A stretch of DNA of 64,000 nt from Mesodorylaimus sp. YZB2_4 (lineage: Eukaryota; Nematoda; Enoplea; Dorylaimida; Dorylaimidae). A program made the position numbers and the translations under genes. The DNA lies in NCBI GenBank assembly GCA_030248295.1, contig JASANH010000126.1, positions 62,001 to 126,000 on the forward strand. Reading direction: 5' to 3'. The notes under the pieces were generated by a model. That model was given only the letters and a program-made list of their open reading frames with translations. It was not told where the DNA came from and searched no databases. Of the stretch, positions 1 through 64,000 are shown in pieces. Position 1 is the stretch's first letter; each line of letters starts with the position of its first letter.

Positions 1-477
1 TCCTAATAATAAAGTGTCTGCCTGTGCTTGTTCCCTCGTCCAAGCCCGGCCCAGACTTCTAGGTGTTTTCGATATAATTCTAGCGAAAGCACAGTGTACA
101 GTACCTAATAAGATTCGATGTTCTCAGAAAGAATTGGCTTTATCACGTTCTGCCAAGCACAACGTGACAAAAGTGAATATCCAGAAAGAAGACAGTTCAT
201 AGAATTGAGATCACGCGGGGACACTTTACTGTGCTATGAGCATTCAGAAAGGTGGAAACAGATAAGGAGTCACGGTCTTTTGGCGAGATAATTAAAGGAA
301 TCTTCACAATTTTCACTCTGCATTAGCTTCTTTCTTGAATTTAATTTTATCCGCCACAATACTGTACATTGCTACGGCTCTGAGATGCTACATCTACTTA
401 GGGGATCACCAAAGAAGTGAAACGTGCAGTAGGGTATGTATATTTTCTCACACCACATATATGATAAGCCACACCGA
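1..477. other. No gene recognised
   Basis: I see no convincing coding exon, RNA gene or repeat structure. The open frames are short and have no recognisable protein pattern. Confidence 0.5.
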
Positions 478-662
478 AATGGATCGGATATCCGATCCGA
501 ATTGGATTCGATCTGATCCGGATATCGGATTGGATTGGATTGGATATTCGATCTGATCCGATCCAGTCCTATCGGATATCCGATCCATTTTGATGTGGCT
601 GATCCGATCCGATCCGATAATCCTGTGTCCGATCCGATCCGAAAAGTCACCATCCGATCTTT
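478..662. repeat. Decayed GGATCC/GATATC word repeat
   Basis: About 185 bp are built almost only from the words GGATCCGATCC, GGATATCC, GATTGGATT and TTCGATCTGATCC in both orientations, so the tract is dense in self-complementary GATC and GATATC sites. The units vary in length and order, unlike a clean microsatellite. It would fold back on itself when single-stranded. The open frames crossing it, rich in Asp, Arg, Ile and Ser, are products of the repeat and are not genes. Confidence 0.8.
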
Positions 663-1069
663 TTAAGTGTCCCTTCACCCTCGAGTGTGCTTTTAAGCGT
701 TTGACGATGCGGTAAAACAGGAGCAGGAAGAGGTCCAGGAGCTACTGTGGCTTGGGAAGCTGTCAAAGAGAAGCAGCCCGTTTTTCGACTGAGATTGGCT
801 GCCTTGACGCAGGATAATCGATTGGTAGCGTCGTGTACGTGGGGTCTTCAGTTATGATGGTGAAACATTCAGGTTCTCGTGCGCATACACTGAACCAACT
901 GCGCTGTGGTGTGAGGTTCGAATCAAGCCACGCAGCCCAGGTATCGGAATAGTTTATTATGCGGGTCCACTACGCCGAACCAGGGGGACTCACGCAGGAT
1001 CGGAAGAGCCGGCTACAATCGTCAGGTCGTCGAGGAGTCTCGCTGATCGAACTGATCTCGCCAGGCCAG
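663..1069. other. No gene recognised
   Basis: This flank before the LTR at 1070 has only scattered short frames. Nothing in it is assignable. Confidence 0.4.
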
Positions 1070-1395
1070 TGTGATGTAGTTACTTGACAGGGTCAATTTT
1101 GAATCACGCGCCGCGCCGCGCCTGTTTGCATATCAGTTTTCTAGACAGAGATACGTATTAGCATAGACACTTAATACCTGCTGACTATTTTGCATGATGA
1201 TTTATTTTCTACCTGACCTAGGTTTTGATGGCGATCATGTTTATTTTCTGGCAGGTTTTCTAGGATTTTTTGGAGTTATGCAAATGCTATAGGCCAGTGC
1301 TGTAGGACAGGTATATAAGGGCCGCGTCTTGCAGTGAGAGAGAGAGAGCGTGTTGATTTCTTGCTCACCATCCGATTAAGATTTTGATTCGATCA
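1070..1395 (+). repeat. 5' LTR of a truncated gypsy-type element
   Basis: The segment starts TGTGATGTAG and ends GATTCGATCA, giving the TG...CA ends of an LTR. Directly after it, at 1396, TGGCGCACCGG looks like a tRNA primer-binding site. A TATA box (TATATAAG) lies at about 1312, followed by a GA-rich stretch, as expected of an LTR promoter. A gag-like frame follows. No second LTR copy is visible in the window, so the 3' end is lost. The first nine bases match the start of the LTR of the element at 51017-55788 in its own orientation, which hints at a related family. Confidence 0.65.
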
Positions 1396-2765
1396 TGGCG
1401 CACCGGTTCCGACCGTATTCTCGCACCATCGGTAAGCACTAAGTCGATGTGGTGTGATCGGGGGGCCTCTGACATCCCCTAGACTCAGCCCGTGCTACTG
1501 GGAACCCTCATCACATTTGGGGGCCGCTCCAGTCTTACCCAGGGAAGGAGAATTTAAGAAATCCCATTCGCTCATCAATTTGCGGAATCACCCAACGAAG
1601 GCCGCTTCTTTGCTAGCGAAGGTATTGCTTTCCATCGCGATCCCCTACGAAGGCGCATTTTTGTGTCAGATTCCCAAAGAAGGCTGACAAACTTTTAAGC
1701 GTGGCCGATCGTGAGTATTTCTGGCTCTCCTTTTTACCATGGCAGCAGCAGCAGCCTTGGCAGTTGCCTTGGCATAAATCAATCAACCCTTTTTCCAAAT
1801 CTGGCAAAGTTGTCCGCTGACGGGAGAACCTAGTCAAGATTTTCGCAAATGGTTCGAAATTTTCGAATATCTGAGTAGCCTGATCGATGACAGTGACGAT
1901 GTGATGCGTTTGAGAGAGTTGAAAAAATGTCTCAAAGACAAAGCATTGAGCGTTTTTCGAAGTCTTGACCAATATCAAAACTTTCCAATTCCGTATGGCG
2001 TAGTAAAAGCTTTTTTGATTTCTAATCTGGCTCATCCGCATCAGATCGTCCTCTGGCGTCAGCAGCTCCACAATCGGAGGAAGCTAGAGTCTGAGTCAGT
2101 AGCTGATTATTTGCGCGATCTGAAAGACCTGGTGAGACAAGCCTATAATCATACGGGAGAGGAAGCTCAAAATCTTGTGTTGAAGGAACGATTCATTGCG
2201 GGACTAGCCGTGTCTGAGCAATCTAATCCTAATTTCAAACTCTGGAAGATAGCTTATACTAATCTGGGGAGGACCCTGGATGATATTATCACTGCTGTCA
2301 CCACAGCAGAGACAAATCAACGTATGGGTCAAATCAACTGAGCGTACCCGAGGACTCGGGTACGCTCAGCCGCACTGCAGGAGCGGCAGCCAATGCAGAG
2401 CCGGCGGCGAGTCCCGGTGGCAAATAGGATAACCACTGAAGGCACCTATTACAATGGCTGGTTTCGTTTACTGTCACGAAAGAACCAGGTGCTTCCTGAT
2501 GACGATCGGCAAATGTGCCAATTTTGCAGAATTGCGCAGCTCTATTCAAGAGAAGGCTGTGAATGTCAAGAACAGCATGCCTACTGTAATCCATTTTCTC
2601 TTAGTACCCTTACAGCATCACTGAGCTGGATTTTTCATTAATTACGGATATCATCCCCACCCTAAAGCACGGAAAGACCGCGCTTCTTTTTACGATTATA
2701 ACCAAGTATCCACCAAAGGAAAAATCTGCGGCTCATGCCTCCAAGGCATTGTTCGGTTACGCATA
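1396..2765 (+). pseudogene. Gypsy element remnant: Gag fragment joined to an integrase-like fragment
   Basis: After a leader of about 340 bp, a frame beginning ATGGCAGCAGC at 1739 meets a TAA at 1775, then stays open to the TGA at 2339. This stretch has the helical, Trp- and Leu-containing pattern of a Ty3/gypsy Gag capsid, including a motif beginning ESVADYLRDLKDLV near 2092. Past the TGA the same frame continues to 2641. At 2515-2590 it shows CQFC followed by a Pro/Tyr segment resembling the end of an integrase zinc-binding domain. A nearby frame to about 2760 resembles the start of an integrase core. Protease, reverse transcriptase and RNase H are absent, so this copy looks internally deleted. 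The Gag call is fair; the integrase call is weak. Confidence 0.5.
2339..2368. repeat. Perfect 14-bp palindrome starting at the Gag stop codon
   Basis: The arms TGAGCGTACCCGAG and CTCGGGTACGCTCA flank a 2-base centre. The first three bases are the in-frame TGA that ends the Gag frame. In RNA this is a very stable hairpin. Confidence 0.9.
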
Positions 2766-2914
2766 TGCTATAGGTGTGACGGGACACTTTTTCCTCCTCA
2801 TCATTTATAACCCTTGAAAGACTCAATTCTCTTGATAGATAGACTTCAATTTTTAAAGACTTCGCCTACCCTTAGTCGTCCAACACACTGTAGGGGGTAC
2901 TTTCGTAACAAGTT

Positions 2915-3050
2915 GGGGGCCATCCATAAAGGTAGACCGCACAAAATCTCGATTTTTTGACCCCCCCCCCCTGACCGCATGCCGACCACTTATCGCGACC
3001 CCCCCTCAAAAATGGTCGACCACTTCAGCCAGACCCCCTCCCCCTTTAAA
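2915..3050 (+). mobile_element. DNA-transposon relic, copy 1 (GGGGCCATCCATAAAG end, C-rich)
   Basis: It begins GGGGGCCATCCATAAAGG and continues with C-runs separated by GACCGC, GACCACTT and GTCGACC words. The same start, in opposite orientation, ends the copy at 4399-4522. Repeats starting GGGCCATCCATAAA and carrying C-runs are, from memory, widespread in invertebrate genomes as transposon ends. I cannot name the superfamily. Confidence 0.55.
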
Positions 3051-3211
3051 CGCAGTTTTGTGAAATGTTTCGTCTTATGCTTTCTCGAGCTCGACAAGAT
3101 GCCATCTCCTTCGAAGACAAATCGTTTTTGATTTATGGAGCGGATTTCTATTCTGTAAAAGCCTCCACAAACTTTTCCCACAGCTTTTCCCCATATTTTT
3201 TAAAAGTTTTG

Positions 3212-3275
3212 CGGGTTGGGCCGCGCCGGCTCAGTTCTCTACGGGACTTCCAATCATATTAGCTGGCAAGCAGTC
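3212..3275 (+). repeat. Dispersed repeat A, partial copy
   Basis: GGGTTGGGCCGCGCCGGCTC followed by CTACGGGACTTCCAA closely matches the beginning of the fuller copy at 56138-56365. No coding meaning is evident. Confidence 0.5.
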
Positions 3276-3525
3276 ATGAGATGATAAGCGCGGCTGTGAG
3301 GCATAGGTTGGGATCACAATCCTGATCCTGACATTGCGGCATCGGGATTCTGCTAATAATTATGATATGCATAAGCATGGCAGGTGCACTCTGATCCATC
3401 ATATCTGCCATGAAGCAGTAGCGATGAAGAGACAACAGCAACATGGGCTCAAATCGATAATGATAGCAACACTAATTTTACTTAGCCAGGCTGACCTCGC
3501 TGGACGAGTATCGAAACTGCGAATG

Positions 3526-3693
3526 TACCGTATTTCCTCGAAATCCTCCCCCCTCTGGTTATTCTCCCCTGTTTAGACCCCGATTAAACCTTATTCTCCC
3601 CCCTCTTGAAATCCCCCCTCTGGTAATTTTGCCCCGTCTGGGACCCATTTGAAACAATTTCTCCCGCGGGGAGAATTTCGAGGAAACACGGTA
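3526..3693. mobile_element. Mariner-type MITE
   Basis: A 168-bp unit has inverted ends: TACCGTATTTCCTCGAAAT at the left and the complement of ATTTCGAGGAAACACGGTA at the right. TA at each edge fits the TA target duplication of Tc1/mariner elements. The interior is made of CCCCCTCT and GGTTATTCTCC words, with no coding capacity. A second copy, right part only, lies at 36615-36716. Confidence 0.7.
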
Positions 3694-4019
3694 CCTACTC
3701 ATCAATTTCAGCTTATTTATAATGACTGAAACTCGACCTGATAAAAAACCTGGATGACTAGAGTGTGCTTTGGTCTGGAAAATAGACTCATCTCCTTCGT
3801 GCGTGCAAACTGTTCGACCTCAAACAAAAAATCCCGATCCCGATCGGGCTTGCGCTGATCTCGATCCTGGAAAAAGGTGATCCCGACCTATCCCTAGAGG
3901 TGACCAGCTCTCATGGCAGGTTCCTGTGTCTTCACTGGGAGCACCTTAACACGAGGGCATACTGGGTGAGAAGGGCCTTGGGCTTATCGCTAGCTCAGGG
4001 ACCATCTCGACTTTTGTTT

Positions 4020-4215
4020 GAAGACAGTTTCCCAATTCTCTGCCCCTTGGGTGGGCTCCGCCGTTTGACAGTAACGTGGTGTCGCCCGGAGCCAGGTGAT
4101 CAAAGCCAACGACAAGCTACTAAACTGCTGTCCTCCGTCGGAATAGAACATCGGCCTCCCAGTCAGGGTTGCGGGCCAGAAAGGCGGATCAACGCCTAAA
4201 TCAGCTTAGCCATCG
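4020..4215 (+). repeat. Dispersed repeat A, partial copy
   Basis: The block around 4105-4200 contains the string CCAGTCAGGGTTGC followed by GGCCAG and ATCAACGCC. It aligns with 56240-56365 (ACTGCCGTCG, CCAGTCAGGGTTGC, ACCAACGCC). It is a diverged member of the same repeat. Confidence 0.5.
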
Positions 4216-4398
4216 CCTTTCAACTTTTCCCTTTCGGATCAGATGCCATTCCAGTTGGGAATAAGAGTCATGATGAAGCCGAAATTGCATTGTCAAGAAT
4301 GAACGACCAAGGAGAAGAGAAGACAAAAAGGTGTGAAGGTTTGAACGCGCACTACTGGTGAAGATAAAAGGTGGTTTTTTGTCATCAAAAGTCTAAAA

Positions 4399-4522
4399 AT
4401 TTGCTGCGGTCGACCATTGGCCGCTACCCCTCCCCCTCCCCCGACCGCAGCTGACCACTTTTTGCCAACCCCCTCCCCCCCCCCTCCCCCCAGGCTGCGG
4501 TCGACCTTTATGGATGGCCCCT
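4399..4522 (-). mobile_element. DNA-transposon relic, copy 2 (inverted)
   Basis: Read on the minus strand it begins GGGGCCATCCATAAAGGTCG, then C/G-run and GACCGC words as in copy 1 at 2915-3050. The two copies face each other about 1.4 kb apart, so they may also be the two ends of one element or independent insertions. Confidence 0.55.
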
Positions 4523-5183
4523 TGACAAGCTGTGACAGAAACATAAAATAGCTTCCAGCCCTGCCTCACGTATACAGTACTCGACAGCATACCGTGTCAG
4601 GGCCCTGTCTCGCCTCTTCCTGACAACGAACATGCCTGGCCAGTACTGTACCAGCATTCCTGGTGGTCGCGAGATCGATACTCCCCCTGGCTTGGAGGCG
4701 TACCACTCTGGTTTATGTTTTAGCGGAAGATAGTCGGGAGACTTGTCGGGAGGCTCAAGTCGGACTCGGAGTTTTTTGTCTCAAAAACTTTTCCCAATAT
4801 GCTCCCGCCGCCTGGGTGCGCTGGTTTCATACTGTACAGTATGTGCAATATTACTTTTCCTAAATCTCATCACAATAGCAAGATTTCTGTAGTCCACCTA
4901 TCAGCCAACATCGAATGTCAGCTGCCTAATTTTCTATAATAATTAACAGGATTGATATTTGGCGTAATTGGTGACAGCCTGTGCGGGCACTTGCGTAATT
5001 TGCTGATGAAGAATCTTGGATTCGTAGTGAACGTTAATTAGCAAGTCCAAGTCGCCAAATGCGTCTGTGATGAAGTTGTGAGATGTCCATTGTCTAGGGA
5101 GCTTGAATATGGCGCCAATCCATTGTCTGTGACTCAGGTGTGTCTGCGTGTGAGCGCGTGAGTATTTTCTAGTAAGGCGCATT

Positions 5184-5308
5184 AGGCGCATTTATAGTCG
5201 ACAGAATTTCTACTCTTACCCCTAGGGTTGGTGTAATGGTCGTATACTTAAGCGTATGCTATTACTGCTACCCTAGGGGTAGTAATTTTGTCGACTATAA
5301 ATGCGCCT
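5184..5308. mobile_element. Hairpin MITE
   Basis: A 125-bp near-perfect palindrome. The left end AGGCGCATTTATAGTCGACA is mirrored exactly by the right end TGTCGACTATAAATGCGCCT. The inner arms (CCCTAGGG, GTATACTTAAGCGTATGC) also pair. The left flank carries an extra AGGCGCATT, perhaps a partial duplication. No open frame. Confidence 0.8.
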
Positions 5309-6679
5309 GTAGGAAGAGTTGCAGAGCTGAGGAGAGCTTGCTCGCTCTCAGTCTCTCGTTTTGGTTCTGGGCACGTGCCGTGGTGTCGTGAGTTTGAGTA
5401 AAGTTGGGGGTGAGTGGTCGAGACCAGCAGCGATGAACCATTGGAAGCTTGGTAAGTCTCTGGCCTAGTTGCGGTCCTCATACCGTAGCTAGGAGATAGG
5501 AACCTGGTAGGCCCGTTAGCGTAAGACACCATCCTTACACGTCAGACTCATGACGACAGAGATCATCATAAAGTCGAATAGCATGCCAATTAATGTGAGC
5601 TTATTTGCATCGTACTCTCTGAACAAATGCTTGTTAACTACGCCTCATTGATCTGATCTGCACCTAAGCCACCCAAATTGATCAGTTGTCTTATCATGGC
5701 ATGACCAGAAATCGGTGAAATCTCAAGCCTGGGCAAGCTAAGCAGTGCAAGCAAGCAATGCGAACTGCTGCTGCAGTTAATTGCGGCTAGAGGTGGTCAG
5801 CACTGCACAGTACACATGTTTTCAAACCCTGGAATAAATGATAGATGTGCCATATCGCTCGTGAAGAAGACGAAAAACGGCTGTTAATGAAGAACATTCC
5901 CCGCAGACTGAGCTATGCTTGACTTAAACAGCTGTTCATCAAACGAGCGCTAACATGAAAAATAATATAGAGCCTAATCATTTACGTCATAACCTAGCAA
6001 ACTACGCAGTACTTCGCTTACACTTACATCGAACTTTATATGTGATTGATAGGAGAAAAATGAAAAACAGTCAAACTCAATGTATGTTAAGGGAACGCAG
6101 TTCATAGATACGAATAAAAATGAGTAACACCACTGCGCTGAGCCAGCTGAGGGTAACTATTTTTGCACTTGCACAATGTATAGGCTTCGGCATGAAAAAA
6201 AATTAGAATCATCTGCTGTACTAAAGTGAAATATCAGAAAAAATGACCTTGATAGGCTGCAGATTGTTCATACGTTCACAAAGTAACCTAACACAGTCTT
6301 GCAGACGAGTTGTCACAACAGAATGAAGGTTACTATTCTAAATGACCTGATCGTGAGGCCTTATAGCTTTGAACGATGGGACCCACAATCTGCGAGCAAC
6401 AATCCATAGCATCTTGTCTTTAGTCAGGGCCCAAGCCAGCAGAATTTTAATGGTGTACAGCGCTAAACAGATCAGTGATTTGCAGTGGCATGTTAAAACG
6501 AAAAACACCATGGTGTGCCTGCTGTATGTGAATCACAACTGCATATGCAGTCAAGTTTATACATGTACTTAATGATATATGTAGGTAATTTTCAAGCGCC
6601 GCAGGGCATCAAATAAGTGTAGGGCAAGTCGTCAGTTAGGACTGTGGGTCAGCCAAATATGGCCGACAAGTCGGGCGCC
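5309..6679. other. No gene recognised
   Basis: The first 200 bp (to about 5530) are GC-richer and contain a donor-like AAGCTTGGTAAGTC, so an untranslated exon is possible. The remainder is AT-rich with short frames only. Confidence 0.35.
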
Positions 6680-7630
6680 TTATTGGGTAGTTCTCGAGTT
6701 CACGCTTGCCTTCACAGCGGACGAAAACTGGCCGCTGGTGAAGAGCAGAATTGGAAAATGAATAGCCGCGTTGGCAACGACCAGAAGTCGGGTGTATCGG
6801 CTGGTCAGCGATCGGACCTGCACATCGTCGGTCAGAGAAGTGACGATGGCCAGAGTCAGACGCCCGCCAGTGTGAGTCAGGACGTGCATGATGACAATGA
6901 CGGTTATGGTTTTGAATATTTTCAACTCATTTCTTTCGTTGTCATCTTGACTGGAACGCGCTGAATTCTGAGTCTGGGCATTGTGGATTTTGGCCTTTTG
7001 TCGTTTTACAGCGATCACCAGGAAACCATTGCCCAAGACTACGACGACCGACGTGGTTATTTGAACCACCATGAGGACAGCCAAGCTGTACTCAGATAGC
7101 GTGTCTTCGATGCCGCATGTCAGCACGATTCGATCCCGCTCATTCCACGAATCCACAAAGTGCACGCACGATTGAGCCAGGGCGTAGCACAGGGCGGCCA
7201 CGACCAGGGGGACCGTGAACTGCCTGTACGTCCAAGCCTTGTATTTGATGGGGGCCAGGGTGGCGGTCAGACGATCGATGACCAGGGCGCACGACATGGA
7301 CAAGGAGATGACTTGGGCGAACGTGATCAGGGACGCCTCCCAGCAACAGCGCCACATGGTCTCCACCTCGCCCACTCCAGTGTACAGGCGATAGAGCCTG
7401 GTCGAGGCGATGGCCCCGTAGCTGACGCCCAGCAGGAAATCCACCGAGGCATTGCAGGCCAGCAGAGAGAAACACTTGGTGTGCAGGGACTTGGACTTGA
7501 CGATGCACACGATGATCCACGTGTTGAACGCCATGGCCAACACTCCCAGCACGATGAAACTGATGTTTGGGGCGACACCAGCTGCGAGCCTGCGCAGGGA
7601 CTCAGCCAAACTGCTCCCATTGACTTGCAT
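6680..7630 (-). CDS. Rhodopsin-class G-protein-coupled receptor (SRSX-like)
   Basis: A single open frame gives 316 residues from the first ATG (complement of 7628-7630). The frame is open 19 codons further up to an in-frame TAA, so an upstream exon is possible (an acceptor-like AAAACAG lies at about 7671). Seven hydrophobic segments can be seen. TM1 has the FNTWIIVCIV pattern. TM2 has the conserved Asp (SVDFLLG). TM3 follows a CC pair and ends in DRLTATLAPIKYK in place of DRY. TM6 lacks the usual CWxP. TM7 has NAAIHFPILLF where NPxxY is normal. An N-terminal NIS is a possible glycosylation site. The DRL...P.KYK loop recalls nematode SRSX chemoreceptors and other orphan rhodopsin-class receptors. 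The ligand is unknown. The class is firm; the subfamily is a guess. Confidence 0.8.
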   Translation of the reverse strand: MQVNGSSLAESLRRLAAGVAPNISFIVLGVLAMAFNTWIIVCIVKSKSLHTKCFSLLACNASVDFLLGVSYGAIASTRLYRLYTGVGEVETMWRCCWEASLITFAQVISLSMSCALVIDRLTATLAPIKYKAWTYRQFTVPLVVAALCYALAQSCVHFVDSWNERDRIVLTCGIEDTLSEYSLAVLMVVQITTSVVVVLGNGFLVIAVKRQKAKIHNAQTQNSARSSQDDNERNELKIFKTITVIVIMHVLTHTGGRLTLAIVTSLTDDVQVRSLTSRYTRLLVVANAAIHFPILLFTSGQFSSAVKASVNSRTTQ

Positions 7631-7699
7631 GATTATGATTCCTAAACTGCAGATGAGACTGAACCAGAGCTGTTTTAAAATGAGCAACAGTTAAACTAA

Positions 7700-8670
7700 C
7701 GCGAGGTACGATACTCTGCTAGTCGTTGTTCGAACACTTGAAAAGCTGCGCGCTACATAGATACTTTACAATCAGCACGCGATTTAGATATTTTAGACGC
7801 GGAAAGGGCGAGTCTTACGCGGAATCCAGGAGGACTGGCTTTGACAGCTGGCCGCTAATTTCTACAAACAAGCATACATACATACAGGTAGAGTATATAC
7901 GTCACACGTTTATACTTCCTAAAGTACGGTAGATGGTCGCATGACAGCGTTGCCTCATTTCGAAATGTGAGGCTCTCCGATGGCAGGTGCTTTTAAGTTC
8001 GATACTGCACAATAAGGGCGCACTATCACCGTTTCGCTTCATTAGGAGCTCCTTTTTTCATCATGATCACTTGTGTGGTAAGAAGAAACTAGAGAAATAG
8101 GTTTTTCTCACGTTGTTCCTACTTTAAGTTCAAGAAATCTCGTTGAGACGGAAGTGACCTGGAGACAGGAGTCATTGGGCGAAAAATTGTCATATAACCA
8201 TGATTCCATGAAGGCAGTTGAAGTTGTTTTATACTGAGGCAACCCACTCGCGGCAAGAACTACATGCTTTGATTCGCCCAGCTAGTTTGAATTTGAACCC
8301 GAGGACTTATTTTTCACGAGTCCTGTGCAAAGTAAGGCCTGCTATAGATACTTTTCTAATTAGGTGCGTGATGAAACACCCAATTAGCAATCTTCTCGAC
8401 TGACCAAAAGCCGTAGTGCACTGTAATATGCAAGTATTGTTTCCCGGGGTCAAATATGTATATTATTTTCAAGTCGCTGAATCAAAGCCATGACGCATTT
8501 TCAGCGATATAAGTTGGCCAGCGCTGCTCTGTCAGCTTATCACCATATCTGATAATCTGCTGTTACGTAAAAGTGCGAGTCTACTTCGATGTTCATCATC
8601 ATGTTCATGTTCTACCACATCACCAAACGCTTGTGCGCACTCGAGGGCGAAGGGACACATTTTACACGAA
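7700..8670. other. No gene recognised
   Basis: This is the region upstream of the receptor. It may include its promoter, but no defined element stands out. Confidence 0.35.
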
Positions 8671-8671
8671 A

Positions 8672-8766
8672 TGATTTACCGGCCCGCGAGTCGAACACTC
8701 GCCCGTAACTGCGCACCTGGCGTGAGAGGCAGACGCCTAACCCACCAGGCCACGAGGCCGGTGGGT
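8672..8766 (-). ncRNA. tRNA-like or tRNA-derived (SINE-type) sequence
   Basis: On the minus strand the sequence has a box A-like TGGCCTGGTGG and a box B-like GTTCGACTC. CCGGCCT at the 5' side can pair with GGGCCGG at the 3' side as an acceptor stem. A D-arm GCCT...AGGC can form. The anticodon arm does not fold into a normal 5-bp stem with a 7-base loop, so this is more likely a tRNA-derived element or pseudogene than a working tRNA. It overlaps the inverted repeat at 8728-8778. Confidence 0.45.
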
Positions 8767-8778
8767 TAGGCGTCTGCC
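8728..8778. repeat. 19-bp perfect inverted repeat
   Basis: GGCAGACGCCTAACCCACC (8728-8746) and its exact complement GGTGGGTTAGGCGTCTGCC (8760-8778) are separated by 13 bp. A second nested pair (GAGGCCGGTGGG / CCCACCGGCCTC) lies just to the right. The left arm is the 5' part of the tRNA-like sequence, so that part has been duplicated in reverse. Confidence 0.85.
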
Positions 8779-8799
8779 CAGCCCACCGGCCTCGATGCG

Positions 8800-10461
8800 A
8801 TGTGACTCTTTTGGTCAAACGCTGAAAAATTATCCGAGTAGGTTTCACCTCGCACACTTATTACACGCATCGTACGAGCTATATTTTAGCTATAGCATGT
8901 CGTTGCAGTATCTAACCTTCTCCCAAAGGTTTGGGTTCTGATCTTCTAGGAACACGTCCAGGGTTGGTCAGGTGCGTCAAGAACAGCTAAAAAAACGTTC
9001 TTTTTCGATCTGTTACGCGCTTGACCCAGTTTTCAAAGAGCAGCAGAACTAAAATTTTGAATGCAGGTAAGTTCGAGCTTTTCGAATGTGATGTGCACAA
9101 AGTAAAACACAGCAGCTTTAAGCACTTTACAAGAAAGCAAATAAGTATCGTCATGACCTCACAGGGCCCTAGTTATTGTGCAGATAATTTACTATCCCCC
9201 TTAATATGACATTGTGAATCGTGATGCCGCGATTTTTTACTAATTTTTTCTAATAATACAGTATGTATCTGTGTTGTTGTTCAAACACAAATTTTGCTGA
9301 TATACGAGAAGAAAGTCGGTGGCTGGAAGCTTCACTAAAGCAGTGGCTTCAGAATAGATGTCAAAACAGTATTTTAGTATAGCTAGCTGCACCTACAGCT
9401 ACAAAGATCCAACCATTAACGCCACACCAATGCGACGGAAATTTAAAAAAACTAATCTGTCAGATATAGTCTAAATTTTGAAAGGCGCTTTAGTAAACTA
9501 AAGTCAGAAGCCAGCCGGAAACTTGTGGAGAGTAACTTTCGCTCTGCAGTGAAATCGCAGCCACTATGTATCCAGTAGCTATGTGTCCCTATACGACAGC
9601 TATAAAAAGTGTCTTATATGTCATGACAAGTTACCGACTATTGAAACTGATAATCCAAATAGAAAACCTTCATATCGGGAAGGTATAATCGTATGCCCTT
9701 CATTAGCTAGTAATAGAACTTTCTCAAATTAGGAAAATATTCTAATTAGAAAAGTTCACAGTTTTTTATTGAATCACGGACACATCGCTATTTTAAACTC
9801 ATCGAACCTTTTGAGCGTCGAGAGCCTCACGCAGGAAAAACTTTGCACCGCAACAATGATAGGAAAAATGAGTTCTGTCCTGAGCATACGTCCTGAGCAT
9901 CCGCACAGTATCTCGAATCCAACCTGAGTGAGAGTCAAGCGACACTGCACATGATCAAGCTGTTTCGGGTAAGCAAGCATGCATGGCTCCCCGACAGCAC
10001 CAATAAAGCGCCTCTGGTTTCACTAGGGATGAGTTGCACTCTCATACATGTTGCAATGCTTTAGCCAATTTGCATTCAGAATCTAAGGTGCATATTACGG
10101 TGATTTTTCGTTGTGGCGCTTTAACTTTAACAGCAGCTGAGCTTGTTCTCAGTGATTATGCAGGCTCACGCGGTCATCCTTTGATGAGAATGTCAAGTTA
10201 AAAGTCATTCCGAAGACAGATGGTTTGGGAGTTTGGGAAGTTGGTGGGTGGCTTATTCGGGCTGAATGTAGATCTAGCGAGAAAAAGGACTTTTAAATTC
10301 AAAGTATCAACACTGTTTTCGAAAATTAATAAAGGAAACCCATTTTTGGTACTATGCTAGTACTACACCCTGGATCGGGTCTGGTCACTATTTTGAAAGA
10401 TTTTGTCAAAGGGGCCAAAAATAACAATTTTGCAAGTTCAACTCCAGGATTTGCAGAATTT
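8800..10461. other. No gene recognised; one small hairpin
   Basis: The only clear structure is an AT-rich inverted repeat at 9716-9757, with arms GAACTTTCTCAAATTAG and CTAATTAGAAAAGTTC, probably a MITE remnant. Confidence 0.4.
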
Positions 10462-10616
10462 GTTTTTTTTGTTTCTTTTTATACTTGTATATTCATTTTG
10501 AATTAGTAGGGAGGTAAGGAGAAAGGAGAACTATAAATATCCACTCCAGACATTTTCAAACGTGGATAAGTGCCCAAGGGATTGGGCGACATGGCATTGA
10601 TTTAGCAAGTATCTCT

Positions 10617-13600
10617 TCAGCAGAAAAACTCGAGTCCAACTGCAGAATAGAGAAAAGATTGAGCTTGCCTTTGCGTATATATATAACGTTTCGCAAGCAA
10701 AACGATGGTATTTAACCTGGTTCTGACATCGATCGGAAGCCCTAAGTCGAAAAAGCCAAATAGGATATGGTCCACCGTCCAGTCGAGGCACAGGCCCTCC
10801 AGCATCTCAAAACGACGCATAATTTCATCCCATATTTTCGAGGACCACCTGCATGTGATAAGCGTGTGTTCGATTGTATCAGACCTAGCCCCACATACGT
10901 AACATTCACCGGATTCCGTTATGCCCCACAGAAATAGCTTCGATGGGACAGCTAACGATAAGATTCTGTGCAAAATCTTGAACTGAAACATTCTCAGTTT
11001 GTTTGGTACGCGGAGCACCGCAGGGAGCGTCCAGTTTTTTCTCCACTGCCAGTTCGCGACCGTTGGTCTTAGTGCGCATCAGCGGGCCTGACCCGCTGGC
11101 ACTGCACATCTTGATCTTAAATAACGGTGCTTCGCGCCATGCACTAGCCGAGGGTTCAGATCGAAAGCTACAACTGGGATTGAGCCAGCTGGCCGGGACG
11201 GTTGAGATCACCTGTATATATTTGAAGTGAGAAAACCGGCCATTGGTGAGAGCATTCAACTCCGTCCACGAGCGAGGTTTGCCTCTACTGTACTATCAAA
11301 CCAATCTACCACCCGAGTGAGTGGGCCCACTTTGAGCCAGTCATAGAATATACTCTTTCCGTCAATAAGGACGAACCGATTGTTGCAGACCAGCTGCGAG
11401 GCCAGGGCCACAGGGGTATCTACATCTTGAACAGGAGAGCTTCGAGTCCACTGGCAAACATCCAAGATTGCGGCATAAAACTCACGAAGTTCAATACCAA
11501 GGGTTGCCAAAGAAAAGTTGCATCGCAGCAGGAAGGGTAAGCCGCTGATCTGACTCACCGCCCTGAATCCCAGTTTAGTCCATAGCGCCACCGGGTTTCG
11601 AAGTAATCGCTTGACCCACGACAATCTCAGGCCGACCAAAATTGTACTTACATCTGGTGCTTTGAGGCCCCCGGCCCAAACCGGCTGTAGCAGCACACCC
11701 TGACGGACCTTTGGAGCCTTTCCATCCCACACAAACTCGCGAATAAGAAACCCTATCCTTCGCAAGGTATCCGCAGGGGATACAAGGTTCATCAGTGAGT
11801 ACACCAGCACAGAGCCCAGCAGCTGATTCCATACTAGCACTCTGCCCACCATTGTCAGCCGTCTTTTACGCCAGTTCTCACGATTCTTTTCTAAGGTAGC
11901 TAGTTTGTCGCTGAAGTTGCTAGCTTGCATGGTCGACTGGTCATGCGCAAGTGTTATGCCCAGCATTCGAACCTTATCCACTGCAGTTATTCCTTCCGGT
12001 ACCGCCGCCCTGGCAGGCTGAGCGCCAAGTGCCATGCATTCTGTCTTTTTCTTGTTCAACTTCAGCCCAGAAATCCGCCCAAAGTCGCTGACAATTTCTA
12101 GCGCGGCATCCGCCGCTTCCCTATCCTTAACGTAAAGGGTGGTGTCGTCCGCATATTGCCCAATTAGGTATTGAGTGCCCCAGATCGGAATACCACGCAC
12201 ATCTGGACAACTTTCTAACGCCGTTACCATAAAGTCGACGGCTATTATAAATAGATAGGGTGATATTAGGCATCCTTGACGGATGTCCCTGCCCAAGGCA
12301 ATACGCCCAGAAACGAATCCATTATTGAGAACCTCGCTGCTAGCGCCCCTGTACAGAGTCTTGACCGCCTTGATAAAGGTCGGCACCGAAGTCCTTATAT
12401 TTTAATGCCAAGTACAAGAAGTCCCAATTGATCGTGTCAAAGGCTTTTTCAAAATCTAACGACAAGAGCAAACCCGATTCATGCGCCGACACACGAAGAG
12501 CCTCATATACATCGATCGCGGTACGAATATTCTCTCCGATATACCTCCATGCAAGGAACGCGGTCTGATTCTCATGAACGAGGGCGCCCACATGCATTTT
12601 CAGCCTGTTAGCTAAAGCCTTAGCCAAGATCTTGTAATCGCAGTTCAGGAGAGTAATAGGCCTCCAGCCGCTCAAGTCATTCGGATCTTTGCCGGGCTTC
12701 GGCAACAGCGAGATCACTCCTTGTTTCTGCGATGGCGACAAGTCACCTGCCTCAAGCGAGGCCTGCATTGATCGCAGCAGCGGCTCCTGTATGACTTCCC
12801 AGAAATGGCGATACCACTCAACAGGGAGTCCATCCCTCCCAGGCACTCTACCTGAGGCCATGCCCTTTAGCGCGTTCAAATATTCCAGTGGTTGCAAGGG
12901 ACAATCGAGAGAGGCCATCGCCTCATCACTTAGCTTCCGAGAGTCGTTTTTACTGACACGTTTCAGCCACTGCTCGATTTCAATTCCGTTAACTTCATCC
13001 TGGGTGTAAATCCGTTCATAAAACTGTTGAGTAACAGCCAGCATCTCTTTTGGTTCCACCACTTCACGACCAGGTGCTACCACGATTTTTGACACAGATT
13101 TACGAACGGCATTCGGTTTTTGCATCCCGAGAAAATATTTTGTGGGTTTTTCACCATATGCAATCCACCGTATCTGGGCGCGCAAAAATGCTCGCCGGGC
13201 ATCATCCTCCAAGATAGCATCAAGGTCACTTCTTGCCGGCTCCCTTAAGACAAGCTCTTCCATTGTGAGAAGGTGCTCCCACGAATCGAGATCGTCCAAC
13301 AGCGACTGAAGCTAAAGCTTCTGTCGTGCACTGCGGGAGTTGACCTGCGCACAATATTGCATCGAAGTATCCCTTACTGTCATTTTCAAGAAGTCCCAAC
13401 GAGCACGATCATCCCACCCTCTGGTTTGTGTTAATGCAAGTTGCAAAGTTTCTTCGATTGCCGCTTTGTACTGCGGCTGATTCACTATTATGACATTCAG
13501 TCTCCAAAGACCAGAGCCCCGTGCGCGGAACTGGGGCCCCATAATTCGAAAAATTACACTCTTGTGGTCTGTGCCAAAGGCTCTTTTTATCACGCTCTTT

Positions 13601-14388
13601 TCGATAAGATTCATCAGGTCAGCGGAGATCAGCCAGTAGTCGAGTCGACACTTGGTTAGTGGGTGCGGTTGCTGCCATGTATATTGTCGGGTGAGCGGAT
13701 TTAGTTCCCTCCAGCAGTCCATCAGATTCCAGTCTGCCTGTATATCCCTGACTGCTCTCACCACAGATCGCTTTGGAATAGAATTCCCACCAGACGTATC
13801 CAATTCAGAATCAAAGGCAACATTCAGATCGCCACCTACGATTACTTGCAAAAGCTGACTATTGAAAACAGTGATAGCGAGCCTAACACGCTGCAGGAAC
13901 TCAACCTGCGCACTCGGCGTGTTCGGACAATTCAGGTTGACTAATATAACATGCAACCCATTTAAATGAACATCTAGCATAAGACAGCGCCCCTCACGAT
14001 CCCGCCAGACTCGATCAACCTTCACGTCAAGGCCCCAGCGAAAGATAACTGCTACGCCGCGAGCATGGTGCCACCCGTCCGAAAACAACATGCTACTTGA
14101 AAAACCTCACTCCTGCTGCCAAACGTGCTCCTGGTCAATTGTGCTGTGAGTTACTTGCAAAAGACTGACATCAAATCTGCTCTCTTTTAGCCAGATAAAA
14201 ACCTCCTTCCGTTTCAATTGCGAGTTAATACCACGAAAGCTAGTTGTTGAGGCCAATAAATTATACGACATAGTTGCTGCATGATACGCTATGCCTATGC
14301 GCGTGAGTTTCGTGTCATTGCAACTGTCCACCACGCCTTGCGAGCCGATGCTACTGTACGTGTTCTCAGCGAACTGCGATAGCCACAC
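10617..14388 (-). pseudogene. LINE ORF2: endonuclease-reverse transcriptase, broken
   Basis: An APE-type endonuclease lies at about 14270-13520, with GGDLN, DYWLISADL and the terminal GTDHKSV motif. The reverse transcriptase follows at about 12900-12100, with GRDGLPVEWY, LLNCDYKILAKALANRL, QGCLISPYLF and the catalytic YADDT near 12150. A zinc-ribbon (CYVCGARSDTIEHTLITC) lies near 10880. The frame is broken by an in-frame TGA at 14107-14109, a TAG at 13312-13314, a frameshift inside 12340-12386 where two frames overlap, a stop at 11256 and another frame change between about 11256 and 11018. In working elements this enzyme nicks target DNA and copies the element RNA in place; this copy cannot make it whole. 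Confidence 0.85.
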
Positions 14389-15357
14389 TAGCGTGAGGTT
14401 GACTACAGCACAGTGGCTGGAGTAACAACAGCGCCCGTCATCTGTGGCCTAGCCAAGCTGCAAAAAAGGCTATATCGGTTACAGAGCTAGATTAGAGGCC
14501 ACAGTTGAAGGAAGTCTATTGCCAAAGCAATGATCTAGGTTTTTTAATGAGATTTTCCTCAACTCCAGCCCACAGTTACAAAAAGGAGACGAGATTTTAT
14601 AACCAGATTCTGACGTGGGCTGGAAGTTAAGGGTAGAGAAAAAAACGAGGTCATAAGACAGATTTCACTGCAGGTTTCAGTGGCCAGGCCACGCTGAAAG
14701 AAAAATACGAGATTACGTAACGAGATTCTGCCTGACGGCCACCTATGAGTGATGCGGTGCGGTTTTTTTGTGCTTTCTCACCCACCCACCCACACAAAAA
14801 ATCACCAATGTCAATACAGCACATGAGTGAGGGCCAGTCCGACGCGCGAAGGCGATGCACCATTAGAAATCAAAAGAGCATAGCGCAAACACTAAGCAGC
14901 ACAAACGAGAGCCTACATGGTGCGTTACAGACCACTACGCATTTCCCTCGTCAGTGCAAAAAGAGGAGACATCGTTCACATTATCATTCGCGTCCAACAG
15001 ATCCCAGCAGAGAAAGATTGCCACTTATAATCGAGTAACAACTGAAGCATGGGCCAATTAAAGCAGAAGTTAATCTTAACCTTGACAGCATCTCATCGTT
15101 AGAGGGAGCACAAACCCCCCGAAGACCGAAAGACACGTATGTATCTCACACTGCATCCTACTGTAACTTTTATAATATTTAGTATTTTTTCTAATTCAAA
15201 GACTATATTGTTTAGGCTAATTTTACTGTCTTTAGCTCATGGTTGAGTTTCTGCTGGTATATTTGCTTCTGCCTCTAATTCTCGTTTAGGGTTATTTAGC
15301 GGTCCTGAAAATAAACCCTGCGGACTGGCCCTCTTCAAGACGGTATTTATACTATTA
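14389..15357. other. Spacer between LINE ORF1 and ORF2
   Basis: About 970 bp without a clear frame, longer than the short spacer usual between LINE ORFs. Two small foldbacks are visible: CCAGCCCAC/GTGGGCTGG at 14561-14632 and a CAGTGGCCAGGCCACGCTG hairpin near 14680. The interval may include an unrelated insertion. Confidence 0.4.
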
Positions 15358-16068
15358 TCACTTTTTACCTGGACGCTTCTTGCTAGCTTGACTCGAGCGG
15401 TTGCTGTTCGCCTCCCACCGTCTCTTCCGTTCGGCTCTTTGCAGAGGGGTACGATCATCTTGCCAAGAAACTGGTCGGTCGTCTGGGCGAGATTTATTGA
15501 AATCGGCCAAAGAACGAGCGTAACACCAGCACCAAACTTTGTTGTCCCCACAGACGAAATCTACACGAACTAAACCGCATCCGGAACCTTCCTGATTTTT
15601 TGAACGTGACACATAGATTGATCTGAACATGACCCGCTCAGCATCCTCTTTCGGCACTTTCATTGCCTCAACCAAAAACCGGTGAATGGCAGGGGACTTT
15701 TCTTTGGTTTCTGGCTTGAGGTCGAATAGCTTCGAGGGAAAGTTGAAGATGCATACCGCCGAAGCCCTAGATGCACGGTACACTAGTTCCAATTTCCTCT
15801 CAGCTTCTGACAATCGTGCTGTGGTTACGCCTATCGCCTTCGTGTTGCCATTGACCAACTGGGTGAGTTCTTGAATCGATTCCTTGACAGCCATCTTGAC
15901 CGAGGTGTTCAGGGATTCTTGCAACAGAGTCACAGGTGGTTCGTTGACTTCCATCGCTTCCATGGCTGGTCTCGAAGAATTGCTTGGAGCCACCTTTGAT
16001 CGAAGAAAAGGATCTAACGTTGGCTCATGTTTGCTAGCCGGCGACAGACCACTTGGACTACCCGTCAT
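15358..16068 (-). CDS. LINE ORF1 protein
   Basis: An uninterrupted 236-residue frame upstream of ORF2. Residues of about 50-95 are consistent with an amphipathic or coiled-coil segment. The middle (ASAVCIFNFPSKLFDLKPET onward) is reminiscent of the RNA-binding-like core of L1-group ORF1 proteins. The tail is strongly basic (ERKRRWEAN, KKRPGKK) and would suit nucleic-acid binding. I do not see CCHC zinc knuckles. In living elements ORF1 protein packages the RNA. The function is assigned from position and composition, so the exact domain class is uncertain. Confidence 0.65.
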   Translation of the reverse strand: MTGSPSGLSPASKHEPTLDPFLRSKVAPSNSSRPAMEAMEVNEPPVTLLQESLNTSVKMAVKESIQELTQLVNGNTKAIGVTTARLSEAERKLELVYRASRASAVCIFNFPSKLFDLKPETKEKSPAIHRFLVEAMKVPKEDAERVMFRSIYVSRSKNQEGSGCGLVRVDFVCGDNKVWCWCYARSLADFNKSRPDDRPVSWQDDRTPLQRAERKRRWEANSNRSSQASKKRPGKK

Positions 16069-16100
16069 TTTCCTCTTGGTGGAATCCAGTCTTCGATAGC

Positions 16101-18030
16101 GTACTTACACAAAAAGCCTCAAATTAGCAATTAATATCAATAATTAATAGTCGAAGAGGCGTGGAAGTCTCATCTAAAGGGCCAAACACTAGCAGAAAAA
16201 AAACGAAAAACAAATGACCGGGTGATGACGTGGCGGTGTTGAATAACTTGTACTGATTCTCCTACGTAGGCATAGCGCAGTCGCATCAGGTTAGGCCCGC
16301 ATAGAGTTGAGCGAGAGAAAAAAAGGACCAACCGCCCAGCTCGACTGCGAAGATGCAATCCCCCAGAATTTGCTTTATGCATGCACGCATAAAGTCTTTC
16401 CATCCCACGTGTTCATTCAGCGTAACTTCTAAGAATGTCGGACAAATTGTAAGCTGCGACAATGACCAATTTCTGCATAAGGAAGGGTCCATATCTCTTC
16501 CTGTTGACAATCTTGGCAACTCTGCTGAATGAGTGGGACTAGCGATAGTCTGAGAAGGAATTGATAATTTTTAGCAGGTCGTAGGAGTATCTACAATCGC
16601 ATTGGATTCCTGAATATGATAAATAGTTTCTCGGGTTTACCTGGTTGCAAAAGCCTGGCACTTACGATTAGTCCGTGCCCAAACCACAAAAATCTGCACC
16701 AATAATAATCCCTTCGACCACCATTTAACGTTATACATTACCATTGCAAAACAGTTCACTGCGTTCACAAGTCATAGGCACCCTCACAGTAGCAAAGGTT
16801 CTGACTGGAGCTAGTGTCCAGCACAATATGACTTTGTAAGCAATACTTTTTGTGGAGACTAGATACTCTACCGTGGGTTAATATTTTAGGTATTTCTTTG
16901 TTTAACCAGTATAGCCTGACTATGACTCCAAAAGTTATGCAAGAAGTCTTTATTACTAGCATTGCTTAAATCTTACTAAAGACGTGGACATGGACCCTAG
17001 TCGCTGTCAGACCTACCACTGTGACGCATTTAAGTAGTTATTTGAACACTATTGTGGGCACAAATATGAAGTAATGCTGTTTTATAAGGATTTACTAAGG
17101 TAAGGATTACTAAAGAATAATAGAAGATGAAAATTTGGGTGCCTGTAATGAGACGTCTACATCGAACATCGAAATATTTTTAAACTGTCACCTTTACAGT
17201 AAAGTCACAGCATGTGCAGAGGATTTGTTCGAGGTTTCTATATCAAGGAACTTCAGCTGCTTATAACAAATTCGGGTCAACCCGACCCGAAATTGCGGGT
17301 GAGGGACTTTCGGGACCCAACCTGTCGGGTTGAGCCCGGCCTGATTCGGTGTCTAGCTGGCACTGAAAGCTAAAATGGGCAGCTAGAGAGTTAATATGGT
17401 CCTAGTTTGGCCCCGGTTTGGTCCTAGTTCTGTCAGAATTGCCACCAACATGGTCCAAGTACCTACAATAGCCAGTTCAGTCAAAGTATCGTTTTCCGTT
17501 ATTTTCACACAGTCTTCATCATTCGGGTATTGCTCTACGTCTTTGGCGTTTCTGAAACTCGAAGCAAGATAAATCGACTGTGCATTGGAATGCACCGATG
17601 TACGTACAGCATTGGACTGTAGTGCACACTTTACTTCTAGACCAGACGTAGGCGCAATCACGTTACTCAGTGCTTATACAGTACGTATTGCACCATTCGA
17701 ACATATTCAACATACTTGTCTTGAAGACTATCACAGTAAATTTGCTTCGTTGGTCTCTCCTAAACCGTAAGGAAGATCAAAACTAGTTGCCGCACCCCAC
17801 AGCGAAGTACCTGCGAGTTGGACAGCCTAAAAGAAGTTTTATTTTCCACAAACTCTCACCCATCCTATAACATTCCTCATTGGTTCGCACCTCTTGGAGG
17901 AGCATCGAATAAGTGATTCCCGACAATTATATTATAGCGCGTGGAAAATCTTTTCCTTGCGGCGTTTTTGAAGTCACGTGTGGTGTGTTTCACATCCAGC
18001 CTATTCCGCCGTGTCCTGGCCCTCTTCACC
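16101..18030. other. No gene recognised; ACCCGA word tract
   Basis: A small decayed tract of CGGGT/ACCCGA words sits at 17272-17350. The rest has short frames only. The final part should contain the promoter and 5' UTR of the gene starting at 18031. Confidence 0.4.
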
Positions 18031-21000
18031 ATGAAGTTCAAATGGTCGATATCATTTCTAGGATATTTATTTCTGATTCCGGTAAATTTTACTCTGTCTT
18101 TGATTTGATTGTGACATGAGGAAGTCTATTTTTCTAGAGTATCGTTAATACAGCCGATGTGTGCAACGGTCCATTCACTCAGTTCGTACAATGTATGGGC
18201 AAGGACACAGACGCTCGAATTGCCAATTACAATAATGAAATCACTCCACCCACCCAACTCAAGGTCCAACAATGCTTTTCGCAGTGAGTACTAGAAAGTT
18301 TCTGGGCACTAAAAACCACTGATCGTGAGTGATGGATTTTTAAGGATTGGCTGCACACCACCTGATTTCACGCAGGCGCAAGTTGGATTTTTCGTGCAAG
18401 AACCATGGACTGGTCGAATAAACATCTTTCTAGACTTGTTGGAAACAATGGACCCGAAAGTGCAACGATGTATGTCAGACTATTTCAAAGGAGTTATGGC
18501 CAATAAAATCAACGAATGCGTCAGGAAACACGGGCCACGCGATGTCAGAGATTTTCAGATGCCTCCGATACAAGGAGGGGATAATATTGATATGAAAAAG
18601 ATGTAACATTTTCCATAATTTTGTGAAAATTGACTATGAATATATCTAATTTTGATTTTTAGGAAAACAGTATTTTTGGATCGCATGATGGTCCGTTATC
18701 AATTGAATCAATGTCCAGCATTGAGTGGCAATCCACAAGCTCAAGCGAATATTGTCGGTTGTATCAAGGGTGCTCGTCAAGAAAATGAGGATGGTGGATC
18801 GTGTAGATCGAGAGAGAACTGCGTCAAAGAGTACGTGCTGTGAATTTTCGCACTGTGATTGGATAGAATTTTTTGGCATCCTTGACGAGTCTCTAGATTC
18901 GTACGGGTGCAGGGCTGCGAGTAGTGCATGATCCTCAGTCAAACTGGGAAGCTAAGGTTACAGCGCCATGGCCTCGAAGCTTTTCAAGACACAGCCGGCA
19001 GAGACTGGCGAAAGCTGGTTTTGGACATTGGCACTTTTTCTAAGACGAAGAACACTCCAGAATAGATGTCGGAATATTGAAAAAAGAATACGATATTTAG
19101 ATTCAGCACTCGCGTTTTAGTGGGTAGCCAAAATTCTGGACCTCCCGCACAAAATGGCGTTCCAAAATTTTGCCTCCCTCTGTAATACCTACAGTATGTG
19201 GGTGCTGAATCTGAATATCATACTCTTTTTCGCTATTCCGACATCGATTCTAGAGTTTAAGCATAAGAGCTTCACAATTGCGCTTCAGAGATAATCGGGT
19301 GGTTCAAATAATCGATTAGCTTCCTTCAATCTTTGCTGCATACGTCCTGGGAAACTTTGATGTAATGGTACTTTTCCCTCTTTTTCTATACATACATACT
19401 GCCGCAGACGTGAATGCACCTTCATGAAACTCGGTCCTCCACAGGCCTCCGCAGGCCTCCACAAGCCTTCACAGGGCCTCCACAAGCCTCCACAGGCCTC
19501 CACAGGCCTCCACAAGCCTCCACAGGGCCTCCACAGGGCCTCCACAGGGCCTCCACAGGGCCTCCACAGGGCCTCCACAGGGCCTCCACAGGGCCTACAC
19601 ATCGCCCTCCACAGGGCCCTCCACGACCCTCAACGGGGAGGGGGGCTTACTCAGAGTATGGCCATGCTCTACTGTATTTTAGTACACACTGTTCACGCAG
19701 GTCACATAAGCGGGTCGAGCGTGAATTGCGTATTCAACAAAAATGGTTTTCCTCGAGAATACATACTGTATTCTGCCCTGGGGGATAAGTAAGCAGTGTC
19801 AGTAAAGTGATTCGGCGCAGTTTTAAAATTGTGAAGACTGGTTTGTGTACTGCGTTGAGGCACCCTGTTCAGTGAGCACTTAGCATGGTGTCCCATCGCT
19901 GTCTTGTATGTCTCAGACCAAAACTGCGAGTATCATGCTTTCTACACATTACAGTTCCATCATCATGTTTTATTCATAATCAAACGCCAAATAACTCATT
20001 CACAGGTCAAGAAACATGCAAAATGAGCACAGTCAAACCAAAATGTCCATAATGGCTCTCTTATTTAGATATTTTTTGACATCTTTGATTTTAATCAAAG
20101 GATACGTGAATCGCTGTTAGAGAGCTACACTGATCAAATTATCGCAGACCGCTTGGTATTCCGGAATTTATGATATTTTCAATCTTCAAGCGGTCTCTGT
20201 GCAGCATAAGCGCATAGACGCACGAAAGAACAAGGCTTTTTTCTGACACGCCTAAAATAACTGACCTGCCTAAACCTTCAATACTAGTTTTAATGAACAG
20301 ACTGGCTACACGTTCTATGCGTAAACAAAGTTTCTAAGCAAGCATTTTTTATGAATTGATGTTGACAATATTTTTGATGTTGTAGAATATAGAACTAAAC
20401 ATAAGCGTACAAAGTGTTGTTTGTGTCCTTCAGTATTCTATTGATATGATGACTCAGACCACAATAAATATCACTTATTTCAGAAACATCAAAGACCAGC
20501 ACTGCAATGACCGTTTCAACAAAATCCACAAAACGACTTGCGACTGCTTCAATAGTGAAAACGGCAAAAAAGATATGGAAAAAGAGATCAAAAACACTTT
20601 TCTGAGCGGTGCTGTTGAAAAACGATTCAAACAATGCCACGATGAAAATGGCGTTCCTTACCCTAAAGCCAAGGTAAGGAGCCTGTGGGAAGTGGCGCTC
20701 TGCTCACAATCAGTGCTGAAAATCTTCATTAGGCAGCTTCGGCCATTCCTTTCGGTTTGCTTGTTGCTTTATATTTTGGGGGAGGCCCTTTCGCCTGAAA
20801 GCAGTCACGGCTTGCCGTTCTGAGTCTTCGCCTGCACATGTGGGGACTGTGGGTAGGCGCCACGGAGAGGTGTAAACTACTGCTTTTTTTTAGGTGGATG
20901 CGGCAAAAGCTGCCGCCAAAGCAGCATTTTTCGATTTCTTAAAAAATCAAGGAAGACTGCCACCTGGTGTCGATGGTGCAATGAATGTTGGCAGACAAGT

Positions 21001-21331
21001 CATATCAGAAATGAGCGAGCAATGGAAAGGAGCATTTTGCGCCGAGTGCACTGACGTGAATGCGGCGACACTGCATCAAACTGCGACTAACATCGAGCCC
21101 CAATTGCCAATGTCACCTTTGATTGGGGGTAACCAGTTCCAACCATTCCAAGCAGCCGCACCAGCAAGCGTAGCTGCGCCAACATTCGGCGCTCCACCTC
21201 CGCTTCCGCCCGAAGCTTTCAATCAACCGTCGTCGTTTCAACAGCAACCATTCGCACCCCAGCCTGCATCCGCCATCAGTTTTGAAGAATTCAAACAAAA
21301 GTTGGCGCAAACTTTTGGTCCAGTTGGATAA
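18031..21331 (+). CDS. Secreted 16-cysteine protein of unknown function (six exons)
   Basis: Exons: 18031-18081, 18138-18283, 18345-18602, 18663-18830, 20484-20673 and 20894-21331. All junctions are GT-AG and the total is 1251 nt, giving 416 residues. Exon 1 encodes exactly a 17-residue signal peptide (MKFKWSISFLGYLFLIP) after a good start context. The mature part has 16 cysteines, spread 3, 3, 4, 4 and 2 over exons 2 to 6, which suggests disulfide-bonded domains. The last exon turns into a Pro/Ala/Gln/Phe-rich tail without cysteine. No transmembrane segment follows the signal, so secretion is likely. I do not recognise the family. Intron 4 (18831-20483) carries a MITE and a minisatellite; the other introns are short (55-220 bp). 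Confidence 0.8.
19055..19255. mobile_element. Intronic MITE with ~55-bp inverted arms
   Basis: The left arm 19055-19110 (start CTCCAGAATAGATGTCGGAA) pairs with the right arm 19201-19255 (end TTCCGACATCGATTCTAGAG) with few mismatches. The 90-bp middle has no open frame. It lies in intron 4 of the secreted-protein gene. Confidence 0.7.
19438..19625 (+). repeat. Minisatellite, unit CCTCCACAGGG / CCTCCACAAG
   Basis: Roughly sixteen units of 11-12 bp. The right half is nearly homogeneous CCTCCACAGGG. It makes Pro/Gly/Leu-rich open frames on both strands that are artefacts. It is intronic. Confidence 0.9.
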
Positions 21332-22571
21332 TCGAACATGTGAATCAGCGTTTCTTCCAGTACATATATGTCTCCGGGTTCATGTACAGTCCCGATAGTG
21401 TCCTCGATTTCATGGGTTTCTATTTGGGGTTCAAGGATATCCTAATATTTTTATTTTTCTGCCACTGTTACTGTAATTCATCCAGGATAAATTTTGATGT
21501 TTTACTTTCTACTACTTATAGCAAAGTTCTTTTTTACGCAGCTGTTATCACTTTTTAGGTGGACGCCCTATATGGCGTGAAGAGCACGTGCCTGATGGCG
21601 CTCAAAGTACATGCTCCTGTGATTGGTGGCGCTTACTTTATAATCACACGCGTACCTTGCTTATCAGCCAGCAGTCGCTGTTTCTAGCAGCCATGACTAG
21701 CAACGGGAGTGCTACAGCTTAGCTGCAAAAGTTGGCTGGCAATGAGTTGTAAAAAACAAGGATAAAATGCAGAGCAAACACCGCTGACCTGGACAGAATA
21801 ATCTATGGCTGCAAAGGGTTGGGTTAATGGTCCCGCTCTAGACAAACCTTTATGCTCATGTAATATCCCTTGAAAATTATGATTTCAAACGTGTTTGCGG
21901 CGGGAAAATTGGGGGAGGGTGGCTCTTACTACAAGAACTAATGATTTTAGGTTTTTCCCATTCTGTCCTCTATTCTTTTAAAGCACGGTGACACGGTGTC
22001 CATGAACTGGACCATATACCCGTACGTACTGTCACATTATGGACTTGGTAGTTACATGCTGACACATTAGATAGGTACCTCACACTACTCCGAGGAAAAC
22101 TAAAAGGGGTATAAGCAAAAGAAAGGAAACTGAATTAGTATTTAGATAGCAGGTATTGTGTCGTCGTCCTAAAATGTGCAGAAGATTTTATCATTTGAAG
22201 TGGGACTGAGACGTTTCATTCCGTATGTTATATCGATTACGCTAAATTATGGCTCTAATCTGCAGTGTCCGCTGATGTGATTCGGCTTCATATTTACCCT
22301 TGTCAAATGCAAAAGAAATGGCAAAACAACTCGACATACAGCCTAGAAACCTTCACACTAAAGCTTGAAATTATTTTATTCGGGACCATATGCTGCAGCA
22401 TCCTACCAAAATCGAAAAAATGTTCTTCCCACACCCCTAATAGAGCTTCTATCAATCATTGCAAACGATGTGGTGTCGGCCCGTTTCGTCTCTGTACCAT
22501 ACAGAGACCCGAGGATTAAGGATCATATACGTATATAATATACATCATGTACATGTATATTGACAATTACT
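21332..22571. other. Convergent intergenic region, no gene recognised
   Basis: This holds the 3' UTR of the secreted-protein gene and the space before the zinc transporter's 3' end. No clear further exon is seen. Confidence 0.4.
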
Positions 22572-22577
22572 TTTATT
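22572..22577 (-). terminator. Poly-A signal of the zinc transporter
   Basis: TTTATT on the plus strand is AATAAA on the minus strand, about 60 bp past the stop codon at 22636. Confidence 0.5.
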
Positions 22578-22635
22578 AATCTCGGTTCATTATTTCAATG
22601 ATTCCTATGCATACAATCAGCGAATAGTGCAGAGA

Positions 22636-24777
22636 TCAGATGTAATTAGTTCTCACATTATAACACGAAAGATCAGGTGCAGGAAAATGAAAATCAAGTT
22701 TATCATTGGTCAAAGTGATACTACTCGGTGCAATGTTTTGCACGTCTGGTGGAGCTGGTATGATACAGCACACGTTGGTCATACAAGGCACGGGGTCGGT
22801 ATTGACTTTCTTAGGGCACCTTAGAATGCAGAGATTGTTGGTGATATGATGAAGCTGATATGACTGAAAAATGAATAGCTAAAATATTTTCATAAAAAAA
22901 TCCACAAAATTAAAGATACTTCGATCATTTCCAGCTGAAGCGTCGTCGAATGAATGCCTTCATCGTGAAAGAACTCTTTGAGCTTTTCGGCTAGTCGCAT
23001 ATGGGAGCAATCGAGGTTGCCTCGACACAAAACATGGGCAGTGGCTACCACTTTATTGCCAGTCAATCTCCACACGTGGAAATCATGAATCGCCACAACT
23101 CTACCCGCAAACTTGGCCAGCAGTTTGCGCTCGATTTCATGTATATCGATATGCGATGGCACAGCTTGCAGAAGAACGAGTGAAGACTCTCGCACTGCAA
23201 CAAAGCCAACATTGTATACTTCTATCCAAATAAAGTACAAACAGCTTGCTGCACGATTGGTTATGTGTGCAGAGGCAAAAACTTGGAAATCAGAATCCTT
23301 TAAGCAAATAGAGCCCTGACTGGGTATTAACCACCCCAGTGAGGTCCAACTATCGTGAATGATCTGTACTGCGAATCAAACGTTAGAGAGCTCTTAGGTG
23401 GTTGCTTTTAGGACCAAGGTGTTCGCACTGTACTGTACTGCAGCCGACTGTGTATAATTCTCTGAGGTCCAGTGTGCTGATTCATTATGTCGCTATGTGC
23501 AGGAATTTTCTGATGTCCTAGTCAAATACTTACACAAAGGTATTGACGAGCAGATGATTATTCCTGATATGACCAAACTTAGAATCGGGTCCAAGTACCG
23601 TCTGAGGAATTCGTTATCAACCTGCCAATTCACCACGGCATTCACAATGACCACAATCGAACCGAAAGCATCTCCGAGAACATGCAGAAACACGCCGTGC
23701 ATATTCATTTGCTTCTCAGTCGGCTTTTTCTTTTTTCCATTAAGACCTAAAGAAAACAGAAATTGACAAAATCAAATATGACTTTTCCAACTCCATCAAA
23801 TATGAATGAATGACTATTGAACAGTGCCCCTGCAAGTGTACCTTGCTCGGTGGTCCAGGAATCGGCGTTGTCATCACTCGAGCTTGAAGTGGTATCGGAC
23901 TCTCGGCTTTGCTTATGTTGGACTTCATCACCGTGAAATTGGGAATGACGTCGGTGACTGTGGCTGTGGCTGTGGCTGTGTCCGTGACCACCGTGGCCTG
24001 TCGACAAGCACGACTTACACGTAGTTGACTGGGAAAGTGGCACGATGCGGATGACTTACCGTGAAATAGAAAAAGGCCTATAATATTGACCACAAAACCT
24101 GCGATTCCCACAAGTAGTACATTTTTCGGATCTTTAACATATTCGTACTAAAAGTAAAGAGCAGATTTTGAAACCTTGCGGTTCCTTCAAGGCAAACAGC
24201 ACAGAAAGAACGCTACTAGGAAGCACTTATAATTCTTTTGAATAGCGAGAGTCGTCAAAAAATTTTTAAGATCTAAACTTAGCGCGACGTCAATGCGCAG
24301 CCTAGAAAATCCAAGCTCAAGAAACTAGCTTACTTCAAACAAACGTTGAATGGCCTCCAGAATGATAGAAAACGATAATGCTATCAAAAAGACTGTATTC
24401 ACCAATGCGCCCAGCACTTCTGCTCGAACCCATCCGTACGTATTCATAGAACTGCGCGCCCGTTTCGAGAACTGGAAAAAGAATCGAGTTTTTCGACTTC
24501 AATCGTTCAATTTGGATGAAAATGGAAACAGATTTTTTTGGCACAGATTTTTTCAAGAACCAAGTGAAAAAAGTAGAAAAGTATTTTTTGTATACTTTAC
24601 CTTCATGCAGACAAAGGCAATAATAAGAGCCAGTACATCGGAGAGCATGTGAAACGAATCTGCGATTAAGGTCACCGAGTTGGTCATATAACCGTAGATT
24701 ACTTCCAAGAAGAAGAAACCCGAGGTCAACACCAACATGGTAAATACTCGGCATGTTTTACCCGAATATCGGCCCAT
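22636..24777 (-). CDS. ZnT1-like zinc exporter (SLC30 / cation diffusion facilitator), seven exons
   Basis: Exons in coding order: 24601-24777, 24334-24471, 24060-24147, 23842-23997, 23534-23746, 22920-23194 and 22636-22863. All are GT-AG and the total is 1275 nt, giving 424 residues. TM2 carries HMLSD (H43, D47) and TM5 carries HVLGD (H208, D212), the paired HxxxD zinc site of the family. Between TM4 and TM5 is the expected His-rich loop (HGHSHSHSHSH, about residues 134-150) followed by a Ser/Asp stretch. NTYGWVRAEVLGALVN is a family signature. The cytosolic C-terminal domain contains HDFHVWRLTG. The last exon adds a 75-residue tail with CILRC and NVCC, like the Cys-bearing tail of ZnT1. The protein should export zinc from the cytosol at the plasma membrane in exchange for protons. 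The last intron is only 56 bp. Confidence 0.92.
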
Positions 24778-27700
24778 TATTCGAATTCGCCTTGCGAGAC
24801 TAAACTGGTCTCTTATGAGGGGCGATATCTCTTATCGACACCTTATCGATAAACTCAGTGTTCAGAGGTTTCTGAACAAACAAATTGAGTGCCAAATTTC
24901 GAGCGAATTCGCCAACACGATAAGCCGCTATAGTGTACTATCCAGTTGGTGTACACAAGGGTAGGCGTGAAGCCAATCAAAGCAACTGACGATGAGCTGC
25001 CTGCGTCGGTTTTGCTAAATATGCAATTTCCGGATTTTCGGTTCGTGGAATAAGCAAGAACGTCGAGTGGCCGCAGCAGAACGAAGCCGACGAGTTCGCG
25101 TAATGTTCCAAACAAGCTAATCAAGTAGAGCTGCCCGGTCGAACCAAGTTACGAAGCCAAACTGAGCCTGGCATGCGACGACTCGGCCCTTTAAAGGACA
25201 GTTTGAAAATGTGGACTGGCTGGTAGCAGGTACTACTTCTATACTAAACAGACAACTCGTGTCCGTCAATGTTTAGAAGTTAGTTCGAACTGGACGGAAC
25301 CAGTCTTGCGTGCAGTTGGTTGTCGTGGCGACTACAAGAAAACATGCAGTAGCAGATGATTCCAGCACGCCTTTGTCAATATTAATGAACAATTCAATAG
25401 AAGTGTGAAAAAGGGCATTTGACAACATTATTTTTCTGTAACATATCCGAGGTCGATTCTGCCCAAAAACAGACTCTTTGCCAAATGACGCAGTCGAAGA
25501 GCAGTAGCGCGGATGGTCATGAGATAAATATTTTTGCGAGCTCCACGCATGACCAGTTTGTCGTCGACACTCGGTAGGCAACGTATTCCTCAAACATGGC
25601 GGGGGAAGGCAGGAAGAGTCTGGTTGGAAGAAGTTTGACTAGATTGCCACTCGGCCCATATATGGACTGTGCTATTTTTGTTGACTCAGCTGAGCGCTGA
25701 CTAGTGTTAGAAGGCATCGAAGACGTGACGAACAGGTAATTTGGCTGCCCTAGATGGAAGTATCACCTTGTGCATACAGGAAGGCCGTACGGTGTTTTTC
25801 CAGCATAACAGATGGGTTACGTCAGGACAAATGCCATGAACCAAACAAACTGGTTGCATCCTCAGAAACACTCATCTAGAAAATTCCAGCAGACGCGTTA
25901 GTTTATTTATTGTACATCTTGAATTGTTGTCTCTTGCATTTCGAATTCGTGAACTTTCGAATAAAAATGTAGGCTTGCAAAAGTCAACAACACAATTGAC
26001 ATTAACGTGACCATGGATGCACTTGAGTTGGCTATTTTGAGCAGACCATAAACATTTTTTGTTAGGAGAGATCCGGGCCGACAGTTTGACTAAGATATTG
26101 ACGGAATTTGAGTTAGATCATTTAGGAAAAAAGTTGCCCATGTTGTTATGCTTTGCAGAACTGAAAAACAAGAAACTTTGCTCTGACAACTTACAAAATG
26201 TTTTTATTCAGCTGATCGGCTTTATGCGGCGCGGGCGACCTGTTCACAAAAATTGTGTATGGGGCGTCATTTTGTTTCCCCCTCTCCCCATCAGGGGTGC
26301 TACGTGCAGGTCATGTCGTGTGTAGCGACCAGAACAAGAAGGCTGTTCTTTTAGAACAGAGTTTTTCTGTTGTCTTCAGAATCTTTATCATCTTGCTTCC
26401 AATAAAAGCATAATAAAATTTATATCTTGGATAAAGCTTCTTTGCCTTATATATGAAAAACAAGGCGCGACTAATAAGGAAATTCAAACGTGATAGCTGA
26501 CTGTTTCTGAAGTGCGACCGAATAGACCATTTCAGCGCAATCGTAAACCTCTGTGTGTGTATGGCAGAGAAAAAAACGACTTGAAAGCAAGTAAAGCATA
26601 AAGAAATCAGCAGAAAAGTTTTTTCTGGCTGCAAAAACAAAAATCAATTAAAGTACTCTATGAAACATCATAGTGTATGGGAGCCATTTTTAGTCAGTTA
26701 AAGAATCGTTATTTCTATCCAGCCCCACGTCACAAGGGTATGGCCGCCATCAATTTAGGGCATTTCCTAAATGATTATGCAAGTACAAGAAAAATGAGGA
26801 GCTCGTCTACCATGATCCCATTCAAAGGAAAAGGCAATTTTGAAGCTATTCTTGCTTTAGCAGATTCATATTTTGCCTAATGCAGCCTTATGATTTCAGT
26901 CCTTGTACGGAGGGACTCGGATTCATGGTATGCATGCAGACAGTTTTCAGGGCAAAAGAAGAAGTGCGTTTAAGAGAGCTGGCCACCTGACTTTTCATAA
27001 GCGTCAGCTATGCGCAACATGAGCACTCGAATTAATGAGAAATGAGAGTGAGCTTGCGATTTATCTTACATGTGTACTCTATCGTGGGATCGATAATAAT
27101 GGATATCCATAGTTGGTGGCACGCATGTCTATCACGGGCCACATTCCCCTGGCAAGAACAGGTGTGAATTGCAGCGGCTCGACACTCGTCTCTCCGTATT
27201 GCTTGGGAGCGAGTGGCTGGACTCGTCCCGGGTTCAGCCCCGGAGACAGAAGGTCTGCGAACCAAGAACCCTTGCTGGCCGCGGATGACTCACCCAGTAC
27301 CCTCGAGAGGTGCTTCGAGTGGAGAGCTGGAAGCAAACGAGTCTCGGCTGTCGAACACCAACGGGTCACCCCTCCACCATACCAAAAAGTGTGTCCAGGA
27401 CCACCCTCGCGTGAAAGAAAGACAGAGGTAAGCTGCTGTATGAGCTGGTCCCGCATAGCCTTGCTGAGGCTTTGATCGCTGGGCTGACTGACTGACTGCT
27501 AGCTAGAGGAAAACACTGGCTTCAAAAAACGGCAATCCAAAAAACTTTAAAAGGAACTGGTATGACTGCAAAGAAAACTTGCGTGCTCGTATCAGGCATT
27601 GAAAAAGCGCGGCTTCGTGCATGATGGAGCTTTGGCCAAAAATTTAGATTTTTATAAAATCGTTAGTCGTACCAAATACCATTGTACAGAAGACTCCGGC

Positions 27701-28346
27701 GGCTAGGCTGCATCGATAAGTTACACAGCCAGTTCCCAAATTGAAAAACAAAGAATCACCGACGATGTGCCGCAATGATTCATGATTATGACGAAGGAGT
27801 GGGGTGATTAAAAAGTGGATCTGGTTATATATTGATCATAAAATCCAATTCCATTTGGAGCTGGTGCTGGCCGTGATAAATCCTGTCAGCTACAGTAAAA
27901 TTGGCTGACATGACGAAAAAATAATTAGACGCAACCGAGACTGCTGATTCGCGGTTTATCATCAGAACAGATCGAATTCAGTCTCGCAGTCTGACAATAG
28001 GAGAACAAGAGATATTGTAAAAAAAAACAAGTTGTCAGACAGAATTTTACTAGCGCTTTCTTACACTGAGCGATTATGATGCTTCGTTATTTAAAATTCC
28101 TGGGTCAGTGTTAAAAATTAAAAAAACTATGTTGATTTTGGAAGCGAAACCCTACACTTCCCGAGACACAAGTAGACAAGCGACAAGCGTATCATTACTT
28201 TTGGCTGGCATATATCTACAGAATATATAGTGATTCGACACCCTGATTTTATGCTCCCATATGGAGTATGAGCATGTACCTTATAAAGGCGCATGTAATG
28301 AAGATGCATCATCACAAAAGTCACCAATCTTACATTGAAACCTGGC
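24778..28346. other. Intergenic region; no secure gene
   Basis: A 67-codon frame at 26677-26880 (+) and an 88-codon frame at 26059-26325 (+) have protein-like composition but match nothing I know. A GC-rich block at 27110-27450 contains CCCGGGTTCAGCCCC and donor-like GAGGTAAGC and could be repeat or untranslated exon. Otherwise nothing is assignable. Confidence 0.35.
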
Positions 28347-31241
28347 TCACAGCTCCTGTTTCTGTTTCAACCAGTCTGGCTTATACAGCTCGGCCAAAGC
28401 TGGCGTGTAAACAGAGAAGAAAATGTAAATAAATACAACCACACTCAAGACGATGATCGTATTGACTAGCAATACTAGCCTTTCCCATCTTTTTTGTTGC
28501 AGTGTCGTGATCTTGTGCAGATGAATTTCAAATTCTTCCAAGGTGGCTTCGCTGCTCGGTGAATTATCGTACCCGCAGAACCAACTGTAACCAGCACAGA
28601 TCAACTCTTTGCTTTTTGTCGCCAGTCGTCGAGCTGACATTTCTTGTCGTTCCGGTGGGGAAGATGGTGTAATAGCGGGAGATTTAGCAGCTTGCATGTT
28701 AGCCTGATGATTTTGTCTCATGACAGCCATTTCGTGTTCGTCATCCGGGCGTATGGATGTATCTTTTCGTGTCCAATATGTTGTTCGAATCAGCTGAATT
28801 CAGCAAAAAATATCAGGTTAACTACAAGTGATCAAATTCATAAAATATAACCCACCTTATCCGGGTCAGGCCGGTTAGTCAACATGCTGATTATGGCTGC
28901 GAGAATTGCAGTGAACCAGAATAAGCCACCAGCGAAATACATGTAATTTACTGATTTGACAACGGATGGTCGATCGTCCAGGCCTCCGCAGGCTGGCTCA
29001 GGATACACAAAATCAAGAACCATTCGAATAACTCCAATCACCAAACCGGCCAATAGGGAGAAGAAAGCACCCTAAAAAGCTATAAATAGTGAAAACGAAA
29101 GTTCGAGAACAAAAAGAACTTACTTTTTCGTTACATCGAGGCCACAAAATTGCCAATAAATATACTGAAGCTATGGGTGGGGCCAAATAGGCGGATATAG
29201 CCTGGATATAAATGTATAATTGGGCACCTTGCTGCTCCGAAACGATAGGAACCCATAAAATGGATAAAGCGATCATGACAAGAACGAAAAGTCTGAAAAA
29301 GGCAAAACTTAGCAAATCCAAGAGTCCACGATCATAAAAAATGCACCTCACCTGCCGACAATCAGCATTTCTCTGGGCGTGGCATTCTTCCGAATTCTAT
29401 GGTAAATATCAATGGTAAACAGCGTAGCGGAACTGTTAAAAATTGATGACAAGTCACTCATGAGTGCGGCTAGCATAACTGCAAACATGATGCCTTTCAT
29501 GCCTAAAAAATGGATGTTTACACTTAGTATTAGGCAGAACCAGTTTTACCTGTTGGCATCAAAGTCAGGACGAGCTTGGGAAAGGCAATGTTGGAACAAC
29601 CAGCGGCATTGTCGCAAACTTCTTTGCAAGTTGCCACGCAGGCAACGTCGTCTGAAAATATTGCTCACTGTACAGTAAATCGTAAACATTGTCCGCATAG
29701 CTTACCAGGATACAATGCTCGGCTGATCATTCCTGGCATGACCATCAGGAAAAAGGGCAATAATTTGATATAGCCAGCCAGAATAGTAGCACCTTGAGCA
29801 TGCGAAATGCTCTTGGCCGAAAGAACACGTTGAACCATCATCTGAAAAATCAGTTTTGATCGATACTCAATCAAGAATCCAAGCTCAGCCGAGTCCATAC
29901 CTGATCGGCGGCCCAATACCAAATACTTGCTATAGTCTGACCAAACAGGAATCCCGGCCATGGCATGTACGGATCGGAAGGTTCGCGTAGAAGCCGGAAT
30001 GAATCTTTGGATGGCAGGCCACACCCATGTGTATCATTGTAAATGCCAGTTTCATTTGGCACTGCACTCCAATACCTGCGCATCATCCCAGTGTAGCCTC
30101 CAACTTCAATGAAACCTGTTTTGAATGATAGATATTTCAATACACCATCGTCATAAGCCAGCCAACACCTTCCCCAAACTTACTGTATATGCAAAGGAAA
30201 CCGGCCCCAAAAATCATTAGCGCACACTGTAACGTTTCGGTGTAGATGACTGCCGCCAGGCCGCCTGCGCAAAATGGAGGGCTCGAGTGAAGAATGGAGA
30301 CGAGTTAGCTGTAACTGAAGTGCCTCACCAGTCACTGTGCAAATACCAGTCATGGCTAAGACCAAAAGGATGCCCAAATAAATGTTCCAACCGAAAAACA
30401 TTCGAATGAACAGAGCCCCCGAATACATGTTGACCTGACAAGGAAAGCGATGTGGCGCGAAGCCTTCAAATGATAGCTCAGGCCAACTTACTGAAACTTT
30501 GGTAAAGATGTAAAGCACCAAAGAAAGAACGGCTAAGTAGACTCGAATTCGTGACCCGCCGAATCGCTTTTTCATGTATTCTGGCAACGTATGACAGCCG
30601 CTGGCAATGTAGACCGGAAGCATGACCCATCCGAGTAATTGAAGGATGATGATCGCCTGCATTAAAAAAATTATTTCAAATCAAAGTTGCTTACGTCAGT
30701 GCAAGAAGCTTCTAAAACTGTGAAACCTATTCCTTCCTAAAATCTTTTTTGTTCCAATTTTTAAGTCGTTTTTCAATGTATTTTGTAGAAAATTTTTCTT
30801 AGATTGAGCGGCCAAGCGATAGCAAAAGTTAGCAATTCACATTCTGACATCGTTTCATATGGCAGGCGTTGGAAGCGGGACTTTTTTCTGCTCTAAAAAG
30901 CTGTGATGCACTTACGTTTAATTCAAATGATCCTACACCAAATCCAGAAGCAGCACCAGATCCAGCTAATCCGATAAAATGTTCACTTCCGATATTGCTG
31001 GCGAATAGCGAAGCTCCGACAGGCAGCCATGTCATAAAACGGCCAGCCAAAAAGTACCCGCTCACTGTGCCACGATTTGATCTACACATCGACTAAAATC
31101 AATTATCGATTATTGACAATAGTTTATTCATTACCAAATACTTACATAAAATCCCAGGCATAGAATAGCCACGAAATAAATAACGATAGCCAAGATGTCC
31201 CACGGGGACACTTCCGTTGATGTGGGCGCAACCAAAGACAT
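28347..31241 (-). CDS. SLC5 sodium/solute cotransporter, SMIT/SGLT branch (twelve exons)
   Basis: Exons in coding order: 31146-31241, 30916-31092, 30492-30656, 30329-30434, 30184-30264, 29901-30115, 29706-29841, 29550-29651, 29352-29502, 29124-29292, 28856-29071 and 28347-28793. All are GT-AG and the sum is 2061 nt, giving 686 residues, close to the usual 660-720. Residues 60-85 contain [19 protein letters not shown]. Exon 3 has [13 protein letters not shown] and [10 protein letters not shown]. Exon 4 has MYSGALFI. Exon 9 has [20 protein letters not shown], the sodium-symporter signature. The last exon contains the terminal membrane helix after a long hydrophilic loop. [12 protein letters not shown] is the form I associate with myo-inositol carriers (SLC5A3/A11) rather than glucose carriers, but the substrate is inference. 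The start ATG sits directly upstream of TM1. The protein would drive solute uptake at the plasma membrane with the sodium gradient. Confidence 0.92.
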
Positions 31242-32971
31242 CTCAGCAGACCCTCGTCCCAAGTTTCAATTCAGCGTTTAAAACGACAGCTACGAAGCTT
31301 GAACTTGTCGGCTCTATAACGCCTTGTACAATGATGAATAATTTTCGAGAGACCAATCGAAAACTCCCAAAAAATCAGTGTCGGAGGGAAAAACCAGTTT
31401 TCCTAAAGGAAATGTTTGTAAGGCACAGACCTATGTTGACTGTGCGGAAGGGCTGTTGGTCGTTCCCATGCAAAACCGTTTCACGTGCGACGTAGGCGAC
31501 TAGTTTTCGAGTTATGCGAAATGGAACTTATGTGCCACATTGCAAATCGCCTAACTATTCACGTGAAAACAACTTTGCATTTTAAAACCAGCGACTATCC
31601 CAGCCGTTACCCCGATAGGCCTACGGCGCCTCTGTCCAAATCTGCATAAGAAAGAGACTGATTGAGATTGAACGTGCAGCACTGAAAAAGTCGTATCTTT
31701 TTACGGCGAATTTAGAGCTATTTCAGAGCCTTGTTATTCAAAAGAGCGAAAAGTTAGAGGATCGAAATCTATGCGCGATGTTGCTGTTGAGTTCGTCACT
31801 CAGAGATATCAGTTTGACACAGTCCAGAGCAACTTCCTGCTAACGGGTCGAAATAAGGTAAGTTTACAACAAAGGTAATCTAGATACCAAGCATCCATAT
31901 CGTCATAAACATTCGTGCCTTGGGTGCCAAGCCTAAACACGACCCACTTCAAATCAAACACGACCTTGAAATCCAACCAGACAAAGTTGGCGAAGACTAG
32001 TTTCGTGAGCACTCGAATACCTGTCATGCACGCAAGGACTACACGGCCCGCATGGAGACACAGCGATGGAAACGACGCTTCAAATACCAGCTCATGCGCG
32101 TTGAGAACCCTTGCTTGAATAGGAACCTGTTTCAACAGTGGAGCAACTGTGCCCTAGCGCAAAGGCCAGGCTGACTGGCAGATTGATCAACACAGCATGT
32201 GCGGGTAATTACAGTTGAGACCCAAGAAAACAGTTTCGAGAATGTGCTTTGAGCGTTTGGCAATGTTAGTACTCGCCAGACGAGGACAGCAGTGGAATCG
32301 GGCAAGGAGCTGATAAGTCTGGGGCATATTTCAATGCAAAAAGTCCAGTAGACGACGAGATTGTAATATGATGGGCTACAAATATGAAAATAGGTTCAGC
32401 AGAGATGAACTATTACCTCCGGCTCCCCCAAGGTGTTATTCACCTTTTCTCTGGAACTGCAATTCCGTTATGTCACAAACACTTCTTGTGCCATCGGTAC
32501 CAGATGCGTAGCCAAGGTAGCAGGGGCTATTATAGCTCCACTGAATTCCACAGAATGCAGCCAAGATATAACTTCGACTGCAAAAGCCGATATTGTTCAT
32601 ATGGTAGCGGGAATCAGCTAGCTCTAAAACCACGTTCATCCTGGCCTGAACCGGTTGACAGCCTGCCTCTGGTGGGAAAAGGACGCAATTTGACCATAAG
32701 CGGTCTGTGTCTCCTGTCATTAGGGTTAGTGAGGACTCATTGTCAGTCTAAAAATCATGTTTCAGAAAGTTTCCAGTTCAGTTCAGTTTTTATATCGTCG
32801 GCAGGGCATAAATTTGACTACACTAATCAGCTATCGCTGCAAGTTAAGTGAGCAGGGACTTGTGTTTTCTCAAAAACGTCCTCATGGTCCAATTTTAGGC
32901 TAAAATTGACAGAACTTCCCTCTTGAACGCTCCCAAACTTTCTGGTTGGTTTATCACACCCGTTCTTCCGT
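31242..32971. other. Upstream region of the symporter; no gene recognised
   Basis: Frames at 32384-32851 (+) and 31809-32135 (-) are open but show no known motif and overlap each other's complements. I cannot support a gene. Confidence 0.35.
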
Positions 32972-33043
32972 GGCCGCTTGGTCTAGGGGTATGATTCTCG
33001 CTTCGGGTGCGAGAGGTCCCGGGTTCGAATCCCGGAGCGGCCC
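32972..33043 (+). tRNA. tRNA-Pro (anticodon CGG)
   Basis: 72 nt fold fully. The acceptor stem is GGCCGCT/AGCGGCC with discriminator C. Box A is TGGTCTAGGGG and the anticodon stem is CTCGC/GCGAG. The loop TTCGGGT has CGG at 33004-33006. Box B is GGTTCGAATCC. There is no encoded CCA, and a TTTT terminator lies at about 33047. The sequence is nearly identical to animal tRNA-Pro. Confidence 0.96.
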
Positions 33044-33583
33044 CGCGTTTTGCATTTGAGTGTGGTTTTATCTAGCTACTCAATAATCAGATCGCGAGTG
33101 AGTCTGGCTTCTTTCCTCAGCCACCATCGCGTAGTCGGCAAGTCGGTTGCAAAGAATTATATCTAGCGAAGGTGCGATAATTCGTCTCCTTGTTGCATTT
33201 CAGCGAAATTCCCTTAAAATAACAGGAGTTCGTAAAAAATCAAGAAAAACGAGGAACGAAGGCACGGCAAGAACGAAACAGCCTTGGAGATAGCCCAGAA
33301 GATTCTGAATCGACTACTGTGCTTTTCACTTCCCTCATAACTGCTCTTATTGTGAAGAATGCCTTTGAATAATCTGGCCTCAAGATTGCTCATGTACATT
33401 TTCTACAAAGTGAATCTCCATCTTAGAAAACTATATGCACTTCTAATATGTTCTAGAGCTCGCGATTTCTAGAGTAAGCAGCCGAAATTACTCGAATGTG
33501 AGTGTTAGCGTGATGGAAAATGATTTCCTTGAACAGTCGGATGATGAGGATGAGGTTGAAGACGAAGATATCGCACATATTGA
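33044..33583. other. No gene recognised
   Basis: Nothing assignable between the tRNA and the LINE remnant. A short acidic frame at about 33512-33586 is unassigned. Confidence 0.35.
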
Positions 33584-36443
33584 TTGAACGCGATTATGAG
33601 CACGGGTCTGTCTGACCATAAAATCTTCGAGGTAGAGTGCAACTTTTCTTTTGCGAAAATAAGAATGGGTCCTTCTTATTGGAAGCTTGATGTAGATTTA
33701 ATTGGTGCGAAATATTGTCAGGGAAAAACTACGCATTTTACAAGAGGGCTTTATTGGGGCTTCTGATGGGGAGCTCCTTAATCTGTGGGACGAGTGCAAA
33801 CAGGAAGTAGGTGCGCTGTGTTAAGCGAGTAAAAGAACACTGGAAATTGAGAGCAGGAAAAGACGTGCCTTTTTAGAGAAGGAATTAGAGAGGGCCAAAG
33901 TTTTGTGGGGTAGGCATCCACAAAGTGATCTGTTAAAAACAGAATTTCTGGCCGTTAGGAACAGGTTAAAAGAATTAGATAGGGAAGAAGTCAGAAAGAG
34001 GCTAATGAAAACGCACTACAGGGACTGGGCAACTGATCAGTTTACGATGACCACTGCCAAATTAATGCAGAAAAATTCGGCGGAGAGCAGGACAGTGTAT
34101 TCGATACGCGGGGAGGACGGGACTGTGTACGATGAACAGCTAGAGGTAATAGGGGAAATTAGAGGGCAATATGCGACTTTGTTCACTAGCGTAGGGCGCA
34201 TTGATGAAGGGGCTGCGGATCTTTTTTTATGTCGGCGGCCATACGGGGTGGTACAGGATGCAGACAGGGGACCCATGGGAGATAAAATAGGAGAGGAAGA
34301 GGTGCGGGCTGCAATTCGCTCATTTCAGACAAAGAAGACACCAGGTTCTGATGGTCTCCCAATAGAATTTTATGGGTTTTTCTTGGGAGAACTAGGACAA
34401 ATTCTGAGCAAAGTCTATTCGGCTTCTCTGAGGGTAGGGTTTCTTCCCTCAAGTTGTTACTTTGGAATAATTTCGCAGCTGTATAAGGGGGAAGGGGACA
34501 AGGCCCAAAGGTCAAACTGGCGGCCATTGACCATGCTGAATGTGGACTACAAAATTTTGGCAAAAGTCCTAGCCATGAGGTTGAGGAAAGTAATGCCTGA
34601 AATTGTGCATCCTGACTAGACGTGCTCGGTGACTGGAAGGGATATCAGAGACGGGGTCTTGACCCTGTACAATGCGGTGGAGTACATAAATGAGACCGGC
34701 GCGGAAGCCATGCTCCTTTCTGTCGACCACATGACTGCCTTCGATATAGTGGAATGGGAGTATTTGCACAGAGTGTTAGAGTATTTCAGCTCAGGCCAGA
34801 CTTTTGGGGACTGGATCAAAATTATCTATAAGCCAGGAATGGTAAAATCGTCAGTGCAGGTAAATGGCTACGTTTCGGCTGCTTTCTGCCAGACCAGGTG
34901 AATCAGGCAAGGGTGTCCTTTATCCGCCCTCTTGTATGTTCTAGTATCTGAGACAGTCGCCAATTACATAAGAAGGGACACCGGTGTTAAGGGTATTGAC
35001 GTGCTAGGGCATGAGCTGAAAATCAGTAATTATGCTGATGATACAAATTTTTTGGTGGCGGAAACGGACTCAGTGAAGCAGATATTTTGGATGTAAGAAG
35101 AATTCAGGAAAGCATCAGGAGCGACACTAAAAAGAGCAAAAACCAAAATCATATGCCTTTGAGCAAAGGGTATTTCCAAGATAGACGAAGAGCTGGGACA
35201 GTTTATGACGGAGAAAATAAAAGTTTATGGTTTTTCGATCGTGCGAAGCGGGTTGGAAAATAACGACAACTGGGTGGCAGTCCGTGAGCACATAGGGCAG
35301 CTAAGTAGCAAAGTACCCCATAAAGAGATCTCTTATTTTGGTAGGATCCATGTTGCCAACACATACTTTCTCTCGAAAGCATGGTATTTGGCATCAATAA
35401 TTGCACCTGAGAACGATTTTCAGAGATTTGTAGGAAGGAAAATTGATGGATATCTTTGGTATCCTTCAAAAGTGAATATGATAAATAAGTGCATTCTAAA
35501 GAGAAGCAAGGAGCAGGGTGGGATAGCCTACCCTGATGTAGGCCACAAAGTATTAGCTTTCAGGCTGATGCTTTTACTACGCAGGCAGTGCTCAGTTAAT
35601 AATGCCGCGTGGCATGCCAGTTTTGACTATTTCTACAGTAAAGTGCAGGATGCGAAGCCAAACCAGTTAGATGTGATTGCAGTACCTCGACTGTACAAGG
35701 ATATACGCAGGGCCGTGGTGACTGCTAAATTTTCTTTATTGAACCCTAACAATGTCGGCTTGGACGCCCGAGTTTATCCGATCAAACACGTTAAGACAAA
35801 GATTTTGTATAAGCATATGTTAGAGAAGAAAGTCATGAAAGCGACGACAGCGATGCAACAGTACTGGCAGGAAAAGTTGGGAGTGGAGCAGATAGATTTT
35901 GGTGCGTATTGAAGATTGACTCGGACCAAAAATGTGGATGGGTATTCACGAAATTTGCACTTCTCATTGTTGTATAAAGCACTGTATACGAGAAGCAGAG
36001 TCTCTAATTTTGCAGATTTAGACGCTAACTGTAAATACTGCAGTGTTAGGCATGGATTGGATAAACACGAAGATGTCTATCACGTTTTTGTAAAATGCCC
36101 AAGAATTGAGTACTTTTGGGAGCAAGTGGAGGGACTGTTGAAAAAGTTAGACAATACTGTCTCTCTTAGTGAGAAGAATAGGATTTTTGGAGAACTGGGT
36201 CTTCAAAATAAACATATCGCCTCAGTTGCAAACATGGTTTTGCAATCTACCCAGAGGTGTATATGGGCAGCAAGGGCGGCCTATGAGGAAGACAATGAGC
36301 TAATTGACATGTGGGATTCGCTGGTGACCCGACTAAAAGGACTAACAAAACGAGCTAGGTGTATTTTGACACCGCAGGGTTTTCATGAGCAGTTTGTAAA
36401 GTTGTCTTTTATCGAGGTTTTGTATGCGATTCCAGTAGGATAA
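33584..36443 (+). pseudogene. LINE ORF2 remnant with in-frame stops
   Basis: After one frame change near 33740 the whole product from about 33750 to 36443 lies in one frame. It is interrupted by a TAA near 33822, TAG at 34617, TGA at 34899, TAA near 35094, TGA near 35160 and TGA at 35910. Recognisable reverse-transcriptase parts are TPGSDGLPIEFYGF, WRPLTMLNVDYKILAKVLA, IRQGCPLSALLYVL and NYADDTNFLV. The catalytic Asp pair is kept. All three stop codons occur, so codon reassignment is not an explanation. Confidence 0.85.
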
Positions 36444-36481
36444 AGTCTGAGGGCTACATTTAAAAATTTAAATAAAAAAAA
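33584..36481 (+). mobile_element. Second LINE (L1/Tx1-like), 5'-truncated and decayed
   Basis: It begins inside the endonuclease (GLSDHK motif near 33605). It runs through reverse transcriptase and a CCHC-type zinc-ribbon (CKYCSVRHGLDKHEDVYH near 36030), and ends in an A-rich tail at 36466-36481. It differs clearly in sequence from the LINE at 10462-16100, so they are separate families. 5' truncation is usual for LINE copies. Confidence 0.85.
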
Positions 36482-36614
36482 TGAGCAGCATGAATACGGG
36501 AAGAAAAGTATTGAAATAAACAAAATTAGCAGTACTTTTTGGGAAGCTGTAGACTGTCTATCTTTCTATAACTGATATCCTGTGAAGAATGGCTTCTTTC
36601 TGGCATCTGGAAAA

Positions 36615-36716
36615 TGTTTGAGTTTTATTCTCCCCCCCCCTTTGGTTATTCTCCTCCGTCTGCGACCCATTTGAAAAAATTTCTCCCCCGGGGAGAATTT
36701 CGAGAAAATACGGTAT
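36615..36716 (+). mobile_element. Partial copy of the mariner-type MITE
   Basis: It shares TTCTCCCCCC, GGTTATTCTCC, GACCCATTTGAAA and the terminal GGGGAGAATTTCGAG then ATACGGTA with the element at 3526-3693. The left inverted end is missing. Confidence 0.65.
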
Positions 36717-38990
36717 ATGATGGCGATTTACTATGCAGCATGCTTCGTGGAGGTAAAATATCACAGATAATGGCCTAAGTTGAGGCTGAATTGCACAGAA
36801 AAAACCAGGGCTCTCGAACCAAAAAATTGAACTGAACCGAAAGGTTTAGCACCCAAACCGAAAGAACCGAGAACCAAACCGAACCAAAACATAAAGAACC
36901 GATCCGGCCGTGACAAGCAACATTTATTGCAAGCTCGACCTTGTTTGACTTTGACAAAAACGATATTTATAATGTGTTACCAGACCGCTATAGTAGGTAC
37001 GAAAAAACTGCATCAAGATATCATAGTTCACGAAGTTACTATCGCGACTATCATCCTCATACATTGGTTGGCAAGGCTGGACAGTCCGCAGTTTTGGACA
37101 TATGGCAACCTAGAACGCATCAGCCTGGCAGGTGGACATTCTCTTTGCCATTCTAGTAGGAGTGTAAGTCTGGTTTTGAAGTAGCCGAGTCACCAGTAAA
37201 CATGGAGCAATTACCGAAAGTAATAAAATGTGTCTAAAGTGCCAAGAAGATAACACACTGCCTTATCATTTTCTACAGTAAATCTGTACTATTTTTTACA
37301 CACTCGTGACGATACATACTGACTGGTAAAAAAGCTCGAGGTCTGCAAGAACTGATGGGTAAGACTTGCCAACACATTTTTCAAAATTTTCATGGAGGGC
37401 TACCAGTTTAGCCTATAAGTACTGGGACCGCGCCTTGGACCACTTTCACAATCCGGCAGGATAGGAATTCGGATGTCCAATTGAGAACATGTCCCAGGTG
37501 ATTGTGAAGCCAGCCCTTGCTGTCCAAGGACCAACACAAAGTATTCAAGCAACTAATGGCTTTGAGGGAGGAATTGAGCACAGAAAAGCCGCAAATGTAT
37601 TTTTTGGTAATCACAGGCATAAAAGGCACTGTGTTGTTTCTGGTGATTGAAAATCTACCGATTCAACTAGGCAAAGTAAGTACCGTGCGCAGTCAGCTGG
37701 GTTGCCGCTATGCTTCAAGCTATTTTACCAACCAGAGCATATCGTAGGGGTACAGTAGTACCGATCTAAGGACATATTGCCCAGCTGGAAGATAAGGCGT
37801 ACAGTCGAGTCCGCTTTATATCACCAGCTCCGGACGGAAAGAAAATGTGACAATATCCGGGTTGTGACTTAAACCGAAGTACACACTCACATGGCCAAAA
37901 CTTTACTTTTATGAGTTTTATCGCCATTTCAGACCATTTTCGTGTGTTCTTAACCTTTTGAAAGACGAAACGCTTTTCAGACAGTTTTTTTAATCAAAGA
38001 AATTTAAATAATGAGGATCAGTCAAATCAAAGCTGAAGCATTAGGTGACATGCGCCTTCATGCAAGCGTTTTCTTGGGAGAAATCTTAGTTTTTGACGAT
38101 TTTGCACTTGTTTTAGACTGCCAAGAGTGTTAATTAACGCGACGCTTTTTTAGTATTTATCCCGCCTGGCCAAGAAACTTTTGTGACAATAAGCGGAATG
38201 GGCCAAATTCAGCGTGATAATAAGCGAACTCAAAATACACACAAAGTATAGGCGAAAAATTCGGGACTTTAAAACCTGTGACAATAACCAGACTGTGACA
38301 TTATCCGGTGTGACTGTGAGTGGATTCGACTGTACTTCGTCTTCTTCAAACTTTAGGCACATTTTTTTCGGTAGCTGCGCTAGCTACGGTTACTGGTGAC
38401 TTGGCTTTACCAAAACCAAACTCACACTCCTACCAGAATTGCAAGAAGATGCCCATCGTGAGGTTTTTCTGTGCTCAATTTTTCCCTCAATGCCGATTGT
38501 TACTTTAAAAAAAAGTGTAGCTTTTTGGACAGCAAGTGCGTCGGCAGGACTTACTGTAGGGACTTACAGGGCTAAAAGGGTTAGAGCCCTCAATGCAATT
38601 TTTGAAAGATGTTGTTAAAGGGTTGGCGAACAACAGTTTGGCGCGCAGCAGACGGGGATACCTGTCTGCTGCGTGTGGGAAAAGATTACGTGCTACTGTG
38701 TTATCGCATTTACACATTACATTGTCTTCTTTCTATTGCCAAAAGACAGTAGCAGATAGCATGGCAACAGATAGTCTTTTCCCTCTTTCCCTTCCCTTTC
38801 CCTGGCGATGTTCCCTTGTTAGCCGAGTGAAGACACTGAAACGTGATTTCAGACCATGTTCACCAATAACTCTGAGGACATACAGTATGTAGATACAAAG
38901 TAAAGTGGTCAAATGGTACCTCGTCTAAAATTTGTGGGAGTTGCTATAGCTCATTTAGTACGTTTTATACATCACAAATCTTCATCTTGC
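36717..38990. other. No gene recognised; AACCGA word tract
   Basis: A decayed repeat of CCGAAC/AACCGAAA words sits at 36826-36905. The remainder has only short frames. Confidence 0.4.
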
Positions 38991-39062
38991 GGCCGCTTGG
39001 TCTAGGGGTATGATTCTCGCTTTGGGTGCGAGAGGCCCCGGGTTCGAATCCCGGAGCGGCCC
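38991..39062 (+). tRNA. tRNA-Pro (anticodon TGG)
   Basis: 72 nt, differing from the tRNA at 32972 in very few positions. The loop TTTGGGT gives TGG at 39023-39025, and one T-arm junction base differs. The acceptor stem, boxes A and B and discriminator C are intact. TTTT follows at about 39066. Confidence 0.96.
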
Positions 39063-41700
39063 ATTCGTTTTCAACTTTTGGGTTTTTATGTCTTGTGCTT
39101 GCTAGTCTTCATCTTAATGAATCTTCACTTTCTTCTCTAATCGTATGCAAAGCTTGTCATCTTGTGGGCTCTATTACACCAATGGCGGTGCTGGACTACG
39201 AGAAGAGAATGAGCAATAGGCTCGTTGGTTTCACTTTCTCACAATCAGTAGAGCCAGACAATGGGTATTATGAGCGAATGGGACACGCAAGACGACAAAG
39301 ACGAATCGATGGTTTCGCGTTTGGCTGCCCGATGCCTTTATCTTCCCGCCACGCCACTAATTTTTCAGACGAGAGGGCAAAAATATTGATGATTGTCAAG
39401 GGCGCAGACAGACCGGAAGAAGAGCATTAAAAAATGCTCCAGTCTGGAATTTATAAATCAAAGCCTGGCATCTCGGCGGCAAGGTTAAGGTGAAGGCAGG
39501 GCGATGAGTGACGCCCTAATCGTGTGGCCCGTGAACAGACATCGAACCCAGTCCCAAGGACTCGTCTGGTCTGCTGCTCTGCCATTGTCTTCTCCATTAT
39601 TGGACAGACATGATACGTTTTTGTGTCAGTCTTGCCATCGGCACAAACAACATCAAAAAAGTTTGACGCGCTGAAATTTCCGATTTTAACTTTTCGCAAT
39701 CTGCAAAGTGCTTACCATACACCCTACAGTATTCTTATTCAGACTTGTCACTGGGTTGGGTTCGAAAGGAGAGAGAAGCGATTACATGACAAAAAAAGCT
39801 TTTTGTTGGTTGAAAAAAGGAGCGCTCATTCAATTTTACTCTGGCCTTAGAATTCGATCCGAAAATGGAATCGAATATTATAAATACTGATCGAGCCTTG
39901 CCCGAGTAGGGTTTGAATAAAACGATGGAGAACTGTTGAGTTAGAAACGGCGAAAAAACTAGACAGAAACCATGTCATGCTGACGCTGAAACCTGCTGTT
40001 ATATTCACTAGCATGTCTGACAGGTCGAATGGATAATTCGGGCCTGTCAGTAGACAGACGGTAGAAGTTTTTGACGTCCTCTGCGGAGGTATAGGGGAGT
40101 AACAAAAATTGAGTCGATGGGTGGAGCTTTATGATTTCGATCATTGTAAATATAACAAATAATTTTCTTTTACCGAGATATTTTCCTTTCGATTATAATT
40201 TTCTTCTTAACGGTATTGTTTTCGAAAAAAGCGAAACTTGACTTTTGCGAATGACTGGCTAGCTGATGTTGTTTGGTGGGTAGGTGGGATGAATCAACAT
40301 GGGGCGTGTAAATATGGCGGTTTTTATGATGCCACGTGCCGAAACGACGCCTGGTCTGGACGTCGGGGCATTGGTCAAGAGAGTGCGTTGACCACAGTCG
40401 ATGCCAGACACCAGACTTTCCTTGTTTTGAGGAAGGACTTGGGCAGACAGACTGGCGCGTCAGTTGTGTGCGCACGATGACCGACCGGACGCGCAGACAA
40501 CGGTCAGACGGCGGGCATCCATCCATCGCTGTCTGGTCTGAGACCCGTCAATGATGACCACTGTCCAGACACACTCGGCGTGTCTGGGTCATGCGTGGCT
40601 TTTGTTATTACGAATGTCTGTTGCGCAGGTGACGGCGCCACTGGCGGGGTCGCGATGACCACCATTCTGTAACTATTATTGCTCGATTGCTCACTGTCGC
40701 AAGATGTGCCCGCCTTTCTATTTGGGTAGGAAATTGTGACTCTGCGCATGCCTGGGTGTCATTCGTCCTTTGCACATGGAGTTGTACCCTCGACGGTGGA
40801 TTTAGTTCCTAGAGCCAATGAACTGACGTATCGTCTAGACACCTCTTACTAGCGCCTATTGCTATGCCCACCTTCATTTCAGTAATCGGGCACAGGCGGC
40901 AGCAGCGAGGAGACTGTTGAGCGGTAAGAAATCGACCACCCCGCCGTTCGCGTTTCAGAGCTACTTTTTATCCAAGCTCTAACATGAATGTGTAAGTGCT
41001 GGTTGTGTGTGGGTGTTCTCGCGCACGTGCCCAGACAGCCTGAATTGCGGCCAGACGGCTGCGCATCCTTGTGTCTACATTGGTTGGTAAAACAGGCGGG
41101 AGATGATTCTTTTCTGACACGTGTGAATTGAGCTATTTTGATACAATCGATAATCATTTTCGGTTTAATAGGACGGTTTCGGCTTGATTTAAAAAACAAG
41201 TAACCGCGACATCGAGGTTTGTCATTTGTCCCAACGAGTTAGCATATTCGAAATCGCGTTTCGTTTTCCATGTCGGGGGCTTGTATGGAAGGCTTAGGTC
41301 GGCGTGTTCCTTCCTCACAAGACGAACGTAGCATTTCGAGTCTCAGCCTCGGATCGATTTCTCGAAGCTAGCTGCATAGTTAGGTACTAAAAAGTCAATG
41401 CAGACATGGGTTTTTTGTTTGGCGATGACCTCCAGGGCGTCTGATGGAAGGCTTCCAGATTCAGCTAAGCCGGCCTACTTATCAATAATGGCTAGACTCA
41501 TTCTTTTCGTGACTCGGACGTGGGTGGTCAGTCTGGTATTGCCAGAGAGCTAGCTTTCCAGTGGCTAACCTTCTTTCATATTTGTTTCTCGCATGTTTTT
41601 ATTTTGTTGTTGCCACGATATGAAATCGGCCAGTCTGCCCGTCACCACCTAATCACTCACTCTTTCCATTTCTTGCTTACACATTCACCTTTTTTGCTGT
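39063..41700. other. No gene recognised; GTCTG/CAGAC-rich interval
   Basis: From about 40330 to 41060 the pentamer GTCTG or CAGAC recurs many times, often in pairs. An 84-codon stretch ending at 39430 has protein-like composition but is unassigned; its frame runs back through the tRNA, so it is probably not a gene. Confidence 0.35.
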
Positions 41701-42216
41701 GTTATCGGTTCGCCTAAGCGCCACGTTCTTGTGGTGGCCGGAGGAAGGGAAGGCTGGAACGGCATAAAAATATTTGTTGCTCATTAATAGTCTTGGGTAG
41801 AGGGGCTGGCGAAGGAGGGGTGACTCGGGAATGGGGCGCCGCCGTCAGACGCGACGCGTCGCCGCCCCCTGAGACGATGCCCGACAGCAGACGGCCGCCA
41901 GACGCCGCGGCCGGGTGACGCGCCAGTTGAGGGGGGCTGTGGGGTGCGTGCTGGTAATGCGATGGCGGGTGGGCGAATCCGTATAAATAGTGCAGACATG
42001 CCAGACGACGGCATTGCCATCTTGAAACGATGTTGTCGCTTCCTGGTGGCAAAGAAAAGTGATCTTGTTTGTTGGAACACACAGGCGGGAGTGGGCAGTC
42101 GTCGTACCTAGCCTTGTATTTATTGCAGATTAGCTGCGTTCCACTGTCTCTTCCAGTCTCGCTGTCAGTCTTACATTTTCGCCCTGTACTTCAGGCAATA
42201 GTATTCTGATGTCCCA
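41701..42216 (+). promoter_or_regulatory. GC-rich region upstream of the RING gene
   Basis: About 41800-41960 is rich in CpG (GCGCCGCC, GACGCGACGCGTCGCC, GCCGCGGCC), unlike its surroundings. It lies 250-400 bp before the start codon at 42217. This suits a promoter, but no TATA box or start site is clear. Confidence 0.35.
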
Positions 42217-45200
42217 ATGATTGGCCAGAAGCGCCGTCAGCCAGCCACTGCCAGTGATAACAGCGGAAGCCGATCGAGGGCTGTGAGCGTTGGTGCCGAT
42301 TCTGCGTCATCGTCTTCAGACGACGAACGTGGCATGCCCTTCTTCCGTTCATCGTGGTTTTGCCGAAAGTTCTTTAAAACCAAAAATTCCAAACGTAGTC
42401 AAGATGGGAGTGGGAGTAATGAAGGATTAGAGTCGGCCGGAGAATCATCGGCAACGTCCACATCCTCCACCTCCTCGTCGGCCACCGACTTTGTACAACG
42501 TCAGCGACATCGATATCGACGATTTTACACCAGCGTTCTCAAACGGAGTCGGACGACTGAGAATTTTGATCGTCGGAATGATCAAATCGGAGATGCGTTC
42601 GGGGATGATTATTCTTTGGCCACCGAGGAGGATTGGAAGCGATTAGAATCTGCAATAGTAAGTTGACAGATTTTTTTCCTGCCAGTAGCCTTGCTTAGAT
42701 TTCCCCTGAACTAGTTACTGATTTTTGTATGGAAGTTCCTGACTTCCTGAAGGGTTCGGCTTGATCCATCAGTCCCGCTCCCAAGGCGCACTACTGTTGA
42801 CTATCGACTTGTCACTTTAGCTTTCATGTTCTAAAGTGTCACGGTTTATGAAACGTATGGTCGGGTCTTGGACTACAAAGGAACCGGCTTTCTTCAATTC
42901 GATCGCTCATATTCTCGTGTAATCATTTTTACAAAACCATTGGGAGTAGGTTAAGAAAATTTTTATGAACCGCGCACTGACTTTATGGACGCTGACCTTG
43001 GAAATTGGGAGGACTCTAGAGGAAGCTTACAATGAAAAAACATTTTCGAATAGAAAACTAGATTGACGACGCAGCTGACAAACGTGGGTCTCGTCCTTGA
43101 AAAACAACCTAATCGAAAATGGAACGGTTGCTTCCCGTAATGCCGAATATCACGTATATTCTCTCGGGGTGTCCTCGACTAGTTGAAAAAAGTCGCATCA
43201 ACATTTGATTTTTTGAATGCACAGCGCTTCCTACATTACTGATGTTTTGTTCTCAGGGTTGCCCCTGGGTATTGCTTGCCGACCCGCCTAACTGATTTTC
43301 TTCTTTCTAGGCCCGACTTTTGGAACGGCTCAACAGTCAACCCGATGACGAACCTTCGTTTCCCGATGAGGAGGTAAGGGGACTTATCGCTCGGAGATTT
43401 GATTGACGGGACTCGTGAGCATTGACCTTTGCGGGTAGACTGCCAGTTGTGGGGTCCGTTTGCTTAGGCTTTTGCTGCTTACACACATCACAATCAGAAG
43501 TTTGTGCCTGCCACAATAAGATGTTGTTATCAAAGTGCGAAAACAGGCTGGTAATTATTATTTGGTCTGGTGAATGTCGAACCTTTCGCGACAAGTGGCT
43601 GGCCAGTAGTCTATGTTTGTGTGAATATTTTTCTTTCTTCACGTACGTTCCATTTTGGAATCTAAAACGGCGAGCCTTGACGGAGATTAATGACGGGTCT
43701 GGGTCGTTTTTCGCGTTATCACTCGCCTCACCCGTCGCCGGCCATTATTTCAACTACTCGTACTTTGTGTGTGAACACTAAACTTTTGCGCACTACGTCA
43801 TTGAACAAACAACGACGTAGCGCTGCGTACTAGATTTTTGATGTCGAGACTGGCACTGCCTTCTTTAGAACACCAGGCCGCCAACGTAACCACTGAGCAG
43901 ACTGTCAGGTCGAGTCGTCTGCAACAAAAACTTGCGCCCACTTTTGAGACGGTTTATCACCGTATCCTCTCCATTACGTGTGTCTGAGTTTGTGCTATAG
44001 GAAGTACTCTATGTACAGCATATGGGAAAACGAAGCAAGAGAACCAGCAGATGTTACCACGCAGCAATTCTTAGGTTTCAGATGCGGACTTTGTACCTTG
44101 GCCATCTTGGAGATCTAGACAATGTGCTAGGATATAACAAACAAAAACCATCTTTCAGCTGATCATTCATTTCCATTTCTTTTCTATTTTCAGTGCGTCA
44201 TTTGCGTCACTGGTCGCGCATCGATGCAAACGTTTCCTTGCGGCCACAAAGTGCTTTGCAAAACGTGCTTCGTTCGGACTATCCAAGTAAGTGTTTGGCT
44301 AGAGCTTATAGACGATCGCTTCGAAAATAGAAATTGCGAAAAAAGAAGTATAGGAAAAGACTAAAAAAGAAAAATCGATGCGTCACCCTTGACTACCGCC
44401 CTATCTAGTCGTAGTATCTATGTAACGTCTGGAAGCAAAAACACTGGCTCCAAGTTTTTTTATGCATTGAATATCGTAGTAGTTTTTCGATCTGAACTCG
44501 AGCCAAATGCAATTGATCCATGTCCCATGGGCTAATTGAATCGAGGGTACTAGAATTAAAATGAACCATAATTATCATTCCAATGAAATATAGGCGTTTT
44601 CTTAACAAGATCGATGAGTTAATCATAGATTAAACATATTGAACAGTTTTTTTCGGATTGACCCGCCAGCTGACTGTATGCTAAGCTATTCGTACACGAC
44701 TAAGTGGTTGTCTAGTAAAAAATATTGATTGCAATTGCTTTATGTAAAACCTTGGGTCTACTAAACGCGAATGACTCTCATATTTCTTCTCTGTCTAGAA
44801 ACAAGGTCCTCTATAAATTTTGCTTGTTTTTGATAAGCTTCCTCGACGTCATGAGCATTTGTCATGTCTTATAATTTTGTGCTAGTATGCAGTTCTGCCG
44901 TTACAGTAAGCCGACATTTTATTAAATGGCTTGGAGCAATTCGTAACATAGTGATGAGCAAGCTGCTGAAAGAGTGGGGTTAGCGTGCGGTTTTTTGATT
45001 GTGACACAGACATGCGTGGGACCATACCAAGAACGGATTAGGTTGGACTAGAGGAGGAAATTTTAAAAAATGAATCTACAGAGAGTCGTCAAAGAGCAGG
45101 AAGAAATCAGACGTTTACCAAGTTTTTGTGAAGTTGAAAAAACTAGTGAGTGAGAGATTTGAGAGGCTAGACATCAAAGAAGTCGAAGGATTGGCATATA

Positions 45201-46044
45201 AGCTGCGAGAAGTATGGTCAATAATCACGACACGATTGTAGGAAAGCGGGGGTGTTTGTTGAAGGTTGAAAATTCTTCCCATTTTGCTGAGTAAGCTAGC
45301 GGTTCGAAGCAAGCTTTCTCCGTGCCTAGACAGACGAGTTTTTTATCCGACTGTCTTCTCAAGCGGACAGCTTGTTTGCGCCGATGTTGAGTTTTTTACT
45401 TTCTCGTGCTTGGCAGTGCTCGTTCTGAGTATTAAGCCGAGTTCTGGCGAAAAGCGTCATATTCAAACGTGACTAAAGGAACTAAGCTTAGCCTCAGGCT
45501 ATTGAGATTCAAGTCCCTGAACTGACCACTTTTTTCGCTCATGCTCATTCGCTGAAAAATCATAACCGACTCGATGAGAACAAAACTACTGTAGGCTAGA
45601 CAAAAACTTAGAGTGCGCTGACTTCGGCTGGCTACTGTTAAGCCACGACACAAATTGAGACAATGTGTGTCTTCTCGCTGAGATTTTTTTAAAGAGTTCG
45701 TTTCTATTAGGAACTCGATCACCAAAAAAACATTTTCAGAAGTAGTTTAGCTGATACGAAAGTAAACTTGTCCTCCGGCATGTTTAACAAATATGCTAAT
45801 TTAGCAGACGATGATCTAATATGCTGAAATATTAATTTCGTGTTTGCTTCAGGTCGCTTTGCAAGAACGCCAATTACCGCTTCGGTGCATCGTGTGCCGA
45901 TCACGCATTGCTCGCTTGAAACAGCAGCCGGCACCATGTCGCGTGGTGGTCAAGATGCAGCAGGAGCCGCCAGGTTCTTATTATCTACCACCAGCTCCAT
46001 CTCCATTACCACCGAGCGGTATCCGACGTCCCGGCTACATGTAG
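42217..46044 (+). CDS. RING-finger (C3HC4) protein, probable E3 ubiquitin ligase (four exons)
   Basis: Exons: 42217-42657, 43311-43373, 44194-44286 and 45853-46044. All are GT-AG in phase 0 and total 789 nt, giving 262 residues. The first 147 residues are Ser/Asp/Arg-rich and probably disordered, with an aromatic-basic patch (FFRSSWFCRKFFKTK). The RING ligands are C169, C172, C184, H186, C190, C193, C211 and C214, spacing C-x2-C-x11-C-x-H-x3-C-x2-C-x17-C-x2-C. The intron after Gln199 splits the RING. The tail is Pro-rich (PPAPSPLPPSG). RING domains recruit E2 enzymes; substrates are unknown. The sequence around PCGHKVLC looks strongly conserved, but I cannot name the orthologue. Confidence 0.85.
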
Positions 46045-47700
46045 ATCGATGGTACGTTATCGATTGATTAGTGAGTTTTCGGTCGGCTGTGCTTTGGATG
46101 GGCGCTGTTATGGACCATAATGGAAGCAGTCCGGCTGGATCGGTGAACTCAGTATGACTAGTGATCATTAACTTATTGCCACATTTTCCAAGGTTTCAAT
46201 AAGGTCTGTTCTCTATCTTGTCTATTGCGCGCTTTGAGGCAGCTTCACTCAACGCTTTGCAAACAAATTCTGATATAAAATAAGAATTTGTATGGGAGGA
46301 TGTTCTGGCAGTTTTCTTTGTATACTTTGCTTTGCCTGCTCTAATTTGTTTATCATTGCTAATCGAAATAGTTGAAGGCTTTTCGCTTCAATTCCAAAGC
46401 TCACAGTTTTTTATTTTCGACAACTTTGCGAGTTTAGCCTGATCAATTTGTACTTCTACTTTTTATCTTGCGCATGGTTTTGTAATAGAAGGCTAAGATT
46501 TTGAGAATAGTGTAGATTGGACGAGTTCTTGGGTTTGTATGGCGTGTTAGTGTGTTTGGTGTTTCGAAGGCCTGGACCAGAATGTGCACGTGGGCGGACT
46601 ACGCTTGGAAATGACCAAGACTAGTTGTTGCTGTCTGTATAAGGAGACTAGGGTTGTATATGTCCTTTATTTATTAGGATTACTAGGAGTAATCTGGAAG
46701 AATTTGGTGGATTTGTATTTCCTTTGTCGATTTGTTCTTATTTAGGATTTTGTGCAAATCGTTTGAGCGTTCGGTTTTTGAAACCTTTTAGACGAGCAGT
46801 TTTGTAGAAAGAGTGAAGTTTTTTTGTGGCGTCGGACTAAAGTGACCATTTCGAACAAAGCATTAAGCCTAGTTTATGACAACATTGTTCGAATGATGTC
46901 ACTCATAGCAAGGCTAGAAGCCTTGTAAAAAGTTATGTACTGTTTTATTATGCTGCCGTTATTTATTACTTGCTTCTGCTGTTAGATCTGCCTGATCGTG
47001 CATCCGGTTATGATTGTAAAGAATGTACTTTGCTAACAAACTGCCCTCGTCGAGATGCAGGTGTGGCAAATGATGCGAATGAAAAGGTTGCAGACAAAGT
47101 ACAAAACGAGCCGCTAGTCTGCAGGCACGCTGACATTGAATTCCCAGAAAAACAGGGTGAAACTACGGACAACGCGCTGAGTTCTATCAGGTGCCATGCA
47201 CCTGCTACCAATGCCCAACAATGACCTGTACATTTTTCTGGGAGCTTCGAAAAACAAGCATCAAAGATTTTTCTTAACTTTTACCAAGTGCGCACTATTT
47301 CACATTCTCAGACTGGAGTTAAGAAAAGAGCTTCGAGTTTTCGATGGTCTACCTCGTTCGCTCACCAAGCTGGCAGGTGTCTGGGCGCGTTAAAAGATAA
47401 ACAGCCTAGGAACCAACAGCTCACTTGCTCGCTTCCATCCTTCCTGGTAGCTAGGCCACTTGAACAGCACATATCATCTGGCCATGGGACGAGAACACAC
47501 AACTGTTCTCAACGAAACGACATCAGTTTTCACGCAGCCAAACTCAAAATCCTAGTTTCGCCTTTTGTTTTTCGTCCAGTTGAGGAGACGGAATTTTAAG
47601 TTTTTAGTTGTTGCATAGCAGAAGACTAAGCTTGAGAACACACGATTTTTAAGCGAAGAACTTTTAATTCCGTTGGAGAAATAACCAATATTTGATTATA
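46045..47700. other. 3' region of the RING gene and intergenic DNA
   Basis: The first several hundred bases are probably 3' UTR, although no AATAAA is obvious. Frames at 46970-47224 and 47288-47599 are open but unrecognised. Confidence 0.35.
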
Positions 47701-48036
47701 ATGGCTCAGCTAAGCCCCAGCGAAGCGAGAGCCAGATCATTCTCAATCGCTTGCCCGGGTGACTCGCAACGCGCAGGTCCTGGTGCAGGCTACACACCTG
47801 TGCGAAAAGCCAGTCGTGCATTGGATGTGCGACCGGGTAGCAAATCGGAGACGTCATTATGGCAATGGGTCCAGGATCATGTCGATAAGCAACTGATCGG
47901 ATTAAGCATTAATTTCCTGATTCTTATCGTCCTCCTGCTATTGTTGAAAGTATTTGTTCAGTGGATCCAGTTGGCACAGTTGGCTGCCAGGGAAATGCGC
48001 GCGGGTCGTGGTGGCGAAGGTGGTGGCGATATATGA
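47701..48036 (+). CDS. Possible small single-pass membrane protein
   Basis: 111 codons from ATG 47701 (an ATT/ATG context nine bases upstream is weaker). The first 65 residues are hydrophilic with Ser/Arg/Pro. One strong hydrophobic helix follows (INFLILIVLLLLLKVFVQWI, about residues 70-90), then a short basic and Gly-rich end. This would suit a tail-anchored or single-pass protein. No known domain is visible and it could be a terminal exon of something larger. Confidence 0.4.
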   Translation: MAQLSPSEARARSFSIACPGDSQRAGPGAGYTPVRKASRALDVRPGSKSETSLWQWVQDHVDKQLIGLSINFLILIVLLLLLKVFVQWIQLAQLAAREMRAGRGGEGGGDI

Positions 48037-48351
48037 GTGCCCCGGGACAAATTTGGCGACATAGGATTGTGGTGACTTTGCTAGGCGATGGCACAGTCGC
48101 AGCGATAGTTCTAGTATGTCTTGCTTGGTCCAATATTTCATATGTGGATTGCCACATAGTTTCTGTTCTTATATGTGCTGCAAAATGTTTGCTCGTGATG
48201 TGCATTTTAGCGTGAGAAATGGCATCTATGGATACTCGTATTTTATTGAAATCTAAATGTTTCCAAAATTCGTAGGAATTATTTCTGCTATCACATTCAG
48301 TGGGTGTGGGTGGGTTGAATAAGAGCTCAGAAAAAGCAAAAGATAATGTAA

Positions 48352-48433
48352 GATCCCTGACCGGGAGTCGAACCCACGGCCCAGCTTAGCCCTCGACATA
48401 GGGCCCGCCTGGATGACCTCACTCTCATGATCA
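48352..48433 (-). other. tRNA-3'-end-like sequence
   Basis: The minus strand has a box B-like GGGTTCGACTCCCGG followed by TCAGGGA, as at the 3' half of a tRNA. A matching acceptor strand and box A are not found at the right distance, so a functional tRNA is not supported. It may be a degenerate SINE. Confidence 0.3.
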
Positions 48434-48465
48434 GGTTGCTTTGTGTTCTTGGAGTGTAAATTGAC

Positions 48466-49546
48466 CTGGGCCTGGTTTCTCGAAAGCACTTATCTCTGAG
48501 TCGGGATTAATTTTTGGATAATCTGGCATTAACTTTGCGATCTGTTTCTCAAAAGGACCTAAAATTAAGGTTGACCATTAAATTTAGCAGCCAAGGCCCG
48601 AAATATTCGGTCCCCTAAGATACCTTATCCATAATAAGCCCTTATTATCGGGCTCTGCCACAGTTTTTTCGTGATCAGGTGCAAAGGAAATTTGATTCTT
48701 CTCGGGGTCACGCGCATGAAGGAGCACCCCTGGTCGTTCCATCATGCATGGGGCACTTACTTGGAAGTCGTTGGTGACTTTTTTGCCATCTCTGAGGTGA
48801 GGAGGCTGCAAGACTTTGTTTCTGCTCTTAATCTGATCAGGCCTCAATGGTTTTACAGTGCAGTGGCATGGTGCTATCGAAGGTCGTCGGGCACCGAAAC
48901 CAGCATTCAGCAGTGTGTAAAGTTGCAAAAAGAGGTTGTTTTCTAAGATGATGAAATCAGGGATGAAAAGGACAATGAGGACAGTCGGACTGTGGTTACC
49001 AGCGAATCAGAGGGCACCGCTGGGATATGGCTCGCGGTGGTGCGCGCGTCTGCCTTCCAAGCGGGGTCCCAGGGATGAGCCACGACTTCGCGGTTCGGAA
49101 AGCAGAGTCGCGCCTATTTGCCGCCGCCGCCATCAAGCTATCCAGTCGAAAACTTGCGAAGCAAGTGGATGAATCGCGGGGGGGGGGGGGGGAGGGTGTA
49201 ACGAAGCCTGACAGGCGCCTGGAAAGCTGAACTGATCAAATGCACACCCGTGTGATCGAATAAATTGAGTATGCACCAAAAATTAACTGAAAAATCGATT
49301 CTCAGATACTTTGCACACAGACAAGCATCGACCAGTAGCGAATTTCGATCAGCGATAAGTCAAGTTAGGTTTAATGTGGAGCTTATGCCGTTAATGCAGC
49401 ATTAGATAATGCCAGACATTAGGTCTTTCGAGAAACAGACCTTTGCTTACTCTCATGGACCACTTATCTAATGTTAGCTTATCTCGATTAGTGTGAACTT
49501 ATCTCATAAGCCAGCTATATAAGTGCTTTCGAGAAACCAGGCCCAG
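48466..49546. mobile_element. DNA transposon or long MITE with 28-bp inverted ends
   Basis: The left end 48466-48493 (CTGGGCCTGGTTTCTCGAAA...) is the exact complement of 49519-49546. Shorter TTTCTCGAAAG-type words recur inside each end. The interior has a 91-codon frame (48671-48946, +) and a 114-codon frame (-), neither recognised, and a run of 15 G near 49178-49192. No target duplication is obvious. The ends resemble PIF/Harbinger ends in style, which is a weak guess. Confidence 0.65.
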
Positions 49547-51016
49547 CCCTTGAAGAGGGAGTGATGGCATGCAATCAGTTTAGTATGACGATCAACTCAG
49601 CCACTGCAGTTGGTTGCGTACAAAATACGCATACGCACAGTGCGCATTGAAATTTGCATGCGTACGCGTACGCATTCCGCGTGGTGTGCGCATACACGCA
49701 TGCGCAAACTTGCTTGTACGCAATACATTGAATGCGTATTTTAATGTTAGCGGTTTGTACAAAATAAGAAGTTATAGCGCGATTTCCGACTTTGTTGCGC
49801 ATACAAGGAAGAGCTGTACAGCAAAATTCACTCTTGTACCCCATTTCTAATTTACAGTACATACTGCACATATATTTACAGTGCTTGGGATGGGAATACA
49901 GTACGAGTCAAGTTGGTAGTTTGAGGAAGTAGCCAAGGCACTTTAGAAAGAACACTGTAGAGCTCACAGTAATTTTGAAAGCTTGTAGCAAGCTGCTATA
50001 AAGCTGCTCGATGATTCACCAGCTATAGGGGAGTTCCCATAATGCATGCTTTTTAAAATGACGAACCAAAAATCGTACTTTCTTGGAACTTCTTATTAAT
50101 TGTGGGTTTTCTCCACACAAATTTGACAAATTGTGACCTCGCGCGGCTGGCAGAAATCATGTTTTGACGAGCGGCACACATTTGAAAGCAGATGGGTTAT
50201 GCCCGCAGGAGGCAACTCGAAAGAGCAAACGGGGGTGGTGTATGTATGTCATTTTGAGAGGAACGTATGTGTTCAGAACCATTCCTAACGTCCCATCGCC
50301 AGCAACGTATTCTGACCTATTGAAAGGTCGCAAATCAGTGCCCAAAGAACACAGCAGGATGACACAGCCGAGAATCATCCGATCTTTTAGTTGTCGCTTA
50401 CGATTGCTTTTGGCATTTTGATTACAGTTGACCAAGTCATGGCTGCGGGGTGCGGGCATGCCTGGAGATTCGAATACTACTCACCATACGAACTGGCCGT
50501 AAAGGGGCGTTGGCTGAATCGGTACTGGCCATACAGGAACACTGGGGTGTAGCCAGTTGCGCCATCCCCGATTGCACCGTCTCTATTGCGCCATTCCCAA
50601 TAGCGTTGAATCCCATTTGCGTTGTTCCCAATTGCGACATTGCTTAATTGCGCCAGATCCCACATGCGCCATTCCCACATGCGCCGCTCCCATATGCGCT
50701 TAGTTTTACCGTAGCCAGTTGGTCTTTATTATAAAAAAATTGGAACTTGTCTGTGAACAAACTTGCAAAAAAGTGTCAACCAAAAACCCCTGATCCAACT
50801 AAAACTAGAAAGACTCATGGCTTGTCAGGTTGTAGGAGATCTCACGAATGTAGTGATATGCATCGATTTCACAATATCAACTGTTTTTCAACGTCAATAG
50901 ACGCTTATTTATGTCCACAATTACATCTTGATTGAACTAAGGGTCAGCTTGAACCAAGGAGTGAGGGTCAAAAATTTTGAATTGGAAAGTCCGAATCAGC
51001 CCTGAGAGAAACCCTG
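49547..51016. other. Low-complexity intergenic region
   Basis: It contains an alternating purine-pyrimidine tract (49625-49735, GCGTACGCGTACGCAT words) and a degenerate tandem repeat (50557-50700, unit near TGCGCCATTCCCA). No gene is evident. Confidence 0.6.
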
Positions 51017-51221
51017 TGTTATGTTAAAGACCCGAGCAGAGAAAACTACTTTACTAGTCCGTAACAAGCAGAGCAAGTGAGCCGTAGGTGCGCTGCGCTA
51101 GTGCTAGAAGCTGGTAACATTCTCGTAGAAGTAACCTTTGCGGTAGCCTAATCATAAGCGGTGCGTAAGCGTGGCGTGAGACTATGACAAGTATGCAAAC
51201 TACCAATGCGGTTACATCACA
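51017..51221 (-). repeat. 3' LTR of gypsy element 1
   Basis: 205 bp, lacking the five bases TTGGC present in the other LTR. Confidence 0.95.
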
Positions 51222-51249
51222 TATCTCCCCATCGAAAAAAAAGCTTCGC

Positions 51250-51678
51250 TTATGTCGGCCTGTATCGGTCCGGTGGCTTTCGGTTTTCACGTTTTGGGTA
51301 CCGACTTTGACCCTTCTGAACCTCGTGCTGACGGGCGGTCGCGTCGGGCTGATCGGTTTGGACCTTGCTGGTGGGTGGCTTTGTCATTCCTTCTGACGCT
51401 GTTGCCTGGGGAACTTGCTGTTGCAGGGTTGCTTCCTGTCCCTGTTGTATTGGAAGCGTGTCCTGCCCGTCTGTAGTGTCTGTCGACGTTGCTTGAGGGG
51501 AATGTTCGTGCAAGAACTGCGGTGAAGCCACTGGTTCCTGATTAGTAGCCTCGTCGTCTTCCTCCTGGCCACTGTCATCACCTGGCCGATGACGTAAGCG
51601 CAAGTGATCCGCGTGTCGACGATGATCAACGCCCTCAATTTCGACTGTGTACGACAATGGTCCGTTCTGCTTCTTCAC
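51250..51678 (-). pseudogene. C-terminal end of gypsy element 1 integrase, out of frame
   Basis: Beginning GPLSYTVEIEG, this 142-codon frame is the usual GPY/F-like end of integrase followed by a Gln/Thr/Pro-rich tail and a basic finish (YPKRENRKPPDRYRP). It overlaps the end of the main frame at 51675-51678 and is shifted relative to it, so one small indel near 51700 separates it from the polyprotein. There is no chromodomain here. Confidence 0.8.
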
Positions 51679-54600
51679 GAGACCCGGCTTCCAACCACTG
51701 CCGTCGTTGAAACCCAGACTAAATCTCCCATGTAGAACGATCTGGCGCGTGTATGACGATCGTGATAGAATTTTTGCTTCGTGATGGATGTGTCCATGTT
51801 GCCTCGGGGATCGGGCTTCAAACGATCAAAATATGTGGCAGGCTTGCGATTAAGAAACAATTCGGCTGGGGTGCGGCCCGTTGACGAATGTGCTTGGATG
51901 CGATAAGACCAAAGAAAGGCTTGAAGGCGATGTTCTTTGTCTGGAAACCTGTCCGCCATCATACGAAAGTGACGTTTGAACGTTTGAATCACCCTTTCGA
52001 CCATGCCGTTGGTGCGACTGTGATAAGGTGTACTGCGGATATGGATAATCGCGTTGGATTTGCAAAACTGTCGGAATTCTTCAGACGTAAATTGACTGCC
52101 GTTATCACTCACGATCTGTTTGCAGAATCCGTATCGGGCGAAAAGTTGCCGAAAAACTTTGATGACTCTGTCCGTCGTCGCATTGGCTAAAGGAAAGATC
52201 TCGACCCATCGCGAGTAGGCGTCGATAACGAAAAACCAATGATAGCCTTCATATGGCCCTGTGAAATCAATATGCACGCGTTCCCAAGGTCCATCTGGAA
52301 TGTTCCATGGGTTGATTGGTGTCTCTGGTTCTTTCGTTCGATTTTCCTGGCAGGGTGTGCATGTCTTCACCATGTGCTCGATTTCCTGATCTATTCTTGG
52401 CCACCAGACAGCATGCTTGGCCAAACTGCGCATGGCTACAACCCCTGGATGCCCTTCGTGCAGTTGCGTAAGAAATGACTTGCGTAGTGACGAAGGTACA
52501 ATAATGCGATTCTGCCAAAGCAAGACGCTGTCCTCGAAAGATATTTCCATGCGTCTATCGAAGTATGGCATGACTTCGCTTTGCAAAGTCTTCTTTTCTG
52601 GCCATCCGCGTTCCAGAAATGCGATCACTCTTCCCAAAACAGGATCGCGGAGTGTGCGTTTGCGCAGCATCGTGCGAGTAACGGGTAATGCCTCAAGTTG
52701 CAGTTCACGTAGTTGACAAATTGCTCTCGCATCGCCATCTTCCATTTCCGTTGCCTCCGTAGATGGCAATGGTAATCGAGAGAGTGCGTCAGCAGCAGAA
52801 TTCTCCTTGCCTGGACCATATTCGATTTTGTAATCGTATGCGCTGAGTGTGATGGCCCAGCGTGTCAAGCGGGATGCTGCCAATTTTGGAATTTCTTTGT
52901 GCTCGCCAAAAATTCGTTCGAGCGGTTTATGATCCGTCCTTAAAGCGAACTTCCTCCCGTAGAGATACTGGTGGAACTGGCTGACTCCAAACATGATTCC
53001 CAATGCTTCGCGATCGATTGGTGAATACCGTTGCTCAGCTGGTTTCAATGAACGAGATACCGCTGCAATTGGCCTCTCTGTACCATCTGGATATTTGTGC
53101 ATCAAGATGGCCCCGACCCCTCGCTCGGATGCGTCTGTTGCGAGAATGACTGGCAACGAAGAATCGAAATGAACTAAGGTGTCCTTGGATGAAATTGCTT
53201 TCTTCAATTCGTTAAAGATTGCGTCATCTGCTTTCGTCCACTTCCATGCGACTCCCTTCTTCGTAAGGCGATGAAGAGGGACGCAGGTGCTTTGCAAATT
53301 CGGAATAAACCGTGAATAAAAGTTCATCGATCCAAGAAAAGAGCGTAACTCTGACGCGTTGGTGGGTGTTGGCAGGTTGCGTAAAGCCTCAATACCTTCG
53401 GAGACTGGGTGAATGCCGTCCTTGTCCATGCGGAAACCCAGATACCTGACTTCCTTTTGCATTAGGCGTAGCTTCGAAGTCTGTGTTCGCAAACCGACTT
53501 GGCGCAATTTGCTAAAAATAAGACGAAGCCGGTGAAGGTGCTCTTCTCTGGTCCGGCCCCCAGTTGCGATGTCGTCCATCAGACAGGAAACTCCGTCGAT
53601 GCCCCTGAGAAGTTTGTCCATGAAGTGCTGAAAAATTGCTGGCGCTGAACTAATCCCGAATGGCATGCGTTTGTAACGGTAGTATCCGCGATGCGTTGCA
53701 ATTACCAAATACTTCTGTGACTTGTCATCCAATTCCAACTGTAGGAATGCGTCCTTTAGGTCGATCACGGAAAATTCCGTGAACCCTTGGAAATTGGAGA
53801 CCACCTCCTCGAACCGTGGCAGGGGATGAGGATCCACAATCATGTACGGATTGATTGAAACTTTGAAATCGCCACAAAGTCGTACTTGGCCATTTGGCTT
53901 TGGAACGTAAACGACAGGGGATGCCCATTCAACTGCTGTGACCGCGGGATCCACCGGCTCGATGATACCGTCACGTACCAGCCGATCGATTTCCGCGTCT
54001 GCTGCTGGGCGAATTGCGAAAGGTACAGGCCGTGGTTTGAAAACGACAGGGCGTGCGTCGTCCCGAAGATGGATTGCTGCCTTGTGTCCTCGCACCACTC
54101 CTGGTTTGTCGCTGAGCAAATCTGCATAATCCTTGATCAGCTGTTGTACCTCAGGGTCCTGTGCGATTTGGATTTGCTGTCCTGTAGGTGCCGCCGATGT
54201 CTGATTAACGTTCGCCAGATGTATTGACTGGAGCTTGATAAACTCGCTCTGTGGTTCCAAATTGAACGCTTGGATCCAGTCCTTCCCGAAAAGTGGGATT
54301 CCGTGGTATTGCTTTGTTACTGCTAACGGAAGCTGCAAGGTGCGATTGCCTAGAGAAACAGGAACTGTAGTTTCTCCCAACATTTCAATGGTAAACCTTG
54401 GGTATGCGCCCAAGTTTGCCGTTGGACGAAGCTCAGGTGAGCCTAGCCGTGTCCAGGTGCCTTTGCTAATGACTGTCCGAACTGCGGCTGTATCGAATTC
54501 CAATGACAATTTCTTGTTGCCGTTGATGATAACTTCGATCATGTACCGCTTTTCATCTCCGTGCTCAGTTGCATTCATGTCTGAAACGAAGAATTCAGTT

Positions 54601-55508
54601 CGAGCTGACGAAACCGCATTCGTCCTGGAAGCTGGGCGGCCCGCTTTTGGCTTGACGGCGCGTCCGCTGGTGATGCAGACGACTTCCCAATGACCCGTCT
54701 GATGACACGCATTGCATTTGCTGTCTTTTGCGGGACACTTGCTGTCGTTCCCATGACGGTCTCGTCCACACCGCATGCACTGTTTGTTCGGATCCACCAC
54801 TCTCGGTGCGCCGGTTGATGCAGATGCTGGCTTTTTCGTGTCGTGTTTGGCTGGAAGTACCTTGGACGGTTTCTTTGCGCAAACTTTACTGACAGTGCTC
54901 GCGTTTGACATCACTCCTGGCGATTCAAGGACCTTGCGCTGTAATTGTGCTGCCTCGATTGTCAGTGCTGTTCTTCCAATGTCCGCCCACGTCGCTGTAA
55001 CCTGAGAATGCTGACGAAACAGTTCCTCCTGCATACTCGGATTGCGAAGACCTAGAAGAAATTGGTCGCGTAGGCGCTCCTCCAATGTGTTACCAAACTG
55101 ACAGCCGGTCGCTATTGAGCGTAACTGATTTGTGAATTGGACGATGGATTGTTCTGGTTGACGAAAACACTGTCCAAACTTCACGCGCTCCAATAAGTAA
55201 TTGGTGGCTGGCTTGTAATAGCCGTCCAGGAACTCTTTGATCCTGGCGTATGTCTCATCTGCTATAGGCGTTGGTGCGAAATGATCCAGAACGAGGCGAT
55301 AAAGCTCTGGTCCAACCCATTTGAGCAATAGGTTTCGACGTGCCGCCTGGACGGTGGCTTCAGCTCCGTCGAGTTGCTGCAATGTCAACTCCATTTCGAA
55401 GCGTTGAATGTAATACTTCCATTCCTCCGCTTTAGAGTCGAACTGAGAAAATTTGAAACGACTAATCCGTTGCTGGATATCGTCTCCGGCTTGCGCTGCG
55501 TGCGCCAT
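51675..55508 (-). CDS. Gag-Pol polyprotein of gypsy element 1
   Basis: One frame of 1277 codons from ATG 55508; it is open 15 codons further up from a TTG. Order: Gag capsid; two zinc knuckles (CMRCGRDRHGNDSKC near 54775, CNACHQTGHWEVVC near 54700); aspartic protease (FDTAAVRTVIS near 54495); reverse transcriptase with LMDD as the catalytic box near 53575; RNase H (ATDASERGVGAIL near 53140); integrase zinc site (HEGHPG...CTPCQ, 52470-52340) and catalytic core D, D, E at about 52262, 52110 and 52005 (IDFTG, VSDNGS, NGMVER). Gag and Pol are fused with no stop or shift between them. The frame ends early inside the integrase C-terminus through the indel noted in the entry at 51250, so this copy may make a truncated integrase. 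Family role: reverse transcription and insertion of the element. Confidence 0.93.
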   Translation of the reverse strand: MAHAAQAGDDIQQRISRFKFSQFDSKAEEWKYYIQRFEMELTLQQLDGAEATVQAARRNLLLKWVGPELYRLVLDHFAPTPIADETYARIKEFLDGYYKPATNYLLERVKFGQCFRQPEQSIVQFTNQLRSIATGCQFGNTLEERLRDQFLLGLRNPSMQEELFRQHSQVTATWADIGRTALTIEAAQLQRKVLESPGVMSNASTVSKVCAKKPSKVLPAKHDTKKPASASTGAPRVVDPNKQCMRCGRDRHGNDSKCPAKDSKCNACHQTGHWEVVCITSGRAVKPKAGRPASRTNAVSSARTEFFVSDMNATEHGDEKRYMIEVIINGNKKLSLEFDTAAVRTVISKGTWTRLGSPELRPTANLGAYPRFTIEMLGETTVPVSLGNRTLQLPLAVTKQYHGIPLFGKDWIQAFNLEPQSEFIKLQSIHLANVNQTSAAPTGQQIQIAQDPEVQQLIKDYADLLSDKPGVVRGHKAAIHLRDDARPVVFKPRPVPFAIRPAADAEIDRLVRDGIIEPVDPAVTAVEWASPVVYVPKPNGQVRLCGDFKVSINPYMIVDPHPLPRFEEVVSNFQGFTEFSVIDLKDAFLQLELDDKSQKYLVIATHRGYYRYKRMPFGISSAPAIFQHFMDKLLRGIDGVSCLMDDIATGGRTREEHLHRLRLIFSKLRQVGLRTQTSKLRLMQKEVRYLGFRMDKDGIHPVSEGIEALRNLPTPTNASELRSFLGSMNFYSRFIPNLQSTCVPLHRLTKKGVAWKWTKADDAIFNELKKAISSKDTLVHFDSSLPVILATDASERGVGAILMHKYPDGTERPIAAVSRSLKPAEQRYSPIDREALGIMFGVSQFHQYLYGRKFALRTDHKPLERIFGEHKEIPKLAASRLTRWAITLSAYDYKIEYGPGKENSAADALSRLPLPSTEATEMEDGDARAICQLRELQLEALPVTRTMLRKRTLRDPVLGRVIAFLERGWPEKKTLQSEVMPYFDRRMEISFEDSVLLWQNRIIVPSSLRKSFLTQLHEGHPGVVAMRSLAKHAVWWPRIDQEIEHMVKTCTPCQENRTKEPETPINPWNIPDGPWERVHIDFTGPYEGYHWFFVIDAYSRWVEIFPLANATTDRVIKVFRQLFARYGFCKQIVSDNGSQFTSEEFRQFCKSNAIIHIRSTPYHSRTNGMVERVIQTFKRHFRMMADRFPDKEHRLQAFLWSYRIQAHSSTGRTPAELFLNRKPATYFDRLKPDPRGNMDTSITKQKFYHDRHTRARSFYMGDLVWVSTTAVVGSRVS

Positions 55509-55578
55509 TGCGAAATATGGTCGAATTCGAAATTTCAATGGAGTGCGGTCCAATGAAAAGAATAACCGACGTCGCCAA

Positions 55579-55788
55579 TGTTATGTTAAAGACCCGAGCA
55601 GAGAAAACTACTTTACTAGTCCGTAACAAGCAGAGCAAGTGAGCCGTAGGTGCGCTGCGCTAGTGCTAGAAGCTGGTAACATTCTCGTAGAAGTAACCTT
55701 TGCGGTAGCCTAATCATAAGCGGTGCGTAAGCGTGGCGTGAGACTATGACTTGGCAAGTATGCAAACTACCAATGCGTTTACATCACA
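55579..55788 (-). repeat. 5' LTR of gypsy element 1
   Basis: 210 bp, the transcription-driving LTR for the minus-strand element. Confidence 0.95.
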
Positions 55789-56137
55789 GATTATTTTGAT
55801 TAGTTATTTTGATGGGAAACTTATAATTTCGAAGTTACTTCCTGATTTGTGTTCAACAACCAAATTCAAACTCAAGATCACGCAGGACTGGCTGCTCACG
55901 ATCAGAGGCACCTGGAGTTGCAAGATCTGACGACAAGAATATTTCTATCGGCAATGATCCATTAGCCTGCCCAGCCAAATCTACAATGTAGTAAGAACTT
56001 TGCTGTCTCTTTGCGCACAGTATAAGCCCTGGGCCGACCCCTTTGAAATCGTATAGCCTACTATAGCCCCAGAGGTGAAACTGTCGTGAATATTTGTTGG
56101 TACGCCATACAGTGCGATTTTTTTGTTTAAATTTTTG

Positions 56138-56365
56138 TCGGTTGGGCCCCGCGCCGCCCCAGTTCCCCACGGGACTTCCAACCCGCTTTGCCCATAACCG
56201 GCCAGCAGAGCCAGGTGTGCAAGGCCAGCGACGGACTTACTGAACTGCCGTCGAAGACCGGTTCCCACTTTGAGAACGGGCACACTGAACTGCCCAGAAC
56301 TGCGGCCTTCCAGTCAGGGTTGCTGGCCCAAGCAATGGGGGACCAACGCCCCAACCGAGTCACCG
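56138..56365 (+). repeat. Dispersed repeat A, fullest copy
   Basis: It includes CGGTTGGGCCCCGCGCCGCC, ACGGGACTTCCAA, CCAGTCAGGGTTGC and ACCAACGCCCC. Parts of it recur at 3212-3275 and 4020-4215. Function and class are unknown. Confidence 0.5.
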
Positions 56366-57088
56366 CGGCTCTCCATACTGTACGATTACATTCCATCTAC
56401 CCGTTTCTGGAATTTCTTTCCATAATTCTTTGGACTTCTATTTTCTGCTGCCTTGACAGATATAAGTGCCACTATAGGGACTGTTTATCATTACTGGCAA
56501 ATACTTTCCATTGGTTTCCGTAAAGTTCGCTCTCCTTCCACCCTTTTCATCTAGCACCCATCACAATCCGCCCCCGTGAAATCCTTGGCTCGCTCCAGGA
56601 CAGACTAGGGCTGACCAGAGGATGGCTCGCCACAGGAACCACCCCACCCAGTCCACAGGCGCTTCTGAACGAGCTTCACTATCCCACACCACGAAGGCTG
56701 TGCAGACTCACAATTCGGGGAGCAGCCGCACGCGTCAGCCGTCGAAGGAGTTCTGACGGACCTAGGACGGAAATGCTCACTGAGCAGTTCAGACCAGTTA
56801 TTAGACATGGATTATGCATGTACTATGCTCTCTGGCCTATTCGTGCTCCGGTTCAGAGAACCGGTCCACCTCTCCTAAGTCAGGGCCAGCACGAGACCAG
56901 ACCCAGAGCGAGGTCGAGGTCGAGTGACTGGTCTGGTCGTAGGCATCGGGAGAGAAGTAGTTTAGAGTCCCTGGTCTGGACTTGATCTGTAAGCACTCCA
57001 GGCTCAGGTCGGTCAGAACCCCTCCGACAATTGACGCGTGCGGCTGCTCCCCGGATTGTGAGTCTACAAGGTCTTCGTGGTGTGGGAA

Positions 57089-57287
57089 TGTCACGGTTAA
57101 GTTTGTATCTCCCGCGTGGATATCAGGTAGTGTAGTGTGCGTTATTGTAAAGCTTGCTCGCCAGGGCTACGGCCAGAGCAGGCGAACTGGGTAGAGTACG
57201 GCGGAGCGTAATATAATTCTCGTCTAGTGCGGTTGGTCTGGAGATTACTCTTCTCCACACGCGGTCACGTCGGACAGCAACGTGACA
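57089..57287 (+). repeat. 5' LTR of gypsy element 2
   Basis: 199 bp, TGTCACGG...CGTGACA, so the extreme ends are themselves inverted (TGTCACG/CGTGACA). It differs from the 3' LTR by three substitutions and one 4-base gap. A candidate primer site TGGCGAGC begins three bases after it. Confidence 0.95.
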
Positions 57288-57439
57288 TTTCTGGCGAGCT
57301 TGGCAGGAGGCGAGGAGTCGGTGGAGAAGAGTGGCGGATTGGTATATATACCTGTAAGTCGGGTTGATTCGGTCTTGGGTCGTAGTACGGGAGCTTGTCC
57401 TTGGATTGGGACGGCGATATTTGGGCAGCCGCTTCGTTC

Positions 57440-57660
57440 CGCTTGTGCTTCCTGGATTGGTTGCACTGGAAACGGACTTTGAGAGTTTCGTGCTGTTTGT
57501 GCTTCCTGGATTGGTTGCACTGGAGACGCACGTTGGGAATTTCGTTTGAGTGCCTCGTGTGCTCTGGAGACGAATTCCACGTTCGTTTGCGTTACCTGGA
57601 TTGGTTCGCTGGAGACGAAGCTTACTCTCACTTGTGGAAGCGTTGAGTACCTGGATCGGT
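57440..57660 (+). repeat. Degenerate ~65-bp tandem repeat in the leader of gypsy element 2
   Basis: CTTCCTGGATTGGTTGCACT followed by GGA(A/G)ACG occurs near 57446 and 57509, with diverged copies near 57560 and 57592. It lies in the 5' leader ahead of Gag. Confidence 0.7.
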
Positions 57661-57734
57661 TCTCTGAAGCGAATTCGATCAGTAGCTCGGAAAGTTGCCG
57701 CGTGGACTCACGCGCAGAGACTTTGGGGGTGAGC

Positions 57735-60305
57735 ATGGCTGCGAAGTTTAGTATCACGTATGCGGAATTGCGTGAAAAGTTACCTCCTTGGGTGAAGAAA
57801 GAGGTGTTGAAGGCCTATTGCGATGCCAACAACGTGAAGGTCTCAGCCACATCAACGAAACAGGATATGGTAGAGGAACTTGGCAAGGCGATTTCTGCCG
57901 GATGGGACCAAGGTGCTGCGCATGGAGGTAGCAGCGGGGAAAGTACTTGGGAAATGTCCATGATCGATTTCGGTCCGTACATGAATGAAAGTACGAGTAA
58001 AAAACCGCCGAAAGGAGACGGAGAGTATACGGGAGCGGACGATGCGTCGGGCAAGGCGACGCCTATGACGAATCCGCAACGGCCACGCCTGGACCAGGGC
58101 GATGGTGGCACGGGTATCGCTCAGATGATGATGCAGCAACAGGCCATGTTCTTCGAGTTCCTGCAGAAACAACAGCAGAGGCAGGATGAGGACAGGCGCC
58201 GCGAAGCTGAGGAGCGGAAACGCCAGGAAGAAAGGCAACTAGAAGACAGGCAGAGAGAGGCTGAGGAACGGAAACGGCAGGAAGAGAGGCAATTGGAGCA
58301 GCATAAGATAATGCTGGAACAGATGCAGGCTTTGACTGTCTTGATTCGGTCACCGCCACAGGCTGGTAGTACGCAGCCCAGTCAAACGTCTGTAGTGTCC
58401 CCGTCTGTGAATCTGCCAGGTCTAAAGATCGCAGTGTTTTCGGGCGACGTTGAAAAGATAGACCCATTCGAGTGGTTGGAGACTTTCCGTACATATAGTA
58501 CGTTAGGACGGTGGTCCGTCGTTCAAGTCATGGAGGGTATCAAAGTGTATCTGACGGGCGAGGCTTTAGCCAAGTGGAACGAGTTGACTGATACGGATAA
58601 GAATTCTTGGGAACGTGCAACGGCTGTATGGCTGGAAAAGTTGCTCGGAGAGAAAAGGTCGATTTTCAGAGTGCAGTTAGCTGCCCTGAAGCAGGAAAAT
58701 CGTTCAGTCGCCTGGCATACACAAGAATTCTTGCGACTGGCAAAGTTGGCCTCATTTACGGCCACGAACCAGACGGTTCGGGATAATGACTGGCCTATAT
58801 GCGAAATGTATGTCGCAGGATTGCGCAACACGATTCAGAAAGAGGTTCGCAGAGATAACCCGGATAGGTTATCAGTGGCGAGGGCGATCGCGGAAAGAGC
58901 CGAGTCATGCTCTACTCTGTGTGGCGAGATAGTGGTGAAGCAACGAAATGATAGCCAGCTCTCGCATGTCGGAGAAGCCAGGAATGGTAGTACAAACAAC
59001 AGGGCCTGCTACCGGTGCGGACAGCTGGGTCACATAGCACGAGAATGTGTGGATCGCAGAAACGATCACGCGGGTGGTCAGCACAGGTCTCGTAGTAATT
59101 ATCCGCAGCGAGATGGCCGCAGGGAGTTCCAAAGCAGTAGAGGACGACATAGTCCAGGTCGCAGAGACCAGTACGGTCGAGGACGACGTTTTTCGTCTCG
59201 GGAAAATAGTAGCAACGGTTACAGTCGTGGTAACTATCAGAATGATCGCGGACGGTCGGTTGACCGGAGGCGGAGAGTCAATTCTGTTTCGGATGACGGC
59301 TCGCGATCCGAAGAATATGGTGAGCAGAGTGACGAGTGCCAGGGGTATCGGCAGGATGAGGGCCAAAATACGGTTGGCGGAAGGTGTAATACAGTGCTGG
59401 GCATGCACAAGGATGCGCCGCATAGAGGATCGGCACCAGTTTCGCAGGAGGCGAATGCAGTAAAACGGATAATTGGTCAGTTGAGTTACGTGTTATGCCA
59501 GGTTAATGGGCAGGACGTACCCATGATGCTGGATAGTGGCGCTACCGTAACCCTGATAAGCAAGGCAGTGGCGGAGAAAATCATACCGCGTAAAGATTGG
59601 AGGCCTAGTTCGGCTAGCCCGAAAGGTTTAGGTGGAGACGGCACGCTAGAAATCGAGGCAGAGGTTGGAGTTGACCTCAAGGTTGGTTCGATAGTCGAAC
59701 GACACGTAGTGCTGATATCGAGCACGATGGGTGGAATACCCGGCATCTTGGGCACAGATTTTACAGGCCCATGCCATAGCGAGCGGTACAGGTACTGTGC
59801 AGATTTGTCGCACGCTCAGGAAAAGCAGGGGCTCGTTGGAGTAGTGTTGAGCTCTGAGTGCTCTGTGTATGTGTGCGCCGACGTTGTGATTCCGGCGAGG
59901 AGCGAAATAATAATTGAGGCTGAGCTGCGAGCGCTGCCCAATGAGGTATCTGTTGACCAAGGGTGGTTGGAACCCAGTACGAACTTAGGAGCGGAAAAGA
60001 GGCTATTTGTGGCTCGTTCGTTGGTTAAACTGAAGGAAGACGGCCTCGTGCCAGTGATGGTAGCTAATACAGCTACGGACGATAAGGTATTGCATAAAAA
60101 TACGCGAATCGGCCAGTTCACGGTTATCGATAAGGGTGACCAAGTGGTGGCAGCTTGCGGTTCTGCCGAGGGTAAACCGGTGTCCATTATGGACCCAATC
60201 GCGAAGATCGATTGGAGGGAGTCAGAGTTGACTGAGGATCAACGGAAACGCGTTGTTAGCGTATTACGTCAATACGAAGATGCTTTTGCTAAGCATGAAG
60301 GTTAA
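57735..60305 (+). CDS. Gag and protease of gypsy element 2
   Basis: 856 codons from ATG 57735; the frame is open 63 codons upstream through leader repeats, but this is the first ATG in the Gag region. The N-terminus (residues 1-55) has a SAP-like helix pair. Residues of about 140-200 form a long Glu/Arg/Gln coiled coil (EERKRQEERQLEDRQREAE). The capsid follows. One zinc knuckle, CYRCGQLGHIAREC, lies at 59007-59048, followed by an Arg/Ser-rich tract. The protease has MLDSGATVTLI near 59525. The frame stops at FAKHEG, just where reverse transcriptase normally begins. The product could form particles and be processed only if protease works in this context. Confidence 0.88.
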   Translation: MAAKFSITYAELREKLPPWVKKEVLKAYCDANNVKVSATSTKQDMVEELGKAISAGWDQGAAHGGSSGESTWEMSMIDFGPYMNESTSKKPPKGDGEYTGADDASGKATPMTNPQRPRLDQGDGGTGIAQMMMQQQAMFFEFLQKQQQRQDEDRRREAEERKRQEERQLEDRQREAEERKRQEERQLEQHKIMLEQMQALTVLIRSPPQAGSTQPSQTSVVSPSVNLPGLKIAVFSGDVEKIDPFEWLETFRTYSTLGRWSVVQVMEGIKVYLTGEALAKWNELTDTDKNSWERATAVWLEKLLGEKRSIFRVQLAALKQENRSVAWHTQEFLRLAKLASFTATNQTVRDNDWPICEMYVAGLRNTIQKEVRRDNPDRLSVARAIAERAESCSTLCGEIVVKQRNDSQLSHVGEARNGSTNNRACYRCGQLGHIARECVDRRNDHAGGQHRSRSNYPQRDGRREFQSSRGRHSPGRRDQYGRGRRFSSRENSSNGYSRGNYQNDRGRSVDRRRRVNSVSDDGSRSEEYGEQSDECQGYRQDEGQNTVGGRCNTVLGMHKDAPHRGSAPVSQEANAVKRIIGQLSYVLCQVNGQDVPMMLDSGATVTLISKAVAEKIIPRKDWRPSSASPKGLGGDGTLEIEAEVGVDLKVGSIVERHVVLISSTMGGIPGILGTDFTGPCHSERYRYCADLSHAQEKQGLVGVVLSSECSVYVCADVVIPARSEIIIEAELRALPNEVSVDQGWLEPSTNLGAEKRLFVARSLVKLKEDGLVPVMVANTATDDKVLHKNTRIGQFTVIDKGDQVVAACGSAEGKPVSIMDPIAKIDWRESELTEDQRKRVVSVLRQYEDAFAKHEG

Positions 60306-60470
60306 AGGAGATGTTGGTGTCCAAACCGATCTTGCGGTTCCCTGATTTCAAAAGGCAGTTCATACTGCAGACAGATGCGTCGAATGTCGGCATCGGGGCA
60401 GTGCTGTATCAACAGCATGGGAACGACAAATGGGTCGTAGCATACGCGTCAAGGACGCGTCATACCTGTA
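60306..60470 (+). pseudogene. Junction region: RT lost, RNase H interrupted
   Basis: A third frame from about 60314 encodes the start of RNase H (SKPILRFPDFKRQFILQTDA, then YASR). It then jumps to the frame at 60430, whose recognisable part starts at YLYGAKFLLRTDHQP. The three pieces are in three different frames. The block between the first Asp motif and YLYG, normally about 30 residues with the catalytic Glu, is also absent. The 8-base word ACGCGTCA occurs twice at this second break (60444-60451 and 60455-60462). Confidence 0.75.
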
Positions 60471-62337
60471 TGGGGCAAAGTTCCTGTTGAGGACAGACCA
60501 TCAACCGCTGAAGTGGCTGATGGCACACAAGGAACCTACAGGTCGGATTGCACGGTGGGTATACCAGTTGTCGGAATACACGTTTGATGTAGAGCATGTG
60601 CCGGGGAAGACCAATGTTGTGGCAGATGCACTTTCTCGAAGCCCGATGTGCATGGTTTGCCCAGTGGCTGTAGAGACAGTCGGACAAAAAGCAGTGGAGT
60701 TGTCGGACCAGACACTTAAGGAGGCACAGAGGGCAGATCAGTTCTGTCGGGCGCTAATTGACTATTTGGAACAAAGAATGTTGCCCAAAGATCCGCGGGA
60801 TGCGAGGCGGCTAAAAAAGCTTGCGCAGAGCTTTAGTCTTTCGGAAATGGGCGTATTGCTACATTTTCCATTGGGGAAAGAACGGAGAAAAGAGGATTGG
60901 ATACAGATGGTAGTTCCATTATCCTTGCAGCGCTTGGTGTTTGACGCACTGCATGGTGATGCCATGGCAGGTCATTTGGGTTTCACGGAGACCTTTGTCA
61001 AGCTGAGGCAACGGTTCTTTTGGCCAGGCATGTACAAGGACACTTTTCGCTGGTGTCAAAGTTGTTTGCCATGTGCGAAGAATAAATCGTATGGTCAGAC
61101 GGGTCGGGCACCCTTGAAACCACTGTGTGTGGAGAATCCGTTCGAGTTGGTGGCGATCGATGCCACGGGTCCATTCCCTACAGATAGGGATGGCAGTAAA
61201 TACGTCGTAATCGTGAGCGACTACTTGACAAAGTACATCGAGGCGTTCACAGTGCCAGATATCAAGGCGGCGACGGTAGCCCAGATCTTGGTAGACAAGA
61301 TCATATGTCGGTGGGGAGCGCCACGACGATTGCTGTCGGACCGAGGGGCTAATTTTACCTCGGAGTTGGTGCAGGGCGTGTGCGAGGCATTGCGCATCAA
61401 ACGATCCCTGACGGTAGCGTACAGACCTCAGACTGATGGTCAGGTGGAGAGAGTGAATCGCGTGTTTCGCGATATGCTGAGGATGTACGTAGACCAAGAT
61501 CACCAGGACAATTGGAGTGGTTTTGTTCCGTTTGCCCGATTCGCGTACAATACGTCAGTCCATGAAGCGACGGGTAAGACTCCGTTCTTTCTGATGCATG
61601 GTTTTGATGCACGGTTGGTGATCGATACGGGTATCTCGAGTTCAGCTAACAAAGTTGGCAGCGCGATCGAATATCGCGAGAACGTGGTGCAGCAGCTCGA
61701 GCGAGCTCGGAGGTTAGCTTATGAGAGCATAGAACGAGCGCAAGAACAGCGTAAGGAACGTTGGGATAAGAATACGAAACTGGAGAAGGAGTTTCAGGCT
61801 GGTGATATGGTGATGTATAAGCGAATGCATACACCGGCAGGCTTATCATCGAAGCTGTTGGGCTCCTGGACTGGACCCTATCGTGTCACGCAAGTGATAT
61901 CGGCTCGCAACTTGATTATCCGTCCGCAAGAAGGATTAGTTGGCGAAGAGAAGCGTGTTCACGTAGAACAGGTGAAGCGGTATGTGCCAGAGGTGGATAG
62001 GCCACGCAAACCAAGTCTGCTGAAGGTCGGTGATGCAGTGTGGGCCAAAATGAAGTACCACCCATATTTGCCAGCACGAATAGTGGATGAAACGGAATTC
62101 CCGGATAAGAGGCCTATAAAACCAAATTGGGTTCGTGTACACTTCTTCGGCGAGAAGAAGTACGGACTAGTCGAGCGCGATAACATCTTCGACTACAGGC
62201 AGTATAAGGAGGTGTTAGCCTCCAAGGCGGCAGGTTTGCCTCGCGCGATGCGAGACGCGGAGAGGTACTTGGAGGAGGAGAAGGACGCGCGCAGTCGTGT
62301 GGCTTTGGTAAAGGAGAGACGGAAGTGGGTGCAATAG
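60430..62337 (+). CDS. RNase H remnant, integrase, GPY/F module and PWWP-like domain of gypsy element 2
   Basis: 635 codons. Residues 10-75 are the end of RNase H (RTDHQPLKWLMAH, GKTNVVADALSR). The integrase zinc site is at about 60955-61080 (H...H...CLPCAK). The core D, D, E residues lie near 61160, 61340 and 61446 (IDATGPF, LSDRGANF, DGQVERV). A GPY/F module follows (GSWTGPYRVTQV near 61865). Residues of about 530-600 (62017-62226) then read KVGDAVWAKMKYHPYLPARI and, after a gap, VHFFGEKKYGLVERDNIFDY. That is the order and spacing of a PWWP domain, with PYLP in the place of PWWP. The tail is charged and helical. The ATG at 60430 is just the first in the frame; the natural protein would be part of Pol. 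Confidence 0.88.
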   Translation: MGRSIRVKDASYLYGAKFLLRTDHQPLKWLMAHKEPTGRIARWVYQLSEYTFDVEHVPGKTNVVADALSRSPMCMVCPVAVETVGQKAVELSDQTLKEAQRADQFCRALIDYLEQRMLPKDPRDARRLKKLAQSFSLSEMGVLLHFPLGKERRKEDWIQMVVPLSLQRLVFDALHGDAMAGHLGFTETFVKLRQRFFWPGMYKDTFRWCQSCLPCAKNKSYGQTGRAPLKPLCVENPFELVAIDATGPFPTDRDGSKYVVIVSDYLTKYIEAFTVPDIKAATVAQILVDKIICRWGAPRRLLSDRGANFTSELVQGVCEALRIKRSLTVAYRPQTDGQVERVNRVFRDMLRMYVDQDHQDNWSGFVPFARFAYNTSVHEATGKTPFFLMHGFDARLVIDTGISSSANKVGSAIEYRENVVQQLERARRLAYESIERAQEQRKERWDKNTKLEKEFQAGDMVMYKRMHTPAGLSSKLLGSWTGPYRVTQVISARNLIIRPQEGLVGEEKRVHVEQVKRYVPEVDRPRKPSLLKVGDAVWAKMKYHPYLPARIVDETEFPDKRPIKPNWVRVHFFGEKKYGLVERDNIFDYRQYKEVLASKAAGLPRAMRDAERYLEEEKDARSRVALVKERRKWVQ

Positions 62338-62493
62338 GAATCGGAGACGTCGGTCAAACTCAATCAACAGCGTACAATACAGTCGCACGATGTCAATGGA
62401 GATGGGCGACTTACGACGCCAATGATCATGATTTTTGCGTTTCGATATTTTGTGTTTCGTGTAGGAGTTCGTGTAAACTGAGGGGGAGGTGAA

Positions 62494-62696
62494 TGTCACG
62501 GTTAAGTTTGTATCTCCCGCGTGGATATCAGGTAGTGTAGTGTGCGTTATTGTAAAGCTTGCTCGCCAGGGCTACGGCCAGAGCAGGCGAACTGGGTAGA
62601 GTACGGAGGACCGTAATATACATAATTCTCGTATAGTGCGGTTGGTCTGGAGATTACTCTTCTCCACACGCGGTCACGTCGGACAGCAACGTGACA
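62494..62696 (+). repeat. 3' LTR of gypsy element 2
   Basis: 203 bp, with four extra bases (ACAT-type insertion near 62618) relative to the 5' LTR. Confidence 0.95.
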
Positions 62697-62808
62697 GGAT
62701 AGTAAAACAGAACGAGGAGTGTCCGTGGACTGCGTGGGTTGGTTCCTGTGTCTTGAGCCATCCACTGGTCAGCCCTAGTCCTATCCCAGGGCGAGCCAAG
62801 AATTTCAC

Positions 62809-64000
62809 CAAGAACACAAGACGTCCTCTACCAAGGCCTGCAAACCAAATGGGACACTCGAAATCGATCTCGCTCTCGGTCTCATACGGGCCCGACTGAC
62901 CAGTTCCTTGAACCAGGGCACTGATAGACCGGAGAGACTATTCCATGCCTATTACATCCGCCCCGTTTCGGCTCTGCTTTTCAAGCTGGACAGAAACTTT
63001 GGAAGGAGAAAGACTGCAGTAAATTGTAGTCATGCTTAAAAAGTGGGAACGCTCTCCGGTCACCTGCCAGCAGGTGTGTGCAGCGGGCTTGTCAGCTAGA
63101 GTTACTGCACTCTACTGAAGTGCTAAGAATATCACAAACAGTCAGGACTGTGCCGCGAGACAATATTTCTAAAAAGCGGAATATATCTGCATGCCTATTG
63201 TCACGATTAGTTGTCCAAGCTAACTGATTCGATGTATGTACATCCTTCAAATTCTGAATTAAAATCTTTAATAATTAGGTTCGGTTCAGTTTCTGGGCAC
63301 AAACTTTGCACTGATTTGATAGAGCCTGTTGCGCTCCTTTTACATGCGCAATTTCATCGATTGGCCAGTTTCCGCCCGAATTTTAGTCGGAAGCGGAAGC
63401 TCAATCGAACACGAGGATCAATCGAGCAATGATCATCAAGGCTAGCTTTTTATTAGTTTTCACTCCACGGCTTGAATGGTCGCTAGCTTCCTGGGCGTGG
63501 TCATGCAGTATGCTTCCTCGCCTCTCTCCTTTGAGTGAGTTTCTTTTAATATGCAAATTAGGACGTGCAAGCATATCACAGCCTCCGCCTACCAAGTCTT
63601 CCGTTCCAGCTTGGACCATGGCTGAAACGTGACAAGGACCCAGCCGCGGCTTCGTGCTATTTCCAGAATTGCTTGCAAAAAAACTTAAAATTTTTTGGTC
63701 TTGATGAAAATTGGATATTTGTTGAAGCAAGAGTAAATAAGATGATGGCCTGACAAATACGACAGCTCATGACTTCCTTGTCGCACATCTTCGAGTTCTC
63801 ATTGGATAGCGTGCTCTCGACGAGTTCAGCAGGAGGGGTAAGCCGTACCTTGGGTATGAGTGAATGTTCGTGTCTCTCTAACGACATATTTCTTTTCGAT
63901 GAGTCGAGTATCAGCTGCCTTTTCAAGTTTCTTTCCAGAGCATGCAGCGTTTTCGCTCGTCGGAAATTGGAACCGTCAAACAGGAGCGGCAGGCGTCATA
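62809..64000. other. No gene recognised
   Basis: The sequence CCTATTACATCCGCCCCGT at 62947 resembles CCCATCACAATCCGCCCCCGT at 56557 outside the left arm, so some flanking sequence is repeated directly. No coding exon is supported up to the window edge. Confidence 0.35.

Follow-up and report, generated by a model that had tools for sequence, protein, structure and literature searches.

The window analyzed here, a 64,000-nucleotide stretch (C79:62001-126000 of a 145-Mb genome), contains an LTR retrotransposon bounded by direct repeats on the forward strand, a 5′ LTR of 199 bp (57089..57287; TGTCACG...CGTGACA) and a 3′ LTR of 203 bp (62494..62696). Upon alignment 196 of 199 positions were identical, with one further 4-nt indel, and hence the insertion of the element seems fairly recent. 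Genome-wide, 40 of the 150 candidates scored matched this LTR, the element's own two included. The probable 4-bp target-site duplication reads GGAA on the left (57085..57088) and GGAT on the right (62697..62700). As the three sibling copies examined are flanked by perfect 4-bp duplications (CACT, CTTG, and GTGC), GGAT is probably the target duplication of the window element altered at one position. The left flank forms one arm of an inverted repeat of 105 nt, the other arm of which, reversed, runs on as GGGATAGTGAAGC and resembles the right flank GGATAGTAAAAC, a closeness that fits an older repeat as the insertion site.

Between the LTRs lie two open reading frames on the forward strand, both open, and a polypurine tract, GAGGGGGAGGTGAA (62480..62493, +), which adjoins the 3′ LTR. 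The first frame (57546..60305) encodes the gag zinc knuckle (PF00098) and an aspartyl protease (PF13650/PF13975), and its end reads like the start of a reverse transcriptase region. At the junction that follows (60306..60429, +) the reverse transcriptase has been almost entirely lost, as judged from the LTR spans and from a Pfam search in which neither frame gave an RVT_1 match at E values up to 1. The window element is 5608 bp long versus 6510, 6544, and 6572 bp between the LTR pairs on contigs C419, C177, and C19, and the C419 copy sits in an 1873-aa open frame. Given these spans, about 0.9-1.0 kb greater, longer copies exist and the window copy is an internally deleted member of its family. 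LTRs, polypurine tract, gag zinc knuckle, protease, RNase H, and integrase have the Ty3/gypsy order. Fragments of an Srsx-type 7TM receptor, a zinc transporter, and SSF point to a host that is probably an animal.

The second frame (60430..62337, +) encodes a 635-residue protein, P0001, which by translation and Pfam consists of the end of RNase H, an integrase (H2C2, rve, and GPY/F), and a PWWP domain. The integrase zinc-binding domain occupies residues 162-220 (60913..61089; PF17921, E 3.7e-19) and the catalytic core residues 236-333 (61135..61428; PF00665, E 5.1e-12). The HHCC residues (H175, H182, C212, and C215) and the DDE residues (D244, D304, and E340, the last just beyond the core match) are all present. 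The best solved relative of this integrase is the Ty3 polyprotein 7q5b (E 3.7e-28), the match to which begins at the zinc domain and extends across most of the GPY/F region. The GPY/F module of the integrase C-terminal region begins with GPY at residue 482 (61873..61959, the right edge being approximate). The PWWP domain follows at residues 534-613 (62029..62268, +), where PF00855 matched P0001 at E 2.2e-12 with 47.7 bits (cut-off 25.6) over profile positions 1-91 of 93, and the last 126 residues taken alone gave 51.3 bits (E 1.7e-13). Among solved structures the tail matched the PWWP chain of HRP3 (E 7.4e-8) and then those of DNMT3B, HDGF, HRP2, and LEDGF. At the P-x-W-P motif the window copy reads PYLP; its sister subfamilies have PYWP and most F1-F4 members (families defined below) PWWP. 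The domain is slightly basic, with 18 Lys or Arg versus 16 Asp or Glu in 90 residues (pI 8.8).

An earlier note on this DNA, made from the letters alone, had proposed a PWWP-like domain fused to a Ty3/gypsy integrase and a PF00855 search of the 60430-62337 product as the check. That search gave the significant match above, and H2C2, rve, and PWWP are recognized by Pfam within one protein; hence the fusion stands. The strings on which the note relied (GDAVWAKMK, PYLPAR, HFFGEKKYGLV, and NIFDY) are all in the translation. Its span of 62017..62226 was right in placing the PWWP there and fell short at the end, the Pfam match running about 40 nt further.

Genomic spread of PWWP integrases

A search of the genome with the window protein gave 101 matches, the lowest at about 30% identity. 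Besides the window, 11 places on 11 contigs match from residue 11 to residue 604 or beyond at 87-98% identity, eight of them without a stop and three with an internal stop. A search with the PWWP model found at least 146 places, all above the Pfam cut-off, a lower bound given that 150 of 173 candidates were scored; open frames at these places reached 1000 residues or more in 35 cases and 1500 or more in 18. From these places 118 were fetched (28 were left out) together with about 1.5 kb of upstream sequence where the contig allowed, and integrase was sought with a profile built from 12 relatives. Integrase lay in the same open frame as the PWWP at 69 of the 118; at 38 it was upstream, with a change of frame or a stop in between. 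At the remaining 11 the profile found no integrase within the stretch fetched. Two of these can be accounted for: one has 25 nt of upstream sequence, and the other, L113, which Pfam reports as PWWP alone, begins on reading in an apparent integrase end.

At 60% identity the PWWP sequences fall into ten clusters (F0-F9); the number is six at 50% and sixteen at 75%. For each of F0-F7, a single open frame of the representative contains H2C2, rve, and PWWP above the Pfam cut-offs; F8 consists of two members, both decayed, and F9 contains L113. The reverse survey began from rve, and because 150 of 526 candidates were scored the PWWP-bearing share is rough. A PWWP lay 599-2430 nt downstream on the same strand at 41 of the 150 scored rve places and on the opposite strand within 3 kb at two, and none of the 150 had a PWWP upstream on the same strand. 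The at least 146 places and the fixed downstream orientation to rve argue that the fusion is not chance. The earlier note had named absence of the segment from other family members as an outcome that would count against it; the PWWP is present in the 11 near-full relatives and at the at least 146 places, with integrase at most of the 118 fetched. At the level of sequence, a diversified Ty3/gypsy lineage thus has the PWWP as a standing component of its integrase C-terminus, and both fusion and spread are seen. Contig ends that coincide with LTR ends (C58, C85, C334, C396, C583, and C962) were considered as a sign of telomere targeting, which we rejected since they look like assembly breaks at repeats.

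Ty3/gypsy relatives lacking the domain occur in the same genome. The second such element of the window (51675-55580) gave no PWWP match, and L119 (C57), one member of a group 32% identical to P0001, gave none at E values up to 1 over the 252 residues read, which yielded only a weak integrase C-terminal match. Beyond this genome, the PWWP tail of the window family had no hit at E 0.001 in a set of 5.8 billion proteins, and a longer frame of that tail had none in the same set at E 10. PF00855 does not appear in the precomputed Pfam annotation of any of 118 listed relatives (8000 candidates scored). Viral contigs queried with P0001, A1, L048, and L010 and other genome contigs queried with P0001 gave no relative, and in a plasmid collection Ty3/gypsy-like matches occurred in three records, none extending into the PWWP part. 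PWWP integrases were thus found in this one genome; the protein-set searches that gave no hit elsewhere covered the window-family PWWP.

Selection and origin of the PWWP segment

Comparison of the window copy with those of C982, C25, and C779 gave PWWP dN values of 0.052-0.063 and dS values of 0.73-0.82, an omega of 0.07-0.08; the integrase omega in the same comparisons was 0.08-0.12. Fisher tests on the substitution counts gave p values of 1.1e-12 (C982) and 4.0e-12 (C25). The purifying selection for which the earlier note had suggested looking is therefore found, and between diverged subtypes the constraint on the PWWP (omega 0.07-0.09) is as strong as that on the integrase. We also pooled pN/pS within families over pairs with integrase dS of 0.05-1.2 (the pairs are not independent), using stop-free PWWP hits with integrase in the same frame, of which F5 and F7 have one each. 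PWWP and integrase values were 0.19 and 0.16 in F0 (47 pairs, 16 sequences), 0.19 and 0.23 in F1 (18 pairs, 18 sequences), 0.15 and 0.10 in F2 (53 pairs, 12 sequences), 0.00 and 0.05 in F3 (nine pairs, five sequences), 0.07 and 0.19 in F4 (14 pairs, six sequences), and 0.53 and 0.69 in F6, where two pairs from three sequences are too few. Individual comparison of 18 F0 copies also gave counter-examples: C531 and C185 had integrase omegas of 1.06 and 1.01 with PWWP values of 0.20 and 0.25, C962 had 0.72 and 0.66, respectively, C58 had 0.82 on four changes, and C20 had a PWWP omega of 0.54; the C65 comparison was saturated. These outliers look like decaying copies or small numbers.

For the history of the fusion, 50 integrase domains from these elements and 101 others were reduced, at a 93% identity threshold, to 12 and 99. 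In the resulting maximum-likelihood tree of 111 rows all 12 PWWP integrases grouped together (support 100/91). The group has a single outside member, P0002, which comes from another source and ends before the GPY/F region and hence short of where a PWWP would lie. The sister row, P0003, has a tail and no PWWP in its Pfam list. A tree holding the 12 together without P0002 was not rejected (p-AU 0.406), and with P0002 left unscored the tree needs one change. The other 98 rows were scored as PWWP-less from precomputed Pfam lists (the second element of the window from its own scan), a scoring that is not firm since many of these rows end early. The tree suggests that the PWWP was probably taken once, from a cellular PWWP gene, by the ancestor of the lineage.

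PWWP and integrase distances are correlated (Mantel r 0.85, p 0.0001, n 12), a value driven by the near pairs, the far ones being saturated. Two copies depart from this in opposite ways: C31 pairs a closely related integrase (dS 0.06) with a distant PWWP (dS 0.78), and C334 a distant integrase (dS 0.44) with a closely related PWWP (dS 0.12), and thus the modules seem to recombine between subtypes. Among F2, F3, and F4 the integrases are 74-82% identical versus 32-54% for the PWWP (first 82 residues) and 23-33% for the linkers, a gap that points to fast PWWP divergence between these families together with constraint within them. Within F1 the corresponding values are 75-84%, 66-72%, and 44-53%.

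Cage and DNA-contact residues

In HRP3 the methyl-lysine cage is formed by Met19, Tyr22, Trp25, and Phe48, and Lys18 is a key DNA contact (PMC6547440). Alignment of the window PWWP with HRP3 (28 of 71 aligned residues identical) places Met541, His544, and Leu547 (62050..62070, +) at Met19, Tyr22, and Trp25 and Phe572 (62143-62145, +) at Phe48. The DNA-contact stretch KMK, which includes the Lys18 equivalent, and the cage Met and Phe are kept; in contrast to HRP3, Tyr22 has become His, Trp25 has become Leu, and the cage-flanking His52 and Glu53 are both Lys. Two of the four residues of a full H3K36me cage are therefore lost. The earlier note was correct that the cage Met and Phe are kept and that Trp is Leu, and it overlooked the change of Tyr22 and those of the two flanking residues.

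Over the 118 fetched hits the Lys18 equivalent is Lys in 115 and the Phe48 equivalent is Phe in 102. The Trp25 position is Trp in 89, Leu in 23, Ala in three, Arg in one, and a stop in two; position 22 is Phe or Tyr in 36, and position 19 is Met in 47 and Val in 52. All three aromatic positions are aromatic in 23 of the 118 (15 of 17 in F2 and eight of nine in F4), and these have Val where the cage Met is expected. Since the triad is confined to 23 hits, methyl-lysine reading is unlikely as a shared function. All 23 Leu residues fall in F0, the family of the window copy (23 of its 33 members). As eight of the 33 have Trp, and PYWP also occurs in F5 and F8, Leu is probably derived, and as C982, C25, and C779 keep PYLP it has been retained rather than reached by drift. 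Among solved structures the best matches of the F4 PWWP include DNMT3B (E 3.3e-7) and NSD2 (E 2.7e-5), and those of the F1 PWWP include MSH6 (E 3.8e-8) and LEDGF (E 6.2e-8); NSD2, DNMT3B, and MSH6, unlike the elements, are cellular proteins, and the scores do not show the PWWP donor.

Mutants of cellular PWWP proteins bear on these changes. The LEDGF cage consists of M15, Y18, W21, and F44; W21A abolished binding, although the authors note that folding may be disturbed, and methyl specificity was gone in M15A and Y18A, the affinity of which was more mildly affected (PMC3663649). Ioc4 W22A lost its preference for H3K36me3 with folding intact (PMC8934638), and JASPer Y23A/W26A lost H3K36me3 binding (PMC6877644). 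In HRP3, chromatin binding suffered a far greater loss in DNA-contact mutants than in the cage mutant Y22A (PMC6547440). Judged by these residues, H3K36me reading by the window copy is less likely, the two lost cage residues weighing against it, as the earlier note had anticipated in part, and DNA or nucleosome binding seems the likelier activity of its subfamily; H3K36me reading is plausible in F2 and F4.

A proposed chromatin tether

We favor, at a probability of roughly two in three, the reading that these integrases have a genuine PWWP, acquired once and inherited with the integrase, which most likely serves as a built-in chromatin tether. A PWWP from a cellular gene would have been joined to the integrase once, in the ancestor of the lineage, and inherited with it thereafter with some swapping between subtypes. 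In all families the integrase tail would dock on nucleosomes via the basic PWWP face that contacts DNA; families with an aromatic cage may also dock through methylated lysine 36 of H3. Docking would then guide insertion in much the way that LEDGF guides lentiviral integrase. The window subfamily, the cage of which has lost Tyr and Trp, more likely docks on nucleosomes or DNA without selecting for methyl-lysine. The single acquisition, the tethering, and its binding target are our inference.

That a chromodomain or an ordinary SH3-like integrase C-terminal domain was misread as a PWWP, the element being a chromovirus, has a negligible chance of being right. Chromodomain and PWWP are both Royal-family folds, and the domain does occupy the same position in the protein. 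However, PF00855 scored P0001 well above its cut-off, whereas no chromodomain model matched this protein in Pfam at E values up to 1, and the SH3-like region is separate and upstream: in L118 SH3_Tf2-1 matched residues 344-401 (29.4 bits, just under the cut-off of 30) and PWWP residues 501-576. The chromodomain at the integrase C-terminus has been called the hallmark of chromoviruses (PMC3605345). Like chromoviruses, the window element has a Ty3/gypsy pol in which the integrase ends in a chromatin-reader-type module; unlike theirs, the module is a PWWP and follows GPY/F. Equally hard to credit is that the window copy alone captured a host exon, or that the fusion is an assembly artefact. The copy is internally deleted and hence not a typical full element, but its near-full matches on 11 other contigs, eight of them stop-free, the many further PWWP places, and the long selection recorded in dN/dS all speak against both.

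Two further explanations accept the domain and concern its use. The window copy's PWWP could be a functional H3K36me reader in which His and Leu replace the cage Tyr and Trp, and the retained Met and Phe, the purifying selection, and the prevalence of Leu in F0 would agree with this. We consider it very improbable in view of the LEDGF/PSIP1 and JASPer mutants (PMC3663649 and PMC6877644) and of the two Lys residues that replace His52 and Glu53. A more serious competitor, unlikely on balance, is that the PWWP is retained solely to bind DNA non-specifically or to help assemble or stabilize the intasome, and does not steer insertion. The near-constant Lys18 equivalent beside a variable cage position 22, the changes at two cage and both flanking residues in the window copy, and the slight basic charge of its domain speak for this explanation. 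It accounts less well for the cage Trp kept in 89 of the 118 hits, for the aromatic triad of the 23 F2 and F4 members, and for the PWWP divergence among F2, F3, and F4 while their integrases stay similar, as if the target changes, although this gap is weaker in F1.

The tether reading invites comparison with LEDGF/p75 and lentiviral integrase, in that a PWWP is linked to an integrase and the LEDGF PWWP is among the closest solved relatives. Unlike LEDGF, a separate host protein that docks via its integrase-binding domain, the PWWP of the window element lies inside the integrase itself; chromatin-binding domains have been joined artificially to the integrase-binding domain of LEDGF (PMC8149907 for both). 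With its own PWWP the element would be freed from a LEDGF-like host factor. Among the open-licence PMC matches listed, no earlier description came to light of a retroelement integrase that carries a PWWP, and four papers that combine PWWP with retroelements or gypsy (PMC3978060, PMC11933901, PMC11292947, and PMC13117020) did not bear on PWWP integrases.

We would go further only tentatively, at somewhat less than even odds, and propose that the lineage internalized the LEDGF principle and that its cages then diversified, from the aromatic methyl-lysine type of F2 and F4 to the stripped type of the window's F0 subfamily and of F7, such that families may be tethered to different chromatin states. 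Ty3/gypsy elements with a chromodomain supply the textbook example of an integrase that brings its own chromatin reader, and LEDGF supplies that of a PWWP protein which directs an integrase from outside. In the lineage described here both arrangements would be united in a single polypeptide, across several families of the genome, and families that differ in their cage, beside relatives free of the PWWP, form a natural comparison set for how a reader may shape insertion.

Surroundings and leader of the main element

The main Ty3/gypsy element lies beside an inverted repeat having arms of 105 nt (56682-56786 and 56983-57087), the second of which ends directly at the 5' LTR; the insertion thus borders a hairpin-like repeat that predates it. 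The leader between the 5' LTR and gag contains a tandem 54-nt repeat (57433-57540), the copies of which are 85% identical. Close to the gag start, the residues encoded by 57807-57875 read like a SAP/Ish1-type fold, the Pfam Ish1 match being only E 0.13.

Other elements and genes in the window, and a related record

A second Ty3/gypsy element on the reverse strand (51675-55580) has an open frame of 1301 residues encoding reverse transcriptase (RT), RNase H, and integrase. Its protease was matched only below the cut-off for that domain, and no PWWP match was found in the 1301-residue frame. Two LINE-like RT remnants are each broken across several frames, one at 11256-14106 (reverse strand; RVT_1 above its cut-off) and one at 33825-36443 (forward strand; RVT_1 below its cut-off). 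The forward strand also carries two tRNA-Pro genes, with anticodons CGG (32972-33044) and TGG (38991-39062). Outside this genome, a Ty3/gypsy-like pol stretch (H1, NZ_CP087956.1:2689-4208) has 33% identity to P0001, the integrase-PWWP product of the main element. The record is 5.3 kb long and labeled as a Wolbachia plasmid, and the stretch is possibly host contamination.

PWWP-integrase families and module mixing in the genome

Roughly 3.3 kb before the window begins, an F7 PWWP-integrase family member (L118, C79:56920-58960) has an open frame of 2265 residues. The F7 motif is QPAP, and the tryptophan of the methyl-lysine cage is replaced by alanine in all three members fetched. In the F9 member (L113, C108:7650-9720) the PWWP lies several hundred residues downstream of the apparent end of the integrase core, leaving a very long linker.

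Six contigs of genome G000 (C58, C85, C334, C396, C583, and C962) start or stop within 1-2 bases of the point where an LTR match reaches its outer edge, and another group of integrase cores lies ~0.7 kb from contig starts, with some frames exceeding 2900 residues. These contig ends are probably assembly breaks.

Within F0, the cluster of the main element, two loci (L006 on C31 and L008 on C334) apparently join the integrase of one subtype to the PWWP of the other, which seems to reflect recombination between the integrase and PWWP modules.
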